Assembly: GCF_038405225.1 (NCBI RefSeq)
Contig: NZ_CP151657.1
Location: forward strand, 558,001-622,000
DNA: 64,000 bases
Origin: Arthrobacter citreus
GTDB lineage: Bacteria; Actinomycetota; Actinomycetes; Actinomycetales; Micrococcaceae
Direction of reading: 5' to 3'
In this document: positions 1 to 64,000 of the stretch, piece after piece
Numbering within the stretch: the first letter of the stretch is position 1
How the letters are laid out: each line of letters starts with the position of its first letter
Translations under genes and position numbers: made by a program
Notes under the pieces: generated by a model
Told to the model about the DNA's origin: nothing
The model's input: only the letters and a program-made list of their open reading frames with translations
The model's database searches: none

Positions 1-2
1 CG

Positions 3-302
3 GCCAGGCCCGGCCACAGCGAACACCAAACAGGACTGGCCGTGGACGTCGCCTCTCCTGATGGTCTGTGCACCCTGCAGGCGTGCTTTGAGGGAACCGC
101 TGCCGGCGCATGGGCGGCGGAGAACGCCCACCTTTTCGGCTTCATCATCCGCTATCCGTCCGATGCCACGGACATCACCGGGTATTCCTACGAACCATGG
201 CACCTGCGTTTCGTCGGGGAGGACATTGCCGCGGGCATGGCCACAGAGGGAATCACCACGCTTGAGGAATACCTGGCCCTGCCGGCTGCCCCGCGGTATT
301 AG
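3..302 (+). CDS. D-alanyl-D-alanine carboxypeptidase, VanY/M15B family (5' partial)
   Basis: Only the C-terminal 99 residues lie in the window; the frame is open to the left edge. The fragment begins with GHSEHQTGLAVDV, the SxHxxGxAxD zinc-binding signature of M15B D,D-carboxypeptidases. Further on, YEPWHLRFVG carries the second catalytic/zinc motif (E..W H). The family cleaves the terminal D-Ala from peptidoglycan stem peptides outside the membrane. The signal peptide or lipobox expected upstream is off the window. Assignment is confident from the two motifs and their spacing; the physiological role (cell-wall trimming versus resistance) cannot be told. Confidence 0.85.
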   Translation, partial: ARPGHSEHQTGLAVDVASPDGLCTLQACFEGTAAGAWAAENAHLFGFIIRYPSDATDITGYSYEPWHLRFVGEDIAAGMATEGITTLEEYLALPAAPRY

Positions 303-333
303 TGCCGCACGCGGTCCCCTCGGGCGCAGGCCC

Positions 334-1089
334 CTACCGGGATCCGAAAGCGGGCCGGAGTCTCCGCAGCCGAAGGAGGAGGATGGCGAGGTTCTCCGCA
401 AAAACTGCGCGTGCCCGCAGGATCGCCAGAGGCCCGCGGATCCTGGCGGGAGTCAGGTTGTTGCCGTGCAGCCGATGCAGCACCGTGTCCTCCTCCAAAT
501 AGACGATGCTGCCGGCCACATTGCCCGCCATGGCCAGGAACTGGTCATACGATTCCCGCATCCGGCCCGGGAAAGGCAAGGCGAGCTGCAGCAGGTCCGC
601 CCGAAGGGCCATGGCACAGCCCCAGTGCAGCCGGTAACCCACCAGGATGCCCGCGATATTCGCCGCGCGGCGGCCCGAATCGGCTGACCTCAGCCGGATT
701 TCATGGAACCGCCCGGCACCGCCCCCGAAATGGGAGCAGTTCGAAACCACCATCATCTTGTCCTGAAGCGCTTCCATCATTTGCTTGACCCGGCCCGGCA
801 GCCAGATATCGTCCTGGTCCGACAGGAAAAGGTAGTCCCCGGTGCCCGATGCGAGCGCGCGCTCGAAAGTCTTGACGTACCCCATGTTGTGCTCGTTGGT
901 CAGCAGCCGGATCCGTGGATCGGGGATCCCCTTGACAACGTCCGCCGTTGAGTCCGTGGAGCAGTCATCAACGATGACAATCTCGTCTCCCTCCTCCAGC
1001 TCGGGAAGGATGGAGCGGATCTGCTCCTCAATAAACAGCGATCCGTTATAGGCAGCCATGCAGACGCTTTTGCGCGCGGGGTGATCCAT
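334..1089 (-). CDS. Glycosyltransferase family 2 (rhamnosyltransferase-like)
   Basis: 251 residues from an ATG at 1089, with an AGAAGGG Shine-Dalgarno about 9 nt upstream. The GT-A fold opens with SVCMAAYNGSLFIEEQI, then IVIVDDCSTDST (nucleotide-sugar binding) and LFLSDQDDIW, the DxD-type metal motif typical of bacterial rhamnosyl- and related GT2 enzymes. No membrane spans, so it is a cytosolic or peripheral enzyme transferring sugar to a surface glycan. It is divergent from a second GT2 gene at 1303. Substrate unknown. The reading frame continues open far upstream, but only this start gives a compact GT2 protein. Confidence 0.85.
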   Translation of the reverse strand: MDHPARKSVCMAAYNGSLFIEEQIRSILPELEEGDEIVIVDDCSTDSTADVVKGIPDPRIRLLTNEHNMGYVKTFERALASGTGDYLFLSDQDDIWLPGRVKQMMEALQDKMMVVSNCSHFGGGAGRFHEIRLRSADSGRRAANIAGILVGYRLHWGCAMALRADLLQLALPFPGRMRESYDQFLAMAGNVAGSIVYLEEDTVLHRLHGNNLTPARIRGPLAILRARAVFAENLAILLLRLRRLRPAFGSR

Positions 1090-1302
1090 GGGAACGGTGC
1101 CCTTCTCTTCGCAGTCCTGGGATTCGCCCGTTCCGGGGCCGGATCCATTGCCCCATAGTGGCTGCGGCAGCCGCGCCTGTCCAGCGCCGGATACGCCGTG
1201 CCAATTTACGTGCTCCGGTGCATGAACCGGGCATGAGTGCTGGAACATCCGTCCCGACCCAGCCATAGTGTGCCGTACGGATAAAGGGGGCACTGACGAA
1301 AA

Positions 1303-2184
1303 ATGGCAATCGATGTCGTACTTCCCTATTACGGTGACGTGGACCTGATGAAGCTGGCCGCGCAGAGCGTCATGAACCAGCAGTACCGGGAATGGCGCCT
1401 GGCCGTCATCGACGACGGGTACCCGAGCCCGGAGCCTGAGCGGTGGTTCGCGGCGATCAATGATCCCCGGGTGAGTTACCGGAAGAACGAGAGGAATCTG
1501 GGCGCAAACGGAAACTACCGCAGGGCCCTTGAGCTCGTTGAAGCACCGATCGTCGTCATCATGGGGGCCGATGACGTGATGCTCCCGAATTATCTGCAGC
1601 TGGTGGCTGCTGTTTTCGCGGCACATCCGGACGTCTCGGTGGTCCAGCCCGGCGTGCAGGTCATCGATGAAGCGGGCCGGGCATGCTGGCCGCTGACCGA
1701 TCTGGTGAAAAAACTTTACGCGCCCCGGGGGCGGGAACGGCAGATCCTCCGCGGGGAGGACATGGCGACAAGCCTGATCCGGGCTGATTGGGCGTATTTT
1801 CCGTCGCTGGCCTGGCGGTCGGACGTCATTACCAGGATTGGCTTCACCCCCGGCCTGGACGTCGTCCAGGATCTGGCCCTGCTGATGGATATTGCGGCGG
1901 AGGGCGGGGCCATCGCGGTGGAGCCGGAACTGGCGTTTCTGTACCGGCGCCACTCCGCCTCGGATTCCTCGGTGCGTGCCCTGGACGGACGCCGCTTTGA
2001 TGAGGAACGCGCGTATTTCAGGTCCCAGGCTGAACGGTTCGCCCGGCTTGGCTGGACGTCGGCGGCGCGCGCCGCCCGACTGCACAGTACCTCCCGGCTG
2101 AACGCGGCCACCCTGATGGCCCGCTCGCTGGCCCGCGGCAAGACGAATTCCCTGCCGCGGCTGGCCAGACACGTCATCGGCTAG
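1303..2184 (+). CDS. Glycosyltransferase family 2
   Basis: 293 residues. The N-terminus (AIDVVLPYYGDVDLMKLAAQ) is a GT2 beta-alpha start; VIDDGYPSPEP and VIMGADDVMLPNY supply the sugar-nucleotide and DxD-like metal motifs. The C-terminal third is Arg/Ala-rich with no membrane spans. It is divergent from the GT2 gene ending at 334, with about 210 bp of shared promoter region, so the two probably act on the same surface polysaccharide. Acceptor and donor cannot be deduced. The start was chosen because it places the GT2 core at the very N-terminus. Confidence 0.85.
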   Translation: MAIDVVLPYYGDVDLMKLAAQSVMNQQYREWRLAVIDDGYPSPEPERWFAAINDPRVSYRKNERNLGANGNYRRALELVEAPIVVIMGADDVMLPNYLQLVAAVFAAHPDVSVVQPGVQVIDEAGRACWPLTDLVKKLYAPRGRERQILRGEDMATSLIRADWAYFPSLAWRSDVITRIGFTPGLDVVQDLALLMDIAAEGGAIAVEPELAFLYRRHSASDSSVRALDGRRFDEERAYFRSQAERFARLGWTSAARAARLHSTSRLNAATLMARSLARGKTNSLPRLARHVIG

Positions 2185-2390
2185 CTCCCGTCCGGCCACT
2201 TCGGCCACTCCGGCTCCACAAAGGTGGGACAAAATGCCCACGTCGGCCGCACTACTGGTTCCGCGGCGGCCCGCCGCGGGTACCGCTACCCGGTTATCCA
2301 CAACTCCGGGGCTACCCTCGCCAAAGACAGCCGGTACTCCTAGTCTGTTCGCCGTGGCCGCAAAAGGGCCGCGCAGTCTCGCGGTAGGAC

Positions 2391-2418
2391 GGTTCAGCCG
2401 TTCCTGTCGTGCTGAACC
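2391..2418 (+). promoter_or_regulatory. Hairpin in the 5' leader of the Tad operon
   Basis: GGTTCAGC (2391-2398) and GCTGAACC (2411-2418) form an 8-bp perfect stem with a 12-nt loop, directly before the GGGGGAA ribosome-binding site of the ATPase gene at 2431. A TAGTCT hexamer at 2341-2346 region could be a -10 box. The stem could affect ribosome access or be a regulator half-site pair; this is inference. Confidence 0.35.
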
Positions 2419-2430
2419 GGGGGAACAGCA

Positions 2431-3657
2431 ATGGATGCCGTTGCAATTGTGGAAGACGAGGTCCGGGAGCTCATCCGCGTCCGCGGCCTGGATCCAGGGA
2501 GCCAGCTCGCGGAAGTCCGCCGGCTGGTTGCGGAGGCGGTCACTGATTACGACGAGCGCTCCCTCCTGGGGCAGCTGCCGCCACTGGGCGTCCTTGAACA
2601 AGCGCGCCGCCGCGTCTTTGACGCCGTGGCCGGATTCGGCGCCCTGCAACCGCTGCTCGATGACCCCACGGTCGAGGAAGTTTGGATCAATTCGCCCACC
2701 GAGATCTACGCTGCCCGCGACGGGCGGTCCGAGCTGACCTCACTGGTCCTGTCCTCGGACCAGGTGCGGGACTTGGTGGAACGGATGCTGAAGAGCTCCG
2801 GCCGCCGCCTGGATCTGTCCTCGCCCTTCGTTGATGCGTCGCTTCCGGACGGGTCGCGGCTGCACGTGGTCATTCCTGACATTACCCGGCGCCACTGGGC
2901 GGTGAATATCCGAAAGTTCATTGCCCGTGCCAGCAGGCTGGAGCACCTGGTGGAGCTGGGAACCCTGACCCCGCAGGCCGCCAGGTTCCTGGGCGCAGCC
3001 GTTGCCAGCGGCCTGAACGTCCTGGTTTCCGGAGCCACCCAGGCCGGCAAGACCACCATGCTGAACTGCTTGGGCGCATCGATCGGTGCGCGGGAACGGG
3101 TGGTCACCGTCGAGGAGATCTTCGAACTGCAGCTGCCGCTGCGCGACGTGGTGGGGCTGCAGTGCCGGCAGTCGAACCTCGAGGGCATGGGGGAAATACC
3201 GATGCGGCGGCTGGTCAAGGAGGCGCTGCGCATGCGCCCGGACCGGCTGATCGTGGGCGAGGTCAGGGAGGCGGAGAGCCTGGACATGCTGATAGCCCTG
3301 AACTCGGGTTTGCCGGGCATGTGCAGCGTGCACGCCAACAGCGCCCATGACGCCGTCACAAAAATCTGCACCCTTCCCCTGTTGGCCGGCGACAACATTT
3401 CCAGTGCCTTTGTGGTTCCCACTGTTGCTTCCTGCATCGACCTGGTGATCCACTGCGCCCGGAATGCCGCGGGCAAACGGCAGGTGATGGAAATTATGGC
3501 CCTGGGCAGCCGGGTCGAAAACGGGATCATCGAATCCTCGTCCATCTTCCAGCGTACGGACGGGCGCCTTGAAGTCACTGCCGCCTCCATGCCGGCGCCT
3601 GAAAAGTTCGCCCGCGCCGGATTCAATGTGGCTGAGCTTCTTGAGGTGCAGCCGTGA
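2431..3657 (+). CDS. tadA: Tad/Flp pilus assembly ATPase (CpaF/TadA family)
   Basis: 408 residues, usual for actinobacterial TadA. A helical N-terminal domain (1-120) precedes the secretion-ATPase core. Walker A is GATQAGKTT (201-209), the Asp/Glu box follows at VVTVEEIFELQL, Walker B is RPDRLIVGEVR (about 269-279), and the His box is GMCSVHANSAHDA (about 296-308). The protein powers pilus or pseudopilus assembly at the inner face of the membrane. It starts the operon and overlaps the next gene by 4 nt (GTGA). GGGGGAA upstream serves as ribosome-binding site. Confidence 0.93.
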   Translation: MDAVAIVEDEVRELIRVRGLDPGSQLAEVRRLVAEAVTDYDERSLLGQLPPLGVLEQARRRVFDAVAGFGALQPLLDDPTVEEVWINSPTEIYAARDGRSELTSLVLSSDQVRDLVERMLKSSGRRLDLSSPFVDASLPDGSRLHVVIPDITRRHWAVNIRKFIARASRLEHLVELGTLTPQAARFLGAAVASGLNVLVSGATQAGKTTMLNCLGASIGARERVVTVEEIFELQLPLRDVVGLQCRQSNLEGMGEIPMRRLVKEALRMRPDRLIVGEVREAESLDMLIALNSGLPGMCSVHANSAHDAVTKICTLPLLAGDNISSAFVVPTVASCIDLVIHCARNAAGKRQVMEIMALGSRVENGIIESSSIFQRTDGRLEVTAASMPAPEKFARAGFNVAELLEVQP

Positions 3658-4508
3658 GCGCCGCCGCGGGGCTCGTCTTGGGGCTCGGACTGTTCCTGAT
3701 CTGGCGGTCCTGCTGGGTGGTGCCGCCGGCTGCCGCCCGCAGGCCGCGCACCAGCCGGCTGGAGGACGAACTGCTGCAGGCCGGGATCCAGCGGGTAACT
3801 CCGCGCGCCGTCGTTGCCGCCAGCGTCGCTGCGGGACTCCTGGTCGCGGTGCTGGTTCTCGCCGGGACGGGCGCCGTGCCGGTGGCTGCCTGTTTCGGTC
3901 TTTTTGCCTCCGGTGTTCCGCTGGTCCTGGTTCGGTGGCAGGCCCGCAAGCAGCGCAGCTCACGGGCCGAGCTGTGGCCTGATGCGGTGGACCACCTGCG
4001 CTCCGCCATCCGGGCAGGGCTGTCCCTGCCCGAGGCACTGATCCAGCTCGGCGAAAACGGACCGCAGGAGCTGCGGCCGCCGTTTCGAGAATTTGCCGCC
4101 GATTACCGGGCGGGCGGCCAGTTCGACTCCGCCCTGACGCGGCTGAAAGCCAATTTGGCGGACCCCGTGGCCGACCGAATCGTTGAAGCGCTGCGTCTGA
4201 CCCGCGAGGTCGGGGGATCGGACCTGGGCCGGCTGCTGGGCACGCTCAACCAGTTCCTTCGGGACAACGCGCGGACCCGCAGCGAACTGCTGGCCCGCCA
4301 GTCCTGGACCGTCAACGCGGCCCGTCTGGCCGTCGCCGCCCCGTGGATTGTCCTGATGCTGCTGGCCACCCGGCCTGAAGCGATCAGCGCCTACAACTCC
4401 GCGGCCGGAGCAACGGTGCTGGTGGGCGGGATCGTGGTGTCGGTCCTTTGCTACCGGCTGATGCTGCGCATCGGAGCCCTGCCGGAAGAGGAACGGGTGC
4501 TCAGATGA
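3654..4508 (+). CDS. tadB: Type II secretion F-domain membrane protein, TadB-like
   Basis: 284 residues from a GTG overlapping the tadA stop. An N-terminal span (about 3-22), two spans around 55-90, a cytoplasmic T2SSF domain (HLRSAIRAGLSLPEALIQLGE ... LRLTREVGGSDLGRLL), then two C-terminal spans (about 225-275). TadB-type proteins form the inner-membrane platform that couples the ATPase to pilin extrusion. It overlaps the following tadC-like gene by 4 nt, so expression is coupled. The F-domain and position between ATPase and TadC make the call firm. Confidence 0.88.
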   Translation: MSAAAGLVLGLGLFLIWRSCWVVPPAAARRPRTSRLEDELLQAGIQRVTPRAVVAASVAAGLLVAVLVLAGTGAVPVAACFGLFASGVPLVLVRWQARKQRSSRAELWPDAVDHLRSAIRAGLSLPEALIQLGENGPQELRPPFREFAADYRAGGQFDSALTRLKANLADPVADRIVEALRLTREVGGSDLGRLLGTLNQFLRDNARTRSELLARQSWTVNAARLAVAAPWIVLMLLATRPEAISAYNSAAGATVLVGGIVVSVLCYRLMLRIGALPEEERVLR

Positions 4509-5446
4509 CATCGCCGTGGTTTCTTGCCGTCATCTGCGGCCTTGCCTTGGGTTCCTCAGCATGGTTCGCTGCTCTCCGGCTGCCGCCGCTGCGCCCGGTC
4601 ACCTTCAGCGAACGCATCGGACCGCAGCTGCGCACCGGCGGTCACGGCTCGAGGCTGCTTACAACGGCTGCGGACGATCTCACACCGTTCGGGCCGCTGG
4701 AACGCATCCTGCGGCCGGCCCTTCATCTGGCCGTCCGGCGGCTGAACAGGCTCAACCCTGTCACCCGTGATCTGGAACGCCGGCTTGCGCGCGCCGGGAG
4801 GAACATGACCGTCCTGGATTACCGGGCCGAGCAGGTTCTCTGGACCGGTGGCGGCTTCCTCGCCGGCGGCACGGTGACCGTGTGGCTGGCCAGCATGGAG
4901 AGAACGGGTGCCGCCGGAGTCATCGCAGGCACCATCCTCGGGGCAGTCCTGGGGTTCGTGCTCAGGGACTACCGGCTGAGCTCCCAGATCAAGAACCGTG
5001 AAATGCGGATGCTGGCCGAATTTCCCAGCCTCGCCGAAATGATGGCGCTCGCAGTGGGTGCCGGAGAAAGCGCCAACGGCGCCCTCGAACGCATCGCCCG
5101 GACCGCGCACGGCGAACTTGCCGGAGAGTTTGGGCGCATCCTCACCGAAACGCGCTCCGGCATACCCCTCACGAACGCACTGCAGCACTTTTCGGACCGG
5201 GTCCGCCTGGCGCCGCTGTCCCGGTTTGTCGACGGACTCACGGTGGCCATTGAACGGGGCACTCCCTTGGCAGATGTCATGCGTGCCCAGTCCCAGGACG
5301 TCCGCGACCTGGCTAAACGCGACCTGATGGAAAGCGCCGGCAAGAAGGAAATCGCCATGATGATCCCCCTTGTTTTCGGTGTCCTTCCCCTGACGGTGCT
5401 CTTCTCGATTTTTCCCGGCATATCCCTGCTGGGGATTGGACTCTAG
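4505..5446 (+). CDS. tadC: Type II secretion F-domain membrane protein, TadC-like
   Basis: 313 residues; the ATG at 4505 overlaps the preceding TGA (ATGA). One N-terminal span, a paired span region around 110-165, a cytoplasmic T2SSF domain with EFPSLAEMMALAVGAGESANGA, and a C-terminal span ending FSIFPGISLLGIGL. It is the second platform protein of the Tad machine and should act with the TadB-like protein. An in-frame ATG at 4448 exists upstream but lies inside tadB and would add a non-homologous leader. Confidence 0.88.
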   Translation: MTSPWFLAVICGLALGSSAWFAALRLPPLRPVTFSERIGPQLRTGGHGSRLLTTAADDLTPFGPLERILRPALHLAVRRLNRLNPVTRDLERRLARAGRNMTVLDYRAEQVLWTGGGFLAGGTVTVWLASMERTGAAGVIAGTILGAVLGFVLRDYRLSSQIKNREMRMLAEFPSLAEMMALAVGAGESANGALERIARTAHGELAGEFGRILTETRSGIPLTNALQHFSDRVRLAPLSRFVDGLTVAIERGTPLADVMRAQSQDVRDLAKRDLMESAGKKEIAMMIPLVFGVLPLTVLFSIFPGISLLGIGL

Positions 5447-5471
5447 GACCCTCCAATGAAAGGAACTTCCC

Positions 5472-5699
5472 ATGCGCATTCTCCACGCACCGCAACAGCT
5501 CCTGCTTCTGCTCGGCACCGCGCTGCTCATTCGGCTGACCCAAACAGTGCAGGACGGAGACCGGGAACGCGGCGACGTCCCCGGCTGGGTCATGATCACC
5601 CTGATGTCGGCCTCGCTTGTCGCACTCATCATGGTCCTGGCACAGGACGCCCTCGAGGCTATGTTCCGGTCCGCCATGGAGAAGGTAAACAACCCCTGA
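5472..5699 (+). CDS. Flp-pilin-like small membrane protein of the Tad operon
   Basis: 75 residues. A positively charged N-terminal part and hydrophobic stretch are followed by ERGDVPGWVMITLMSASLVALIMV, where a Gly/Glu-containing region precedes one long hydrophobic helix, the layout of actinobacterial Flp-like or class III signal-peptide pilins. It sits between tadC and the TadE-like genes, the usual place for the pilin. AAAGGAAC 10 nt upstream of the ATG is the ribosome-binding site. The processing site is inferred; no prepilin peptidase gene is in the window. Confidence 0.7.
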   Translation: MRILHAPQQLLLLLGTALLIRLTQTVQDGDRERGDVPGWVMITLMSASLVALIMVLAQDALEAMFRSAMEKVNNP

Positions 5700-6121
5700 C
5701 AGTACGCAGACGCACCGCCGGGCACGCCGCGGACGGGCGGGACGCAGGCTCGGCGGTGGTGGATTTTGTCATGGTGGGAGCGCTGGTCACCCTGCTCTTC
5801 CTGTCCATCCTTCAGCTGGCGCTCGTGCTGCATGTGCGCAACACCCTGATTGACGCCGCCGCGTCCGGTGCCCGGTACGGAACCCTTGCGGACCGGACAC
5901 CAGCCGACGGCGCTGAACGCACGGCCGAGCTCATCCGGGTTGCACTCAATGACGCGTGGGCCGAGGACGTCAGTTACGCGGAAACCACGGAGGGCGGGGT
6001 CCGGATGCTCCGGGTCACGGTGCGGGCGCCCCTTCCGGTGCTGGGGTTCCTCGGACCCAGCGGTGGCTTGGAGGTGAGCGGGCATGGGGTCTTCGGATAC
6101 GACACCGCCGGTTCCGGCTGA
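5696..6121 (+). CDS. tadE: TadE-like pseudopilin, probable CTG start
   Basis: 141 residues if translation begins at CTG 5696, which overlaps the preceding TGA (CTGA). GGAGAAGG at 5678-5685 lies 10 nt upstream and no ATG, GTG or TTG fits this spacing. The later in-frame GTG codons (5756, 5759) and ATG (5771) would fall inside the conserved GSAVVDFVMVG segment, a TadE-type processing and membrane-entry motif. One membrane helix (about 23-45) is followed by an extracellular domain with AAASGARYGT, typical of TadE. Probably a minor pilin or assembly factor. The gene overlaps the next by 38 nt. Confidence 0.75.
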   Translation: MTVRRRTAGHAADGRDAGSAVVDFVMVGALVTLLFLSILQLALVLHVRNTLIDAAASGARYGTLADRTPADGAERTAELIRVALNDAWAEDVSYAETTEGGVRMLRVTVRAPLPVLGFLGPSGGLEVSGHGVFGYDTAGSG

Positions 6122-6563
6122 CGCCGCGGCAGCGGGAGGCACGGCTGAGCCCGCCGGCCGCGACACCGGCAGTGCAATGGTGGAGTTTATCTTCCTGGGC
6201 CTGCTGCTGCTGGTGCCCGTCATCTACCTCATCGTGACGGCGGGCCAGGTGCAGGGGGCCGCCTTCGCCGCAGCCGGCGCCGCAGAGTCGGCGGCGAAGG
6301 TTTATGTGGCTGCCGGTGACCCCGCCGCGGGAGAACAGCAGGCGAAACTGGCCGCCGAGCTGGCGTTCACCGATTTTGGGTTTGAGCCGGGGGATGTGCT
6401 GCTGGACATCTCCTGTTCGGCGGAGTGCCTCGCCCCCGGCTCCACAGCCACTGCGCTGGTGAGTTTCGACGTGCCGCTGCCGCTGGGGTCCGGTTTGGGC
6501 ATGGACTTCGCGCCCGTTACGGTTGACGCCGCGTCCACCCAGATTGTGGAGCGCTACGGATGA
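6084..6563 (+). CDS. Second TadE-like pseudopilin
   Basis: 159 residues. A 29-residue Ala/Pro-rich leader is followed by TGSAMVEFIFLGLLLLVPVIYL, the G-[AS]-x-x-E-F processing motif plus membrane helix of TadE/TadF proteins. An Ala-rich helical stretch and a beta-rich extracellular domain follow; two Cys (CSAEC) may form a disulfide. It corresponds in position to the small TadE-like genes of mycobacterial tad loci. The start overlaps the previous gene by 38 nt and the stop overlaps the next ATG. Confidence 0.82.
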   Translation: MGSSDTTPPVPADAAAAGGTAEPAGRDTGSAMVEFIFLGLLLLVPVIYLIVTAGQVQGAAFAAAGAAESAAKVYVAAGDPAAGEQQAKLAAELAFTDFGFEPGDVLLDISCSAECLAPGSTATALVSFDVPLPLGSGLGMDFAPVTVDAASTQIVERYG

Positions 6564-7045
6564 GCGCCGGCACGCCTGCCGCTTCGCTGCGCGTCCGCCT
6601 GCGCACCGGAGCCAGCGGCGAAGAGGGACAAGTGGGGGTTCTCATCCTCGGATATCTGCTGGTAAGCCTGCTGACGCTCACCGTGGTGATGGGAGCCTCG
6701 GCACTGTATCTGGGCCATAAAAAACTGCTGTCGACGGCGGATGGAGCTGCGCTTGCCGCGGCGGACACGTTCTCGCTGGGCCCTTCGGGGAACCCGTCAG
6801 GGGGACCGGCGGCGGTGCTGTCTCCCGCAGCGGTCCAGCTGGAAGTTGACCGGTACCTCGCCGCAACCAGTGCTGTGGACCGGCTGCCGGGACTGGCCGT
6901 CGCCGCCGAAACCGGAACGGCGGACGGCCGCACCGCCCGGGTGGTGCTGACCGGCGTCGTGCATCCGCCACTGGTGAACTTTCTGGTGCCCGACGGAATC
7001 CCGATTACCGCCGTCGCCGAGGCCCGGGCACGGCTAAGCCAATAG
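6560..7045 (+). CDS. TadG-like protein (Rv3654c-type, last gene of the Tad operon)
   Basis: 161 residues; ATG overlaps the upstream TGA. After a basic leader, EEGQVGVLILGYLLVSLLTLTVVMGASALYL forms the single membrane segment with a Gly-processing region, followed by an external part containing LLSTADGAALAAAD, a common signature of TadG and Flp-associated proteins. It ends the operon at 7045, 11 nt before the convergent hypothetical gene. Function in pilus anchoring or surface exposure is inferred from position. Confidence 0.78.
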   Translation: MSAGTPAASLRVRLRTGASGEEGQVGVLILGYLLVSLLTLTVVMGASALYLGHKKLLSTADGAALAAADTFSLGPSGNPSGGPAAVLSPAAVQLEVDRYLAATSAVDRLPGLAVAAETGTADGRTARVVLTGVVHPPLVNFLVPDGIPITAVAEARARLSQ

Positions 7046-7056
7046 GCATGGCGGGC

Positions 7057-7383
7057 TCAGGATGCCTTGGCATGCTCCTGCACGGCAGCGGGTGGATGCG
7101 CCCAGCCGTCGTGGTCGATCTCCAGCAGTCCGCCGTCGTCGCCGTAGCACAGCGTGGCAGGCTCTCCAAAGAGTTCGCAATCCGGATCGGGGCAGCGGTC
7201 CTTGACGGAGGCCCTGTACTCGTTGGAAAAGTGCAGGTCCCACTCGTCGGTCTTGGTCATGGCCCAGGCGTCGCCCTCGGCCGCAAGGGCTTCGAGCTCC
7301 TCGATCGAGTATTTGCGCCCGGATTCCGGGTGGCGGACGGGCACGGGGGCTGGTGCACCTTCAGCTTTCCGACTGTTCAGCAA
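7057..7383 (-). CDS. Conserved-looking hypothetical protein with Cys motifs
   Basis: 108 residues, acidic, soluble, not recognised. AGGAGG five nt before a TTG at 7383 supports TTG initiation (MLNSRKAEG). The N-terminal part contains RHPESGRKYSIEELEALAAEGDAWA; the centre has RCPDPDCELFGEPATLCYG, three Cys that could bind a metal or be structural. It converges on the Tad operon. No function is proposed. Confidence 0.65.
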   Translation of the reverse strand: MLNSRKAEGAPAPVPVRHPESGRKYSIEELEALAAEGDAWAMTKTDEWDLHFSNEYRASVKDRCPDPDCELFGEPATLCYGDDGGLLEIDHDGWAHPPAAVQEHAKAS

Positions 7384-7485
7384 CGTTTCCTCCTGCGGTT
7401 CTTTCGGAACGGCTCACTGACAGAACCAAGATACGTCCGAAGGGGCGGAAACCGGGAAACGACAGGCCGACGTGTGGACTGCCTC

Positions 7486-7989
7486 TCAGCGGAGGCGGTC
7501 GGCCTCATTCTCAAATTCAGGATCGGCCGCAGCCGGGGGAGCTGGCAGCGCCGGGGCGGGTTCCGCCGGCTTGGCGCTGGGAAAGATCCAGTACTTGTAG
7601 ATAAAGAAGTTCCACACCATGGTCGAGATGGTCGAAACCACCTTGCCGGTTGCGTACGTCAAGTCCGTGCCGGCGAAGAAGAGCACGATGAGGTCCGTGG
7701 CAAAGATGTTGAACACCACGAGGATGCCGTACTTTACTGCGCTCACATGGCTCTTGTTCGTGGCCTGGAACGTGTAGCGGCGCTGCAGCAGAAAATTGAA
7801 GATGAGGCTCGTGATGAACGCCACCGGTGTGGCAATCCACAATTCAACGCCGGCGATCTCGTGCAGGGCCATGAGCAGACCCAGGTCGATGGCGAACGAC
7901 AAGGCGCCGACGATGAGGAACCTGATGACGCGGCGCTGCAGGAAAACCGATACCGTCTCCCTGATCTTGCGCGTTCTGCTTTGGGCCAT
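7486..7989 (-). CDS. GtrA family membrane protein
   Basis: 167 residues with four predicted membrane helices starting RFLIVGALSFAIDLGLLMAL. The signature FLIVGxxxxxIdxxxl, the TSLIFNFLLQRRYTF motif and the final NFFIYKYWIF segment are those of the GtrA/DPMS flippase-like family (PF04138). Members take part in moving or using polyprenyl-linked sugars for cell-surface glycans. A Pro/Ala-rich cytosolic tail follows. It is divergent from a DUF2142 protein, another predicted surface-polysaccharide protein. Confidence 0.88.
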   Translation of the reverse strand: MAQSRTRKIRETVSVFLQRRVIRFLIVGALSFAIDLGLLMALHEIAGVELWIATPVAFITSLIFNFLLQRRYTFQATNKSHVSAVKYGILVVFNIFATDLIVLFFAGTDLTYATGKVVSTISTMVWNFFIYKYWIFPSAKPAEPAPALPAPPAAADPEFENEADRLR

Positions 7990-8198
7990 TGGATCTTTCG
8001 GGTTGCTGAGCTAGAGAACCTGCCCCGGGCAACAACCGCCGCAGCGCACTCAAGAGGTGGACTAAGACTAGCGCCTGCTCCCGGCTTTGCTGAACTGAAA
8101 GAGCAGCGGGACCGGACAAGTAGACTGGGCGTATCTGCGGCATCGGCTCCCGGCCGGCCGGTCGGCCCGACACCCTGACGAAGTAGGACACTGACGAA

Positions 8199-9842
8199 AT
8201 GAACGTGCTGAACCGCCGCGCCCGCTCCCGGCCCACCGCCGGGAAGCTCTTTCTCCCCGCGGCATTTCTTATCCTGGCTGCCTTGTCTACGCTGTGGTCG
8301 CTGGCCTCACCCCTCATGGCCGTTCCGGATGAACCGGCGCACGCCATCAAGGCCGCCTCGGTGGTCCGCGGTGAACTCATGGGCGAATCCGCCGGCGGCC
8401 AGGGAGACCGGGCAACCGTCCAGGTTCCCGGCTACATTGCCGACCTCCCGGCACAGGCCTGCCACGCCTATGACGGCCGGATCACGGCCGACTGCGCGCC
8501 GGTCGTCAACGCTGACGACACTGAACTCACTGAGGCGGAAACCAGCGCCGGCAACTACAACCCGATGTACTACTTCATGGTGGGATGGCCGTCCCTGCTG
8601 ATGTCTGGCGCGCCGGCCGTTTATGCCATGCGGATTGTCAGCGGGCTCATCGGTGCCGCTTTCCTGGCCGTTTCCCTGGGGGCGGCCTGGCGGCTGCGCA
8701 GCCCCCGCTGGCCCACGGTGGCAGCCATGGGTGCGCTCACCCCGATGGTGCTGTTCCTGAACGGGTCGATCAACCCGAATGCCCTGGAAATCGTCACTGC
8801 GGCGGCCGTATTCCTGAACCTGTGCGTTGTGCTGGAGAACACGGAAGCCCTCCGCACCGTGCGGTCCAACATTGTCCTGGTCGGAATTTCCGGGGCTGTC
8901 CTGGCCAACACCCGTTCCCTGTCGCTGGTCTGGCTGGCCATGGCCGCCGTCGTTCCCCTGATCATCTATGGCTGGAAGCCGCTGGCGGCAGTCGTCAGGA
9001 ACCGGCTGGCCCTTGCCATGACTGCCCTTATCGGCGCGGGCTGCGCCGCCGGCCTTTTGTGGGTCCTGCAGGCGGAAAGCCTGAAGAGCCTGACCGGAAC
9101 CCCCATCGACATGGACCGCAGCGACGCGGCACAGATCATGCTGGACCGAACCTTCGACTACGTCTCGGGCTACATCGGTTACCTGGGGTGGCTGGACACC
9201 CCGCTGCCGATGGGGGTCTACATCTTCTGGCACTTCGTCATGGGTGCCCTCGTCCTGATGGGGCTTGCCGCGCCGAGGCTGCGTGACCGGATGGCCGTTG
9301 TGCTGATGGCAGCGGCAGTAATCGTGCTCCCTCCCATCCTGCAGGCCCAGGTCATCCAGCAGCTGGGCTGGATCTGGCAGGGCCGGTATCTGCTCGCCGT
9401 GGTGGTCCTGCTCCTTTTAACCTGCGGCATGGCCTTCCGGACCGTGGCCTTCCCCTCAGGCGCCGTCGCCCGCCGCGCGGGCGGCTGGCTGCTCGCCGGT
9501 GCTGCAGCGGCCCACCTCTACGCCTTCGTCTACACCCTGAGGCGTTACACAGTGGGACTGGAGGAAGACATCCGCTGGCCGGGAATGCTGGAGGACGTGT
9601 GGCAGCCGCCCTTCACCTGGCCGGTGCTGGTTGTCCTGTACTTCCTGGTGCTGGCAACAGCTGCAGTGCTTGCCCACAAGGCTCTCTTCGCCCGCGTGCC
9701 CGGTGCCGCCGGACACCTGCCCGGGCCGGCGCCTCAGGATCCAGTCTCCGAAAAGCAGGCGGAACCGGTTGAATCGACGGAACCGGAGGCACCCGACGCC
9801 GCGGTGATGCAGCCGTCGGGAACGGCACGGCACCGCGGATGA
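8199..9842 (+). CDS. DUF2142 family polytopic membrane protein
   Basis: 547 residues with about ten to twelve membrane helices. The segment MAVPDEPAHAIKAASVVRGELMG (around 30-50), with DEPAH just after the first helix, is diagnostic of DUF2142 proteins, which resemble GT-C glycosyltransferases that use lipid-linked sugars. A Pro/Glu-rich cytosolic tail of about 50 residues ends the protein. It is divergent from the GtrA gene, suggesting a role in wall or surface glycan synthesis. Donor and acceptor unknown. Confidence 0.82.
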   Translation: MNVLNRRARSRPTAGKLFLPAAFLILAALSTLWSLASPLMAVPDEPAHAIKAASVVRGELMGESAGGQGDRATVQVPGYIADLPAQACHAYDGRITADCAPVVNADDTELTEAETSAGNYNPMYYFMVGWPSLLMSGAPAVYAMRIVSGLIGAAFLAVSLGAAWRLRSPRWPTVAAMGALTPMVLFLNGSINPNALEIVTAAAVFLNLCVVLENTEALRTVRSNIVLVGISGAVLANTRSLSLVWLAMAAVVPLIIYGWKPLAAVVRNRLALAMTALIGAGCAAGLLWVLQAESLKSLTGTPIDMDRSDAAQIMLDRTFDYVSGYIGYLGWLDTPLPMGVYIFWHFVMGALVLMGLAAPRLRDRMAVVLMAAAVIVLPPILQAQVIQQLGWIWQGRYLLAVVVLLLLTCGMAFRTVAFPSGAVARRAGGWLLAGAAAAHLYAFVYTLRRYTVGLEEDIRWPGMLEDVWQPPFTWPVLVVLYFLVLATAAVLAHKALFARVPGAAGHLPGPAPQDPVSEKQAEPVESTEPEAPDAAVMQPSGTARHRG

Positions 9843-9898
9843 CCAGTGGGCGCCCCGGGCGGGATTTCGCCGGACAGCGGCGCCCACTGCTCATGGCG

Positions 9899-9904
9899 TA
9901 GGCT
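9899..9904 (+). promoter_or_regulatory. -10 box of a probable leaderless prfB promoter
   Basis: TAGGCT (TANNNT type) ends 9 nt before the prfB ATG at 9914. No Shine-Dalgarno-like purine run precedes the ATG. A start site 7-9 nt after the hexamer would coincide with or lie within 3 nt of the ATG, as in leaderless actinobacterial mRNAs. Confidence 0.55.
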
Positions 9905-9913
9905 GTAATAACC

Positions 9914-11032
9914 ATGGCTGAAATCGATTTTCCCGCGGAGATCCGCGCCCTCAGGTCCACCTTTGCGTCCATCGAGCAGGTCTCGGATGTGGCGGCAATC
10001 AAGGAGGACATCGCAGAGCTGAGCGAAATGGCCGGGGTTCCCGACCTTTGGGATGACCCCTCGGAGGCGCAGAAAATCACCTCCAAACTCTCGCACCGGC
10101 AGACGGCGCTGGAGCGGCTGGAGAAGCTGGAATCCCGCATCGACGACCTTGAGGTGCTCGTGGAGCTGGCCCAGGATGAGGCTGACGCCGAGTCCAAGGC
10201 CGAGGCCGCCGTCGAACTGGAATCCCTGCGCAAGTCCCTGTCCCAGCTGGAGGTGGTCACGCTGCTCTCCGGTGAGTACGACGAGCGCGAGGCCGTCGTG
10301 ACCATCCGCTCCGGCGCCGGGGGAGTGGACGCCGCCGACTTCGCCGAAATGCTGCTGCGCATGTATCTGCGCTGGGCTGAACGCCACGGATATCCCACCA
10401 CCGTTCTGGACACCTCTTACGCCGAAGAGGCCGGCTTGAAGTCAGCCACCTTTGAAGTCAAGGCTCCCTATGCGTACGGCACCCTGGTGGTGGAGGCCGG
10501 CACGCACCGCCTGGTCCGCATCAGCCCGTTCGACAACCAGGGCCGCCGCCAGACGTCCTTTGCCGCCGTCGAAGTCATTCCCCTGATTGAGCCGACGGAC
10601 CACATCGACATCCCCGACAATGACATCCGGGTTGATGTGTTCCGTTCCTCCGGCCCGGGCGGGCAGTCAGTGAACACCACCGACTCCGCCGTGCGCCTGA
10701 CCCACCTTCCCACCGGCACGGTGGTCTCCATGCAGAACGAAAAGTCCCAGCTGCAGAACCGGGCCGCCGCCATGCGTGTTCTGCAGTCGCGCCTGCTGCT
10801 GCTGAAGAAGGAGCAGGAGGACGCCGAAAAGAAGGCCTTCGCCGGTGACGTGAAGGCGTCCTGGGGGGACCAGATGCGCTCCTACGTGCTGAATCCATAC
10901 CAAATGGTCAAGGACCTGCGCACCGAACACGAGGTGGGCAACACCTCGGCGGTGTTCGACGGCGAAATTGACGACTTCATCGACGCCGGCATCCGCTGGC
11001 GGGCCAACGGCAGCGTGTCTGCCCGCAAATAG
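9914..11032 (+). CDS. prfB: Peptide chain release factor 2
   Basis: 372 residues, standard length. The RF2 stop-recognition tripeptide SPF is at 204-206 and the catalytic GGQ at 249-251 ([10 protein letters not shown]). The N-terminal coiled region (1-110) and C-terminal helix match class I factors. It terminates translation at UGA and UAA in the ribosomal A site. The gene reads through without the in-frame UGA and programmed +1 frameshift found in many bacteria, as usual for actinobacteria. It heads the prfB...ftsEX...smpB region. Confidence 0.97.
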
Positions 11033-11047
11033 CCCTTTCTACGTGTG

Positions 11048-11082
11048 AACGGCCCGGAGCTTCCCTGAAGCTCCGGGCCGTT
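11048..11082 (+). terminator. Rho-independent terminator after prfB
   Basis: A 15-bp perfect stem (11048-11062 with 11068-11082), GC-rich, 5-nt loop, followed by TTCCGTTTCT. It begins 15 nt after the prfB stop. Confidence 0.85.
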
Positions 11083-11240
11083 CCGTTTCTCACCGGTGTT
11101 TCCCTCCAGGCCCGGTTCGCCGCCGCCGCCGTCGACGGCCTTGCGGGCATTGAGGTTTAGTGACCCGGGCCGTAGGTTTTCCCTCGAGAAGGTGCACCGA
11201 ACACGGGATGGCGCGGACGCGCCGGTGAAGGAGCTGGGCC

Positions 11241-12008
11241 ATGATCGTTCCGGGAGCTGCCGGAGAAGACCTCAGCGGAAAGTCGGTGCTCGTCACCGGT
11301 GGAGGGAGCGGCATCGGTGAGGCCTGCGCCCGGAAATTCGCGGACCTTGGCGCTAAGGTCACGGTCGCCGACGTCAACGGGCAGGCGGCGGAGCGGGTTG
11401 CTTCCCTGACCGGCGGTGAAGCCTGGGTGGTGGACCTCAGCGACACGCGTGCCCTGGAGGAGCTGTCCCTGGACACGGACATCCTCATCAACAATGCGGG
11501 GATCCAGCGGATCAACCCGATCCAGGATTATGATCCGGACACTTTCCGGCTGGTCCACCGGCTCATGGTGGAGTCCCCGTTCCTGCTGATCCGGGCCGTC
11601 CTGCCGGGGATGTACCAGCGGGGGTTCGGCAGGATCATCAACATTTCCAGTGTGCACGGACTCCGGGCGTCCGCGTTCAAGAGCGCCTACGTCAGCGCCA
11701 AACATGCCCTGGAAGGGCTGTCCAAGGTTGCCGCCCTGGAAGGCGGCCCCCACGGCGTCACCTCCAACTGCATCAGCCCCGCCTACGTGCGGACCCCGCT
11801 GGTCGAAGCGCAGATTGCGGACCAGGCCCGGATCCATTCCATCCCGGAGGATGAGGTTGTGGCCTCGGTGATGCTCACTGAGTCCGCCGTCAAGCGCCTG
11901 GTGGAACCCGGGGAAGTTGCGTCGCTTGCCGCCTGGCTTGCGGGGCCCGACGCCGGGATGGTCACCGGTGCTTCCTACCCCATGGACGGCGGGTGGAGCG
12001 CCGGATGA
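11241..12008 (+). CDS. Short-chain dehydrogenase, 3-hydroxybutyrate dehydrogenase type
   Basis: 255 residues. Rossmann glycine motif TGGGSGIG (20-27), NNAGIQ, catalytic Ser in IINISSVHG, and YVSAK (Tyr-x-x-x-Lys). The motifs SVHGLRAS and AYVRTPLVEAQIADQA fit D-3-hydroxybutyrate dehydrogenases better than generic SDRs; the enzyme would oxidise 3-hydroxybutyrate to acetoacetate with NAD+. A good AAGGAG lies 10 nt before ATG 11241. It stands alone between two terminated units and seems unrelated to its cell-division neighbours. Confidence 0.8.
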   Translation: MIVPGAAGEDLSGKSVLVTGGGSGIGEACARKFADLGAKVTVADVNGQAAERVASLTGGEAWVVDLSDTRALEELSLDTDILINNAGIQRINPIQDYDPDTFRLVHRLMVESPFLLIRAVLPGMYQRGFGRIINISSVHGLRASAFKSAYVSAKHALEGLSKVAALEGGPHGVTSNCISPAYVRTPLVEAQIADQARIHSIPEDEVVASVMLTESAVKRLVEPGEVASLAAWLAGPDAGMVTGASYPMDGGWSAG

Positions 12009-12151
12009 CCACGGAGCCATTGGATGGCGCTTCCGACACACCGGCCGGAATCTGTAAGTTCGGGTAGAACCGCCGATATAGTCGAACAGCCGGCGCCCTT
12101 ATCCCAAACCAAGGCCCGTCTTCCGGCCGCACTGATGGGCGCTAAGCAGAC

Positions 12152-12943
12152 ATGATCACTTTCGACAACGTCACCAAGGTCTATGACCGCAACTCCAGGC
12201 CTGCCCTGAACTCCGTGAACCTCGAGGTGGACCGCGGCGAGTTCGTATTCCTCGTCGGAGCTTCCGGATCGGGTAAATCCACTTTCATCCGGCTGATCCT
12301 CAAGGAGGAGCACGCGTCCCGCGGGACCGTGTACGTTGCCGGGTCGAACGTCGCCAAGATCCCGAGCTGGCGCGTGCCGCGCCTGCGCCGCGGCATCGGC
12401 GTCGTGTTCCAGGATTTCCGCCTGTTGCCAAACAAGACCGTCTTTGCCAACGTGGCGTTCGCCATGCAGGTGATCGGCCGCAGCCGCGCCGTCATCCGCG
12501 ACTCAGTGCCCGAAGTCCTCAAGACCGTGGGGCTGGAGGGCAAGGACAACCGGCTGCCCCATGAGCTTTCCGGCGGTGAGCAGCAGCGCGTCGCAATTGC
12601 GCGCGCCATCGTCAACAAGCCGGGGATCCTCCTCGCCGACGAGCCCACCGGAAACCTGGACCCCACCACATCGCTTGGCATCATGAAGGTCCTGGACCGG
12701 ATCAACCAGAACGGCACCACCGTGGTCATGGCCACGCACGACGACGACATCGTCAACGCGATGCGCAAGCGGGTGGTGGAGCTGCACCACGGCAAGATCG
12801 TGCGTGATGAACGCGAAGGCATCTACCTTGGCGCACCGCAGACCCAGCAGGGGAGCATTGTCCAGGCGGACACCGGGTCGGTGAACGGCGGCGCTGAAGC
12901 TGCCGGACCCAACGGCTCCGCGGGATCGGAGGCCTCGAAATGA
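12152..12943 (+). CDS. ftsE: Cell division ATP-binding protein FtsE
   Basis: 263 residues. Starts [19 protein letters not shown], has Walker [10 protein letters not shown] (36-44), Q-loop [20 protein letters not shown], signature [14 protein letters not shown] and Walker [14 protein letters not shown]. These are the FtsE hallmarks. A C-terminal Gly/Asn-rich tail of about 35 residues extends beyond the usual roughly 229. With FtsX it forms the ABC-type complex at the septum that activates cell-wall hydrolases. TATAGT at 12076-12081 is a plausible -10. It overlaps ftsX by 4 nt. Confidence 0.96.
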
Positions 12944-13851
12944 GGCTGGCATTTGTTCTTGGCGAGATCGGGTCAGGCATCCGCAGGAACCTGTCCATGG
13001 TGGTCTCGGTCATTCTTGTGACGTTCGTGTCTTTGACCTTCGTTGGCGCGGCCGGGTTGCTCCAGCTGCAGATCGGCCAGATGAAGGGGTACTGGTATGA
13101 CAAGGTGCAGGTTGCCGTCTTCCTGTGCGTTGATTCCTCCACCACTCCGTCCTGCGCTTCCGGCCCGGTAACTGATGAACAGCGCACGGCCATCGAAGAG
13201 CAGCTCGAATCACCGGCCTTTTCGCAGTATGTCGCCTCAGTGGCGTACGAAGACCAGACGACTGCGCTGAGCCACTTCCGGGATCAGTTCGCCAATTCGC
13301 CGCTGGTGGACTCGGTGACGGCCGACCAGCTGCCGGAGTCCTTCCGCGTTTCCCTGGTGGATCCGGAAAAATACGAGGTCATTAACGAAGCGTTTTCCTC
13401 GATGCCCGGAGTGGAAACCGTGAGTGACCAGCGCGAACTCCTGGAGAAGGTCTTCTCCTTTATGAACATGGCTTCATTGATTGCGCTGATAATTGCCGGC
13501 GTGATGCTGGTGTGCGCCATTCTGCTGATTGCCACCACTATCCGGCTGTCCGCCTTTAGCCGGCGCCGGGAAACAGGCATCATGCGCCTGGTCGGAGCGT
13601 CCAAGGCGGTGATCCAGCTGCCGTTCGTCCTGGAAGGCGTGATAGCCGCAGTCATCGGTGCCGTACTGGCATCGGGTACGCTGTGGGCAGTGGCTCACTT
13701 TTTCATCGGGGCCCTGGCCAAGGCCTATCCCGCAACCGCGTTTATCAGCGCCCAGCAGGTACTGGTGCTGAGCCCGGTCCTCTTGGTAGTTGGTGCCCTT
13801 TTGGCAGGCATTTCGTCTCTGCTGACCCTGCGCAGGTACCTAAAGGTTTAG
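12940..13851 (+). CDS. ftsX: Cell division membrane protein FtsX
   Basis: 303 residues, four membrane helices: one N-terminal (about 20-45), a large external loop (about 46-175) containing two Cys, then three helices in the C-terminal FtsX/MacB domain with [26 protein letters not shown]. The external loop is the part that contacts peptidoglycan hydrolases or their activators. It starts in an ATGA overlap with ftsE and is followed within 54 nt by an M23 peptidase, its likely partner. Confidence 0.95.
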
Positions 13852-13904
13852 AGTGTTGCAAAATCGTAAAAGAAAGCTGACAAACTCAATGGACGGTTCC
13901 ATCA

Positions 13905-15311
13905 ATGCTTAGCGCACCTTCACGGCAGCCGCTGAAGCCTGCCCTGCGCAAGACGACGATTGGCGTGGTTGCTTCGGCGATGCTCACGCTGACCCTTGCG
14001 TTCAGTGGAACCGCCGCCGCTGACGAACTCGACGACCGCAAAGCGGCCATCGAGAGCGAGCAGCAGAAGGTGCAGGAAACGTACGAGTACCTCGACGCTG
14101 AAACGAGCCGGAAAGTCGCTGAGCTGGCGATCTACCAGCAGCAGCTTCCCGGGGCGCAGCAGGCCCTGACCGATGCCGAGGGGCGGGTCTCCGCCGCTGC
14201 CGGAAAGGTCGCGGCACTGACCGACCGGGTGGCGCTGGCGCAGGAAACGCGCAACACCATCACGGCTCAGATTGAGCAGGACCAGGCTGCCATGGATGAC
14301 ACGCAGGCGGTGATCGGACAAATCGCTGCACAGGCCTACAAGAGCGGCGGAGTGCCCTCAAGTTTCTCGCTGATCCTGGGCGCCGAGGGAGCGGAAAGCC
14401 TCACCGACTCCATGGGATTGGCGGAGCAGGTCCTCCGGGGCCAGAACGCCGCCATGCAGGAGCTGTCCCAGCAAAGCGCCACCAACGTCAACTCCGAAGC
14501 CCGGCTTGCGGCCGTGGAGGAAGAGATTGCCAGCCTCAAGGAGCAGGCCGAGGCGGCCCTGATGCTGGAACAGGAGGCCCGCGACGCCGCGGCCGCTGAA
14601 AAAGCCAAGGTTGATTCCCTGATCGAGCAGACCGCCGCCGCCAACGCGGCGCTGGAAGCACGCAAGCCCGTCATCCAGGCACAGCTTGCATCGCTGGAAA
14701 CAGCGAAAGCCAAGGCAACGGCCGATATTGCTGAACGCCAGCGCGCCCTCCTGGAGAAGGCACGCAAGGAAGAGGAAGCCCGGATCGCCGAGGCGAACCG
14801 CCGCGCCGCCGAAGAAGCGGCACGCAACAACCGGCCCACTCCGCCGCCGGAAGTGCCGGAAACAAAACCCACCAACCCCTCCGCTTTTGGCCTGAGCCTC
14901 CCCGTGCAGGCTCCCATCTCCTCCGGCTTCGGCTGGCGCGCCACCCCTCCGGGAAGCATCGACTTCTTCGGCACCGGCGGATACCTGCACTCGGGCATCG
15001 ACTTCGCAGCCAGCTGTGGAACTCCCGTCTACGCTCCAACAGCGGGCGAGGTCTATCGCGCCGATCAGGGCCAGCCAGACGGCATGATCGGCACCGGCAA
15101 CCGCGTGGTGCTCGACCACGGCGTCGTCGGCAACGCTGCCCTTGCGACCAACTACTATCACCTGACCAGCTTTGTGGTCTCCGTTGGCCAGTGGGTCAAT
15201 GCGGGCCAGCTCATCGGTTACGTCGGGACCACCGGCAACTCCACCGGATGCCACCTCCACTTTGAGACGGTGCTGAACGGTGCCCTGGTTGACCCGATGG
15301 GCCTGCTGTAG
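13905..15311 (+). CDS. Secreted coiled-coil M23 peptidase, likely FtsEX partner
   Basis: 468 residues. Signal peptide 1-39 (basic start, hydrophobic core, AAADE cleavage region). Residues 40-310 form long Ala/Glu/Gln-rich coiled coils, then a Pro-rich linker and a LytM/M23 domain. Zinc ligands are intact: H362 and D366 (HSGID) and H452 in CHLHFE (H450-L-H452), so it should be an active peptidoglycan endopeptidase rather than a degenerate activator like EnvC. Position between ftsX and smpB suggests control by FtsEX, comparable to mycobacterial RipC or pneumococcal PcsB although the catalytic domain differs. Confidence 0.88.
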   Translation: MLSAPSRQPLKPALRKTTIGVVASAMLTLTLAFSGTAAADELDDRKAAIESEQQKVQETYEYLDAETSRKVAELAIYQQQLPGAQQALTDAEGRVSAAAGKVAALTDRVALAQETRNTITAQIEQDQAAMDDTQAVIGQIAAQAYKSGGVPSSFSLILGAEGAESLTDSMGLAEQVLRGQNAAMQELSQQSATNVNSEARLAAVEEEIASLKEQAEAALMLEQEARDAAAAEKAKVDSLIEQTAAANAALEARKPVIQAQLASLETAKAKATADIAERQRALLEKARKEEEARIAEANRRAAEEAARNNRPTPPPEVPETKPTNPSAFGLSLPVQAPISSGFGWRATPPGSIDFFGTGGYLHSGIDFAASCGTPVYAPTAGEVYRADQGQPDGMIGTGNRVVLDHGVVGNAALATNYYHLTSFVVSVGQWVNAGQLIGYVGTTGNSTGCHLHFETVLNGALVDPMGLL

Positions 15312-15353
15312 GCCTACAATAGAGTTTTCCGTTCATCGAAAAGGAGTTGCACC

Positions 15354-15827
15354 GTGCCTAAAGAAAGTGGCCGTAAGGTAGTGGCCACCAACCGCAAGGC
15401 CCGGCACAATTACGAAATCCTCGACACCTATGAAGCCGGGATGGTTTTGATGGGCACCGAGGTGAAGTCGCTGCGTGAGGGCCGGGCGTCCCTGGTGGAT
15501 GGTTTCGGCACGTTCTACAACGATGAACTCTGGCTCGAGGCGGCGTACATTCCCGAGTACCTCAACGGCAGCTGGACCAACCATTCCGCCCGCCGGCGCC
15601 GGAAGCTGCTGCTGCACCGGGAGCAGCTGGACAAGATCATGCAGAAGACCCGGGAATCCGGTTTCACCATTGTCCCCCTTCAGCTGTATTTCCTGGACGG
15701 ACGGGCCAAAGTGGAGATCGCGGTGGCCCGGGGCAAGCGCGACTACGACAAGCGCCAGACCCTTCGGGAGAAGCAGGACAACCGGGAAGCCCTGCGGGAC
15801 ATGCGGGAGAAAAACCGGGGCGCCTGA
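15354..15827 (+). CDS. smpB: tmRNA-binding protein SmpB
   Basis: 157 residues from GTG 15354, with AAAAGGAG 8-9 nt upstream. NRKARHNYEILDTYEAGMVL, TEVKSLREGRASLVD and the basic C-terminal tail (KRDYDKRQTLREKQDNREALR) are SmpB signatures. It delivers tmRNA to stalled ribosomes; the tail mimics mRNA in the empty channel. TACAAT at 15315-15320 could be its own -10, although no well-spaced -35 was found. Its RNA partner ssrA lies 540 nt downstream. Confidence 0.97.
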   Translation: MPKESGRKVVATNRKARHNYEILDTYEAGMVLMGTEVKSLREGRASLVDGFGTFYNDELWLEAAYIPEYLNGSWTNHSARRRRKLLLHREQLDKIMQKTRESGFTIVPLQLYFLDGRAKVEIAVARGKRDYDKRQTLREKQDNREALRDMREKNRGA

Positions 15828-16189
15828 TGAGCGGCACCTTCTGGGCACTGCAGTCCGAGGAAGAAACCCCCGAGCATAAGGTCCGGACCCCGTTGTGGGC
15901 CTGGATTGTCACCATCATTGATGTGCTGATTGTGCTGTCGGTAATTCCTGTCGTCATCCTGGTGATTGTTCCTTTTTTCTTCGTTTATTACGTTTACCTG
16001 GCCTCCCTGCTGGTGTGGATTGCCCCGGCGCTGATTGCGGCCAACGTGGCCCTCTTTATCTGGGCCCTCCGGCGCAGGGCGGCAGGGAACGCGGCACTGA
16101 GCATCCTTGGAGTGTTCTTTGCCGTGATCTCCTGGGTGGTCCTGAAGCTGTGGGAAATGCCGATCATCATCTTCGGCATCCCTTTCTAA
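15827..16189 (+). CDS. Small integral membrane protein, unknown
   Basis: 120 residues; ATG shares one base with the smpB stop (TGATG), so it is translationally coupled. A 20-residue acidic N-terminus is followed by four closely packed hydrophobic helices covering almost the whole protein, ending at the terminal GIPF. No catalytic motif or known family recognised. Co-transcription with smpB is the only clue to its role. Confidence 0.7.
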   Translation: MSGTFWALQSEEETPEHKVRTPLWAWIVTIIDVLIVLSVIPVVILVIVPFFFVYYVYLASLLVWIAPALIAANVALFIWALRRRAAGNAALSILGVFFAVISWVVLKLWEMPIIIFGIPF

Positions 16190-16265
16190 CGGTCTGCCAT
16201 GGCCCCGGCGCCGCGTCAGCTGCGCTCCTCCTTCCGGTGCCGGCGCGGCAGCCGGAGAGATGGGC

Positions 16266-16271
16266 TACAAT
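16266..16271 (+). promoter_or_regulatory. Candidate -10 box for ssrA
   Basis: TACAAT lies about 95 nt before the mature tmRNA 5' end, in the gap between the membrane-protein gene and ssrA. A transcript starting near 16278 would need 5' processing, as tmRNA normally does by RNase P. No convincing -35 was seen, so this is tentative. Confidence 0.35.
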
Positions 16272-16366
16272 TAATCAACCGGTCTGCGGATCGGCTGCGG
16301 TGTTTGAGCGGCTAAGGTGTCCGTGATGACAGCGGGTTTTGATAACTCAACAGGTAGAAGTACCAA

Positions 16367-16736
16367 GGGGATGACAGGTTTCGACGGTGTTAGTCGAGAC
16401 AGGTGAAGCGGGCCGAGGATGCAGGGTTATCTCGTAAACGCTCCTTGCAAAACAATAAGTGCCGATTCAAAGCGCACTGACTTCGCTCTCGCTGCCTAAG
16501 CAGCGGGCATAGTCCGTCAGCCCGGGAATGCTCTCGTCCCGGATCCTGGCGTCATTTAGAGGGCCACTGCTGAACATGCTCGCCGTTGGCGTGTTCGGGA
16601 CTCTTAAACGGCTGGGCCCGGATCAGCTGCTTGTCTGCATGACAGCTGGGGCCGAGAAAATCCACCGCAGACTGCGCCCGGAGAAGCCCTGACAACACGA
16701 CATCGGACGGGGGTTCAATTCCCCCCATCTCCACAC
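16367..16736 (+). ncRNA. ssrA: Transfer-messenger RNA (tmRNA)
   Basis: The 5' end GGGGATGACAGGTTTCGACG and the 3' half ending GGGGGTTCAATTCCCCCCATCTCC form the tRNA-like acceptor, with GGGGATG pairing to CATCTCC (end 16732, discriminator A 16733). The T-arm with GGTTCAATTCC is clear; the CCA is not precisely encoded. The tag reading frame is 16461-16499 and encodes ADSKRTDFALAA then TAA, close to the mycobacterial ADS...ALAA tags. It rescues stalled ribosomes and marks products for proteolysis together with SmpB. Confidence 0.95.
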
Positions 16737-16756
16737 CTGAAGTAGGTTCCACCATG

Positions 16757-16799
16757 AAAAGCGGGAAAGTGTCCATGGACACTTTCCCGCTTTTTCTTT
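16757..16799 (+). terminator. Strong terminator after ssrA
   Basis: AAAA plus a 14-bp GC-rich arm (16757-16774) pairs perfectly with 16777-16794 around a 2-nt centre, followed by TTTTTCTTT. It starts about 20 nt past the tmRNA. The rest of the gap to 17072 holds only candidate -10 boxes (TAGACT at 16894-16899, TATAAC at 17032-17037) for the next gene. Confidence 0.93.
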
Positions 16800-17072
16800 G
16801 CCCACCATGGGGTGCCCGGGAGTCCTTGGTCACACGCCCCCGGTTTTCGGCGCCAGCCCCCCGGGAGCGGGGGAGGACGGCCGGCAGGAATTGCTAGACT
16901 GGCAGAAGTCGGAAAACTGTTCGCAAGGCAGTGCATTCGGCTTCCGCTGTCGGCGGGTCCGTGGATACCGCCGCTCAGGCGCTGCGGCTCGGCAGCATCC
17001 GCCCGTACGCACTCCGTCCGGGCAAATGAGCTATAACCGGTCGAAAAGACCCTGTAGGAGACGCACCACTTT

Positions 17073-17708
17073 ATGCAAAGCCTGGACCATGGAACACAAT
17101 CCGAAGAACTCTGGAACCGCCGCTATGACGACAACGTCGCTGAAGTCAACCAGCTCTGTGACTCGCTCAAGGCGCTGAAGCCCGGCACCGAGGTACCCTA
17201 CGTCGATCCGATGCATGACGTGGGAGACACCCGCATTGTGAGTCTGTTCTCCAACATTGGCACCGCCCACAAGTCCGGTTTCATCACGGCCGGCGACGAC
17301 GACGCCATCGCCCGGCTTCTCGGCGTGCACTGGCAGGTGGGCCTGCGCCCGGAGTACGTCATGCCGTGGAACACTTACCCCTGGTTTGTCCCGGGCGAGC
17401 CCAACGGCAAGCTGACCAAGGAACAGATCCAGGAAGGCCTCAAGCCGCTGCTGCGCTTCCTTGCGCTGGTGCCGCGGGCCTCTGCGATCGTGGCCCACGG
17501 CACGGAAGCCCAGCGGTTGTGCGCTGCCTTCCTGAAGACGGAAAACCGGATGATCTACCGCCGCAGCTTCAAGATCTACAAGGCGCGTTCCGTTGACGGC
17601 CGGGCCTTTGGTGCCACTGCTGAGCGGCAGGAAGACGGACTGGCCACCATGCGCATCGCCTACAAGGACGCCATGGCCCGCACCGGACTGGCGCTTCCGG
17701 GTAACTAA
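17073..17708 (+). CDS. Uracil-DNA-glycosylase-superfamily-like protein
   Basis: 211 residues, soluble. VPYVDPMHDVGDTRIVSLFSN, VMPWNTYPWFVPGEPNGKLT, GLKPLLRFLALVPR and AIVAHGTEAQRL follow the alpha/beta pattern of the UDG superfamily, in which a PWN..PW stretch and a xxxxG..A.. helix recur. The usual motif A (GExPG or GQDPY) with the catalytic acid is not visible, so DNA-glycosylase activity is uncertain. It is monocistronic: TAGGAG lies 12 nt upstream and a strong terminator follows directly. Confidence 0.6.
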   Translation: MQSLDHGTQSEELWNRRYDDNVAEVNQLCDSLKALKPGTEVPYVDPMHDVGDTRIVSLFSNIGTAHKSGFITAGDDDAIARLLGVHWQVGLRPEYVMPWNTYPWFVPGEPNGKLTKEQIQEGLKPLLRFLALVPRASAIVAHGTEAQRLCAAFLKTENRMIYRRSFKIYKARSVDGRAFGATAERQEDGLATMRIAYKDAMARTGLALPGN

Positions 17709-17716
17709 GCACTTTC

Positions 17717-17762
17717 AAAAAAAGCAGGCGCCCCGCGGGATATGCGGGGCGCCTGCTTTTTT
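17717..17762 (+). terminator. Bidirectional terminator
   Basis: Left arm 17717-17736 (A7 then GCAGGCGCCCCGC) pairs with GCGGGGCGCCTGC and a T-run ending at 17762. It lies between the UDG-like gene and the convergent hypothetical gene and can serve both strands because of A and T tracts on either side. Confidence 0.93.
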
Positions 17763-17772
17763 GGACCTGTGT

Positions 17773-18177
17773 TCAGCCCTCAGCGCTGGTTGAGCCGGAC
17801 GGACGGTCAGCGGCGGGAACGTCCACGTAGCCGATGAAGCGGGTGCCGATGCCGTCGTATTCGCCGCGGATCAACCCGTCGGCCAGATCCGGCAGATCCG
17901 ATACCGGATGGTCGGCGCAGGCCAGGAACGCGAACTCAGGCCACCACTTCTTGGGGCGGGCATTCTCGCGGTAACCGCAGACAACGCACTCCAGCTCCAC
18001 CCAAACGGGCCGCTTTCCGGTGCGGTTGGCACGCGACTGGAGAAGCCACTGCGGCGGATTGGACTGCAAATCCGCAAGTTCCTCTTCGGTCAGTCGGGCA
18101 GGAATTCCGTGGCGGGAGGCCATTTCAACGGGGATATCTAGGGCAAGTGCAGCCTGGCGTCTGGTAATCATCCCCAT
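17773..18177 (-). CDS. Conserved hypothetical protein with Cys/His pairs
   Basis: 134 residues from ATG 18177 (an ATG at 18171 is equally possible; no clear Shine-Dalgarno). The N-terminus MITRRQAALALDIPVEMA looks like a short helix-turn-helix or adaptor region, followed by LTEEELADLQSNPPQWLLQSR. A central block has WVELECVVCGYR and LACADHPVSDLPD, two Cys/His clusters that could bind zinc. No family with known function was recognised. The gene is convergent with the UDG-like gene. Confidence 0.7.
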   Translation of the reverse strand: MGMITRRQAALALDIPVEMASRHGIPARLTEEELADLQSNPPQWLLQSRANRTGKRPVWVELECVVCGYRENARPKKWWPEFAFLACADHPVSDLPDLADGLIRGEYDGIGTRFIGYVDVPAADRPSGSTSAEG

Positions 18178-18254
18178 CAACGATACGGGACCGGACGGAT
18201 CCGCGGCGCCTCGCTGACGGGCCGGTGCTCCCAAGACCCGGTGCTCCCATGATG

Positions 18255-18284
18255 AAGGCCGGACCACCGTGGTGGCCCGGCCTT
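18255..18284 (-). terminator. Hairpin downstream of the DUF1269 gene
   Basis: A 14-bp stem (18255-18268 with 18271-18284, one mismatch) lies 60 nt past the stop of the gene at 18344. It lacks a U-run, so it may terminate inefficiently or only protect the 3' end. Confidence 0.45.
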
Positions 18285-18343
18285 CACTGGAGTGCAACTG
18301 TCCCGGCGGAAACCGGAACGCCGCCGACCCATGGCGCTGAGAA

Positions 18344-18835
18344 TTAGTCGGCGAATGCCTGGCGCAGGTTAGCTTCCTGCTCCTTGGAGAGATTGGTCGC
18401 GATGAGCTTGGCATCGGGGAAGCTGCTGCGGAAGGAGTCCAGGACCCGGTCCTCCACAGCGTCCGTGGACAGGACAAACAAGGCCGATGTTCCCGGAGTA
18501 ACCTCAGCACGCACCTGCTTGATGAAGTTATCGTCAATGCCCACATCAACCATGGAAGCTGACAGGGCGCCCACCGCAGCACCCACCACCAGGCCGATCA
18601 GAGGGACAAAGAAGATCAGGCCGAACAACAGACCCCAGAACCCGCCGCCCAGGGCTCCGGCACCCACGAGATGATGCTCCTGGATGGTGCGCGGCTTCTT
18701 CTTATCCTGCGGCCAGGTGACTATGGCCGAATCCTGCACATTGATGAGGCCCTGCGACTGCAGGCTGGAGAGGGTTTCAGTTGCCTGCTCAGCGGCACCC
18801 GAATCCGGGAATTTCCATACGGTCAATGTTGCCAT
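18344..18835 (-). CDS. DUF1269-family membrane protein
   Basis: 163 residues. MATLTVWKFPDSGAAEQATETLSSLQ opens a ferredoxin-like fold; a Gly-rich hydrophobic stretch GAGALGGGFWGLLFGLIFFVPLIGL (about 75-100) and AAVGALSASMVDVGIDDNFI follow, the classic DUF1269 layout, then VTPGTSALFVLS and a C-terminal helix. Members are stress-associated membrane or general-stress proteins of unknown function. Start ATG 18835 has GGAGAC 5 nt upstream. It is divergent from the glucosidase gene. Confidence 0.85.
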   Translation of the reverse strand: MATLTVWKFPDSGAAEQATETLSSLQSQGLINVQDSAIVTWPQDKKKPRTIQEHHLVGAGALGGGFWGLLFGLIFFVPLIGLVVGAAVGALSASMVDVGIDDNFIKQVRAEVTPGTSALFVLSTDAVEDRVLDSFRSSFPDAKLIATNLSKEQEANLRQAFAD

Positions 18836-19084
18836 GGCATGTCTCCAAACGGTCGGGATCCAGAAAACGTCCACGCGGTGGGACCGATCTGGGAAAGTAG
18901 CGCCCACACTAATGACCGCTGGAAGTTCGTGACAAGGAAACGGCGGCACCGCGGCAGGACTGGCAGCGGCGCGGCCGGTGGCCCTGTCCGCCGGCAGGAA
19001 ATCGACGTAAAATGCTCGGACCTGCGTGGGCAGGCAGCCGCGGCATGAGCCCGGTGGCCGGCGGGCTGAGCGAGAGGCGTGACC

Positions 19085-20794
19085 ATGAGGGATCCCGATC
19101 GGCCGGCATGGTGGACCAACGCCGTTGTCTATCAAATCTATCCCCGCAGCTTCGCCGACAGCACCGGCAACGGCAGCGGGGACCTGGCCGGGATCTCGGC
19201 GAAGCTGGACTACCTCGCAGAGCTGGGGGTGGACGTGATCTGGCTGTCGCCGGTCCACGAGTCGCCGCAGTTCGACAACGGATACGACATCAGCAATTAC
19301 CGCCGGATTGATTCCATGTACGGTTCCGAGGCTGACTTCGACACAATGCTCGACGGCATCCATGCCCGGGGCATGAAATTGATCATGGATTTGGTGGTGA
19401 ACCACACCTCCAGCGAGCATGAGGGTTTCCGCAGGTCCGCTGCCAGCCGGGACAGCGAGGAACGGGATTCCTATTGGTGGCGGGATCCCCGCTCCGGGTT
19501 TGAGCCCGGGGAGCCTGGCGCCGAGCCCAATAACTGGGGTTCGCACTTTGGCGGCCCCGCATGGACCTACGATCCGGTGACGGAACAGTACTACCTGCAC
19601 CTGTTCACTCCGCAGCAGCCGGACCTGAACTGGGAGAACCCGCGGGTCCGGTCCAGGGTTTACGCCATGATGAACTGGTGGTTGGACCGGGGAGTGGATG
19701 GATTCCGGATGGACGTCATCAACTTCATCTCCAAGGACCCGGCGCTGCCCGACGGCGTGGTGGAGCCCGGCGGCGTCTGGGGCGACGGTGCGCCGCACTT
19801 TACCTCCGGGCCGCGCATCCACGAGTTCCTGCAGGAGATGAGGCAGGCAGTGTTCGGGCACCGCAGAGGAGATTACCTGACGGTGGGGGAGACTCCGGGG
19901 GCCACCGTGGACCAGGCGGTGCTGTTCACGGATCCGCACCGCGGTGAACTGGACATGGTTTTCCAGTTCGAACACGTCAGCCTGGACCAGCGGCCCGGGA
20001 ACAAGTGGGACCACCACAGCTTGGACCTGCGGGACCTGAAGACCAGCTGGAACCGCTGGCAGCGGGGGCTGGCGGAAACAGGATGGAACAGCCTGTACCT
20101 GGGCAACCACGACCAGCCGCGGCACGTGTCGCGGTTCGGCGACGACGGCGCGTACCGGTACGAATCCGCAACGCTGTGGGCCACCCTGCTGCACCTGCAC
20201 CGTGGTACCCCCTACATTTTCCAGGGCGAGGAACTGGGGATGACCAACGCCGGTTTCACCTCGATTGAGGAGTACCGCGATGTGGAATCCCGCAACTTTT
20301 ATGCGGACGCCCTCAACCGGGGAATCGACCCGGCGGCGGCGCTGAGTGCCCTGGCAGCCATGAGCCGGGACAACGCCCGGACACCCATGCAGTGGACTAA
20401 CGGTCCCTACGCCGGTTTCACCTCCGGGACTCCCTGGATACCGGTGAACTCCAATTACCCCCACATCAACGCGGAAACGGACCGTGCTTCCGACCGTTCC
20501 ATCTACCGCTACTACCAGGAACTGATTCGCCTCCGGCATGAATCGGCGGTCGTGGCACTCGGCGACTTCCATCTGCTCGACCCCGGGCATCCGGTGCTCT
20601 ATGCGTTCCGCCGCAGCCGCGGGGACCAGCAGTTCCTCGTGAGCGCTAATGTGTCCGGCGAGGAGCTGGAACTTCCCGCGAATCTGGGGTCGGGGGACCT
20701 CATCCTGGGCAATTACGCCAATCCCGGAAGTCCGCATTGGCTGCGCCCCTGGGAAGCGCGGATCCTGGATATATCGACGTACGAGAACGGGTAG
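19085..20794 (+). CDS. GH13 alpha-glucosidase (oligo-1,6-/sucrose-type)
   Basis: 569 residues. WWTNAVVYQIYPRSFADSTGNG starts a GH13 barrel; MDLVVNHTSSEHEGF is region I. The nucleophile is D210 (GFRMDVINF), the acid/base E269 (LTVGETPG) and the transition-state stabiliser D343 (LGNHDQPR). C-terminal beta domain from about 490. The enzyme hydrolyses alpha-1,4 or alpha-1,6 glucosides of short oligosaccharides in the cytosol (no signal peptide). ATG 19085 was chosen over GTG 19079 because GAGAGG is 7 nt upstream. No sugar transporter adjoins it. Confidence 0.93.
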   Translation: MRDPDRPAWWTNAVVYQIYPRSFADSTGNGSGDLAGISAKLDYLAELGVDVIWLSPVHESPQFDNGYDISNYRRIDSMYGSEADFDTMLDGIHARGMKLIMDLVVNHTSSEHEGFRRSAASRDSEERDSYWWRDPRSGFEPGEPGAEPNNWGSHFGGPAWTYDPVTEQYYLHLFTPQQPDLNWENPRVRSRVYAMMNWWLDRGVDGFRMDVINFISKDPALPDGVVEPGGVWGDGAPHFTSGPRIHEFLQEMRQAVFGHRRGDYLTVGETPGATVDQAVLFTDPHRGELDMVFQFEHVSLDQRPGNKWDHHSLDLRDLKTSWNRWQRGLAETGWNSLYLGNHDQPRHVSRFGDDGAYRYESATLWATLLHLHRGTPYIFQGEELGMTNAGFTSIEEYRDVESRNFYADALNRGIDPAAALSALAAMSRDNARTPMQWTNGPYAGFTSGTPWIPVNSNYPHINAETDRASDRSIYRYYQELIRLRHESAVVALGDFHLLDPGHPVLYAFRRSRGDQQFLVSANVSGEELELPANLGSGDLILGNYANPGSPHWLRPWEARILDISTYENG

Positions 20795-20841
20795 GCGGTT
20801 TCAGCGCCGGTTTCAGTACCCCGGGGGCTAATGTTGCTGCT

Positions 20842-21288
20842 GTGACAGAAGAAGATTACGCCCCGGCCCGCAACCACGCGCCGGCTGTTACCGGCGCTCC
20901 ACGCAGGAAAGGGCCGGCCATCGCACGCCAGATACTGGCCTTTGCCCTGGAAACGGCGCTCCTTTTTGCGGTCGCCTACGGGGCGGTCACTGCCTTCCCG
21001 GGGTATGGAGTGCTTGCGGCGGCGGCGGCGCTGGCCGCCGGCGTGCTGCTCTGGGGAATGCTGATGGCACCCCGGGCCAGGAACCGGCTGCCCTGGCCCG
21101 CGCTGCCCCTGGTTGCAGCGGGTGCCTTCCTGGCCGGAGCAGGAACGCTGATGCTGAGCGGTCTGCCCTTGCCTGCGGTTCTCATGACTGTGGCCGCCGT
21201 CATCAACCTGGTGTGGGATCTGGCGTCCGGACACCCCGCCGTCGCTGCCCCGGCCCGGACCACAGGGCGGCGCTCAGCCAGGCGCTGA
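20842..21288 (+). CDS. YrdB/DUF2568-like membrane protein
   Basis: 148 residues from GTG 20842, 47 nt after the glucosidase stop. A 35-residue polar N-terminus is followed by four helices: ILAFALETALLFAVAYGAV, LAAAAALAAGVLLWGMLMAP, LPLVAAGAFLAGAGTLML, and VLMTVAAVINLVWDL. The WG..MAPRARNRL loop and final N...WDL match the YrdB/DUF2568 pattern. Function of the family is unknown. An open frame extends further upstream inside the glucosidase gene, but homology begins here. Confidence 0.7.
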   Translation: MTEEDYAPARNHAPAVTGAPRRKGPAIARQILAFALETALLFAVAYGAVTAFPGYGVLAAAAALAAGVLLWGMLMAPRARNRLPWPALPLVAAGAFLAGAGTLMLSGLPLPAVLMTVAAVINLVWDLASGHPAVAAPARTTGRRSARR

Positions 21289-21301
21289 GGTACCAACTCC
21301 C

Positions 21302-22432
21302 TTACCGGGCGGTGAGCGACTGGGCAAACAGCGGACCCAACCCGGCAAAACCTGCCCGGCGGACAGCCTCCCGCTGCCGCTGCGCGCCGGTGCCGGCATC
21401 CAGGACATGCGCTACGCCGGCTCGGACATACCGGTAATCGCCGGAGTCCTCCAATGCGGGACGAATGTAGTCCAGCAGCGCATTGAGCTGGTTGGCCGCG
21501 GTGCGGCCCTGGTGTCCGCCCGCGGGGCCATGGTCCAGCAGGTTCCCTCCCAACCCGAACCGTGCAGCCTGCCACAGCCCGGCATCTAGAATCTCCGGAT
21601 CGTCGAGGGCACCGGGGCTGTCCTCGGGATCGCTTCCTTCCTCAGCCAGCAGGGTTGTGACCAGTCCGCGGATCATCAGGGCCAGCAGGACGGTGTCCCT
21701 GGCTTCCAGCTGGGCGTCCGCCACCCGCACTTCCACCGTGGGGAAGGTGTTGGACAGACGGGCGATCCAGCCGATGTGCCCCGGGTCCAGCACCACATCG
21801 GTGGCTGTCAGGCGTGCGATCCTGGCGTCGTAGTCGGCGGCACTGCGGAAGTACGGGGCAAATCCCTGGACCGTCCAACGCCGGTAGTGGATGATCCGCC
21901 AGCTCGCGAACCGGCTGTCCCGTCCGTGCCAGTAGGGCGAGTTGGTGCTGAGGGCTCCCAGGGTGGACAGCCAGGGGCGCAGCCTGTTCAGCACCTGTAC
22001 GCCCTGGTCCCGGCTGGGAACCGCGACGTGGACATGGGTTCCGTTCACATACTGTTCGTCGCCGACACCACCGGCCATTTCACCCATTTGGCGGTACCGC
22101 ACGGTTTCGCTGACCACCGCCGGACCCTGCTCCGCCAGGGGAGCGGCGCCGGTCGGTGCGGCGGCCAGCCCGATATCCGCAGCCGCAGCAGCGAGGCGTT
22201 CGCGGAAGTCGAGCAGGGACGCCAGCGCTTCTTCCGGTTCGCTGCAGATGGGAGTGGTGCTCTCCACCTGACAGGCCAGGAACTCCGCATTGCTCGTGAA
22301 ACTTTTGCCGTCTCCGGGGGTCATCGCGGCGATGACTTCTGCGGCGCGGGTGACGGGCGCCGCAGTCCGCGGATCCGTGAGCAGGAATTCTTCTTCGATA
22401 CCGAAAGTGACCACGTAGTACCCCTGTTCCAC
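21302..22432 (-). CDS. Carboxylate-amine ligase, glutamate-cysteine ligase 2 (YbdK) family
   Basis: 376 residues. VTFGIEEEFLLTDPRT at the N-terminus, GTHVHVAVPSRDQGV and LSTNSPYWHGRDSRFASWR in the middle, and TVEVRVADAQL are motifs of the ATP-dependent GCS2 family. The proteins ligate an amine to a glutamate-type gamma-carboxylate; weak gamma-glutamylcysteine synthesis is known for E. coli YbdK. Actinobacteria use mycothiol rather than glutathione, so the true product here is unclear. The C-terminal 60 residues (HQGRTAANQLNALLDYIRPAL) complete the fold. Confidence 0.88.
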   Translation of the reverse strand: MEQGYYVVTFGIEEEFLLTDPRTAAPVTRAAEVIAAMTPGDGKSFTSNAEFLACQVESTTPICSEPEEALASLLDFRERLAAAAADIGLAAAPTGAAPLAEQGPAVVSETVRYRQMGEMAGGVGDEQYVNGTHVHVAVPSRDQGVQVLNRLRPWLSTLGALSTNSPYWHGRDSRFASWRIIHYRRWTVQGFAPYFRSAADYDARIARLTATDVVLDPGHIGWIARLSNTFPTVEVRVADAQLEARDTVLLALMIRGLVTTLLAEEGSDPEDSPGALDDPEILDAGLWQAARFGLGGNLLDHGPAGGHQGRTAANQLNALLDYIRPALEDSGDYRYVRAGVAHVLDAGTGAQRQREAVRRAGFAGLGPLFAQSLTAR

Positions 22433-22552
22433 AGCAGAGAGTCGGTTGGACCGGACCGGGAGCCCTTCAGGCCGGAGCCCCAGATTACATGCGCGGGGGC
22501 GGTGGGCGACAGGTAGCGGCCCAGGGGATGCGTACGGTGGCCGCCGCAGGAG

Positions 22553-23368
22553 TTATGGCCGTTGGACGCCCTCAGCACCTGCGTTTGCGCGAAGCATGCG
22601 CCAGGAGAGCGTGAGGTAAGGCAGTTCCAACGGTTCGCCGGGATGGTGTCCGAGGTGGTCAAAGAGATACCACGTCAGGTTGGCCAGTACCTTCCGGCGC
22701 ACCGGTTCAGAGGCGGAGAGGTAATAGGACCGGGACTTCGCAAGCTCCATGAGGTCCTCCGGGGTCATGGGCTGCGACCAATGCGCGGTGTGCGGGGCAT
22801 CGGGCACGAACTCCGGACCGACCACCGGACGGAAACCGGGCCGCAGGACATCGCCGGCGTGAATAATGCGCGAATATCGGTGCACCCAGGGAACACTGAC
22901 ATCGAGCTGGTTCCAAATGAGTCCGAGGATGCCGCCCGGCCGCAGGATCCGGGCGAGTTCGGTGCTCGCGGCGAGGGGATCGCACCAGTGCCACGCCTGT
23001 GCCACTGTGACGGCGTCCATGGACGATGACGGCAGTCCGGTGCTTTCGGCCGTTCCCACTACGGTTTCCACGCCGGGCAGCGACTGCTGCAGCTGGCGGA
23101 GCATGTCGGCGGAGGGATCGACGGCGGTGGCCCGGTATCCGGCGGAAACCAGTGGCCGGGTGTATTTGCCGGTGCCGGCTCCGACGTCGGCCACTTCCGC
23201 TCCGGGGGCCCCGGCAGGGCCCTCGATGCCGGTGAAGAGCCAGCGGACCGCCTCCTGCGGGTAACCGGGGCGGATGCGGTCATAGTGCTCCCCGCCTGCC
23301 TCGTAGCTGCGCGCCAGCTCGCGCCGCCGCACAGCCTCAAGCCGCGGGCCCGGTGTCGCTCCAGTCAT
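22553..23368 (-). CDS. Class I SAM-dependent methyltransferase
   Basis: 271 residues. Motif I EVADVGAGTGKYTRPLV, post-I AVDPSADML, and AESTGLPSSSMDAVTVAQAWHW then LARILRPGGILGLIWN are typical of the UbiE/methyltransferase-11 group; the WHW after the acidic motif is common in actinobacterial members. Substrate not deducible. The ATG at 23368 is 2 nt past the hisN stop, so both are co-transcribed. Possibly the last gene of the DoxX-aroA-rsgA-hisN transcript. Confidence 0.88.
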   Translation of the reverse strand: MTGATPGPRLEAVRRRELARSYEAGGEHYDRIRPGYPQEAVRWLFTGIEGPAGAPGAEVADVGAGTGKYTRPLVSAGYRATAVDPSADMLRQLQQSLPGVETVVGTAESTGLPSSSMDAVTVAQAWHWCDPLAASTELARILRPGGILGLIWNQLDVSVPWVHRYSRIIHAGDVLRPGFRPVVGPEFVPDAPHTAHWSQPMTPEDLMELAKSRSYYLSASEPVRRKVLANLTWYLFDHLGHHPGEPLELPYLTLSWRMLRANAGAEGVQRP

Positions 23369-23370
23369 TT

Positions 23371-24180
23371 TTAGAGCAGGTCGTCCAGGCCCGGGTTCAA
23401 ACGGTTCAGCACCTCGCTGTGGAGAGCGCCGTTGGTGGCGAGGGCATTGCCGCCGAACGGTCCGTCCTCGCCTTCCAGCGATGTGAAGCGGCCGCCCGCT
23501 TCGGTGATGATCGGCACCAGGGCAGCCATGTCGTAGAGGTTCAGCTCAGGCTCGCAGGCAATGTCCACAGCGCCTTCGGCCACCATGCAGTAGGACCAAA
23601 AGTCGCCAAAGGCACGCGTGCGCCACACCGATTCGGTCAGGCCGATGAACTCGTCAAAGTTCCCGCGGTCCTTCCAGCCGCCAAGGCTGGAATAGGACAG
23701 TGAAGCATCGGACAGGTTGGAGACGTTGGAGACTTTCAACCGGGTGGCAGCGGCCAGGGAGCGCCCCATGTAGGCACCCGTGCCGGTGGCTGCCCACCAG
23801 CGCTTACCCAGGGCGGGTGCGCTGACGACGCCGAGGACGGGGACGCCGTCGTCCACCAGGGAAATCAGCGTGGCCCACACGGGAACGCCGCGGATGAAGT
23901 TCTTGGTGCCGTCGATGGGATCGATGACCCACCGGCGGGGACCGGAACCGGTGGAGCCGAATTCCTCGCCGAGGACGGCGTCGCGCGGCCGGGCGCGGGA
24001 CAGCTGCCCGCGGATGGCGTCTTCCGCTGCCTTGTCCGCGTCGGTGACGGGGGTCAGGTCCGGCTTTGTTTCGACTTTCAGGTCCAGGGCCTTGAAGCGG
24101 GACATGGTCTGGTCGTCCACGGAGTCGGCCATGACATGGGCGAGTCGCAGGTCATCGTTGTAGTTCTGAGCGAACGGCAT
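23371..24180 (-). CDS. hisN: Histidinol-phosphatase, inositol-monophosphatase fold
   Basis: 269 residues from ATG 24180 (AAGGATAAG upstream). Metal-binding motifs: VLGEEFGS, WVIDPIDGTKNFIRG and the C-terminal CEPELNLYDMAALVPIITEAGG. FGDFWSYCMVAEG is characteristic of HisN-type histidinol phosphatases within the IMPase family. It would catalyse the penultimate step of histidine synthesis (histidinol phosphate to histidinol) with Mg2+. Other inositol or sugar phosphatase activity cannot be excluded. The location after rsgA is common in actinobacteria. Confidence 0.88.
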   Translation of the reverse strand: MPFAQNYNDDLRLAHVMADSVDDQTMSRFKALDLKVETKPDLTPVTDADKAAEDAIRGQLSRARPRDAVLGEEFGSTGSGPRRWVIDPIDGTKNFIRGVPVWATLISLVDDGVPVLGVVSAPALGKRWWAATGTGAYMGRSLAAATRLKVSNVSNLSDASLSYSSLGGWKDRGNFDEFIGLTESVWRTRAFGDFWSYCMVAEGAVDIACEPELNLYDMAALVPIITEAGGRFTSLEGEDGPFGGNALATNGALHSEVLNRLNPGLDDLL

Positions 24181-24292
24181 ACTGTTCAACTTATCCTTAT
24201 TCGGCGGACGCTGCCTGCGATTGGCCGGTTCAGGCCCCGGTGCGGCGTTGATTGGATGGGCCCGGAGGACTGCATCAGGGGAGCCGCGCGCC

Positions 24293-25408
24293 TCACTGCG
24301 CGCCCAGCTCCTTTGCCGAAGCGCGGTTCTCGGTGCGGGTGCCGGAGCCCAGCAGCCGGCGCAGCGACGCAAGCCGCGCAGGCCCCGCAGCGCCTGCCTG
24401 CCCGGACTCCACCCAGGGATCCAATCCGCAGTCCCGCGCCTGGTCATCGTGGCGGCAGCCCCGTTCGCAGGTTTCAGTGCCGGGCGCCAGATCGGGGAAG
24501 GCCTGCAGGATGCGGTCGGGGTCCACATGGGCCAGGCCAAAGGAGCGGATGCCCGGGGTATCGATGATCCAGCTCCCGGCCGGGGCGTCCAGGACCTTCA
24601 GTGCCAGCGCCGAGGATGAGGTGTGCCGGCCGCGGCCCGTAACGGCGTTGACGCCGCCGGTGGCCCGGTCGGAACCGGTCAGAGCATTCACCAGCGTGGA
24701 CTTGCCAACGCCGGAGTGGCCCACCAGGACCGAGACCTTGCCCTCGAGATGGCCGTGCAGCTGCTCAACGGCGTCGCCCTGCAGCCGGGCCGACAGTCCG
24801 TCGTCGGAGCGGGCGTCGATGCCGGACGCATCGTCGGCCGCGGTGCGGCTGATGATGACGTCCAGATCCAGATGCTCATAGTTCGCCAGCAGCTCGGCGG
24901 GGTCCTTGATGTCGGCTTTGGTGATGCACAGCAGCGGAGAGATGCCGGCGTCGTAGGCGGCAACGAGCGCGCGGTCAATAAAACCGGTGCGCGGCTCCGG
25001 ATTAGCGGCAGCCACCACAATGACCAGCTGGTCCGCATTGGCGACGACGGCGCGTTCCACCGGGTCGGTGTCATCGGCGCTGCGGCGCAGCAGCGTGCGG
25101 CGGTCCTGGATGCGGACCAGGCGGGCGAGAGTGTCGGGTCCGCCGGAGACGTCTCCGACGAGGGACACCAAGTCGCCCGCAACCACGGGGTTCCGCCGCA
25201 GCTCACGGGCCCGTGCGGCCGTCACGATACGCTCGGTGGGCGTGTCCTCGTCGACAACGGCCGTGTACCGGCCGCGGTCAACGGTGATGATGCGGCCGGT
25301 GACTGCCTCGTCATAGGCGGGCCGGTCCTTGGTGCGGGGGCGGGAGCCTTTTTTGTTGGGACGGATCCGAACATCCGATTCGTCCCAGCTGCCGGTGGAG
25401 CGCGGCAT
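24293..25408 (-). CDS. rsgA: Ribosome small-subunit-dependent GTPase A
   Basis: 371 residues. A basic N-terminus and OB-fold (about 40-110) precede a circularly permuted GTPase: LCITKAD (G4) comes before GHSGVGKSTLVNAL (G1) and DTPGIRSFG (G3). A C-terminal zinc knuckle with ETCERGCRHDDQARDCGL follows. RsgA checks late 30S maturation. The ATG overlaps the aroA stop (ATGA), so it is coupled to aroA, an arrangement often seen near sigH in actinobacteria. Confidence 0.95.
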   Translation of the reverse strand: MPRSTGSWDESDVRIRPNKKGSRPRTKDRPAYDEAVTGRIITVDRGRYTAVVDEDTPTERIVTAARARELRRNPVVAGDLVSLVGDVSGGPDTLARLVRIQDRRTLLRRSADDTDPVERAVVANADQLVIVVAAANPEPRTGFIDRALVAAYDAGISPLLCITKADIKDPAELLANYEHLDLDVIISRTAADDASGIDARSDDGLSARLQGDAVEQLHGHLEGKVSVLVGHSGVGKSTLVNALTGSDRATGGVNAVTGRGRHTSSSALALKVLDAPAGSWIIDTPGIRSFGLAHVDPDRILQAFPDLAPGTETCERGCRHDDQARDCGLDPWVESGQAGAAGPARLASLRRLLGSGTRTENRASAKELGAQ

Positions 25409-26784
25409 CAGCGAAGACTCCCTTCAGGCGAATCCCCTTCAGGAGCTGCGGGTGCCGGCTCCCCGGAACCGGCCGAGGCGGCCAGATCCTGCCACAGCTG
25501 CGGGAATTCGGGCAGCGTCTTGGCGGTGGTGCCAACGTCCTGGACCCGTACCCCCGGGACGGCCAGCCCAATCAGGGCACCGGCAGTTGCCATCCGGTGG
25601 TCAGCATAGGTTTCGAAGACACCGCCGTGCAGCGGCGCGGGGCGGATCACCAGGCCGTCGGACGTCTCTTCAGTGTCACCACCGAGCCGGTTGATTTCTG
25701 TTGTCAGCGCGGCAAGCCGGTCGGTTTCATGGCCGCGGAGGTGAGCGATGCCGGTGAGGGTGGAGGGGGAGTCCGCCAAGGCGCACAATGCGGCAACGGT
25801 GGGAGCGAGTTCGCTGGCGTCAGCCACCTCGGCTCCGGTGATGCGGCCGGTTCCGGTGACGGTCAGGGTCCCCCCGCTCAGGTCAACGCGGCCGCCGAGC
25901 TGCGGCAGGATCTGCCGCCAGCGGTCACCCACCTGCGCGGTGTGCTCCGGCCATCCGCTCATCCGCACCGTTCCACCTGCCACGAGTGCTGCGGCCAGGA
26001 AAGGGCCGGCGTTGGAGAGGTCCGGTTCGATGGTGACGTCAAAGGCCCGGATGGGGCCCGGTGCCACTTTCCACTCGTTGGGTACCGAGTCGTCCACGTG
26101 AACACCGGTTTCGCGCAGGACCTGCACCGTCATGGCGATGTGCTCGCGGCTTGGCACGCTGGAACCCACATGGACCAGGTGGAGGCCGTTGCGGAACCGT
26201 GCTCCCACCAGCAGCAGGGCTGAGACGAACTGGGAGGAGGCGCCTGCATCGATTTCCAGCCGTCCGCCCGGGACGTCTCCGGTGCCGCTCACGGTGAACG
26301 GAAGCGAGCCGGTGCCGTCGTCGTGCACTGTGACGCCCAGGCCCCGGAGCGCCGAGACGGTCGCGGACATGGGACGAAGGCGGGCGTGGGGATCGCCGTC
26401 GAAAGCTGTGGCCCCGTTCTTCAGGGCGGCCAGGGGCGGCACGAACCGCATGACAGTCCCCGCCAAACCGCAGTCAACCCTGGCCTCGGACGCACTCCCT
26501 GTTTCCATGGGGTGCACCTCCAGGTCAGGTCCGAAGGCGCCGTCGCCCTCGATCTCCCGAACATCCGCACCCAGCGCCCGCAGGGACGCGGTCATCAGGG
26601 CGGTGTCACGCGAATGAAGCGGTGCCCGCAGCCGGCTGGGTCCGTCGGCCAGCGCCGCGAGAACCAAATACCTGTTGGTGAGGGATTTGGAACCCGGGAT
26701 GCGGACATCGGCGTTCAGGGGAGCGGAGGCCCGGGGAGCGGGCCAAAGGGCGGTTGCTGTCTGCGGTTCGGCGGGGAAAGACAT
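25408..26784 (-). CDS. aroA: 3-phosphoshikimate 1-carboxyvinyltransferase (EPSP synthase)
   Basis: 458 residues from ATG 26784. DVRIPGSKSLTNRYLVLAALADGPS is the PEP/shikimate-phosphate binding segment; GLAGTVMRF, GDPHARLRPM, GASSQFVSALLL and the final TYADHRMATAGALIGL are all EPSP-synthase motifs. It makes EPSP from shikimate-3-phosphate and PEP in aromatic amino-acid synthesis. Only 4 nt separate it from the DoxX gene upstream. A TTG further upstream at 26802 is in frame but lies inside that gene and is unlikely. Confidence 0.95.
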   Translation of the reverse strand: MSFPAEPQTATALWPAPRASAPLNADVRIPGSKSLTNRYLVLAALADGPSRLRAPLHSRDTALMTASLRALGADVREIEGDGAFGPDLEVHPMETGSASEARVDCGLAGTVMRFVPPLAALKNGATAFDGDPHARLRPMSATVSALRGLGVTVHDDGTGSLPFTVSGTGDVPGGRLEIDAGASSQFVSALLLVGARFRNGLHLVHVGSSVPSREHIAMTVQVLRETGVHVDDSVPNEWKVAPGPIRAFDVTIEPDLSNAGPFLAAALVAGGTVRMSGWPEHTAQVGDRWRQILPQLGGRVDLSGGTLTVTGTGRITGAEVADASELAPTVAALCALADSPSTLTGIAHLRGHETDRLAALTTEINRLGGDTEETSDGLVIRPAPLHGGVFETYADHRMATAGALIGLAVPGVRVQDVGTTAKTLPEFPQLWQDLAASAGSGEPAPAAPEGDSPEGSLR

Positions 26785-26788
26785 CTGG

Positions 26789-27370
26789 CTAGGAACCCAC
26801 AATGCCGGCGGCGGTGGTGCGGACGGTGCGGTTGGCCTTCTTCAGCTGCTTCGCTGCGTCCTTCTTGACGGCCCGGGACTTGCGTCCGGCGTCCTTGCCG
26901 AGCGAGGAAACACTGCGGCGTGTGTCATCGGCCAGGTGGCCGGCACGCCAGGCAAGCCCCGGGCGGCCGTTGGTGTCCACGGCGACCAGCAGGACAGCAC
27001 CGATCAGCGAGAGGTTCTTCAACAGGGCCGCGCGGCGGGCCTTGCGCTCGTCCGGGGTGTCGGTATCGGCGTTCTTGTACTCAACAACCGCGTTCAGCAC
27101 CGCGGTTCCCGCCAGCAGCGCACCGGATAGGCGGGGGAGCTTGCCCAGGGCCAGCAGTGCGCCGGCGCCCACCTGAGTGGCGCCGAGGACCTTGGCAACC
27201 AGCTGGGGGTTGCCGGTGACGGAAGACGCGGACGGAACCATGCCGCCAACACGGTTCAGGGTGGGACGCAGCTTCTCGGCTGTCTGGTCGGCATCCCGCA
27301 GGCGGTCAACCCCGGCTGCAATAAACCCGGTGGCGAGCAGCGGGCGGGCGAGCAAACGGACAACGGACAT
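26789..27370 (-). CDS. DoxX-family membrane protein
   Basis: 193 residues. Four membrane segments: LLARPLLATGFIAAGVDRL, VAKVLGATQVGAGALLAL, LSGALLAGTAVLNAVVEY, and LIGAVLLVAVDTNG. The first with its downstream charged residues matches DoxX. A basic C-terminal tail (about 145-193) is rich in Lys/Arg. DoxX proteins are linked to oxidative and thiol stress, which fits the divergent sigH-rsrA genes. It probably leads the aroA-rsgA-hisN transcript. Confidence 0.82.
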   Translation of the reverse strand: MSVVRLLARPLLATGFIAAGVDRLRDADQTAEKLRPTLNRVGGMVPSASSVTGNPQLVAKVLGATQVGAGALLALGKLPRLSGALLAGTAVLNAVVEYKNADTDTPDERKARRAALLKNLSLIGAVLLVAVDTNGRPGLAWRAGHLADDTRRSVSSLGKDAGRKSRAVKKDAAKQLKKANRTVRTTAAGIVGS

Positions 27371-27485
27371 ATTGACCTCCTGGTTGCTGTCCGGACTCGG
27401 AATAGCCGGGCAGAATACTCCTAGTTTGGCACTTTAACGCAGCCGGCACATCTTGGGCGGCCGGCGGGTTCCATAATGCAGCAGC

Positions 27486-27511
27486 GGAATAAGCCTCTTC
27501 ACCCGGGCGTT
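27486..27511 (+). promoter_or_regulatory. SigR/SigH-type promoter of sigH (autoregulation)
   Basis: GGAAT (27486-27490), an 18-nt spacer, and GTT (27509-27511) exactly match the Streptomyces SigR consensus GGAAT-N18-GTT. Transcription would start near 27518, about 90 nt before the upstream GTG start of sigH. This predicts positive autoregulation under thiol-oxidative stress. Confidence 0.7.
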
Positions 27512-27609
27512 GAGAAGACATACGGCATTTGCGCCAGCCAGGGTAATGCCGGTCCATGGACCCCTCAGGCCTGCCTTGGGAGTCCGCGAACCAGTGAGGA
27601 GACTAAATA

Positions 27610-28410
27610 GTGCCAGTTGCCTTGGTCATGCCGGCTCCTGCGGCTGCAGCCACAGGAGCCCCATCCGCAGTATCTTCAGTTCAGCTCAGAGTGGAGAGGG
27701 CTCCCCGCACCGTAGACTTGAACCTGATGAGAACTGATGCGCCGGAAGGCAGCCCCCAGGTGGAAGACTCCGAGCTGGATGTCGCTTCCGAATCGGAAGA
27801 GGCCCGCAAGATACGTTTCGAGCGTGATGCCATGCAGTACGTGGATCAGCTCTACTCCGCGGCCATGCGCATGGCCCGCAATCCCTCCGATGCCGAGGAC
27901 CTGGTCCAGGAGGCCTATACCAAGGCGTTCTCCGCCTTTCACCAGTACCGGCCGGGGACCAACCTCAAAGCCTGGCTGTACCGCATCCTGACGAACACCT
28001 ACATCAATCTGTACCGGAAGCGTCAGCGCGAGCCGCTGCAGGCTAATTCGGACGGGGTGGAGGACTGGCAGCTGGCCCGCGCGGCAGAGCACAGTTCCAC
28101 CGGACTGCGTTCCGCTGAAGCGGTGGCGCTGGACCATCTTCCGGATTCGGATGTGAAGGATGCGCTGCAGTCCATCCCGGAGGAATTCCGTTTAGCGGTC
28201 TATTTCTCCGATGTGGAGGGATTTGCGTACAAAGAAATTTCCGAAATCATGAATACGCCTATCGGAACCGTCATGTCGCGCCTTCACCGGGGCCGCAAAA
28301 TGCTCCGTGAACTGCTCGCTGAATATGCACATGAACGCGGTATCCGCGGCAAATCGGCTCCCGCCGCCGCCGGCGCTGGCCAGGACAAGAAACAGGGGAA
28401 CACGTTATGA
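27610..28410 (+). CDS. sigH: ECF sigma factor SigH/SigR, thiol-oxidative stress
   Basis: 266 residues from GTG 27610, which has GAGGAG exactly 8 nt upstream; an alternative ATG at 27727 (MRTDAPEG, 227 residues) lacks a ribosome-binding site. Region 2 contains [28 protein letters not shown] and the [19 protein letters not shown] stretch; region 4 has [24 protein letters not shown] and [14 protein letters not shown]. It directs RNA polymerase to thioredoxin, mycothiol and proteostasis genes. The 39-residue N-terminal extension recalls the longer, unstable SigR' form of Streptomyces. It overlaps rsrA by 4 nt. Confidence 0.93.
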
Positions 28411-28667
28411 GCGATTGCGAAAGCCTGGGCGATTGCGAGGACGCCCGCATCGAACGGCTGTATGAATATTTGGACGGTGCGCTGTCACACAACGACATCG
28501 TGGAAATCCAGGAGCACCTGGACGGGTGCCCCGAATGCGCCGAGGAACATGATCTCGAGTGCGTCATCCGGTCAGTGGTCAAGCGCTCCTGCACGGAGGC
28601 GGCACCGGAAACGCTTAAGGCCAGCATCCTGGCCCGGATCAGCCAGATCCAGACCGCGGACCATTAG
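28407..28667 (+). CDS. rsrA: Redox-sensing zinc anti-sigma factor (RsrA/RshA type)
   Basis: 86 residues. The ZAS motif HxxxCxxC is at [14 protein letters not shown], preceded by [19 protein letters not shown] and with extra Cys near the N-terminus and at KRSC. Such proteins hold the sigma factor while the Cys are reduced with zinc bound; disulfide formation releases it. ATGA overlap with sigH ensures stoichiometric synthesis. Family and partner are certain from the pair; which Cys form the switch is not shown. Confidence 0.93.
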
Positions 28668-28684
28668 GGCTAAACCCGCAGAAC

Positions 28685-28725
28685 AAAAGAACCCCCGGCA
28701 GCCGCGAGGCTCCGGGGGTTCTTTT
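28685..28725 (+). terminator. Bidirectional terminator between rsrA and bL37
   Basis: AAAAGAACCCCCGG (28685-28698) pairs with CCGGGGGTTCTTTT (28712-28725). A- and T-runs flank the stem, so it can end transcription from both converging genes. Confidence 0.92.
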
Positions 28726-28760
28726 GATGCGGCGATGGGCCACACGGCTTGGTCCAAGAC

Positions 28761-28835
28761 TTACGTGTTGGGACGCTTACCGTGGTTGGCGCCGCCGCGC
28801 TTACGATCACGACGCTTGCGTGCACGCTTGCTCAT
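28761..28835 (-). CDS. Ribosomal protein bL37 (AURKAIP1/COX24-like), 24 residues
   Basis: The peptide starts MSKRARKRRDR and ends NHGKRPNT; it is almost wholly Arg/Lys with a final H-G-K-R-P motif. It matches the tiny actinobacterial 50S protein bL37 first seen in mycobacterial ribosome structures, which sits near the peptidyl-transferase region. AAGGAGG lies 6-7 nt before ATG 28835. At 75 nt including the stop it is easily missed by gene finders. It is convergent with sigH-rsrA. Confidence 0.9.
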   Translation of the reverse strand: MSKRARKRRDRKRGGANHGKRPNT

Positions 28836-28930
28836 AGCTGCCTCCTTCGTTTTTTGCTGAAAGTTCTGCCCTCCAGTGTCCCACAGGGTGAGCCCGACAA
28901 CCTAAACCGGGATCCGAGGGACGCTGAGGG

Positions 28931-30718
28931 CTAGTCGGCGGAACTGCCGGCGGCCATGAGGGCGTTGCGCTGCTCCCGGCGCAATGCCTGCTCCGCCGGG
29001 TCCGGCACCGGCGCAGCGGCCAGCAGCCGGCGGGTGTAGGGGTCCTGCGGATACCTGAGCACCTGTTCCGTTGACCCCTGCTCCACCATTTTGCCCTTGT
29101 TCAGCACCGCAATGTGGCTCGCCAGGATTTCCACGACGGCCAGGTCGTGGCTGACAAAGAGGCAGGCAAAGCCGTACTGCTGCTGAAGGTCCTGAAGCAG
29201 GGCCAGCACCCGGGCCTGGACCGAGACATCCAGGGCCGACGTCGGCTCATCCGCCACCAGCAGCGACGGACGCAGGGACAGTGCCCGGGCGATACCGACC
29301 CGCTGGCGCTGTCCGCCCGAGAGCTCGTGCGGATAGCGGTTGCGGAAGTTCGTCGGCAGCTGGACATCATCCAGGAGAGCCTCGACGCGGCGGTCCAGAT
29401 CTGCGCGGGACAGCTTCTCATGGAGGAACATCGGCTCACCGATCGATTCTCCGATGGACATGCGCGGATTCAGTGAAGCCGCGGGATCCTGGAACACGAT
29501 GGCGAATTTCCGCCGCAGGGGGAGCATCTTCTTGGGGGAGAGGCCCGCGATGTTGGTTCCGTTGATGTCCACACTGCCGGCGCTGACCGGAAGCAGGCCC
29601 GTGACGGCACGGGCAATGGTTGACTTGCCTGATCCGGATTCCCCCACCAGGCCCATGACCTCGCCTGGGTTGATGACGAAGGAAACGTCGGAAACGGCCT
29701 TGAATCCCGGCTGGCGGAAACGGCCGGGGTATTCGATCGAAACGCCGGTGAGCTGCAGGGCGGGAACAACGCCTGCGTCAGGTGTGGCGAGGTCCGCCGA
29801 CTCCCGGAGCACGGCCCGTGGAGCATCGGTGATCTGCAGGGACCCGTCGTCTTCCACCTCTACGGAAGAGAGGACACCGCCCACTTTGGAACCAAGGTGG
29901 GGCACGGCGGCCAGCAGCTGCCGGGTGTAGTCCTCGCGCGGATTGTTGAAGAGGTCGGCAACGGGGGCCGCCTCCACGATGCGCCCCTTCTCCATCACCA
30001 CCACCTTGTCGGCAAGGTCAGCGACCACACCCATGTCGTGGGTGATCAGCATGACCGCACTGTTCAGGCGCCGATTCAGGTTGCGCAGCAGCTCCAGGAC
30101 TTCGGCCTGCACCGTGACGTCCAGTGCGGTGGTGGGCTCATCTGCCACGAGCAGGATGGGGTCATTGGCGATGGCGATGGCGATCATGGCCCGCTGGCGC
30201 TGGCCGCCGGAGAACTGATGCGGATAGGAACCGTACCGCCGCTCCGGTTCGGGGATTTCCACCATTTTCAGCAGCTCGATGGCCCGTTCCCTCGCCTGGG
30301 CGGGTGACGCGTCGCTGTGCTGCTCGATGATTTCCTTGATCTGCTCACCCACCGTGAGCACGGGGTTAAGCGCCGTCATGGGCTCCTGGAAAATCATGGC
30401 AATGTCATTGCCGCGGATCTTGCGCAGGGCGGACTGCGGAGCTCCGATCAGCTCCTTGCCCTGCAGCTTGGCGCTGCCCGTGGAACGGCCGTTGCCCGGC
30501 AGCAGGCCCAGCAGGGCCATGGAGGACATGCTCTTGCCGGAACCGGACTCGCCCACGATGGCCAGGATTTCGCCGGGGTGCACAGTGAACGAGACATCCT
30601 CGGCCGCCATGATCCACTCGTTATCGACGCTGAATTCGACCCCGAGCCCCGATACTTCCAGGATCGGAGCCGTGGCGGCAGGCGACGTCACGTCGCTGTA
30701 GAGGGGTGCCGAGCTCAT
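28931..30718 (-). CDS. Peptide ABC transporter, duplicated ATP-binding protein (DppD-DppF type)
   Basis: 595 residues with two ATPase domains. The first (about 15-270) has Walker A GESGSGKSMS, signature FSGGQRQRAM and Walker B LLVADEPTTALDV. The second (about 310-570) has GESGSGKSTIA, LSGGQRQRVGIARAL and LLVADEPTSALDV. It is therefore a fusion of the DppD- and DppF-like subunits that energise oligopeptide import. The start overlaps the permease stop (TAATG). It is the last gene of the transporter operon. Confidence 0.93.
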   Translation of the reverse strand: MSSAPLYSDVTSPAATAPILEVSGLGVEFSVDNEWIMAAEDVSFTVHPGEILAIVGESGSGKSMSSMALLGLLPGNGRSTGSAKLQGKELIGAPQSALRKIRGNDIAMIFQEPMTALNPVLTVGEQIKEIIEQHSDASPAQARERAIELLKMVEIPEPERRYGSYPHQFSGGQRQRAMIAIAIANDPILLVADEPTTALDVTVQAEVLELLRNLNRRLNSAVMLITHDMGVVADLADKVVVMEKGRIVEAAPVADLFNNPREDYTRQLLAAVPHLGSKVGGVLSSVEVEDDGSLQITDAPRAVLRESADLATPDAGVVPALQLTGVSIEYPGRFRQPGFKAVSDVSFVINPGEVMGLVGESGSGKSTIARAVTGLLPVSAGSVDINGTNIAGLSPKKMLPLRRKFAIVFQDPAASLNPRMSIGESIGEPMFLHEKLSRADLDRRVEALLDDVQLPTNFRNRYPHELSGGQRQRVGIARALSLRPSLLVADEPTSALDVSVQARVLALLQDLQQQYGFACLFVSHDLAVVEILASHIAVLNKGKMVEQGSTEQVLRYPQDPYTRRLLAAAPVPDPAEQALRREQRNALMAAGSSAD

Positions 30719-31752
30719 TACTTTTTCCTTGTCTGTCGGGGATCAAACGCATCCCGGAGTCCGTCACCAATGAAGTTCACGGTGAGGGCAATGGCGACGA
30801 TAAAGATGCCGGGCCAGAAGAAGAGCCAGGGGCGTGTGGTCATGGCCGCACGGTTCTCATTAATGAGTTTGCCGAGCGATGTGTCCGGCGCCTGGACGCC
30901 CATCCCCAGGAAGCTCAGGGCTGTCTCCAGCAGGATGGCACTCGAAATGGCCAGCGTCGCTGACACAATGATGACGCCCACGGTGTTGGGCAGGATGTGC
31001 TTAAAGATGATGCGGCGGGAGCTTGCGCCAACTGATTTGGCTGCCTCGACAAATTCCTTTTCCCGCAGCGAGAGGAATTCACCCCGGACGATGCGTGCCA
31101 GCCCGGTCCAGGTCAGCAGCCCCAGGAAGACGGCGAAGACCAGGATGCCCTGCTTGGCCACGACGCTTGCCAGTACGGCAGCTACCACAAGCAGGGGAAT
31201 GGTGATGATGACATCCGTGAAGCGCATCAGGACGGTTTCGGTGAATCCGCGGAAGTAACCGGCGAGGGCGCCGATGACAGTTCCCACGACAGTGCCCACT
31301 ATGCCCACGATGAAGGCAATGGTCAGGGAGATTTGGGCCCCGCGCATCGTCATGGCGAAGTAGTCGCGGCCCAGGGTGTCCTGGCCGAAGGGATGGTTTC
31401 CCAACCCGGTCCAGGAGATGGTGGGTGACCCGCCGTCCTCTAGGGGCATTACCGAGGAGAAAGTGTGCGGCCACCAGCCGGGGATGCGGATGGGCCCTAC
31501 GGAGAGCCCGATCGAGGTGAAGGCCAGCAGGACGATGAAGATCAGCCCGCTCAAGCCCACCAGTGCGCCCTTGTGTCGGAAGAACCGTTCCCGGACCAGC
31601 TGGCCCTGGCTCTTCGCGGCGGTGATTTCCGGATCCGCAGTCACTGCCCGGGTTGCGGGCGAGTCTGCGATGTCCGTTCTCTGGCTCTCCAGAGTCATGC
31701 TCGTCAGTTCCGGGCTGCTGCCCGTACTTCCGGACGGTATTTTCTCAGTCAT
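30718..31752 (-). CDS. Peptide ABC transporter permease (DppC/OppC type)
   Basis: 344 residues. A polar N-terminus (1-65) precedes helix 1 (ALVGLSGLIFIVLLAFTSIGLSV), a periplasmic segment, and five more helices. The EAA loop GASSRRIIFKHILPNTVG contacts the ATPase. LGRDYFAMTMRGAQISL is a typical OppC entry motif. It forms the heterodimeric channel with the adjacent OppB-type subunit, 12 nt upstream. Confidence 0.92.
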   Translation of the reverse strand: MTEKIPSGSTGSSPELTSMTLESQRTDIADSPATRAVTADPEITAAKSQGQLVRERFFRHKGALVGLSGLIFIVLLAFTSIGLSVGPIRIPGWWPHTFSSVMPLEDGGSPTISWTGLGNHPFGQDTLGRDYFAMTMRGAQISLTIAFIVGIVGTVVGTVIGALAGYFRGFTETVLMRFTDVIITIPLLVVAAVLASVVAKQGILVFAVFLGLLTWTGLARIVRGEFLSLREKEFVEAAKSVGASSRRIIFKHILPNTVGVIIVSATLAISSAILLETALSFLGMGVQAPDTSLGKLINENRAAMTTRPWLFFWPGIFIVAIALTVNFIGDGLRDAFDPRQTRKK

Positions 31753-31764
31753 GATCTCCGCCTA

Positions 31765-33297
31765 TCAGTTCAGGCTAATGCGCGGGTCGAGGAACGCGTA
31801 CGCGATGTCGGCCAGCATGTTGAAGGTCACCGCGGCCACGCCGGTTACCAGGAAGAACGCCATGATCACATTCGGATCGACGTTTGTGAGGCCCTCCGTG
31901 AACATCTTTCCCATTCCGCTCCAGCCAAACACCGCCTCGGTGATGACGGCGCCGCCGAGGACTCCGGCGAAGTCGAACGCCATGAGGGTGGTGATGGGGA
32001 TCATGGCGTTGCGGAAGGCATGCTTCACTACCACGGTGCGCTCGCTCAGGCCCTTGGCCCGGGCCGTGCGGACGTAGTCCTGGTTCATGACCTCGAGCAT
32101 GCTGGCTCGCGTGTATCGGGTATAGGTGGCGAACGAGATCAGCATGATGGCGATGGTGGGAAGCACCAGATACAGGGCATAGTCCAGGTTGATCTCCCAG
32201 AAGGTGCCCTGCAGGTTGGGAGTCGACGAACCCGTGGTCGGAATCGGACGGCCGCCGTTTTTGCGGGCCAGGGAGGGGTAAGCGCTGAGGAGGGCATCGA
32301 TAAAGACGAAGAACCCGATGCTCAGGCCGATGACAGCCGTGATGTTCCGGGTCTGCTTGGCGTAGGGGCCGCCGACAAAATGACCGATGACCATGGACAC
32401 GAGCAGCGTCAGGACCGCAAGGGCAACGATGACCAGCCAGTTCGGATCCTGCATCAGCGGCTGGGTCACCAGATACCCGATGTAGCCGATGGCTGCCGTG
32501 GCAAGCGCCGCGTACAGGATGCGGCGCCGGCGGAAGCCCGCCAGCATCGCCGTGATGCCCAGTGCCAGGCCGAAGGCTGTGATGAGCAGGCCCACCGGGC
32601 CCAAGCCGGGAGTTTTGAACCAGTTGGTGATGAGCAGCAGATAGAACGTGACCGCGGTGCCAACGGCAACAATGGCGAAGACACGCAAACGGCGCTGCCG
32701 GTCTCCGCCGAAGGCTACTGCCCCGACGATTCCGGCAATCAGCCCTACCCCGGCTATGCCCAGATACGACATTTGTGGATCTGCAAGCCAGGTGTTCAGG
32801 TCGATTGCCAGGTACTGCTTGAGCAGTGTGGAGAGCCAGAACAGCGGCATGGAGAAGAGGAGGAAAGCAATGAAGGTAATGGAGTAATCGAAGACGCTGT
32901 ACTGGCGCAGTGCACTGATCAGGCCGACTGCGACGCCGAGGACGATGGCCACAAGGGTGGCAACAACGACAAGCCGGAAGGTGGAGCCGATGGCTGTCTG
33001 CAGCTGGTCGATGACGGGAGAGCCGGCGCGGTTCAGTCCCAGCGTGCACTCAGCGCCACCGGGAATAATGCAGCGGCCAACTTCCTGCAGCCACAGCAGA
33101 TAACGGACCGCCACGGGCTGGTCCAGATGGAGCGCAGCAGTTCGCTGAGCGATGCGTGATTCGCGTTCGGCGCTTTGCAGTTCGATGAGATCAGCTAGGG
33201 GATCTCCCGAGTTGACTGCCAGGACGAACATCAGCACGGTGGCTGCGAGGAGGACAAAGAACGAGGTCACCGCTCTTTTAAGGATGAAGAAGAACAC
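31765..33297 (-). CDS. Peptide ABC transporter permease (DppB/OppB type) with large membrane insertion
   Basis: 510 residues, about 180 more than usual. Residues 1-175 match OppB (first helix, large external loop, AIGSTFRLVVVATLVAIVLG). Residues 345-510 carry the end of OppB, including the EAA loop AKGLSERTVVVKHAFRNAM and VFGWSGMGKM. Between them, about 178-340, lies an extra block of six hydrophobic helices (for example VFAIVAVGTAVTFYLLLIT and WLVIVALAVLTLLVSMVI). The core remains intact, so transport is expected; the extra domain's role is unknown. Confidence 0.88.
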   Translation of the reverse strand: MFFFILKRAVTSFFVLLAATVLMFVLAVNSGDPLADLIELQSAERESRIAQRTAALHLDQPVAVRYLLWLQEVGRCIIPGGAECTLGLNRAGSPVIDQLQTAIGSTFRLVVVATLVAIVLGVAVGLISALRQYSVFDYSITFIAFLLFSMPLFWLSTLLKQYLAIDLNTWLADPQMSYLGIAGVGLIAGIVGAVAFGGDRQRRLRVFAIVAVGTAVTFYLLLITNWFKTPGLGPVGLLITAFGLALGITAMLAGFRRRRILYAALATAAIGYIGYLVTQPLMQDPNWLVIVALAVLTLLVSMVIGHFVGGPYAKQTRNITAVIGLSIGFFVFIDALLSAYPSLARKNGGRPIPTTGSSTPNLQGTFWEINLDYALYLVLPTIAIMLISFATYTRYTRASMLEVMNQDYVRTARAKGLSERTVVVKHAFRNAMIPITTLMAFDFAGVLGGAVITEAVFGWSGMGKMFTEGLTNVDPNVIMAFFLVTGVAAVTFNMLADIAYAFLDPRISLN

Positions 33298-33344
33298 CGA
33301 AGGCTCCTATGGGGATGGTACGAAAAGCCGTTTCCGGCACAAAG

Positions 33345-33383
33345 CCGGGATGGGCAGACCAGTCAGTGGTCTGCCCATCCCGG
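33345..33383 (-). terminator. Hairpin between peptide-binding protein and permease genes
   Basis: A 16-bp perfect stem (33345-33360 with 33368-33383), loop AGTCAGT, 30 nt downstream of the binding-protein stop and before the permease start. It has only a short U stretch. Such intergenic stems often reduce read-through so that the binding protein is made in excess. Confidence 0.65.
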
Positions 33384-33412
33384 TTTCTAGCCGTTATGGC
33401 ACGATGCCTTGG

Positions 33413-35170
33413 TTAGGCCTTCTTGGTCCACTCGAAGGCGTTCCATGTCACGCCGCTCTGGGTGGGGTTGTACTCCACGTTCTCCATGCCGGAGTTGTGG
33501 GCAACAATGTCGGCCTGGGTGTAGAGAACGACGTTGTAGACGTCCTTGGCCAGTTCCTCTTCGAGCTGCTTCTTCAGCTCGAGAACCTTATCGGCCTCGG
33601 TGGTGCGGGCAACTTCGTCCCACAGTTCGTCGACCTTGTCGCTCTTGAACTTGCCGTAGTTCTGGACACCCTCGGAGTCGTAGATCGACTGCGCGCTGGC
33701 TACCAGGCCTGAACCGGCCCAGCCGAAGATTGCAGCATCCCAGGAGCCGAGCTCATCAAGCTTCTTGGTCCACTCGGCATCGGGGGTGGCAATGATGTTG
33801 AAGCCGGCCTGGTCGCAGGAATCCTTGATCAGGGCAGTGATATCGGCGCGCACCTGGCTTGCCGACGAGAACAGCATGCGGACGTCAACGGGCTCGGTCT
33901 TGCCGGCCTCTTCCATCAGCGACTTGGCGCCTTCGAGGTCAACCTCATCGTATTCACTGGCGGACGGGGCTGCTTCAAGAACTTCGTCGTATTCCGCCTG
34001 CGACTGCTGGAAGTCGCGCAGGTTCAGCACGGTGGCCTCCGGGTCGACCGGCTTGACGAACTTGTCCACGATGTCCTGGCGCGGAACGCACTTGGAGAAG
34101 GCCTGGCGGACCTTGAGGTCCTTGAACACGCCGTTTTCGGACTGGTCCAGGTCAATGTGGGTGAAGGTCATGCCCGTACCGGTGATCATGTTGACCGACT
34201 CACCGATCGCGGTGATCTGGTCCTTGGTGTCGCCGGTGGGGCCGGACGGTTCAATGACGTCCACGTCACCGTTCTGCAGCGCCTGGACGGCTTCGGTGTC
34301 ATCAATGGTCTTGAAAACGATGCTCTCGGTGGCGCCCTCGCGGTTCTCGCCCCAGTAGTTCTCGTTCTTGGTCAGTGTGAGGTTTCCGCCGGCGGCATTG
34401 TCGAGCTTGTACGGACCGGAGGAGGGAATCAGTGCTGCATCGGGAAGCGAGGGAAGGCCCTCGGCGTAACCCCAGCCGGTGTTCCAGAAGTCAGCAACGG
34501 GCTTCAGTGCAGCGGTGTCGTTATCCTGGATCGCGGCGATGAGTGCCTCGCCGTCGTTTTCAACGCTCAGCCCGCCCTGCTCCGCGGCGATGTGGGCCGG
34601 CATGAGGGAGCCGATCATCAGGTTCTCCCAGTCAGCGTAGGGAGTCTCGTAGACGTACTCGAACTCCTTGGCGCCTGCTTCGCCCTCAGGCATGTTGAGG
34701 TATTCATAACCGTTGTTGGAGGAGGGCTCGAAGATTTCAGCTTCGCCCTCAACTACCTTGCCGGAGAATGCGGCCCAGTTCAGCAGGATGTCGTCGAAGT
34801 CGATCGGCGTGCCGTCGGACCAGACTGCGTCTTCGTTGATGGTGTACTTCACGGTCAGGGGATCGTCACTGACCTTTTCGAAGGTACCGAACTCCTCGTT
34901 GCGGATAACGCCGTCAGGGCTGTATTCCGAGAAGTTGCTGTGCACCAGGTTGTCCACGTACGTGTTGTACACGCTGTTGGACTTTGAGGTGCCGCCGTTG
35001 TAGAAGTCCGGGGCCTGGCTGATGGCTACGGAAATGGACGACGCGAGGTTGGCTGCCTCTTCTGTGGTGTCGCTGTCAGCGGTGTCTCCGCCTCCGGCTG
35101 AGCCGCAGGCGCCAAGGAAGAGGGCCCCCACGGAAAGTGCGGCAAGAGTTGCCGTGCGCTTTGTACGCAT
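33413..35170 (-). CDS. Peptide ABC transporter substrate-binding lipoprotein (family 5)
   Basis: 585 residues. A lipoprotein signal ends at LFLGAC (lipobox, Cys about 23), then a Gly/Asp/Thr-rich linker. The SBP_bac_5 body includes VYNTYVDNLVHSNF, DPLTVKYTINEDAVWSDGTPI and FTHIDLDQSENGVFKDLKVRQAF, the last being the family's receptor region. It is anchored outside the membrane and hands peptides or similar ligands to the adjacent permeases. It leads the operon with its own promoter region at 35171-35320. Confidence 0.92.
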   Translation of the reverse strand: MRTKRTATLAALSVGALFLGACGSAGGGDTADSDTTEEAANLASSISVAISQAPDFYNGGTSKSNSVYNTYVDNLVHSNFSEYSPDGVIRNEEFGTFEKVSDDPLTVKYTINEDAVWSDGTPIDFDDILLNWAAFSGKVVEGEAEIFEPSSNNGYEYLNMPEGEAGAKEFEYVYETPYADWENLMIGSLMPAHIAAEQGGLSVENDGEALIAAIQDNDTAALKPVADFWNTGWGYAEGLPSLPDAALIPSSGPYKLDNAAGGNLTLTKNENYWGENREGATESIVFKTIDDTEAVQALQNGDVDVIEPSGPTGDTKDQITAIGESVNMITGTGMTFTHIDLDQSENGVFKDLKVRQAFSKCVPRQDIVDKFVKPVDPEATVLNLRDFQQSQAEYDEVLEAAPSASEYDEVDLEGAKSLMEEAGKTEPVDVRMLFSSASQVRADITALIKDSCDQAGFNIIATPDAEWTKKLDELGSWDAAIFGWAGSGLVASAQSIYDSEGVQNYGKFKSDKVDELWDEVARTTEADKVLELKKQLEEELAKDVYNVVLYTQADIVAHNSGMENVEYNPTQSGVTWNAFEWTKKA

Positions 35171-35283
35171 TCGTAGTCCTAACTGGTGATGAGTCGTCAG
35201 GAACCACCATTGGCGGCTCCCCCAAAGCGGCCGTGATGACCGCCACATGTTCCGAAAGACTAGCCACTATTTGTTTCCAGCGT

Positions 35284-35315
35284 GCTAACTGTTAGCGGAT
35301 GTTAACCGATTGTTA
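35284..35315 (-). promoter_or_regulatory. GTTA repeats and palindrome upstream of the binding-protein gene
   Basis: GTTA occurs at 35291, 35301 and 35312 (spacing 10 and 11 bp, one helical turn), overlapping a perfect palindrome GCTAAC-T-GTTAGC (35284-35296). A minus-strand TAGTCT (35258-35263 complement) may be the -10. The array lies just upstream of it, where a regulator would bind. The regulator is unknown. Confidence 0.45.
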
Positions 35316-35381
35316 CCTGGCGCACAGTGGGGGAAATGTGCCGGAGGGCTGGACGGGCGCGTGCAAAAGGCCTTTAACCCG

Positions 35382-35416
35382 CTGCGGATCCCGGCATTCA
35401 ATGCCGGGATCCGCAG
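35382..35416 (-). terminator. 17-bp perfect inverted repeat after the SGNH hydrolase gene
   Basis: 35382-35398 and 35400-35416 are perfect reverse complements around one base. It begins 43 nt past the hydrolase stop on the minus strand. No U-run follows, so it may be a terminator working by structure or a palindrome with another role. Confidence 0.5.
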
Positions 35417-35458
35417 ATGTCAGGGGTGGTGCGTTGGTGCTGTTGGCAGGCGGGCCTG

Positions 35459-36058
35459 CTAATTCATGTCGGGCAGGTCAAGCCAGCGGTACCAGCCGCG
35501 GTGCAGGACCAGCCACGCCATCAGGCCATAACCGGCCTGCCCGGGCGTGCCGCCGTTGGACGCGAGGTCGGTGCGCCACTGCTCGTGGTTCAGCAGGGGC
35601 GTGAGGGTGTCCACGTACATGTGCTTGCGCCGTGTCGTCACGTCCCCGAAAGCGGCGGACAGGTCGGACAGACGGCGGTTCCGCTCGGCATCCAGCCCCG
35701 GCGGGGGACCGACGACAAAAACCTTGATGCTCATCTGTGCGGCGCCGTCGAGGATGTTGGCCAGGTTCAGGCGGCTGCGCGCCGTCGACAGGCCAAGGTC
35801 AAGGTCACGGTCCGACAGGCCGATAACGAGCCGGTTTTCACAGTGGTCGTCGAACCGGCGTCCCGCTTCCTGCAGCCAGCGGTTCGCCAGTGATTCGGTT
35901 CCCTCCTGGGGTGCCGCCAGTGTGTACGCCTGGACGCTCACGTTTTCGGGGGTGGTGCGGGCGAGTACGCGGCCCAGCCAGCCCAGGGCGCGCGGGTCGC
36001 CGTGCCCGGCCAGCAGCTCGTCCCCGACGGCTGCAAGCCTGATTTTGCGTTGTTCCAC
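35459..36058 (-). CDS. SGNH/GDSL-type hydrolase-like protein
   Basis: 199 residues from GTG 36058; GGAGAAGG sits 7 nt upstream. The order IRLAAVGDELLAGHGDPRALGWLGRVLA, then NRLVIGLSDRDLDL and a final DTLTPLLNHEQWRTDLASNGGTPGQAGY follows the SGNH fold. The block-I catalytic Ser is replaced by VGDEL and the C-terminal Asp/His motif appears as GGTPGQAGY without a clear D-x-x-H. It may therefore be a degenerate esterase-like protein. No signal peptide. It lies downstream of kgd after a terminator. Confidence 0.65.
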   Translation of the reverse strand: MEQRKIRLAAVGDELLAGHGDPRALGWLGRVLARTTPENVSVQAYTLAAPQEGTESLANRWLQEAGRRFDDHCENRLVIGLSDRDLDLGLSTARSRLNLANILDGAAQMSIKVFVVGPPPGLDAERNRRLSDLSAAFGDVTTRRKHMYVDTLTPLLNHEQWRTDLASNGGTPGQAGYGLMAWLVLHRGWYRWLDLPDMN

Positions 36059-36085
36059 TAGTCACCTTCTCCGGTCACAAAAAAC

Positions 36086-36114
36086 GGGGTGGGGCGCCAG
36101 CGGCGCCCCACCCC
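36086..36114 (-). terminator. Rho-independent terminator of kgd
   Basis: GGGGTGGGGCGCC (36086-36098) pairs with GGCGCCCCACCCC (36102-36114), a 13-bp perfect stem with a 3-nt loop. On the minus strand it is followed by a run of six T (complement of 36079-36084). It begins 10 nt after the kgd stop. Confidence 0.93.
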
Positions 36115-36123
36115 AAACTTAGC

Positions 36124-39100
36124 CTACTGACGTTCGAAGGCCTTCTTGACAAGAATGTCCTGCTCGACGGCGTGCCGCTTGGCTGAGCCGGTGGCGGTGG
36201 ACGCCGACGCCGGACGCGAGACCAGGCGCAGCGGCCGGTCCAGCTGCGCCGGCAGGTTCAGGCCGATAAACGGCCACGGACCCTGGTTGGCCGGCTCATC
36301 CTGCGCCCAGACCACGTCGGCGTTGGGGTACTTGGAGACGGCGGCCTGGATATCCGCGACGGGCAGCGGGTAGAGCTGCTCCACGCGGACTATGGCCGTC
36401 TTCTCATCACCGGTCTTCTGGCGGTTGGCCAGCAGATCGTAGTACAGGCGCCCGGAGACCAGGAGCACGCGCTCGACGGCGTTTGCATCGAGCTCTGCGT
36501 GTTCCGGGATAACCGGCTGGAAGGACCCCTGCGTGAAGTCCTCCACCTGGGTGGCTGCGGCCTTCAGTCGAAGAAGCTGCTTCGGCGTGAAGATGATCAG
36601 CGGCTTGCGCGGACGGCTGTACGCCTGGCGGCGCAGCAGGTGGAAGTGCGAGGCACCCGTGGTGGGGTTGGCAACAATCATGTTGTCCTCGGCGCACATC
36701 TGCAGGAAGCGTTCGATCCGGGCGGACGAGTGGTCCGGTCCCTGGCCCTCGTAGCCGTGCGGCAGCATCAGCACCAGCGAGGAACGCTGGCCCCACTTCT
36801 GCTCGGCTGAGGAGATGAACTCATCGATGATGGTCTGGGCGCCGTTGACGAAGTCGCCGAACTGGGCTTCCCACAGCACGAGTGCGTCCGGGCGTTCCAC
36901 CGAGTAGCCGTATTCGAAGCCCATGGCGGCGAATTCGGACAGCAGCGAATCGTAGATCCACAGCTTGGCCTGGTTCGGATCCAGCTCCGCGAGCGGGGTC
37001 CACTCGGCACCGGTGGCGCGGTCGTGGAACACGGCGTGGCGCTGGGTGAACGTGCCGCGGCGCGAGTCCTGGCCGGCAAGGCGTACGGGAACGCCTTCCA
37101 TGACCAGTGATCCGAATGCTGCAATTTCCGCAAAGCCCCAGTCGATGCCGCCTTCGCGGGACATCTGCTCGCGCTTCTCCAGGAGTGCCTTGAGCTTCGG
37201 GTGGACGGTGAAGCCTTCAGGCACGGCCACGTGGGCCTTACCGATGTGGGCCAGCACCTCGGCGGAGATCGCCGTGGAAGCCGGAGACACAATGGTGGTG
37301 CCTTCCTGCTGGGACGCCGGGCGTTCCAGATCGGAGACAGCTTCGGTGTCCTTGGTGATAACCGGCAGGGGAGAGGTCTGTGCGGCATGCGTTTCCGCGA
37401 AGACACGCTCCAGGCGGCCCTGGTAGTCGCGCAGTGCCTGCTCGGCCTCTTCCTGGCTGATGTCGCCGCGTCCGATGAGGGACTCGGTGTACAGCTTGCG
37501 GACGGAGCGCTTGGCTTCGATCAGGCTGTACATCATCGGCTGCGTCATCGAGGGGTCGTCGCCCTCGTTGTGGCCGCGGCGGCGGTAGCAGACCATGTCG
37601 ATGACAACGTCCTTGTTGAAGCGCTGACGGTAGTCGTAGGCCAGCTGCGCGATGCGCACGACCTGCTCCGGATCGTCACCGTTCACGTGGAAGATGGGTG
37701 CCTGGACCATCTTCGCGACGTCGGTGGAGTACACCGAGGAGCGCGAGGAGGTGGGCGACGTGGTGAAACCAACCTGGTTGTTGACCACGATGTGGATGGT
37801 TCCGCCGGTGCGGTAGCCGCGCAGCTGGGAGAGGTTCAGCGTTTCCGCCACCACGCCCTGACCGGCGAAGGCTGCGTCACCATGGATGAGGATCGGCAGG
37901 ACGGGGAACTCGTCGCCCTTGTCCAACCGGTCCTGCTTGGCGCGCACGATGCCTTCGAGGACGGAGTCCCCGGCTTCAAGGTGCGAGGGGTTGGCGGCCA
38001 GGTAGACCTTGGTCTGGTTGCCGTTGTCCGAGGTGAACGTGCCCTCGGTGCCAAGGTGGTACTTGACGTCGCCGGAGCCCTGGACACTGCGCGGGTCCTG
38101 GGTTCCTTCGAACTCGCGGAAGACCTGGGCGTAGGTCTTGCCGGCAATGTTGGTCAGCACGTTCAGCCGGCCGCGGTGGGCCATGCCGATGCCAACCTCT
38201 TCGAGGCCGTCGTCGGCAGCACCGGAAATCACGGCATCCAGCAGCGGAATCAGGGATTCGCCGCCTTCCAGCGAGAAGCGCTTCTGGCCGACGAACTTGG
38301 TCTGCAGGAAGGTTTCGAAGGCCTCGGCCGCGTTGAGCTTGCTCAGGATCCGCAGCTGCTCTTCACGGGTGGGCTTGCTGTACTTGGTTTCCAGGCGCTC
38401 CTGGAACCACTCGCGTTCCTCGGGATCCTGGATGTGCATGTATTCGATGCCCGCGGTGCGGCAGTAGGCGTCACGGAGTACACCGAGGATCTTGCGCAGC
38501 TTAAGCATCGGCTTGCCGCCGAAGCCGCCGGTGGGCCATTCACGGTCCAGGTCCCACAGCGTCAGGCCGTGGTTCAGGATGTCCAGGTCCGCGTGGCGGC
38601 GCTGGACATATTCCAGCGGGTTGGTGTCCGCCATCAGGTGGCCGCGGACGCGGTAGGAGTGGATCAGCTGCTGGATGCGCGCAACCTTGTTGATCTGCTC
38701 TTCCGGGTTCACCTGGATGTCGGGGCTCCAGCGCACCGGCTCGTACGGAATCCGCAGCGACTCGAAGATGTCGTCGTAGAAGTTCTGCTCGCCGAGGAGC
38801 AGCTGGTGGATGATGCGCAGGAACTCGCCGCTGCCGGCACCCTGGATGACGCGGTGGTCATAGGTGGAGGTCAGGGTGATGATCTTGGAAATGGCGTTGC
38901 GGGCCAGGATCTTCTCGTTGGAGCCCTGGAACTCCGCCGGGTAGTCAAGGGCACCGGCACCGATGATGCACGCCTGGCCCTTGGACAGGCGGGGCACGGA
39001 GTGGACCGTGCCGATCCCGCCCGGGTTCGTCAGCGAAATGGTGGTGCCCTTGTAGTCGTCCGCCGTGAGCTTGCCGTTGCGGGCCTTCTTCACGAGTTCT

Positions 39101-39951
39101 TCATAGGCGTGCCAGAACTCCGAGAAGTTCAGCGTTTCGGCCTTCTTGATGTTCGGAACGACGAGCAGGCGCGTGCCGTCGGGCTTGGGCATGTCGATGG
39201 CCAGGCCGAAGTTTACGTGCGCGGGCTGAACGGCAACGGGCTTGCCGTCAACGACGTCGTAGTAAACATTCTGGGACGGGAACATGGCGGCTGCGCGGAT
39301 GATGGCGTAACCGAGCAGGTGGGTGAAGGACACCTTGCCGCCGCGGGCGCGTTCCAGGTGGCTGTTGATGACGATGCGGTTATCGATCAGCAGCTTGGCC
39401 GGTACGGCTCGAACCGTGGTGGCGGTGGGGACGCTGAGGCTGAGGTCCATGTTGGTGGCGATGGCCTTGGCCGGGCCGCGCAGGACGTTGACCTTGTCTT
39501 CCTCCGAAGCAGCGCTGGCAGGCTGCGTCTTCGGCAGCTGGGCCGGAATCGGGGGAGTCTTGCTCTTCGGCGACTCGGTCTTTGCCTCGGCGGGCTTGGA
39601 ATCCTTGGCCGCGGAGTTGGGGGCCGCTGCTTCCTTCGCTACCGGAGGCTTTCCGGACTGCTGGGTGGAAGCGGGTGATTCACCGGACGCCTTGGGCTTC
39701 GCAGCCTCGGCCTTGACGACGGGAAGCTGGCGGGTTGCCGGATTGGCGCCCAGTTCCGTGGGGGCCGCGGATCCGTTTCCGGCGGCGGTGTTGGAGCCCT
39801 GTGCTTCTTCATCCTTGAAGGAGTCGAAGATGCTCCACCACTTCTTGTCAACCGAGTTTTTGTCCTTCAGATACTGCTCGTACAGTTCATCGACAAGCCA
39901 CTCGTTGCCGCCGAATTCTTCCGGCAGACGGTGGTTGGATTGGTCTGGCAC
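36124..39951 (-). CDS. kgd: Multifunctional 2-oxoglutarate decarboxylase/dehydrogenase E1-E2 (Kgd, SucA)
   Basis: 1275 residues from GTG 39951 (GAAGAGG upstream). N-terminal E1-type helix [23 protein letters not shown], a Pro/Ala/Lys-rich linker (about 50-150), an E2 succinyltransferase domain with [13 protein letters not shown] (about 150-385), then the thiamine-diphosphate E1 domain with [17 protein letters not shown] and [19 protein letters not shown]. It converts 2-oxoglutarate in the TCA cycle and, as in mycobacteria and corynebacteria, should be inhibited by an FHA protein (OdhI/GarA). An in-frame ATG at 40068 would add a non-conserved leader. Confidence 0.95.
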
Positions 39952-40071
39952 TGTTAATACGCCTCTTCCATGAGTTGCCTTTTGCCCTGATTGGCACCAT
40001 GTCTGAGGGCTTAAAGCCTCAAAGCTCTCTGGTGCGGCCCGGCCGGTGCGCAGTGACCGAGACTTCATGCC

Positions 40072-40077
40072 AGTCTA
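40072..40077 (-). promoter_or_regulatory. Candidate -10 box for kgd
   Basis: The minus-strand hexamer TAGACT lies about 120 nt before the GTG start, with TTGGCC 19 nt further upstream as a possible -35. The spacing is long, so this is tentative. The 530-bp gap 39952-40481 otherwise contains a TTGACA (from 40109) and the features listed for the CNNM side. Confidence 0.35.
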
Positions 40078-40240
40078 GTGACATTGCGGGACAACTGGCC
40101 AATTCCCGTTTGACATGCGTCACGTCACAGCGGCGATTGCCCGCCCGGCCGCGCAGGCCGCGAACGGCGCGCAGAGAAGGCCGGCACGATGGTGCGCCCC
40201 TGTGGCGGGGGAATTCCGAACCTGTAAACTGGAAAATCTT

Positions 40241-40480
40241 ATGGACAGTTTCTCTAGGCGCCGGCCTGCAACCCGGTCCGCAGCTCCTGCGGACCGCTCG
40301 CACAGAGCCGGCCACGCCCGAACACAGACGCCCCGAACCACTCCCGCCGCATCGGAGCCTTCCAGACCGGCCTCGGCCGATCACCCTCCGCCTGCGCGCT
40401 GCCCCGATTCTCTTTCGGGGCCCGCACTGAAGCGCGTTGAACCGCGCTCCTCCCGCCCCACCGCGGCGGTGAGTCTTTAA
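40241..40480 (+). other. Possible leaderless upstream ORF before the CNNM operon
   Basis: An ATG at 40241 follows TAAACT (40225-40230, a good -10) by 10 nt, so the transcript would start at or next to it. The frame runs 79 codons and stops at 40480, one base before the transporter ATG at 40482. The peptide is rich in Pro (13), Arg and Ser with no domain. It could be a regulatory leader peptide or simply the translation of a long 5' leader that contains a 9-bp stem (GGTCCGCAG/CTGCGGACC near 40275-40297). Codon support is weak. Confidence 0.3.
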
Positions 40481-40481
40481 G

Positions 40482-41912
40482 ATGGAATGGCTTTATCTTG
40501 TTTTTGGCCTGGTGCTGATTCTCGGCACCGGCTTTTTTGTGGCCGTTGAGTTTTCACTGGTGGCGCTGGACCAGCCCACCGTGCGCCGCGCCGTGGAGAA
40601 CGGCGACAAAGCGGCGGAGCCGCTGCTGCGCTGCCTGACGTCCCTATCGACCCAGCTTTCCAGCTGCCAGCTCGGCATAACCCTGACAACGCTGCTGACC
40701 GGTTTTGTCATGGAACCGTCGGTGGGCAGGCTGCTCAAGGCGCCGCTTGCCGGCATCGGACTTCCGGCGGTGGCCGTGGACTCCGTGTCCGTAGTGGCAG
40801 CCATGATCCTTGCCACCTTCCTGTCCATGCTGCTGGGGGAACTGATCCCCAAGAACATGTCCATTTCCCTGCCCTTCCGCATGGGGCGGGCACTCGCCCG
40901 GCCGCAGCTGGCCTTCACCGTGGTGTTCAAGCCGGCCATTCTGCTGTTGAACGGTTTTTCCAACAAGGTGCTGCACCTCTTCGGGCTCGAAGCCAAGGAA
41001 GAGGTCTCCGGCGCACGGACCCCGGCCGAGCTGTCCTCCATGGTCCGGCGGTCCGCCGAGATGGGAACCCTGGACCAGGGGACCGCAAACTTCCTGTCCC
41101 GCACCTTTTCCTTTGCGGAGCGGACGGCGGCCGACGTCATGACGCCCCGGATCCGTTTGGAAACCATCGACTCCGAGCAGTCGGTCGCGGACGTCATCGA
41201 AGCGGCCCGCCGCACCGGCTATTCACGCTTCCCCGTCCTGGGGGACTCTCCGGACGACATCCGCGGCGTGGTCCACGTCAAGAAGGCCGTTGCTGTGCCC
41301 CGCAGCCGGCGTGCCGACCTTCCGGCCGGAGCCATCATGAGCGAGGTCCTGCGTGTTCCGGAGACGGTGCACCTGGACAGCCTGCTCTCGGAACTGCGCG
41401 GAGCCAACCTCCAGCTCGCCGTCGTCCTGGACGAATGGGGCGGAACCGCCGGCGTCGCAACCCTGGAAGACCTGGTGGAGGAGATCGTCGGGGAAGTCTC
41501 GGACGAGCACGACAAGATCAAGCCGGGCGTCCTGCAGAGTGCTGCCGGTGCCTGGTATTTCCCGGGCATTATGCGTCCCGATGAAGTCTCCCGGCTGGTG
41601 CCTTTGCTGAGTATCCCGGATGAAGCGGGCTACGAAACGGTGGGCGGTTACATCATGGCCGAGCTCGGCCGGATTCCGCGCGCCGGTGACCGGGTGAACG
41701 TCGACGGCGGTGTGCTGGAAGTCGAGCGCATGGACGGCCGGCGCATTGACCGCGTCAGTTTTATCCCGCGGGATAACGACGACGACCCGGCGGCGGCGGA
41801 TGAGAGCGCGCCGGCCTCGGAGGCGGAGTCGGCCGGGGACGCGGCCGTACGTCTTGCCGCCGAGAAGAAGTCGGCGCAGAAAAATGCGGCCGTCAAGGGG
41901 GAGCAGCGATGA
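40482..41912 (+). CDS. CNNM/CorC-type hemolysin-family transporter
   Basis: 476 residues. DUF21/CNNM domain with four helices (1-about 190: LVFGLVLILGTGFFVAVEFSLVAL, GELIPKNMSISLP), a CBS pair (about 205-330, starting TAADVMTPRIRLETID) and a CorC_HlyC C-terminal domain (about 345-420). An Ala/Glu/Ser-rich tail follows. Family members extrude or exchange Mg2+ and other divalent cations, with CBS nucleotide sensing. It overlaps a second paralogue by 4 nt. GGTGAG lies about 8 nt before the ATG. Confidence 0.9.
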   Translation: MEWLYLVFGLVLILGTGFFVAVEFSLVALDQPTVRRAVENGDKAAEPLLRCLTSLSTQLSSCQLGITLTTLLTGFVMEPSVGRLLKAPLAGIGLPAVAVDSVSVVAAMILATFLSMLLGELIPKNMSISLPFRMGRALARPQLAFTVVFKPAILLLNGFSNKVLHLFGLEAKEEVSGARTPAELSSMVRRSAEMGTLDQGTANFLSRTFSFAERTAADVMTPRIRLETIDSEQSVADVIEAARRTGYSRFPVLGDSPDDIRGVVHVKKAVAVPRSRRADLPAGAIMSEVLRVPETVHLDSLLSELRGANLQLAVVLDEWGGTAGVATLEDLVEEIVGEVSDEHDKIKPGVLQSAAGAWYFPGIMRPDEVSRLVPLLSIPDEAGYETVGGYIMAELGRIPRAGDRVNVDGGVLEVERMDGRRIDRVSFIPRDNDDDPAAADESAPASEAESAGDAAVRLAAEKKSAQKNAAVKGEQR

Positions 41913-42979
41913 GCGACGTCATGGGGATTTTCTGGCTGGTGGTGCTGCTCATTGGCAACGCCTTCTTCGTCGGCAGCGAGTTTGCCGTCATGTCCGCACG
42001 GCGCAGCCAGATTGAACCCCTGGCCGACGCCGGCTCCAAGCGGGCCAAGACCACCCTCTGGGCAATGGAACACGTGTCCCTGATGCTTGCCTGCGCGCAG
42101 CTGGGCATCACCGTGTGTTCGCTGCTGATTCTGTCGGTGGCCGAACCCGCGATCCATCACCTTCTGGCCGCCCCGCTCCAGGCCCTTGGCCTGCCGGTGG
42201 AGTTCGCCGACGGCGCCGGTTTCCTGGTGGCGCTGCTGATTGTCACCTTCCTGCACGTGACGTTTGGGGAGATGGTCCCGAAGAACATCTCGGTGTCCGT
42301 CGCGGACCGTGCCGCACTGCTGCTGGCACCGCCGCTGGTGATCATATCCCGCGTGGTGCGTCCGGTGATCTTTAGCCTCAACTGGCTGGCAAACCACGCG
42401 CTGCGGGCCATGGGCATCACCCCCAAGGACGAGGTGGCCTCGGCCTTCACGCTGGAGGAGATGCAGTCCATCGTGGAGGAATCCACCAAGCACGGCACGG
42501 TTGCCGATGATTCCGGCGTTATTTCGGGGGCACTGGAATTCTCCGGGCAGAGTGCGGGCACCGTCATGGTTCCGCTCGATGAGCTCGTGACACTGCGCAC
42601 GGACACTACTCCCGCGGAGTTCGAAAAGGCCGTGGGGCGCACCGGGTTCTCCCGCTTTGTCCTGATGGATGAGCAGGGCAACCTGACCGGTTACATGCAT
42701 TTGAAGGACATCATGGCCATCCCGGCCGATGCCTACGACCGGCCGCTGACCGAGAACAAGGTGCGCACCCTGGCCAATCTGCGCCTGGATGACGAGATTG
42801 AAGACGCGCTGGCCACCATGCAGCGCACCGGATCCCACCTGGCGCGTGTCCTGGGGTCGGACAACCAGACCCGCGGGGTGCTTTTCCTGGAAGACATCAT
42901 TGAGCAGCTCGTGGGCGAGATCCGCGATGCCACGCAGGCGCAGGGATTCCGCCGTACCGGGGAAAGCTACACGGAGTAA
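41909..42979 (+). CDS. Second CNNM-type transporter, lacking the CorC_HlyC domain
   Basis: 356 residues; ATGA overlap with the first copy. The four-helix DUF21 domain (FWLVVLLIGNAFFVGSEFAVMSA, FGEMVPKNISVSVADRAA) and CBS pair (about 210-335, ending GVLFLEDIIEQLVGEI) are present, but the protein ends directly after them. Paired paralogues of unequal length in one operon suggest hetero-oligomers in which only one subunit has the C-terminal domain. Mg2+ or Co2+ handling is inferred from the family. Confidence 0.88.
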   Translation: MSDVMGIFWLVVLLIGNAFFVGSEFAVMSARRSQIEPLADAGSKRAKTTLWAMEHVSLMLACAQLGITVCSLLILSVAEPAIHHLLAAPLQALGLPVEFADGAGFLVALLIVTFLHVTFGEMVPKNISVSVADRAALLLAPPLVIISRVVRPVIFSLNWLANHALRAMGITPKDEVASAFTLEEMQSIVEESTKHGTVADDSGVISGALEFSGQSAGTVMVPLDELVTLRTDTTPAEFEKAVGRTGFSRFVLMDEQGNLTGYMHLKDIMAIPADAYDRPLTENKVRTLANLRLDDEIEDALATMQRTGSHLARVLGSDNQTRGVLFLEDIIEQLVGEIRDATQAQGFRRTGESYTE

Positions 42980-43017
42980 GCCGATGAGGATCTGGACAGC
43001 AGCACCCCCGTCGCATA

Positions 43018-43032
43018 TGCGAACGATTCGCG
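43018..43032 (+). promoter_or_regulatory. Zur-like operator upstream of znuA
   Basis: TGCGAACGATTCGCG contains GCGAA/TTCGC arms around CGA and matches 9 of 15 positions of the actinobacterial Zur box TGAAAATGATTTTCA. It sits where the -35 of a TATGCT (-10, 43040-43045) promoter would be, so binding would block transcription of the zinc importer. Confidence 0.5.
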
Positions 43033-43040
43033 TTTAGGTT

Positions 43041-43079
43041 ATGCTGATGGAGGTCCGCTCAGCGGAGCTCCATCAGCAT
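43041..43079 (+). repeat. 39-nt near-perfect inverted repeat before znuA
   Basis: ATGCTGATGGAG (43041-43052) pairs with CTCCATCAGCAT (43068-43079); inside, TCCGCT and AGCGGA pair around one C. The only flaw is one G-G opposition. It overlaps the presumed -10 and start site and lies 48 nt before the znuA ATG. It may be an operator, an mRNA hairpin, or a terminator for the CNNM operon, though it lacks a U-run. Confidence 0.6.
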
Positions 43080-43127
43080 CACTTCAAAAAGACCACTCTC
43101 AACGCCGGAACAGGGACACCAGAACTT

Positions 43128-44129
43128 ATGCGACGTTTTTCCCTCCGCCTCGCCGGAGTACTCCTGGCCGGCGGTGCCCTTGCCCTGACTGGCTGCACGG
43201 GGGATTCAGGCACCAGCTCCAGCCCGGACTCCGCAACGGGGGACGGGACACTGGGGATCGTGACCTCCACGAACGTCTACGGCAACATCATGGAGACGGT
43301 GGGCGGTGACGCCGTCACCGTAACCGCGATCATTGACCGGCCCAGCCAGGACCCCCACTCCTACGAAGCCACGGCGCGGGACAAGCTGGCCGTCAGCGAC
43401 GCGGATCTGGTGGTTCTGAACGGCGGCGGCTACGACACCTTCATGGAACAGCTCGTTGACGAAGCCGGCATCGACAGCGCCGACGTCCTCAACGCCGTGG
43501 AAATTTCCGGACTCGAAAACGACGCCGATGCTGACGCCCACGACGACGAGTCCCACGACGACGAATCCGGCGATCACGCCGGCAGCCATGACGGGCATTC
43601 CCACGGCTCCTTCAACGAACACGTGTGGTACAGCCCCGAAGCCATGGGACTTCTGGCCGAGGCGGCAGCGGAACGGCTGGCCACCCTGGATGCGGACAAC
43701 GCCGAGCAGTTCCGGGCCAACGCCGCATCCTTCAACAGCGGCATCGAAGGGCTCACCGCCGACCTGGCCGAAGACAAGGCAGCGGCGGGCGGCCGCGACG
43801 TCGCCGTCACCGAGCCCGTGCCGGAGTACCTCTTCGAAGCCGCGGGCCTGCACAATGTCACCCCCGCAGCCTTTACCTCAGCCGTGGAGGAAGGCTCCGA
43901 TGTTCCTCCGGCAGCGCTGAAGGAAATGCAGGAGCTGCTGAGCTCGCGTTCGGTCGCCTTCCTGGCATACAACACCCAAACCGCCTCGTCACAAACGGAG
44001 ACCGTGCGGGCCACCGCGGAGGACGCCGGCATACCGGTTTTGGACTTCTCCGAAACCCTTCCCGAGGGCCAGGACTACCTGACCTGGATGGGGGCAAACG
44101 TGGCCGCTGTTGACGACGTGCTGCGGTGA
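43128..44129 (+). CDS. znuA: Zinc ABC transporter substrate-binding lipoprotein (ZnuA)
   Basis: 333 residues from ATG 43128, where the basic start and hydrophobic signal lead to the lipobox LALTGC. VTSTNVYGNIMETVGGDAVTV, DPHSYEATARDKLAVSDADLVVLNGGGYD are cluster A-I motifs with a zinc-ligand His. A His/Asp-rich loop (roughly residues 127-165, HDDESHDDESGDHAGSHDG) is the typical zinc-scavenging insert, followed by NEHVWYS with another ligand. It captures Zn2+ outside the membrane. An in-frame ATG at 43041 would destroy the signal peptide. Overlaps znuC by 4 nt. Confidence 0.93.
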   Translation: MRRFSLRLAGVLLAGGALALTGCTGDSGTSSSPDSATGDGTLGIVTSTNVYGNIMETVGGDAVTVTAIIDRPSQDPHSYEATARDKLAVSDADLVVLNGGGYDTFMEQLVDEAGIDSADVLNAVEISGLENDADADAHDDESHDDESGDHAGSHDGHSHGSFNEHVWYSPEAMGLLAEAAAERLATLDADNAEQFRANAASFNSGIEGLTADLAEDKAAAGGRDVAVTEPVPEYLFEAAGLHNVTPAAFTSAVEEGSDVPPAALKEMQELLSSRSVAFLAYNTQTASSQTETVRATAEDAGIPVLDFSETLPEGQDYLTWMGANVAAVDDVLR

Positions 44130-44941
44130 CCGGTCAAGTAGTACGGCTGCGGAACGCCGGACTGTCCTTCGGGCAGCGCACTCTATGGGACGGCCTGGAC
44201 CTGGATATCAAGGCCGGGGAGTTCCTCGCCGTCCTGGGACCAAACGGTTCCGGCAAGACCAGCTTCCTCAAAGTCCTGCTGGGACTGCAGGAGCTGACGC
44301 ACGGAACGGTGGAGATCAACGGGCACCCCGCCCGGCGCGGAAGCCGCGACATTGGCTACATTCCGCAGCAGAAGGCCTTCAGCCCGGGAACTCCACTCCG
44401 GGCCCGTGACCTGGTTGGCCTGGGCGTGGACGGCAACAAGTGGGGGCTGCGGCTGAACCGGGCCCCCGTGCGGCGGCGCGTGGAGAAGCTGCTGGAGCAG
44501 GTTGGCGCCACCCGGTATGCCGATGAGCCCGTGGGCCTGCTTTCGGGCGGCGAGGTGCAGCGCCTGCGTGCCGCCCAGGCGCTGGCCACGGATCCCGACC
44601 TGCTGTTGTGCGACGAGCCGCTGCTGTCCCTGGACCTGCACCACCAGCAGGCCATCAGCGCCCTGATCGACCGGCGCTGCCACGAAGAGGGCTCGGCCGT
44701 GGTGTTTGTGACCCATGAGATCAACCCCGTGATCGATTACGTGGACCGTGTCCTGTACCTGGCCGGAGGCACCTTCCGCACCGGAACGCCCTCGGAGGTG
44801 CTCCGCTCCGACGTCCTGTCCGAGATGTACGGCAGCCGGGTGGAAGTGCTCCGCAGCCACGGCCGCATTGTTGTCCTCGGCATCCCGGATGCCACCACCC
44901 ACGTGCACGGAGAGAGCGAGGAAGAGCATGGACCTGCGTGA
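44126..44941 (+). CDS. znuC: Zinc ABC transporter ATP-binding protein (ZnuC)
   Basis: 271 residues from GTG 44126 (GTGA overlap). Walker A GPNGSGKTSFLKVLLG, Q-loop YIPQQKAF, signature LLSGGEVQRLRAAQAL and Walker B LLLCDEPLLSLD are complete. The C-terminus has several His (THVHGESEEEHG), possibly metal responsive. It powers Zn2+ uptake with ZnuA and ZnuB and overlaps znuB by 14 nt. Confidence 0.93.
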   Translation: MTGQVVRLRNAGLSFGQRTLWDGLDLDIKAGEFLAVLGPNGSGKTSFLKVLLGLQELTHGTVEINGHPARRGSRDIGYIPQQKAFSPGTPLRARDLVGLGVDGNKWGLRLNRAPVRRRVEKLLEQVGATRYADEPVGLLSGGEVQRLRAAQALATDPDLLLCDEPLLSLDLHHQQAISALIDRRCHEEGSAVVFVTHEINPVIDYVDRVLYLAGGTFRTGTPSEVLRSDVLSEMYGSRVEVLRSHGRIVVLGIPDATTHVHGESEEEHGPA

Positions 44942-45803
44942 TTTTTTCTCCGCTGTCTTCAATTTCAGCGATTACGGGCAGCTGCTGCCGCTTGTTGCCA
45001 ATTCCCTGTGGGCTGCGGCGATCCTGGGGCTGGTGGGCGGGCTGATCGGCACCTTCGTGCTCATGCGCGACCTGGCCTTTGCGGTGCACGGGATTGCCGA
45101 ACTGTCTTTTGCCGGTGCCGCCTTCGCACTGCTGATTGGTGCAAACGTGGTGTTCGGTTCCCTGATCGGATCCGTGGCCGCCGCAGTGCTGCTGGCGGTG
45201 ATGGGGTTGAAGGCCCGCGACCGGAACTCGGTCACCGGCGTCATCATGCCCTTCGGGCTTGGCCTGGGCATCCTGTTCCTGGGGCTGTATGAAGGCCGCT
45301 CGGCCAACAAGTTCGGGCTCCTCACCGGACAGATCGTCGCCGTGGACACAGTGCAGCTGAACCTGCTCGCCGGCACGGCCGTCGTCGTCGTCGCCGGGCT
45401 TGTCCTGATCTGGCGTCCACTGACCTTTGCCAGCGCTGATCCCGAACTGGCCGAGGCCCGCGGAGTTCCGGTGCGCGTGCTGTCCATTGTCTTCATGGTC
45501 CTGCTGGGGCTCTCGGTGGCCCTGTCCATCCAGGTGGTTGGTGCCCTGCTGGTGCTTTCGCTGCTGATCACGCCGTCGGCGGCAGCGTTGCTGGTGACGT
45601 CTTCCCCGCGGCTTGTGGTGCTGCTCAGCGTGCTTTTTGCGGTGGCCTCGTCAGTGGGCGGCATCCTGCTGGCGCTCGGCGGACGGATCTCCATCAGCCC
45701 GTACGTCACCACTATTTCTTTCCTGATTTACGTGGTGTGCCGGCTAATCAAGCGCAGCCGCACCAGGGGACGGGTCCGGCAGGCTCAGCCGAAAACGGCA
45801 TAG
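44928..45803 (+). CDS. znuB: Zinc ABC transporter permease (ZnuB)
   Basis: 291 residues with about eight membrane helices. GLIGTFVLMRDLAFAVHGIAELSFAGAAFALL and ALSIQVVGALLVLSLLITPSAAALL are ABC-3 family permease motifs. The start at 44928 (GAAGAG nearby) lies within the end of znuC, so translation is coupled. The gene converges on zur, 37 nt away. Confidence 0.93.
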   Translation: MDLRDFFSAVFNFSDYGQLLPLVANSLWAAAILGLVGGLIGTFVLMRDLAFAVHGIAELSFAGAAFALLIGANVVFGSLIGSVAAAVLLAVMGLKARDRNSVTGVIMPFGLGLGILFLGLYEGRSANKFGLLTGQIVAVDTVQLNLLAGTAVVVVAGLVLIWRPLTFASADPELAEARGVPVRVLSIVFMVLLGLSVALSIQVVGALLVLSLLITPSAAALLVTSSPRLVVLLSVLFAVASSVGGILLALGGRISISPYVTTISFLIYVVCRLIKRSRTRGRVRQAQPKTA

Positions 45804-45840
45804 CCGGGGATTACGGACGCCGGCGCTGATTAGCGGCGGT

Positions 45841-46266
45841 CTAGGAGCTGCTGCACTCCGGGCACAGCCCAAAGATTTCCACCGTATGCGCCACATCGGT
45901 AAATCCGTACTGGGCGCCAAGACCGGCGGCCCACGCCTCGACGGCCGGTGCCTCGACCTCCACCGCCTTGCCGCAGTTGCGGCACACCAGGTGATGGTGG
46001 TGGTGTTCGACGGCGCAGCGGCGGTACAGTGCCTCGCCGTCACCGTTACGCAGCACGTCCACCTGGTTTTCCTCGGCCATGGACTGCAGGATGCGGTAGG
46101 TCGTGGCCAGGGATACGCTGTCTCCGCGCTCATGGAGCAGGCGGTACAGCTCCTGGGTGCTGATGAAGTCATCCAGCTCATCCAAGGTGCGGCCCACGGC
46201 CAGACGCTGCCGCGTTACCCGCTGCTCCGGGCTCCGCTTGGCGGGCTGGGATGTCTCGGATGACAT
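45841..46266 (-). CDS. zur: Fur-family zinc uptake regulator (Zur)
   Basis: 141 residues from ATG 46266, AAGGAG 7 nt upstream. N-terminal winged helix (RVTRQRLAVGRTLDELDDFISTQELYRLL, LATTYRILQSM) and C-terminal metal domain with HHHHHLVCRNCGKAVEV and a final CPECSSS: two CxxC pairs for the structural zinc and His ligands for the sensor site. Its position next to znuABC identifies it as Zur rather than Fur. It should repress the importer in zinc sufficiency via the box at 43018. Confidence 0.9.
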   Translation of the reverse strand: MSSETSQPAKRSPEQRVTRQRLAVGRTLDELDDFISTQELYRLLHERGDSVSLATTYRILQSMAEENQVDVLRNGDGEALYRRCAVEHHHHHLVCRNCGKAVEVEAPAVEAWAAGLGAQYGFTDVAHTVEIFGLCPECSSS

Positions 46267-46426
46267 GCTCACTCCTTGGAAACGGTGGTGCCTGGTGGAA
46301 CGCAGCTTCCAGATTATCGCACCTGGCGCCCAACGGCTCCCCGGCGCACTGGCGCTGGGGCTGCGGCCCGCGGCACTCCGGCGCCTACGGATCCGGCCGG
46401 GGGAGCAGCGGGGTACTGTGACCCGT

Positions 46427-47104
46427 ATGAAACTGACCAAGTACACCCATTCCTGTGTGCGCCTGGAGCGCGGCGGCAACGTTCTGGTGCTGGATCCCGG
46501 TTCGTTTTCCGAAGTCGAAGAAGCGCTGGACGGAGCGCACGCGGTCCTGATCACCCATGAACACGCGGATCATCTGGACCGGGACCGCGTCCTGGCCCAG
46601 CTCAGGGCGAATACGTCACTGGTGCTGTACGCACCGGCGGGACTGGCCGCAGACCTGCGTGCCGCTGCTGAGACCGGCGGCGGGGAGGGCGCCGGGGTTG
46701 CCGGCCGGATCCTCGAGGCGGAACCGGACAGCACCTTCTCCGTGGCGGGCTTCACCGTCCAGTCGTTCGGCGGGCAGCATGCCCTGATCCACCCGCTCGT
46801 GCCGCTGGTGGCCAACGTCGGCTATCTGATCGACGGAGCGCTGTACCATCCGGGGGACTCATTTGTGGTGCCGTACGGACTGAAGGTCAAGACCCTGCTG
46901 GTGCCGATCCATGCGCCGTGGTCCAAGGTGGGGGAAGTGATCGACTTCGTTATTGCGTGCGGTGCTGAGCGGGCGTACCCCATCCACGATGCCCTGCTGA
47001 ACGAGCGCGGCCTGGGCGTAGCGGAGGGGCACGTCGAGCGGTTCGGGAACCTGTATGGCACCGTGTACCAGCACCTGTCCGCCGGTGATTCGGTGCACAT
47101 ATGA
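46427..47104 (+). CDS. MBL-fold metallo-hydrolase
   Basis: 225 residues. MKLTKYTHSCVRLERGG and VLDPGSF open a YtkL/UlaG-like beta-lactamase fold; LITHEHADHLDRD is the H-x-H-x-D-H zinc motif, GGQHALIH and the PGDSF segment complete the site. Probably a cytosolic hydrolase with unknown substrate. A GTG at 46418 nine nt upstream is an alternative start. The stop overlaps the sulfurtransferase ATG. Confidence 0.87.
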   Translation: MKLTKYTHSCVRLERGGNVLVLDPGSFSEVEEALDGAHAVLITHEHADHLDRDRVLAQLRANTSLVLYAPAGLAADLRAAAETGGGEGAGVAGRILEAEPDSTFSVAGFTVQSFGGQHALIHPLVPLVANVGYLIDGALYHPGDSFVVPYGLKVKTLLVPIHAPWSKVGEVIDFVIACGAERAYPIHDALLNERGLGVAEGHVERFGNLYGTVYQHLSAGDSVHI

Positions 47105-47973
47105 GCGGGCCCGTCATCGACGCCGCACAGCTGCAGGAGCTGCTCGCATCCGGTCAACCGGTGGTGCTGCTGGATGTGCGGTGGGCGCTGGGCAGCACCG
47201 ACGGTCACAGGCAGTACCAGCGCGGACACATCCCCGGCGCCGTGTACGTGGATCTGGAAACCGAACTGGCCGCGCCGGCCGGCAAGGGAAGCGAGGGCCG
47301 GCATCCCCTGCCCGATCCGCAGGACTTTGCAGCAGCGGCCAGGCGCTGGGGAATCAACAGCGGTGACACGGTGGTGGCCTACGACGCCGTGGGCGGCACG
47401 TCGGCTGCGCGCGCATGGTGGCTGCTGCGGCACGCCGGGCTGGACTCCGTGTATCTGCTCGACGGCGGCGTTGTGGCCTGGCACCGGGAGGGGCTGGCGC
47501 TGGAAGGCGGCGTGGTGGAACCGCCGCCGGGCAACGTGGAGCTGTCGTGGGGAAAAATGCCGGTCCTTCAGATGTGGGACGTGCCCGCAGTGGTGGCCGG
47601 CGGGAAACTGCTCGACGCGCGGGCGAAGGAACGGTACCGCGGCGACCGCGAGCCGGTGGATCCGCTGGCGGGCCACATTCCCGGTGCGGTCAGCGCGCCG
47701 GCCGCCGACAACCTGACCGCCGAGGGTACGTTCCGGTCTCCGGAAGAACTCCGGGCATCCTTCGAGGCACTGGGAGTCCGGGCGGATCTGCCAATCGGCG
47801 TTTACTGCGGCTCCGGAGTTACCGCCGCCCATGACGTGGCCGCCCTGGAGCGGGCCGGATACCGGGCAGCCCTCTATCCGGGGTCCTGGTCCCAGTGGTC
47901 CGCAACCAAGGGTTCTCCGGTTGCGGTGGGGCAGAAACCCGGCGAATGGCCGGGGACCGGGCAAAGGGGATAG
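47101..47973 (+). CDS. sseA: 3-mercaptopyruvate/thiosulfate sulfurtransferase
   Basis: 290 residues with two rhodanese domains. The N-terminal inactive domain has VVLLDVRWALG and HIPGAVYVDLETEL; the active domain has HIPGAVSAPAADN and the loop CGSGVTAA with catalytic C236. CGSG(V/T)T loops are associated with mercaptopyruvate rather than thiosulfate use. The enzyme transfers sulfane sulfur to thiols or cyanide. ATGA-coupled to the MBL hydrolase, so the two could act on related sulfur compounds (inference). Confidence 0.9.
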   Translation: MSGPVIDAAQLQELLASGQPVVLLDVRWALGSTDGHRQYQRGHIPGAVYVDLETELAAPAGKGSEGRHPLPDPQDFAAAARRWGINSGDTVVAYDAVGGTSAARAWWLLRHAGLDSVYLLDGGVVAWHREGLALEGGVVEPPPGNVELSWGKMPVLQMWDVPAVVAGGKLLDARAKERYRGDREPVDPLAGHIPGAVSAPAADNLTAEGTFRSPEELRASFEALGVRADLPIGVYCGSGVTAAHDVAALERAGYRAALYPGSWSQWSATKGSPVAVGQKPGEWPGTGQRG

Positions 47974-48093
47974 CGTCGTCTCATGATGAGAGGCCGTCCC
48001 GTACCCCCGCCCCTGCACCTGCAGGTGCCGTCCACCGATGCCCCGGCGCCCGGCCCGGCACCAGCCGCCGCCCATTCCCCAGAAGGAGCAACC

Positions 48094-48522
48094 ATGCCCA
48101 CCCTCTTCACCAGGATCATCAACGGCGAAATCCCCGGCCGCTTCGTGTGGAAGGACGATGACGTGGTGGCGTTCCTGAGCATTGGTCCGCTCAGCGACGG
48201 GCACACCCTGGTGGTGCCCAGGCAGGAGATCGACAAGTGGACCGACGCCCCGGCGGAACTGATGCGGAAGCTGACGTCGGTGGCGCAGGCCATCGGCCAG
48301 GCGCAGGTGGCCGCATTCGGCTCCGAACGTGCCGGGCTGAGCATTGCCGGATTCGAGGTGGACCATCTGCACCTGCACGTTTGGCCCGCGAACTCCCTGG
48401 CGGACTTCGACTTCAGCCGGGCGGAGTCCAATCCGGATCCCGAACGCATGGAAGCCAACGCCGAAAAGCTCCGGGATGCGCTGCGGTCCGCCGGACACGG
48501 TGCCTTCGTGCCGGAACAGTAA
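48094..48522 (+). CDS. HIT family hydrolase
   Basis: 142 residues from ATG 48094, with AGAAGGAG 5 nt upstream. CLASS signature: TRIINGEIPGRFVWKDDDVVAFL, PLSDGHTLVVPRQEI, and the HIT triad HLHLHVWP with H91, H93 and H95. HIT proteins split nucleoside phosphoramidates or dinucleoside polyphosphates. The frame is open back to 47983, but only this start gives the family N-terminus. Confidence 0.92.
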   Translation: MPTLFTRIINGEIPGRFVWKDDDVVAFLSIGPLSDGHTLVVPRQEIDKWTDAPAELMRKLTSVAQAIGQAQVAAFGSERAGLSIAGFEVDHLHLHVWPANSLADFDFSRAESNPDPERMEANAEKLRDALRSAGHGAFVPEQ

Positions 48523-48552
48523 CCGCCGGCGGGCCGCCCGCCCGCCCCGGCA

Positions 48553-51500
48553 CTAAGCCGGGGCGAGCGCGGCGTTCAGGGCCGTGCGGATACGCTTCTC
48601 CGACACCGACCGCACGGTTCCCAGTTCCTGCGCGAAGAAGCTGACGCGCAGTTCCTCGATCATCCAGCGGACCTCGGTGAGCGCCGGCGGTGTTCCGGCG
48701 CCGGGCAGCAGGGCCGCCACGGCGTCGTCGTAGTCATCCTCCAGCGCCTGGACCACGGCCATTTGCTGTGCGTCGCGCTGGACGTTCGTGGGCAGCTTTT
48801 CCAGCCGCCGTTCAATCCCCGCCAGATACCGCGGCAGGTGCGTCAGCTGCGCGTAGCCGGTCCGGGCAACAAAGCCCGGGTACACCAGGGAGTCCAGCTG
48901 TGCGCGGATGTCGTTCAGGGCGCTGATCAGGGCCAGGGACTGCGTGCCCTTCAGCGCCTTGGTGATGCGGCGGGTGCTGGAGAGGATTTTCTCCACCGTG
49001 GCGGTCACGGTGAACACGGTGTCGATCAGCTCGGCCCGCACCTTTTCATACAGTTCGTCGAAGTCGGCGCGGGTCCAGGGCAGGGCCTCGGGAGTCAGCT
49101 TGTCCACGGCAGCCAGCGTGCAGTCCTCGATCAGGGCGGCGACGGAACCATGCGGATTCTGGCTGAAGGTGAGTTTTTCGGCATTGCTCAGATGCTCCAG
49201 GACGTACTTGGCCGGGCTGGGTACGCGGAGCACCAGCAGCCGAATGACGCCGCCGCGCATGGCGGCGGCCTGCTCGCCGGCACTCTGGAACATCCGCAGT
49301 CCCGCGGTTTTGCTTTCATCCACGAGGGCGGGGTAGCCGGTGACCATGTGTCCGGCGACCAGCCGCTGCACCTGCCTGTCGATGGTTCCCACGGACCACT
49401 CGGTCAGCCCGGTCTGTTCGGCCAGCGACGGCCCGGATGCGGGCGCACGGCCCGAATCCGCGCCGGCCACCGCAGCGTTACCTGGGGACCCCTTGCCCTT
49501 CCGCCCGGCTTTGGGCGTCACGGTTTTGGGGGTGGCCCCAAGCGAGTCGGCAATGGCGCGGCGGGTGGCCGGAGCCAGGGACTCCTGCAGCGCGGCCAGG
49601 TCCTTGCCCTCGTCCAGGACCTTGCCGGATCCGTCCACCACGCAGAAGCTCATGCGCAGGTGCTCGGGAACGGCGTCCCAGTTCCAGGAGCCGGGCGGAA
49701 TGATGTGTCCCTTGAGCCGGCGCAGGGCCAGTTCCAGGGATGGCTCCAGGGCGTCCCGGGTGGGGTCGAAATCAGCGGCCAGCGCCGCCGCGGCGGCCCG
49801 GGCCACGTCGGGCGCGGGGATGAAGTTCTTCCGGACCGCCTTGGGCAGCGACTTGATCAGCGCGGTGATCAGCTCGGCCCGCAGGCCCGGTATCTGCCAT
49901 TTGAACGGTTCCGGGTCCAGTTGGTTCAGGAACAGCACGGGCACCTCGACGCTCACGCCGTCGCCCGCTCCCGCTACCCCCGGGGAGAATTCGTAGGTCA
50001 GGGGCAGCTCGAAGTCGCCGTAGACGAAGGCCTTGGGGAAGTCATTCTCGTCCAGTCCCGCGGCGTCGTCGGTGCGCAGGGCATCGGGGTCGAAGTCCAG
50101 CAGGGCCGGATTCTCGTGCCGTGCGCTCTTCCACCACTTGTCGAAGTGCCGTTCGGAAACGACGTCCCTGCCAACGCGCTCGTCGTAGAACTCAAACAGG
50201 GTTTCGTCGTCCACCCGCAGGCCGCGGCGGCGGACCCGGTTCTCCAGTTCCTCCACTTCGGCCAGCAGGGCCTGGTTGCGGTGGAAGAACTTGTGGTGGG
50301 TGCGCCAGTCGCCCTCAACGAGGGCATGGCGGATGAACATTTCCCGGGACAGCTCCGGGTCCACCCGGCCGTAATTGATGCTGCGCTGCGGAATGACCGG
50401 AACGCCGTACAGCGTGACCTTCTCATAGGCCATCACCGAACCGCGGCTCTTGGACCAGTGCGGTTCGCTGTAGCTGCGCTTGATCAGGTGCGGAGCCACC
50501 TCCTCCACCCACAGCGGATCGAACTTCGCCGCCACGCGCGCCCAGAGCCGGGACGTTTCCACCAGTTCAGCGGCCATGACCCAGTCCGGGGTCTTCTTGA
50601 ACAGGGCGGAGCCGGGGAAAACGGCGAACCGGGTTCCGCGGGCGCCTGCGTACTCCCGCTTGCGCTGGTCATACAGGCCGATGTGGCTGAGCAGGCCCGA
50701 CAGCAGGCTCATGTGGATCTCTTTGTCGCGGCCCACCGGATCCACCGGGTCCGGACTGAGGGTGATGCCCAGCGGCTTGGCGATCTGCCGCAGCTGGGCA
50801 AACAGGTCCTGCCACTCCCTGATGCGCACGTAGTTCAGGAACTCGTTTTTACAGAGCCGGCGGAACGCGGAGGAGGAGAGTTCCTTCTGCTTGTCCTGCA
50901 GGTAGCGCCACAGGTTGAGGTAGCCGGTGAAATCCGAATTCTCGTCCACGAACCGCTTGTGCATCTCCGCGGCCTTCTGGGCCCGGGCGGCGTCGTCCTT
51001 TGACGGGCGTTCCCTCGGATCCTGAATGGTCAGGGCAGCGGTGAGCACCATCACTTCCTTGGCGCAGCCGCGGGCACCGGCTTCCACGATCATCCGGCCC
51101 AGGCGGGGATCCACGGGCAGCTGCGACAGCTTGCGGCCCACGGGGGTGATGCCGCCGGACGTCTCCAGCGCGCCGAGCTCCTTGAGCAGGGTGGCGCCGT
51201 CATTGATGGCCTTGGAATCCGGGGGCTGGACAAACGGGAAGTCCGCGACGTCCTTGGGCCCCTTGGCCACGCCCATGGCCGCCATCTGCAGGATGACGGC
51301 GGCCAGGTTGGTGCGCAGGATTTCCGGGTCGGTGTATTCGGGCCGCGCCTGGAAGTCCTCTTCGGAGTACAGGCGGATGGCGATGCCGTCGGAAACGCGG
51401 CCGCAGCGGCCCGAGCGCTGGTTGGCCGAGGCCTGGGAAATACGTTCGATGGGCAGGCGCTGGACCTTGGTGCGGTGCGAGTAGCGGGAAATGCGCGCCG

Positions 51501-52467
51501 TTCCGGTATCGATCACGTACTTGATGCCGGGAACGGTCAGCGATGTCTCGGCAACGTTGGTGGCCAGGATGATGCGGCGGTGCTTGCCGGGATGGAAGAC
51601 CTTGTGCTGGTCCGCCAGGGACAGCCGGGCGAACAGGGGCAGGACTTCGGTGCCCTGCAGCCGGGGGACCCGCTGGACCGAGGAGCGCAGGGCATCGGCG
51701 GCGTCACGGATCTCGCGTTCTCCGGAGAAGAAAATCAGGATGTCGCCGGGGGCCTCGCGGGAGAGTTCCTCCACGGCGTCGCACACCGCGTCCACCGGGT
51801 CGCGGTCCTCCTCCAGCTCATCGTCGGAGTCCTCCTCGCCGGAGCCGCCGCCGGCGGGCTGGTTCAAGGGCCGGTACCGGATTTCCACGGGGAAGGTTCG
51901 ACCCGAAACCTCGATGATGGGCGCCGGTTTGCCGTTGGCCGCGAAGTGCTCGGCGAAACGTCCGGGATCGATGGTCGCGGAGGTGATGATGACCTTCAAA
52001 TCCGGCCGCTCCGGCAACAGCCGGCGCAGGTAGCCCAGGATGAAGTCGATGTTCAGGCTTCGCTCGTGCGCCTCATCGATGATGATGGTGCTGTATTTTT
52101 TCAGCTTGCGGTCATGCTGGATTTCGGCCAGCAGGATGCCGTCGGTCATCAGCTTGACCTTGGTCGAGCGGCTGGTTTCACCGGTGAAGCGCACCTGGTA
52201 GCCCACCTCGGCGCCCAGCTCGACGTCGAGCTCCTCCGCGATGCGCTCTGCCACCGTGCGGGCGGCAAGCCGGCGCGGCTGGGTGTGTCCGATCAGCCCT
52301 TTTTCCGCCAGCCCCAGCTCCAGGCACATTTTCGGAATCTGCGTGGTTTTACCGGAGCCGGTTTCGCCCGCGATGATCGTCACCTGGTTGGCGGCGATGG
52401 CCGCCATGATGTCTTCGCGGCGTTCTGAAACGGGCAGGAGCGCGGGGTAGGAAATAGTCAGTGCCAT
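48553..52467 (-). CDS. hrpA: ATP-dependent RNA helicase HrpA
   Basis: 1304 residues. DEAH-box motor at the N-terminus: GETGSGKT (34-41), TQPRRLAARTVAERIAEE, IIIDEAHERSLN, SATID, QRSGRCGRV. The helicase-associated and OB-fold domains follow, and the long C-terminal DUF3418 region (about 690-1304) is typical of HrpA. It remodels RNA and can act on stalled ribosomes. Start ATG 52467 has GGGAGC upstream; an in-frame upstream ATG would give an unrelated leader. No accessory genes are attached. Confidence 0.95.
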   Translation of the reverse strand: MALTISYPALLPVSERREDIMAAIAANQVTIIAGETGSGKTTQIPKMCLELGLAEKGLIGHTQPRRLAARTVAERIAEELDVELGAEVGYQVRFTGETSRSTKVKLMTDGILLAEIQHDRKLKKYSTIIIDEAHERSLNIDFILGYLRRLLPERPDLKVIITSATIDPGRFAEHFAANGKPAPIIEVSGRTFPVEIRYRPLNQPAGGGSGEEDSDDELEEDRDPVDAVCDAVEELSREAPGDILIFFSGEREIRDAADALRSSVQRVPRLQGTEVLPLFARLSLADQHKVFHPGKHRRIILATNVAETSLTVPGIKYVIDTGTARISRYSHRTKVQRLPIERISQASANQRSGRCGRVSDGIAIRLYSEEDFQARPEYTDPEILRTNLAAVILQMAAMGVAKGPKDVADFPFVQPPDSKAINDGATLLKELGALETSGGITPVGRKLSQLPVDPRLGRMIVEAGARGCAKEVMVLTAALTIQDPRERPSKDDAARAQKAAEMHKRFVDENSDFTGYLNLWRYLQDKQKELSSSAFRRLCKNEFLNYVRIREWQDLFAQLRQIAKPLGITLSPDPVDPVGRDKEIHMSLLSGLLSHIGLYDQRKREYAGARGTRFAVFPGSALFKKTPDWVMAAELVETSRLWARVAAKFDPLWVEEVAPHLIKRSYSEPHWSKSRGSVMAYEKVTLYGVPVIPQRSINYGRVDPELSREMFIRHALVEGDWRTHHKFFHRNQALLAEVEELENRVRRRGLRVDDETLFEFYDERVGRDVVSERHFDKWWKSARHENPALLDFDPDALRTDDAAGLDENDFPKAFVYGDFELPLTYEFSPGVAGAGDGVSVEVPVLFLNQLDPEPFKWQIPGLRAELITALIKSLPKAVRKNFIPAPDVARAAAAALAADFDPTRDALEPSLELALRRLKGHIIPPGSWNWDAVPEHLRMSFCVVDGSGKVLDEGKDLAALQESLAPATRRAIADSLGATPKTVTPKAGRKGKGSPGNAAVAGADSGRAPASGPSLAEQTGLTEWSVGTIDRQVQRLVAGHMVTGYPALVDESKTAGLRMFQSAGEQAAAMRGGVIRLLVLRVPSPAKYVLEHLSNAEKLTFSQNPHGSVAALIEDCTLAAVDKLTPEALPWTRADFDELYEKVRAELIDTVFTVTATVEKILSSTRRITKALKGTQSLALISALNDIRAQLDSLVYPGFVARTGYAQLTHLPRYLAGIERRLEKLPTNVQRDAQQMAVVQALEDDYDDAVAALLPGAGTPPALTEVRWMIEELRVSFFAQELGTVRSVSEKRIRTALNAALAPA

Positions 52468-52480
52468 GATTGCTCCCAGT

Positions 52481-53485
52481 CTAGTGGCTGGAACCGGCAG
52501 CCGGGCCTGATTTCGCCGAGGGCCGGGCATCAGCGGCGCGCTGGAGCAGGGCGGCTGCGGAGCGGGCGCGTTCACGCATCTCCGCCGGGGCCAGGATCTC
52601 GAATTCCAGGCCCAGCCCGGCCAGGCGCATCAGCGGCATATCCAGCGAATCCCACCCGCCGCGCAGGATCGTATGGTCCGGCCCGTCCTCTTCCAGAGTG
52701 GCGGCCTCCGGTGGAATCCGCTCCTGGAGTTCACCGAGCGGCACGGCAAGCCGCAGCACGACGTCGTACCGGTACGGGAAGCGCGTAATCGAGTCCTGGA
52801 CATAGGCGGCCATGTCCTTTGCGGGCAGGGGCCGGGGAAAGAACCGCTCGCGCACAGCGGGGATGCTTTGGCAGCGGTCCATGCGGAAGGTGCGCCAGTC
52901 CTGCCGTTCCAAGTCCCAGGCCGCCAGGTACCAGCGGCGGCCGGTGCTGACCAGCTTGTAGGGTTCCACCAGCCGGCGGCCGGGCGCGGCACCGGCCGCG
53001 GTGTAGCGGAAGGAAACCACCCGCTGTTCCGCGATGGCACCCGACAGGGCTGTCAGGGTCTGCGGATCAACGCTGGCGGCGTTGCCGGCGAGCACGCTGA
53101 CGGATAGCCGCAGGGCGGAGAATTTGGGCCGCAGCCGCCCGGGCAGGACCTGCTCCAGCTTGGCCAGGGCACGGACCGATGCCTCGCCGATGCCGGCAAC
53201 CGGCCCCGTGGCAACGGCAGCCAGTCCGAGGGCGACGGCGAGCGCCTCGTCGTCGTCCAGCAGCAGCGGCGGAAGCTGGGCACCGGATCCGAGCTGGTAG
53301 CCGCCTGCGATCCCCGGGGATGCGGAGATCGGGTAGCCGAGGCTGCGCAGTTTGCTGATGTCGCGGCGGACCGTGCGCTCGGTCACGGTCATCCGGTCAG
53401 CCAGTGCGGCACCGGTCCACTCGCGCCGCATCTGCAGCAGCGACAGCAGGTGCAGCAGGCGCGCTGAGGTTTCCAACATGGACAC
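52481..53485 (-). CDS. WYL-domain transcriptional regulator (YafY/DeoR-like HTH)
   Basis: 334 residues from GTG 53485, with AGGAG 7 nt upstream (ATG 53479 is also possible). HTH-11 domain at the N-terminus: RLLHLLSLLQMRREWTGAALADRM and TERTVRRDISKLRSLGYPI. The WYL domain follows (VSFRYTAAG, GRRWYLAAWDLERQDWRTFRMDR) and a WCX extension ends the protein. The family senses small molecules or single-stranded nucleic acid. A 15-bp palindrome at 53504-53518 upstream may be its operator. Divergent from the DinB gene. Confidence 0.9.
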   Translation of the reverse strand: MSMLETSARLLHLLSLLQMRREWTGAALADRMTVTERTVRRDISKLRSLGYPISASPGIAGGYQLGSGAQLPPLLLDDDEALAVALGLAAVATGPVAGIGEASVRALAKLEQVLPGRLRPKFSALRLSVSVLAGNAASVDPQTLTALSGAIAEQRVVSFRYTAAGAAPGRRLVEPYKLVSTGRRWYLAAWDLERQDWRTFRMDRCQSIPAVRERFFPRPLPAKDMAAYVQDSITRFPYRYDVVLRLAVPLGELQERIPPEAATLEEDGPDHTILRGGWDSLDMPLMRLAGLGLEFEILAPAEMRERARSAAALLQRAADARPSAKSGPAAGSSH

Positions 53486-53503
53486 CAAGGTACTCCTGCC
53501 TCA

Positions 53504-53518
53504 GGACAGAAGCTGTCC
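53504..53518 (-). promoter_or_regulatory. Palindrome GGACAG-AAG-CTGTCC upstream of the WYL gene
   Basis: Six-base perfect arms with a 3-nt centre lie about 20 bp upstream of the regulator start and within the 118-bp divergent region to the DinB gene. Position fits an autoregulatory operator for the WYL protein; this is inference. Confidence 0.4.
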
Positions 53519-53603
53519 GCATACCTCCTTAGTCTGGCTTCGGGGGCACATTCAACACAGGCTCAGGCTGGAATGAGCGGCACAACGAAGGGCGGGAGCA
53601 GGG

Positions 53604-54218
53604 ATGGAACGGGATGCGGAAGCGGCAGCGGAGGCTGCGGGACTGGCCGGGCCGAAGGGCGGACTGAACGTCCCGGCCGCGCTCGCAGACCAACTGCGGT
53701 GGCACTGGGAGAACCAGGCCCGTCCGCGGCTGGAGGGGCTGAGCGACGAGGAGTACTTCTGGGAGCCTGTCCGCGGGTGCTGGAGCGTGCGGCCCCGGGG
53801 AACGGGGACGGCGTCGATCCAGGCGGGTTCGGGAAATTTCACCATCGACTTTGAGTATCCGGAACCGGTGCCTGCTCCCTTCACCACGATTGCGTGGCGG
53901 CTTGGACACCTCCTGGTGGGGGTGTTGGGAGTCCGGAACGCCGCGCACTTTGGCGGCCCGGAGGTTAGCTACGCGGACTTCGACTATCCCGGCACCGCCG
54001 CCGGGGCGCTGGAGTTGCTGGATCAGTACTACGGGACGTGGATCCATTCCATCTCCGGCCTGGACGAAGCGGCGCTCGCCGCTCCGGTGGGCGAGTCCGA
54101 GGGGCCCTGGGCGGCGGAGCCGATGGCCACCCTGGTGCTGCACATTAACCGCGAGATGATCCATCACCTGGCCGAGACCGCGCTGTTGCGCGATCTCTAC
54201 GCCCACCGGCAGCGGTAG
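53604..54218 (+). CDS. DinB-family protein
   Basis: 204 residues. DQLRWHWENQARPRLEGLSDEEYFW, TTIAWRLGHLLVG and VLHINREMIHHLAETALLRDLY give the three His of the four-helix DinB/metal-dependent bundle (W-H/RLGH/HH). These proteins include mycothiol- and bacillithiol-dependent S-transferases and related enzymes, so thiol chemistry is possible. GGAGCAGGG precedes the ATG. The last 74 nt overlap a convergent small gene. Confidence 0.85.
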   Translation: MERDAEAAAEAAGLAGPKGGLNVPAALADQLRWHWENQARPRLEGLSDEEYFWEPVRGCWSVRPRGTGTASIQAGSGNFTIDFEYPEPVPAPFTTIAWRLGHLLVGVLGVRNAAHFGGPEVSYADFDYPGTAAGALELLDQYYGTWIHSISGLDEAALAAPVGESEGPWAAEPMATLVLHINREMIHHLAETALLRDLYAHRQR

Positions 54219-54366
54219 CCGGGCGGGGACCGGTGTCGTCCCAGGCATAGTGCGAGGGGAGCGGAGGAAGATGGCCGTTGCCGTCACGCCGCACAGCAAT
54301 GACCGTTGCCGTGGACAGCAGAAGGAGGAAGGAGAAGCCAGCAACCAGAAGGAGGAAAGTAACCAT
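54145..54366 (-). CDS. Small single-pass membrane protein (RDGxGHxPP motif)
   Basis: 73 residues from ATG 54366. One hydrophobic helix (MVTFLLLVAGFSFLLLLSTATVIAV) is followed by RRDGNGHLPPLPSHYAWDD, a short cytosolic motif that I recognise as recurring in small actinobacterial membrane proteins (established by pattern memory, no search). TTGACG (complement of 54422-54427) with a TTATTCT-like -10 could drive it. Its 3' end overlaps the DinB gene on the other strand, and no good ribosome-binding site is present, so the call is moderate. Confidence 0.55.
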   Translation of the reverse strand: MVTFLLLVAGFSFLLLLSTATVIAVRRDGNGHLPPLPSHYAWDDTGPRPATAAGGRRDRATARSRPGDGSSRG

Positions 54367-54448
54367 GTGTCCATGGTCGGCGGCGCATCCACAAAGAATA
54401 AGTGGCAGAAAGGACCATTACCGTCAAGATACTGCCATGCTGGTCCCC

Positions 54449-55444
54449 ATGCTCAGATCCGTAGCCCTGATAGTGCTCGACGGCGCCGCGCCGTTCGAGC
54501 TCAGCGTGATCGCCGAGGTCTTCGGGATCAACCGTTCGGACCGCGGGACCGGAGTCCCGGCCTTCGACTTCCGGATCTGCACCCCGGTGCCCGGGACAGT
54601 GCAGACCAAGACCGGATTCAGCATCAACATCGACACCGGGCTGGAAGCTGCCGCCGACGCGGACCTGGTGGTCGTGGCGCCGGTCGGAGATCACTGTCCG
54701 CCGCGGACGGGGGCGCCTTCCGAAGTGCTGGGCACCCTCCGGGATGCCGCGCTGCGGGGCGCCTGGGTGATGAGTATCTGCTCGGGAGCGTTTGTGCTTG
54801 CCGAAGCCGGGCTGCTGGACGGCCGCCGGGCAACCACGCACTGGATGTACTCCGCTGAACTGGCCGCAGCCTATCCCGCCGTCCGTGTGAACGAGGACGT
54901 GCTGTACGTGCAGGACGGAAAAATCATCACCAGTGCCGGCACCGCAGCAGGCATCGACGCCGCTTTGCATCTGGTGCGCCTGGAACTCGGGGCCAAAGCC
55001 GCCGCCGCCATTGCCCGGGACATGGTGGTTCCCCCGCACCGCGAAGGCGGGCAGGCGCAGTACATCGACAGGGCAGTGCCTGAGCTGGCCTGCGGGACCC
55101 TGGGCCCCGTCCTGGAGTGGGTGGGGGAGCATCTGGCCGAGGAGCACACGGTCAAGGAGATGGCCGGCCGGGCCGCCATGTCCCCGCGCACCTTCGCCCG
55201 CCGGTTCCGGGCCGAAACCGGCACGACTCCCGCCGCCTGGATCACTGCCCAGCGGGTCCTCCGGGCGCAGGAGCTGCTCGAAGACACCGATCTCAGCGTG
55301 GAGGAGGTGGCGGGGATCAGCGGTTTCGGGCAGCCGGAACTGCTGCGCCACCATTTCCACCGCAGTGTGGGAACCAGTCCGGCGGCCTACCGCAGGACGT
55401 TCCGCGGCACGAACCCGCGCCCTGCCGAAGCGGGGCGGGGGTGA
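54449..55444 (+). CDS. GlxA-family AraC-type regulator with DJ-1/PfpI domain
   Basis: 331 residues from ATG 54449 (MLRSVALIV); an in-frame ATG at 54437 is an alternative. N-terminal DJ-1/PfpI domain (1-about 185) with VALIVLDGAAPFELSVIAEVFG and SICSGAFVLAEAGLLDGRRATTHW, where a Cys sits in the usual nucleophile position. C-terminal AraC HTH (about 220-325): VKEMAGRAAMSPRTFARRFRAETG and VEEVAGISGFGQPELLRHHF. Such regulators control catabolic or stress genes; target unknown. GATACT 54428-54433 is a plausible -10 giving a very short leader. Confidence 0.88.
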   Translation: MLRSVALIVLDGAAPFELSVIAEVFGINRSDRGTGVPAFDFRICTPVPGTVQTKTGFSINIDTGLEAAADADLVVVAPVGDHCPPRTGAPSEVLGTLRDAALRGAWVMSICSGAFVLAEAGLLDGRRATTHWMYSAELAAAYPAVRVNEDVLYVQDGKIITSAGTAAGIDAALHLVRLELGAKAAAAIARDMVVPPHREGGQAQYIDRAVPELACGTLGPVLEWVGEHLAEEHTVKEMAGRAAMSPRTFARRFRAETGTTPAAWITAQRVLRAQELLEDTDLSVEEVAGISGFGQPELLRHHFHRSVGTSPAAYRRTFRGTNPRPAEAGRG

Positions 55445-55480
55445 GGAGAAAGCTCCGGAAAGGTTGCACCCGTTGCGTAC

Positions 55481-55498
55481 GTACCGTCCGGTCGGTAC
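55481..55498 (+). promoter_or_regulatory. TetR-type operator in the SDR-MaoC promoter
   Basis: GTACCGTCCGGTCGGTAC is an 18-bp palindrome with a single mismatched pair. It lies between a possible -35 (TTGCGT, 55474-55479) and -10 (TACGCT, 55496-55501; spacing 16), so binding would block RNA polymerase. It shares 13 of 16 bases with the site upstream of the TetR gene at 63363-63378. Confidence 0.7.
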
Positions 55499-55538
55499 GC
55501 TCGGCGGACAGCGTGATCCAGCTACTCAAGGGAGAGAC

Positions 55539-56312
55539 ATGACCGAGGTTCCGGCACCACCTGTTCAGCGCACCGCCGTCGTTACGGGAGCGGGACGCGG
55601 CATCGGCGCCGCCGTTGCCGCCCGGCTCGCGGCTGACGGCCACCGCGTGGCCGTCCTTGACCTCCGCGAAGAAGACACCGCGGGCACGGTTGAGGCCATC
55701 AACAACTCGGGCGGCAAGGCGGTGGGGGTGGGTGCTGATGTGTCCGACGCCGACGCCGTTGACGCCGCCGTGGCCCGCATCACCGAAGAGCTCGGCGCAC
55801 CCACGATCCTCGTCAATAACGCCGGCATCCTGCGGGACAACCTGCTGTTCAAGATGACCGAGACGGACTGGGATGCGGTCATGGGCGTCCACCTGCGCGG
55901 AGCATTTCTGATGAGCCGCGCCGTGCAGGTCCACCAGGTGCGGGAAAAATGGGGGCGGATCGTCAACCTGTCCAGCACCTCCGCGCTGGGCAACCGGGGG
56001 CAGGCCAACTATTCCGCGGCCAAGGCCGGGCTGCAGGGCTTCACCAAAACCCTGGCCATCGAACTGGGCCGGTACAACGTGACGGTCAACGCCATTGCGC
56101 CGGGCCTGATCGAAACCGACATGACCCGGTCCACGGCGGAACGGATGGGTGTTGCCTACGAAGATTTCATGGCGCGCGCAGCCGCTGACATTCCGGTGGG
56201 ACGGACGGGAAAGCCCGCCGACATCGCGGCGGCGGCATCATTTTTTGTCCGGGAAGAAGCATCCTTCGTCTCCGGACAGGTGCTCTATGTCGCCGGCGGA
56301 CCGAGAGGCTGA
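55539..56312 (+). CDS. SDR, 3-oxoacyl-(acyl carrier)/3-hydroxyacyl-CoA reductase type (FabG-like)
   Basis: 257 residues from ATG 55539 (AAGGGAGAGAC upstream). TGAGRGIGAAVAARLA (NADP/NAD binding), NNAGILRDNLLFKMTE, catalytic Ser in NLSSTSALGNRGQANYSAAKAG (Y-x-x-x-K) and ETDMTRS are FabG motifs. With the neighbouring MaoC hydratase it could interconvert 3-oxo, 3-hydroxy and 2-enoyl thioesters in a catabolic pathway. The upstream TetR palindrome ties it to the liv operon. Confidence 0.88.
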   Translation: MTEVPAPPVQRTAVVTGAGRGIGAAVAARLAADGHRVAVLDLREEDTAGTVEAINNSGGKAVGVGADVSDADAVDAAVARITEELGAPTILVNNAGILRDNLLFKMTETDWDAVMGVHLRGAFLMSRAVQVHQVREKWGRIVNLSSTSALGNRGQANYSAAKAGLQGFTKTLAIELGRYNVTVNAIAPGLIETDMTRSTAERMGVAYEDFMARAAADIPVGRTGKPADIAAAASFFVREEASFVSGQVLYVAGGPRG

Positions 56313-56314
56313 CA

Positions 56315-56767
56315 ATGGCACACTTTACTTCCGTGGAGGAGCTGGAGTCCGCCGTCGGGCAGCGGGAAACCAGCGAATGGATCACCATCGACCAGGAACG
56401 CATCAGCCGGTTCGCCGACGCCACCGACGACCACCAGTGGATCCACCTCGACCCGGAGCGTGCTGCCGCGGGGCCCTTCGGAACCACCATTGCCCACGGT
56501 TTCCTGGTCCTGTCGCTGCTGCCGGCGCTGACGGCCGGACGGCTGAGCGTGGACGGAGCGGTCATGGGCATCAACTACGGGCTGGACCATGTGCGGTTTC
56601 CCCATCCGGTTCCAGTCAATGGCCGGGTGCGTGCGGTGTCCGAACTGGCAAAGGTTGAAACCACCCGCCAGGGCATCCGAATCGTCACGGGAATCACCAT
56701 TGAGCTGGAGGGGGCGGACAAGCCGTCCGTCGTCGCTGAATGGATCACCCTGTATGTCCTGGGCTGA
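56315..56767 (+). CDS. MaoC-family (R)-enoyl-CoA hydratase
   Basis: 150 residues, 2 nt after the SDR stop. DQERISRFADATDDHQWIHLDPERAAAGPFGTTIAHGFLVLSLLP carries the hydratase-2 motif (Asp and His in D-x-x-Q-W-I-H and the G-x-x-IAHGF loop). The hot-dog fold would hydrate 2-enoyl-CoA to (R)-3-hydroxyacyl-CoA. It forms an operon with the SDR, ending at the shared terminator 56821-56859. Confidence 0.92.
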   Translation: MAHFTSVEELESAVGQRETSEWITIDQERISRFADATDDHQWIHLDPERAAAGPFGTTIAHGFLVLSLLPALTAGRLSVDGAVMGINYGLDHVRFPHPVPVNGRVRAVSELAKVETTRQGIRIVTGITIELEGADKPSVVAEWITLYVLG

Positions 56768-56790
56768 GCGCTGATGACCCAATGAGCGAA

Positions 56791-56859
56791 GGGTCCCCAT
56801 GAACAAGGGGACCCCATGAAAAAAGGGACCTGCCCGTCCACCACGGGCAGGTCCCTTTC
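56791..56859 (+). terminator. Bidirectional terminator shared by the two converging operons
   Basis: A strong 16-bp stem (56822-56837 with 56843-56858) flanked by A and T runs, preceded by a second small stem GGGTCCCC/GGGGACCC (56791-56798 and 56807-56814). It separates maoC from livK, whose stop is only 36 nt away, and can stop both transcripts. Confidence 0.9.
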
Positions 56860-56894
56860 TTCATGTTCCGGCGACCGCATGCGGCCGCCGGTGC

Positions 56895-58169
56895 CTACTG
56901 CGGAATGCCGTTTTCCGGCATGGCGGGACGTTCCTCGGTGTAGGGGCTGACCGAGTCGCCTTCCACCGCATACGGAGTTCCGGTGTAGGACTGCACGCCG
57001 CCGGAGACGAGAGTGATCATTCCTCCCGTGTAACCGGCATGGCTGTCAGCACTGAAGCCCAGCGGGACGTGCCCGTTGCCTTTGACGTTGCCCGATTCCA
57101 GGGCTTCCAGCAGGGAATCCCGCGTCGGGTTCTCGCCGGCTTCATGCAGCGCCTCAACAAAGAGGTAACCAAGGGACATCCCGAAGATCGTATTGCCGTC
57201 AAACGCCGCCCCCGGGTTGTACTCCTCGTTGATTTCCTTGAACTTTTCCGTCCATTCGTCCGCTTCGTCGGAGTAGGCCGGAAGGTAATTGGCGCTGATG
57301 AACCCTTCCAGGAGCTTGTCCGTGTTTTCGCCAAGGTAGCTCGACAGGGTGTTGTAGTCGCCGCCCGCTGATGACGCCGCCCACTTCGGGAAGTAGCCAA
57401 GCTTGGCGGCGGTTCCGATGGCCTGGGCGCTGAAGCCGTTGATCGAGGCCAGGAAGTTCACCTCGCAGCCGGCCGCCTGCATGGCGCTGATCTGGGCTGC
57501 AACGTCAGTGTTGGCGGTGGAATACACCTGTGAACTGGCAAGCCCGTCACTGCCCAGCGCCGCTTCGAGTCCGGTCTTGAAGTCCGCCCCAAAATCGTCG
57601 TCCTGTCCAAACAAGCAATAGGTGGCGTCAGGGAATTCCTCCTGCACGTAGGTGGCCAGGACCTTGGACTCGGTGTCGTAGTCCTGCATAAAGCCGTAGG
57701 TGTAGGGGTACTCCTCCGGCTGGTTCCAGGTGGGGCTCCCGGAGGCGACAAAGAGGTCCGGAACCTCGTTGTCGTTCAGGAAATCCAGCACCGAGCTGTG
57801 CGGGGGAGTGCCCAGTCCGCCGAGGATCGCGAACACTTCGTCCTGGAGCACCAGCTCCCGCACCACGCTTTGCGTGTTGGCCGGGTTATAGCCGTCGTCC
57901 TTGACGCTGTACTCAATGCTGCGGCCATGGACTCCGCCGTTGTCATTGACGTAGTCGAAATAGGCCTTCGTTGCCGGCGATATGGACGAGTATCCGGAGG
58001 CAGCCGGTCCCGTCAACGGCTGGTGGGTGCCCACCGTGACGGTGGTGTCGGTAATCCCGGGGACGTCTTCAGCGGCTGCCGGTTCGCCGTCTCCGGAGGA
58101 ACCGCAGGCTCCCAGGACGAGGGCCGCCGTGACTGCGGCGGCAAGGACTGAGTACTTGGAACTGGTCAT
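56895..58169 (-). CDS. livK: Branched-chain-amino-acid-type ABC substrate-binding lipoprotein
   Basis: 424 residues from ATG 58169 (GAAAGG upstream). Signal and lipobox VLGACGSSG, then the periplasmic-binding-protein type 1 fold: VTVGTHQPLTGPAASGYSSIS, NDNGGVHGRSIEYSVKDDGYNP, VFAILGGLGTPPHSSVLDFL. These fit Peripla_BP_6 receptors for amino acids or small aromatic/branched carboxylates. The location with SDR, MaoC and oxidoreductase favours a carboxylate. Last gene of the liv operon; ATGA overlap with livM. Confidence 0.9.
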   Translation of the reverse strand: MTSSKYSVLAAAVTAALVLGACGSSGDGEPAAAEDVPGITDTTVTVGTHQPLTGPAASGYSSISPATKAYFDYVNDNGGVHGRSIEYSVKDDGYNPANTQSVVRELVLQDEVFAILGGLGTPPHSSVLDFLNDNEVPDLFVASGSPTWNQPEEYPYTYGFMQDYDTESKVLATYVQEEFPDATYCLFGQDDDFGADFKTGLEAALGSDGLASSQVYSTANTDVAAQISAMQAAGCEVNFLASINGFSAQAIGTAAKLGYFPKWAASSAGGDYNTLSSYLGENTDKLLEGFISANYLPAYSDEADEWTEKFKEINEEYNPGAAFDGNTIFGMSLGYLFVEALHEAGENPTRDSLLEALESGNVKGNGHVPLGFSADSHAGYTGGMITLVSGGVQSYTGTPYAVEGDSVSPYTEERPAMPENGIPQ

Positions 58170-59251
58170 GGCTGGCCTTTCGTAGTGGTGAGTTGCGGTT
58201 GCAGGGGAAGCGTTGAGGGTGCCGGAGCGGCGGTGGGGTGCCTGCCGCGGACCCGGCGTGCCGCGGTGGACAGCAGTCCCTGGATGCCGCGCGGAGCGAG
58301 CAGGATCACCAGGACGAGGATGGTGCCGAACACCGCGATGGCCAGGTTTCCGTCCAGCCGCTGTGCGGCGTCGGCGGACACCGGAAGGTCTGCGGTGAAG
58401 GAATTGATGGAGTGGGGCAGGAACACCATGATCAGGGCACCCCATACGGCGCCGGTGAGGGAACCGATGCCGCCGATGACGGCCGCCATCAGCAGGTACA
58501 GGGACAGGACCAGGGAGTACGCTCCGGGACTGGCGCTTTGGGTGATGTAGGCGAGGAGCCCGCCGCCCAACCCGGCAGCGGCCGCGCTGACGGTGAAGGA
58601 GATGATCTTGGTCCGGGCCACGTTCACTCCGGACAGCGCTGCGGCCGCATCATTGTCCCGCACGGCCCGCAGCTGGCGGCCGAAGCGTCCGCGCAGCAGG
58701 TTGTTCAGCACGGCCATGACGGCGACGGCGCAGAGGATGGCCAGCCAGGACTGCCACTGTTCGTTGCTGACGATGCCACGGAGGGCTGCCGGACGCTTTT
58801 CCACCGTGATCCACAGTCCCTGGTCGCCGCCGAGCACTCCGGAGAACGTGCTGGTGACCGCGGGAATGGCCACGACAAGTGCGAGCGTGAAGCCGGCGAG
58901 GTACGGGCCGTGCAGCCGTCCCGCGGCGCAGCCGATGATCAGCCCCAGCACTGCGGCTCCCAGGACAGCCGCGGCAAGCGGGGCCAGCAGAAGGACCGGA
59001 CCTTCGATTCCTGACTCCGCCATGGCGTTGGCGCAGAGTGCGTAGCTGTAGGCGCCGCCGGCCATCAGCGCCGCCTGCCCGAGCGAAAGCTGCCCGCCGC
59101 TGCCGGTGAGCACGGTCAGCCCGGCAACCGCGCACAGGTAGGCGCACACGGTGGCCAGCTGGTAGGACACAAAAGGTTCGAGCCCGAAGGTCAGGCCGAT
59201 CAGGGCTGCCGCGGCTGCGGCGGCCAGCAGCAGGGATTTGAGCGGATTCAT
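58166..59251 (-). CDS. livM: Liv-type ABC permease LivM
   Basis: 361 residues from ATG 59251. About ten helices; CAYLCAVAGLTVLTGSGGQLSLGQAALMAGGAYSYAL is the conserved LivM entry motif (L-x-G-x-x-G-Q-x-S-L-G-x-A), and VRDNDAAAALSGVNVARTKIISFTVSAAAAGLGG is the EAA-like segment. It pairs with LivH to form the channel. Pro/Thr-rich C-terminal tail of about 30 residues. Overlaps both neighbours by 4 nt. Confidence 0.92.
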   Translation of the reverse strand: MNPLKSLLLAAAAAAALIGLTFGLEPFVSYQLATVCAYLCAVAGLTVLTGSGGQLSLGQAALMAGGAYSYALCANAMAESGIEGPVLLLAPLAAAVLGAAVLGLIIGCAAGRLHGPYLAGFTLALVVAIPAVTSTFSGVLGGDQGLWITVEKRPAALRGIVSNEQWQSWLAILCAVAVMAVLNNLLRGRFGRQLRAVRDNDAAAALSGVNVARTKIISFTVSAAAAGLGGGLLAYITQSASPGAYSLVLSLYLLMAAVIGGIGSLTGAVWGALIMVFLPHSINSFTADLPVSADAAQRLDGNLAIAVFGTILVLVILLAPRGIQGLLSTAARRVRGRHPTAAPAPSTLPLQPQLTTTKGQP

Positions 59252-60126
59252 ACCGTGCGCTCCTTCGTCAGGGAAAACAGTCCGGCGGGGCGCAGGAGCA
59301 GCACCGCCAGGAGAAGGACCAGCACTGCGATGGGGGCCAGCGTGGCGCCGAGGTAGCCGCTGACCCAGCTGAGCACCACTCCCACCGCCAGGCCGCCGGC
59401 AACGGCGCCGCCGGCGGAGTCCAGGCCGCCCACCACGGCCACCGTGAACGCATACACAAACACGGTGTCCACGGCGTGCGGATTCAAACCGAGCTCGGTG
59501 GGAATGATCAGCAGGGCGGCCAGGGCGCCCACGGCCGAGGACAGCGCCCAGCCCAGTGTCAGCATGCGGGAGGACCGCACTCCCAGCAGCCGTGCCAGAT
59601 CGGGGGCGAAGGCGGCGGCGCGCAGCCGAAGTCCCAGGGACGTCTTGGTGAAAAGCAGCGCCAGCCCGCCGACAATCACGGCGATACACGCGAAGATGAA
59701 CAGGTCGTAGGGGGAAACGGCGCTGATGCCTCCGACGGAAAGCGGGGACGTGCTGAAGGGCGTGGACATGGCCCGGTAGCCGTTGCCGAAGATCATGCCC
59801 AGGATCGCCTGGATCACCAGGAGCAGTCCGAGGCCGGCTATGACGGAATTCAGCGGGGACGTGTTTCCCACGAAGCGCATCACGGTCCGCTCCACGAGGG
59901 CGCCCAGGAGCAGGCCCGCGGCGACGGCGGAGGCCAGTCCCAGCCAGTAGCTGCCGGTGGCGCTGGTGACGGTGAAGGCCACGTAGGTGGTGGCCACAGC
60001 CATGGCTCCCTGGGCGAAGTTCACAATGCGGGCAGCGCGCCAGATAATGACCAGCGACAGCGCAAAAGCTGCCAGCACGGCTCCGCGGGCGAGGCCGTCA
60101 ACGGTGAGGAAGAGAAATCTGTCCAT
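59248..60126 (-). CDS. livH: Liv-type ABC permease LivH
   Basis: 292 residues. DGLARGAVLAAFALSLVIIWRAARIVNFAQGAMAVATTYVAF is the LivH signature (x-x-N-F-A-Q-G-x-x). About eight helices; FAPDLARLLGVRSSRMLTLGWALSS resembles the EAA loop. Start ATG 60126 overlaps the livF stop by one nt. Its ligands are defined by LivK. Confidence 0.92.
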   Translation of the reverse strand: MDRFLFLTVDGLARGAVLAAFALSLVIIWRAARIVNFAQGAMAVATTYVAFTVTSATGSYWLGLASAVAAGLLLGALVERTVMRFVGNTSPLNSVIAGLGLLLVIQAILGMIFGNGYRAMSTPFSTSPLSVGGISAVSPYDLFIFACIAVIVGGLALLFTKTSLGLRLRAAAFAPDLARLLGVRSSRMLTLGWALSSAVGALAALLIIPTELGLNPHAVDTVFVYAFTVAVVGGLDSAGGAVAGGLAVGVVLSWVSGYLGATLAPIAVLVLLLAVLLLRPAGLFSLTKERTV

Positions 60127-60842
60127 CAGAACCCCAAGTAGGTGTGGCGGAGATCGGTGTCCGCGGCCAGGTCGGCGGCGGGGCGGGAGGCAACTATGTT
60201 GCCCAGGCTGAGGACGACGCCGTCATCGGCAACGGCGAGGGCACTGCGGACGTTTTGCTCAATCAGCAGGACCGTCAGTCCGGTGTCGTCGCGCAGTCCG
60301 CGCAGCAGCCCCAGGATCTGGGCGGTGATGCGCGGAGCCAGGCCCAGCGAGGGTTCATCCAGGAGGAGCAGCCGCGGGTCTGCCATCAGCGCCCGGCCCA
60401 GGGCCAGCATTTGGCGCTCGCCGCCGGACAGCTGGTGGCCTGCGGCGCGGCGGCGGCGGTCCAGCGGTTCGAAGAGTTCGTACATCCGTGTGAGCAGGGC
60501 CGCTGCGGCAGCGCGGTCCCGGCGCCATAGTCCGCCGAGGCGCAGGTTCTCATCGACGGTGAGTTCGGTAATGACTCCGCGTCCTTCCGGGACCAGGGCA
60601 ATGCCGCGGCGCACCATGTCCTCAACCCTGACGCCGGCAAGGTCCGATCCGTCGAAGCGGATGCTGCCGCCCGTGGGCCGCAGCTGGCCGACGACGGTGC
60701 GCAGCAGCGTGGTTTTGCCGGCACCGTTTGCCCCGACGACGGCGGTTATGCTGCCGGCCTCCACGGTGAGGCTGATGCCGTGCAGAACGGGGACGGGTCC
60801 GTAACCGGCGCTCACGTCGTCCAGGACCAGGAGGGCGCTCAT
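60126..60842 (-). CDS. livF: Liv-type ABC ATP-binding protein LivF
   Basis: 238 residues. VSAGYGPVPVLHGISLTVEAGSITAVVGANGAGKTTLLRT (Walker A GANGAGKTT), IALVPEGRGVITELTVDENLRLG, LSGGERQMLALGRALMADP and LLLDEPSLGLAPRI are LivF hallmarks. ATGA overlap with livG. It energises the LivHM channel with LivG. Confidence 0.94.
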   Translation of the reverse strand: MSALLVLDDVSAGYGPVPVLHGISLTVEAGSITAVVGANGAGKTTLLRTVVGQLRPTGGSIRFDGSDLAGVRVEDMVRRGIALVPEGRGVITELTVDENLRLGGLWRRDRAAAAALLTRMYELFEPLDRRRRAAGHQLSGGERQMLALGRALMADPRLLLLDEPSLGLAPRITAQILGLLRGLRDDTGLTVLLIEQNVRSALAVADDGVVLSLGNIVASRPAADLAADTDLRHTYLGF

Positions 60843-61633
60843 ACCGGCTCCACCCCCAGGTAGGCGTCGGTGACGGCTGGATTGGCTCCGATCTCCGCGG
60901 GTGTGCCCTCGGCGATCAGCTTGCCGAAGTCCAGGACCGCGATGCGCTCGCAGACACTCATGACCAGGTCAACGTGGTGCTCCACGAGCACCACGGAGCA
61001 GCCCGTGGCGCCAATGGTGCGGATGATTTCCGCCAGCTCATCAATGTCTTCGTGAGCGAGCCCGCCGGCGGGTTCGTCCAGCAGCAGCAGGCGGGGTGAT
61101 CCCGCCAGGGCGCGTGCCAGAGCCACCTTCTTGCGGACCCCGTACGGCAGGGTGTCCGGCAGTGCTGCGGCGTGGCCGGCTATGCCCAGTCCGTCCAGGG
61201 CTTGGAGGGCGCGGTTGCGAAGCTGTGCTTCCCCGCGCCGGGAACGGGGCAGCGCCAGTCCGTCCGCCAATGCGCCGTGGCGGGCGGTGCCTTCCAGCCC
61301 GAGCAGAACGTTTTCCAGAACCGTGAGGCCGGAAAACAGTCCCAGGCCCTGGAGGGTGCGGGAAACGCCGTGGTGGATGAGGCGGTGGGGGCTGGGCCGG
61401 AAGGCCGCGCCGTCGAGCTCCAGAGAACCGGAGGCCGGAGTGTTGAAGCCGCACACAACGTTGAAAAGAGTGGTTTTGCCCGCCCCGTTGGGGCCGATGA
61501 TGCCAACCACGGCCCCTGCCGGGACGGCGAAGGTCACCGCATCCAGGGCGGTGAGACCGCCGAACTTCACGCTGATGCCGCGGAAGTACAGCCGGGGGAT
61601 CGGAACCGACTGGTCGGTATGTTGCACTGCCAT
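60839..61633 (-). CDS. livG: Liv-type ABC ATP-binding protein LivG
   Basis: 264 residues. GPNGAGKTTLFNVVCGF (Walker A), VSRTLQGLGLFSGLTVLENVLLGLE, the signature is weak here (LPYGVRKKVALARALAG), and Walker B LLLLDEPAGGLAHEDIDEL. The KK in place of a canonical LSGGQ core is typical of LivG. It starts 99 nt after the oxidoreductase stop, so it may be read from the tetR promoter. Confidence 0.92.
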   Translation of the reverse strand: MAVQHTDQSVPIPRLYFRGISVKFGGLTALDAVTFAVPAGAVVGIIGPNGAGKTTLFNVVCGFNTPASGSLELDGAAFRPSPHRLIHHGVSRTLQGLGLFSGLTVLENVLLGLEGTARHGALADGLALPRSRRGEAQLRNRALQALDGLGIAGHAAALPDTLPYGVRKKVALARALAGSPRLLLLDEPAGGLAHEDIDELAEIIRTIGATGCSVVLVEHHVDLVMSVCERIAVLDFGKLIAEGTPAEIGANPAVTDAYLGVEPV

Positions 61634-61732
61634 AAGGACTCCGTTGTCTCGTTAATGGTTGCCGTGCTGGTGCTCGTGAATCGTTGTTTTGCGGAAATCG
61701 TGGACGTCCTGCCGAACAGGCGGGCGCAGCGG

Positions 61733-62707
61733 CTACAGGGCCAGCACCACCCGCCCTGCGGTCAGTCCATCGCCGAGGCGCTGCACGGCTCCGGGCGCCT
61801 CGGCAAACGGAACGGTTTCAGTGACCAGCGGACGGACCAGGCCCTTGTCCGCCAAAAGAGTGAGTTGCTCGTGAACCTCTTTCACCAGTTCCGGCGCACG
61901 CTTGGTGTAGAGCGCCCAGTGCAGGCCCAGCAGGGAGTAGTTCTTGACGAGCGCATGGTTCATGCGTGCGCTCTGCAGGGTTCCGGCGGCAAAGCCAACC
62001 ACCACGATCCGGCCTTCGAAGGCGATGCAGCGGGTGGAGCGGTCAAAGGTTTCTCCGCCCACGGGATCGTAGATGACGTCGGCGCCGCGTCCCCCGGTGG
62101 CCGTGTTGACTACCTCCACGAAGTCCTCGGTGGTGCGGTTCACCACGATGTCGGCGCCCGCCTCTTCGGCGACCCGGCGTTTGGCTTCATTGCCAACCAC
62201 GCCGATCACCCTGGCGCCGGCGGCCTTGCCCAGCTGCACGGCCGCCGTGCCAACACCGCCGGCGGCGGCATGCACCAGCAGTGTCTCTCCGGGGGCGATC
62301 CGCGCCCGGCGGTGAAGGCCGAAGTACCCGGTCTGGTAACCGATGCACAGGGCCGCGGCCTCGGCGTCGGACAGGGATTCCGGGGCCGGGAAGACAGCTG
62401 CCGCGGGAACCTGCACCTGCTCGGCCATCACGCCAAGATGCGAGGCAATCACGCGGTCACCGAGCGAAATCCCCGTGACGCCGTCGCCGATTGCCGTAAC
62501 GGTGCCGCACAGCTCAATGCCCGGGATGAAGGGCAGCGCCGGTTTTTCCTGGTACAGGCCGCGGCAGAGCAGCACATCCGGGAAATTCAGGGCGACGGCG
62601 CGGGTGGCCAGCACCACCGTGCCCGGCATGGCCTCGGGTGCGGGCAGTTCGGCCAGGTGAAGGGCATCGCGCGGTTCGGCGAGGGTGGTGACGTTCCAGG
62701 CTTTCAT
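61733..62707 (-). CDS. NADPH:quinone oxidoreductase-like MDR
   Basis: 324 residues. MKAWNVTTLAEPRDALHLAELPAPE start, NFPDVLLCRGLYQ, HAAAGGVGTAAVQLGKAAGARVIGVV (Rossmann) and IVVVGFAAGTLQSARMNHALVKNYSLLGLHW are motifs of the zinc-free quinone-oxidoreductase/acryloyl-CoA-reductase-like group. It may reduce an enoyl intermediate or quinone. Start ATG 62707 overlaps the TetR stop (ATGA), so it is the regulator's first target. Confidence 0.88.
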   Translation of the reverse strand: MKAWNVTTLAEPRDALHLAELPAPEAMPGTVVLATRAVALNFPDVLLCRGLYQEKPALPFIPGIELCGTVTAIGDGVTGISLGDRVIASHLGVMAEQVQVPAAAVFPAPESLSDAEAAALCIGYQTGYFGLHRRARIAPGETLLVHAAAGGVGTAAVQLGKAAGARVIGVVGNEAKRRVAEEAGADIVVNRTTEDFVEVVNTATGGRGADVIYDPVGGETFDRSTRCIAFEGRIVVVGFAAGTLQSARMNHALVKNYSLLGLHWALYTKRAPELVKEVHEQLTLLADKGLVRPLVTETVPFAEAPGAVQRLGDGLTAGRVVLAL

Positions 62708-63303
62708 TCGGATGATCCTTCGGGTAGGGCGGGCCGCAGGCCGGCAAGGTACAGATCAGTCAGTTGCTTCGCGACCTGGTGCTTCGTCAGCGGCCCGGAG
62801 GGCTGGTACCAGAACGAGAGGTAGTGCGGGTTGGCGAAAAAGTTGGCCACGAGGACGGCCGTCGGGATGTCGGTGCGGAAGATGCCCTCTTCGCGGCCGC
62901 GGGCGATCAGTGCGCCGAAGACCTCGTTGTAGCGGCGGCGGCGGTCCTTCACGGCTTCCATCCGGTCGGGACTGAGCATGTGCTGGGACCGGAAGAATAC
63001 GGTGCCTTCACGAATCCAATCGATCGAGGTGACGATGACGTCTTCGCAGACCAGCCGGACGGTCTGCTCCACGGGCAGGCCGCGGGCCGTGATTTCGGTG
63101 AGGTTGTGGTGCTGCAGGGTGAGGATCCGGTCGTAGATGTCGAAGAGCAGATCATCCTTGGAATTGAAGTAGTGGTACAGGGCGCCCTTGGTGACGCCGG
63201 CGGCATCGACGATCTGCTGCACGCTGGTCCTGGCGTAGCCTTGGCTGGAAAAGAGCTCCACGGAAACGCGGGCCAGTTCTTCCTTGATGTTCATGGTCTT
63301 CAT
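62704..63303 (-). CDS. TetR-family transcriptional regulator
   Basis: 199 residues from ATG 63303 (MKTMNIKEELARV; an ATG at 63294 is an alternative). N-terminal HTH: VELFSSQGYARTSVQQIVDAAGVTKGALYHYFNSKDDLL. The C-terminal ligand domain (about 60-199) includes REGTVFFRSQHMLSPDRMEAVKDRRRRYNEVF, resembling FadR/KstR2-type acyl-CoA-responsive regulators. It leads the operon with the oxidoreductase and liv genes. Palindrome at 63363-63378 suits autorepression. Confidence 0.9.
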   Translation of the reverse strand: MKTMNIKEELARVSVELFSSQGYARTSVQQIVDAAGVTKGALYHYFNSKDDLLFDIYDRILTLQHHNLTEITARGLPVEQTVRLVCEDVIVTSIDWIREGTVFFRSQHMLSPDRMEAVKDRRRRYNEVFGALIARGREEGIFRTDIPTAVLVANFFANPHYLSFWYQPSGPLTKHQVAKQLTDLYLAGLRPALPEGSSE

Positions 63304-63362
63304 GCGGGTGTTCCGTGTTTCTCGTGGAGTCTCGTGCCGGAATGCCGCCGGGTGAACCCGGG

Positions 63363-63378
63363 AACCGACCGGTTGGTA
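63363..63378 (-). promoter_or_regulatory. TetR-type operator upstream of tetR
   Basis: AACCGACCGGTTGGTA, a near palindrome 60 bp before the tetR start. On the minus strand it follows TACATA (-10) and TTGTGA (-35) at 63379-63404, a position fitting repression. Its twin is at 55481. The rest of the gap 63304-63643 holds an 11-nt C run (63482-63492) and the tRNA terminator; no gene is seen. Confidence 0.68.
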
Positions 63379-63606
63379 TGTAGGGATCACCATACCGTCA
63401 CAATGCCCGATGTCCGCAAGGGTTTGGCGAAAGAATTCCCGCGGCTTCGGTATGGAAGGATGACCCTGCCGTGTCTTGCCGCCCCCCCCCCCGCGGTGCG
63501 CGTGCTGGTAGCGTCCCGTTGCAATCGGTGCGTCAAGCTGCCCGGGGACGAATGCTTTGACGGGGGAACCGATGGTGGGGCCGGCCGGGGCCCGGGCAAA
63601 AGAAAA

Positions 63607-63630
63607 CACCCCGGTCCGAAGACCGGGGTG
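63607..63630 (-). terminator. Terminator of tRNA-Arg
   Basis: CACCCCGGTC (63607-63616) and GACCGGGGTG (63621-63630) form a perfect 10-bp stem with a UUCG-type tetraloop on the minus strand, followed there by TTTTCTTTT. Confidence 0.88.
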
Positions 63631-63643
63631 CTGTCACTTGATA

Positions 63644-63719
63644 TGGTGCCCTCGATAGGATTCGAACCTACGGCCTGTTGCTCCGGAGGCAACCGCTCTA
63701 TCCCCTGAGCTACGAGGGC
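63644..63719 (-). tRNA. tRNA-Arg (anticodon CCG)
   Basis: On the minus strand the acceptor GCCCTCG pairs with CGAGGGC, with discriminator A and encoded CCA (63644-63646). D-arm AGCTCAGGGGATAGAGC, anticodon stem GTTGC/GCAAC with loop CTCCGGA (anticodon CCG, reads CGG) and T-arm GTAGG TTCGAATCC. The length is 76 nt, normal. No integrated element adjoins it. Confidence 0.95.
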
Positions 63720-63870
63720 AAGGACGCCGGTAAACCGGCAGGTCCTGTGGGACTCAAGAAGCTTAGCAGGTCCGGCGCGCCGTGTGAAAACGTCCCCGGA
63801 TCATGCCGCGGAACGGGCGGTGTGGACGCCCCCGGGTCAGAGGCCCCCGGGCCAGAGGCCCTCGGGCCCC

Positions 63871-64000
63871 TCAGTAGCCCAGGAAGGCATCCGTCCGGAC
63901 CGGGCGGCCGCCGGCGCGGCGGACCGCGGCACGGGCGGCAGCCACGGCGGCGGGGGATCCGGAAACGTATCCGGCGCGCCGCGAAATGTCCGGCACTGCG
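63871..64000 (-). CDS. Ferredoxin/flavodoxin reductase-like oxidoreductase, C-terminal part (partial)
   Basis: The minus-strand frame is open to the right edge; stop TGA at 63871-63873. The last residues include GYVSGSPAAVAAARAAVRRAG and end RTDAFLGY. This is the C-terminal helix and terminal aromatic of NAD(P)H-ferredoxin/flavodoxin reductase-type enzymes, where the last Tyr stacks on FAD. The rest lies beyond the window. The family is likely; the exact activity is not determinable. Confidence 0.65.
   Translation of the reverse strand, partial: AVPDISRRAGYVSGSPAAVAAARAAVRRAGGRPVRTDAFLGY

Follow-up and report, generated by a model that had tools for sequence, protein, structure and literature searches.

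PaaR of Burkholderia cenocepacia (PMC2770484, PMC9493321) is a TetR-type repressor that governs phenylacetate genes in three clusters. Its operator, ACCGACCGGTCGGT, lies between the -35 and -10 elements and is printed as ACCGACCGGTCGGTT, with ACCAACCGGTCGGTT as the PpaaH site; the repressor is released by ‘compound II’, which we read as phenylacetyl-CoA. The lva operon of Pseudomonas putida (PMC6692424, PMC12440821, PMC11342911) serves levulinate catabolism with a CoA ligase (LvaE), a kinase (LvaA), an acyl-CoA dehydrogenase (ACAD; LvaC), an SDR (LvaD) and an acetate-symporter-like transporter, under the sigma54-type regulator LvaR. Papers of 2024-2025 describe a role of ACAD10 and ACAD11 in breaking down 4-hydroxy acids; in these mammalian proteins, kinase and dehydrogenase are fused (PMC12440821, PMC11342911). 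In the actinomycete Rhodococcus erythropolis, the qsd operon for lactone catabolism, which includes a CoA ligase, is likewise under a TetR repressor, QsdR, but this is reported to sense the lactone ring itself and the gene set is another (PMC6262395).

Here we propose, as the reading we consider probable, that an autoregulated, acyl-CoA-sensing TetR couples an ABC importer to catabolism of the 4-hydroxy-acid type. The window (the whole 64,000-nucleotide stretch of Arthrobacter citreus DNA analyzed) carries two converging units: SDR and MaoC on the forward strand, and tetR, oxidoreductase, livG, livF, livH, livM and livK on the reverse strand (Table 1). This is the gene order given by a preliminary description of the same DNA, and the terminator that it placed between the tail-to-tail operons corresponds to a 16-pair stem called on the forward strand, with an A run on its other side. 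The MaoC-domain protein is a probable (R)-specific enoyl-CoA hydratase. The importer operon is complete for the HAAT/Liv type, with two ATPases, two permeases and one periplasmic-type binding protein. This LivK-like protein scores 18.5 bits against the branched-chain amino-acid binding-protein model PRK15404 (cut-off 477), and its top structure match is 4n03 (58 bits). The TetR has an N-terminal HTH (PF00440, 2.3e-17) and a C-terminal PF17932 domain (9.5e-20). Its profile matches structures of KstR2 (74.7 bits) and MbdR (59.3 bits), placing all three in the same broad TetR group by profile score, although KstR2 and MbdR serve other pathways. The operators of these two reportedly differ from that of the window TetR.

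Table 1. Features of the locus, in window coordinates.
Feature	Position	Strand	Remarks
Operator 1 (20 bp)	55480..55499	+	Occupies candidate promoter spacer before SDR; present in 19/19 SDR-carrying genus relatives
SDR-family dehydrogenase, FabG-like	55539..56312	+	TGAGRGIG and YSAAK motifs
MaoC-domain protein	56315..56767	+	Pfam PF01575, E 8e-25; adjoins SDR in 19/20 genus relatives
Terminator-like stem, 16 pairs	56822..56858	.	Between convergent units
livK-like substrate-binding protein (Peripla_BP_6)	56895..58169	-	Lipoprotein-like start by eye
livM-like permease	58166..59251	-	Sequence/domain matches
livH-like permease	59248..60126	-	Sequence/domain matches
livF-like ATPase	60126..60842	-	Sequence/domain matches
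livG-like ATPase	60839..61633	-	GGAG 5 bases 5' of ATG
Operator 3	61602..61621	-	Overlaps livG codons 5-11; kept in 20/20 genus relatives, same offset
Zinc-binding-dehydrogenase/quinone-reductase-like protein (QOR)	61733..62707	-	Not found at locus in 13/20 genus relatives
TetR-family regulator	62704..63303	-	TetR_N + TetR_C_24
Operator 2	63361..63380	-	Directly 3' of candidate -10, before tetR; kept in 20/20 genus relatives

Three operators share one palindrome. The preliminary description correctly located two palindromic 16-mers (55482-55497 and 63363-63378; 13 of 16 bases identical, counted by eye), but missed a third at the livG start. The core of this third site is AACCGACTGGTCGGTA (61604-61619), centered at +22 from the livG ATG, and it may offer livGFHMK a separate control point. 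All three sites are at most one mismatch from ACCGACCGGTCGGT. A window scan with the 20-bp consensus CATACCGACCGGTCGGTATG, allowing up to three mismatches, gave three strand-wise matches versus 0.02 expected from shuffles. Two of them are the SDR site, matched on either strand, and the third is the livG site, matched on one; the tetR site falls outside this cut. The core promoters previously proposed at the first two palindromes can be assigned by eye, as TTGCGT (55473-55478) and TACGCT (55496-55501) at operator 1, and as TTGCGG (63419-63414) and a -10 TATGGT (63394-63389) with a spacer of 19 at operator 2. Conservation also speaks for them, with TTGC and most of the operator 1 core invariant in an alignment of 15 genus sequences, but a sigma-70 consensus scan of the window placed a promoter at none of the three operators.

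The operators are conserved across the genus. Of 29 genus genomes, 21 have the TetR, own included, and LivK was matched (E <=1e-20) in these and in no others. Among the other TetR-carrying genomes, the operator is present at tetR and at livG in 20/20 and before SDR in all 19 having that gene; the one genome without SDR-MaoC (L082) also lacks the SDR site. Conservation of the motif next to orthologous tetR genes was the sequence half of the refutation test set by the preliminary description, and, since the motif is conserved there, this half favors its reading. Co-regulation of the converging units, as that description had supposed, is supported by a shared, conserved operator family, and from sequence the units are very probably under the control of the window TetR. 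The 20 genus loci yielded no gene call for an APH, ACAD or ACS of the type seen in more distant relatives. Judged by gene content, the genus keeps the importer together with SDR and MaoC within the regulon, plus the reductase in certain members, and presumably lost, rather than never had, the kinase, dehydrogenase and ligase. MaoC paralogues of TetR-less genomes, sought in 12 of the 29 genomes, were rejected as members: they lie in other clusters, and the seven regions read had no site matching 12 of 14 positions of a search word derived from the window's own sites.

The genome-wide motif scan called for earlier found ACCGACCGGTCGGT, with at most one mismatch, at four places in the 3.88-Mb genome; three are the window operators and the fourth sits within a 758-aa reading frame. 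A reversed control pattern occurs at nine. This bare count is unremarkable, not being above the control, as would be expected if the three palindromes were chance occurrences, or operators of another regulator. What is unusual is their clustering, promoter positions and conservation. Position-specific retention in 20/20 genomes, loss of the SDR site together with SDR-MaoC in L082, and the low background described below (14/998 genes, with control palindromes near zero) make a chance origin, or another regulator, extremely improbable.

The 14-mer search word, with up to two mismatches, occurs at 39 places genome-wide: the three window operators, two overlapping places beside a paaZ-like gene (94201, 94205), and 34 others, of which our own gene calls put 32 in reading frames and 2 between genes. 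Both intergenic places (1648258, 2706159) are poorly positioned as promoter sites and were discarded. A 16-mer search (up to two mismatches; most places examined) gave a few intergenic places. Of these, the closest to a gene start, 2142498, lies 66 bases upstream of an ATPase-like gene; its core differs (ACTGACTGGTCAGT), and we take it as the probable site of another regulator. The preliminary description had concluded that pathway partners must lie elsewhere in the genome, but none was found under the operator motif among the 14-mer places and gene calls.

The operator resembles that of PaaR letter for letter (ACCGACCGGTCGGTT; PpaaH ACCAACCGGTCGGTT), and the window tetR-site core, ACCAACCGGTCGGT, is the PpaaH site as printed. 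The preliminary description had named FadR and KstR2 as operator precedents; the printed precedent found here is PaaR, and none was seen for those two. The window TetR could therefore be of PaaR type, controlling the use of phenylacetate or another aromatic acid imported by the liv system, with an aryl-acyl-CoA releasing the repressor. A weak match of the window MaoC to the MaoC end of PaaZ (44 bits, cut-off 563) would agree with this. However, the likeness to PaaR lies in repressor type, operator and, for the window TetR as a prediction, acyl-CoA inducer, and no paa gene is among the identified window-regulon members; nor do the ten genes of the window locus show the linkage to paa genes that marks PaaR. 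A separate TetR of this genome, 26% identical, adjoins paaZ-, paaK- and paaI-like genes (named from sequence reading) and has a similar site nearby (94201-94218), so cross-binding is possible. Furthermore, the CAT/ATG flanks of the operator are unlike the flanks of sites found beside paaA and paaZ in the genus, and the regulon of relatives contains an LvaA/LvaC-type pair, although many neighbors there are unannotated and could include paa genes. We thus regard a PaaR-type role as decidedly unlikely. Among the matches listed in open-licence literature, no description of a regulon with this TetR and operator was found.

The TetR and its operator recur in actinomycetes outside the genus, where the operator stands 5' of livG and of a kinase and acyl-CoA dehydrogenase of LvaA/LvaC-ACAD11 type. 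We surveyed 100 loci: 20 from the genus, 2 from other genomes, and 78 of 80 further loci fetched via peptide words from the TetR DNA-binding helix, which biases the sample towards loci with the same operator. L125 (contig shared with G007) and L141 (genome shared with L092) were left out. Genes were called by a script trained on the window, with many neighbors unnamed, and loci were assigned to Micrococcales or other groups by record titles. Sites matching at least 12 of 14 positions occur near genes of the unit in 67/100 cases for tetR, 37/38 for livG, 19/23 for SDR and 48/60 for APH, whereas among 998 other genes 14 have such a site. With each of five control palindromes, no class had more than two matches, and between 1 and 6 of the 998 genes were matched. 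Across 171 sites of this kind, the flanking CAT...ATG, which lies outside the search word, is preferred (C 0.63, A 0.74, T 0.73).

Some misses are read as artifacts: the SDR call of L089 is merged with its neighbor and the site is present, and in L130, L136, L139, L164, L171 and L192 the fetched sequence ends at the APH. The livG site of L091 has 11/14 matches. The misses taken at face value are L136 and L203 (tetR), L163 (APH) and the ten weakest tetR units outside Micrococcales. Outside Micrococcales, only 25/56 loci have a 12-of-14 site at the tetR unit; a further 21 reach 11 of 14, some with unrelated-looking words, and 10 reach 9-10 (L203 and the end-cut L171 included). No livG, ACS or SDR2 of this type was called in these 56 loci, which confines the link of importer and ligase with the regulon to Micrococcales. 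In the other loci, tetR is often preceded by a ligase-like gene of about 35% identity.

Relatives place a CoA ligase, a dehydrogenase and the importer beside the same TetR, which strengthens the earlier suggestion of a regulon for uptake and acyl-CoA metabolism; ligase and dehydrogenase are within the regulon there and missing from it in the window's genome. The Micrococcales TetR thus adjoins the same kinds of parts as the lva operon, but with a TetR and an ABC importer in place of LvaR and the symporter-like transporter. An LvaA-type kinase with an LvaC-type ACAD was found in the regulon of relatives and not at the window locus, where none of the ten genes is an APH, ACAD or ACS. The Glaciihabitans locus L126 has operator-APH-ACAD-SDR-MaoC-ACS as a single unit, its SDR and MaoC being 77% and 59% identical to the window proteins. 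A window-type SDR adjoins APH-ACAD in just 4 of 60 APH loci (L126, L160, L187, L193). The closest APH-ACAD-SDR cassette in the window's genome, at 3.78 Mb, has APH and ACAD 36-38% identical and no operator.

The top structure matches of the relatives' ACAD are ACAD11 chains. Aligned to these, L126 keeps the R...HCMR block and the catalytic Asp of both dehydrogenase and kinase; an alignment of L092 agrees with this, and HCMR is present in 65/66 ACAD frames at >=55% identity (L141 included). In the relatives, kinase and dehydrogenase are separate genes, unlike the fused mammalian proteins, and both are absent from the window's regulon. On balance, these genes suggest that the relatives' regulon encodes a pathway of 4-hydroxy-acid type; whether the window's species uses the same substrate is more doubtful.

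Alternatively, the regulon might serve general or branched/medium-chain fatty-acid beta-oxidation, FadR/KstR2-like, with the relatives' APH-ACAD acting on another substrate. SDR, MaoC and QOR are acyl-CoA-type enzymes of a generic kind, the regulator profile also matches KstR2, and the L091 CoA ligase matches long-chain fatty-acid ligase models, although under their cut-offs. Nevertheless, a kinase was called in 60/80 and an ACAD in 65/80 non-genus loci, and ACAD11-specific residues are retained where checked, making fatty-acid oxidation an unlikely purpose.

From the operators, their conservation, the gene content and the catalytic residues of a relative, we infer binding and repression by the TetR, its ligand and the substrate of the pathway. 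The TetR would repress via the palindrome at three promoter-proximal places: its own gene, the livGFHMK start, and before SDR-MaoC. Its ligand is likely of acyl-CoA type; an acyl-CoA derived from the imported acid probably frees it from the operators, so that uptake and breakdown would rise jointly while the repressor keeps its own level in check. In relatives, this regulator with its operator may also govern the LvaA/ACAD11-type kinase and LvaC/ACAD11-type dehydrogenase, with a CoA ligase adjoining in Micrococcales. Because the relatives' regulon holds kinase, dehydrogenase and ligase, the ancestral pathway was most likely of 4-hydroxy-acid type. A 4-hydroxy (or 4-keto, gamma-lactone-derived) acid would be imported, ligated to CoA and phosphorylated, and its phosphate would then be eliminated; finally MaoC would hydrate the product and SDR would oxidize it to a 3-ketoacyl-CoA. 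More tentatively, and with somewhat less than even confidence, we suggest an acyl-CoA-sensing TetR clade with one 20-bp operator, not found described in the literature searched, that governs ACAD11-type 4-hydroxy-acid catabolism across actinomycetes, coupled to a dedicated Liv-type ABC importer in Micrococcales, and reduced to importer and downstream beta-oxidation enzymes in the window's genus.

These findings suggest what a Liv-type importer may carry that, by family alone, would be labeled a transporter of branched-chain amino acids. They also give the bacterial counterpart of ACAD10/ACAD11 a regulator whose predicted operator is clear, and sharp enough for the regulon to be tested in many of the genera listed. 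If the ligand is confirmed, operator and TetR could serve as a biosensor of 4-hydroxy acids or lactones. The findings also carry a warning, that PaaR-like motif matches in actinomycetes may belong to a TetR of the window type instead. Eleven extra places were examined among the matches listed (10 regions with at most one mismatch in eight relatives, and one two-mismatch place of G000). Nine lie in reading frames; the L209 place adjoins a paaA-like gene, that of L212 falls between genes, close to one for a transporter, and the L215 region has an additional 12-of-14 site adjoining a paaA-like gene.

A predicted TetR operator is conserved at three positions of this locus in Arthrobacter. The preliminary description placed one palindrome before SDR-MaoC and another before tetR; both were recovered there, with 13 of 16 bases identical between them. 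Its account of the operons, of how their genes are ordered, and of the terminator-like stem that separates them likewise held. We also found a third palindrome, AACCGACTGGTCGGTA, absent from that description, in the first codons of livG. TetR is present in 20 of the 28 other genus genomes (73-96% identical), the other eight (G005, G006, G016, G017, G022, G023, G024, and G025) having only distant matches. LivK follows the same distribution: these 20 genomes and that of the window each gave a match, and the eight TetR-less genomes gave none. The convergent layout is retained in the 20 relatives, except that G009 is without both SDR-MaoC and the SDR site; the quinone-reductase-like (QOR) gene is missing at the locus in 13. 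When motif conservation was checked at these orthologous loci, the operator was present before tetR (20/20), at livG (20/20), and before SDR (19/19), its centre at livG always lying 22 bases after the ATG (20/20).

Alignments of 15 sequences per site show conserved patches. At SDR these are a TTGC element plus the operator, and many sequences also have a TAnnnT-like element; at tetR, TTGCG is followed by a -10-like block and, after it, the operator; at livG, the Shine-Dalgarno region, ATG, and operator are conserved. With promoter elements assigned by eye, which a sigma-70 scan of the window did not report, the SDR operator falls within the -35/-10 spacer, as is described for Burkholderia paa promoters (PMC2770484, PMC9493321). 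From this anatomy and knowledge of the family, TetR would repress SDR and tetR by occupying their promoters, and livG through the predicted site just past its start; an acyl-CoA would release it from these operators. Among the papers listed by searches of open-licence literature, none described this regulon. An FtrA-like AraC/DJ-1-domain regulator lies immediately upstream of SDR-MaoC in the window and occupies this position in only some genus relatives.

In the window's genome (a single 3.88-Mb contig), ACCGACCGGTCGGT occurs with at most one mismatch at four places: the tetR, livG, and SDR sites, and a fourth within a reading frame. A reversed control pattern gave nine such places versus these four; the evidence is therefore the clustering and position of the sites, not their number.

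The published match found for this operator is that of PaaR, the TetR repressor of Burkholderia cenocepacia phenylacetate genes. The preliminary description had instead invoked FadR/KstR2 as precedent for ACCG/CGGT operators, for which we found none in the literature examined. The window operator equals the one printed for PaaR, which is released by an acyl-CoA inducer (PMC2770484, PMC9493321). A profile of the window TetR also matches KstR2 and MbdR structures. The window locus would work like an acyl-CoA-responsive TetR regulon. We rejected the window TetR as the genome's paa-side TetR, because another TetR (about 26% identical), with a related site close by, adjoins genes that we read as paaZ, paaK, and paaI. 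The matches before the paaZ-like gene are probably a PaaR operator, and may be near enough in sequence to the regulon motif for cross-binding. PaaR-like sites also occur in two genus relatives.

Coordinates of sites and features (12-of-14, matches to the 14-mer search word; L, fetched loci; G000, the window's genome)
Feature	Location	Remark
Operator before SDR	window 55480-55499	
Operator before tetR	window 63361-63380	
Operator at livG	window 61602-61621	palindrome at 61604-61619
Terminator-like stem	window 56822-56858	
FtrA-like regulator	window 54437-55444	
Run of ~10 C	window about 63483-63493	upstream of tetR; by eye only
tRNA-like sequence	window about 63645-63720	by eye only
Two overlapping 12-of-14 matches	L206:3202-3219 = G000:C1:94201-94218	before paaZ-like gene; TetR and paaK/paaI-like genes nearby
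PaaR-like sites	L209:3409, L215:4145	each flanked by a paaA-like gene and a PadR-like regulator, both named by eye
SDR-ACAD-APH cassette, second ACAD11-type	L205:5055-8241 = G000:C1 about 3,781,054-3,784,240	HCMR block, without operator
Intergenic 13-of-14 site	L212:3233 (G007:C9:259732)	122 bases before transporter gene
Small cupin-like ORF	L091:7729-8100 (G056)	between SDR2 and livG; Pfam match below cut-off

Beyond the genus, a close TetR (E ≤ 1e-50) occurs in 16 of 297 sampled genomes of the order, own genome included, and in 7 of 94 genera; thus, the system is patchy. A named-genome scan seeded with peptide words from the TetR DNA-binding region, from which the best 80 loci were taken, reached Microbacterium, Cellulomonas, Isoptericola, Promicromonospora, Nocardiopsis, Streptomyces, Amycolatopsis, and others. 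Genes that recur beside TetR in the 24 Micrococcales loci of this set were SDR1 (22), SDR2 (21), QOR (20), livG (18), ACAD11-type acyl-CoA dehydrogenase (ACAD; 17), CoA ligase (16), and ACAD11-type kinase (APH; 11). The 56 non-Micrococcales loci have APH (49) and ACAD (48), and none has livG, CoA ligase, or SDR2 of this type. Over 100 loci, sites of at least 12 of 14 are found near tetR units (67/100), at livG (37/38), and upstream of SDR (19/23) and of APH units (48/60), against a background of 14 of 998 other genes; five control palindromes hit 0 to 2 units in each class and 1 to 6 of the 998 other genes. The consensus over 171 sites, which share descent and are not independent, is CATACCGACCGGTCGGTATG, whose outer three bases each side were not part of the search word. 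Of the 56 loci outside Micrococcales, just 25 have a tetR unit that reaches the 12-of-14 cut, which counts against the regulon reading. One locus (L091) has a small cupin-like ORF.

In relatives, the regulon resembles the levulinate (lva) operon of Pseudomonas putida. Its APH and ACAD match mammalian ACAD11 in the structure database, APH also matching bacterial kinases. In Glaciihabitans (L126), the alignment of ACAD with ACAD11 covers the R...HCMR block and the catalytic Asp, and that of the kinase covers the kinase's catalytic Asp; PMC12440821 names all these residues. At the two Asp positions, the matched ACAD11 chains have Ala and Asn, respectively, as do mutants described in that paper. 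Of 66 ACAD frames of at least 55% identity, 65 contain HCMR. ACAD10/11, LvaA, and LvaC act by phosphorylation of 4-hydroxyacyl-CoA and phosphate elimination to 2-enoyl-CoA (PMC12440821, PMC11342911). MaoC hydratase and SDR would be the expected next steps. The Glaciihabitans order is operator-APH-ACAD-SDR-MaoC-ACS (ACS, CoA ligase), where SDR shares 77% and MaoC 59% identity with its counterpart in the window, and three Amycolatopsis loci have SDR-MaoC ahead of operator-APH-ACAD on the same strand. These arrangements tie the window's SDR-MaoC to the APH-ACAD pathway, although just 4 of the 60 APH loci show the link.

The window regulon is a reduced form comprising importer, QOR, SDR, MaoC, and regulator, since genome-wide motif searches found no APH, ACAD, or ACS under this operator in the window's genome. 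Unlike lva, it lacks kinase and ACAD, and therefore falls outside the lva type. Near 3.78 Mb there is one APH-ACAD-SDR cassette that carries the HCMR block; its APH and ACAD are 36-38% identical, and it has no operator. Its three genes also occur in TetR-less G005 and G016, and ACADs with the same HCMR block in G001, G010, and G014. The window regulon may still serve a 4-hydroxy acid, perhaps jointly with this separate cassette. Two genes from the cassette is a transporter gene to which that behind the intergenic site of L212 is 85% identical; the matching gap in the window's genome gives a best match of only 10 of 14.
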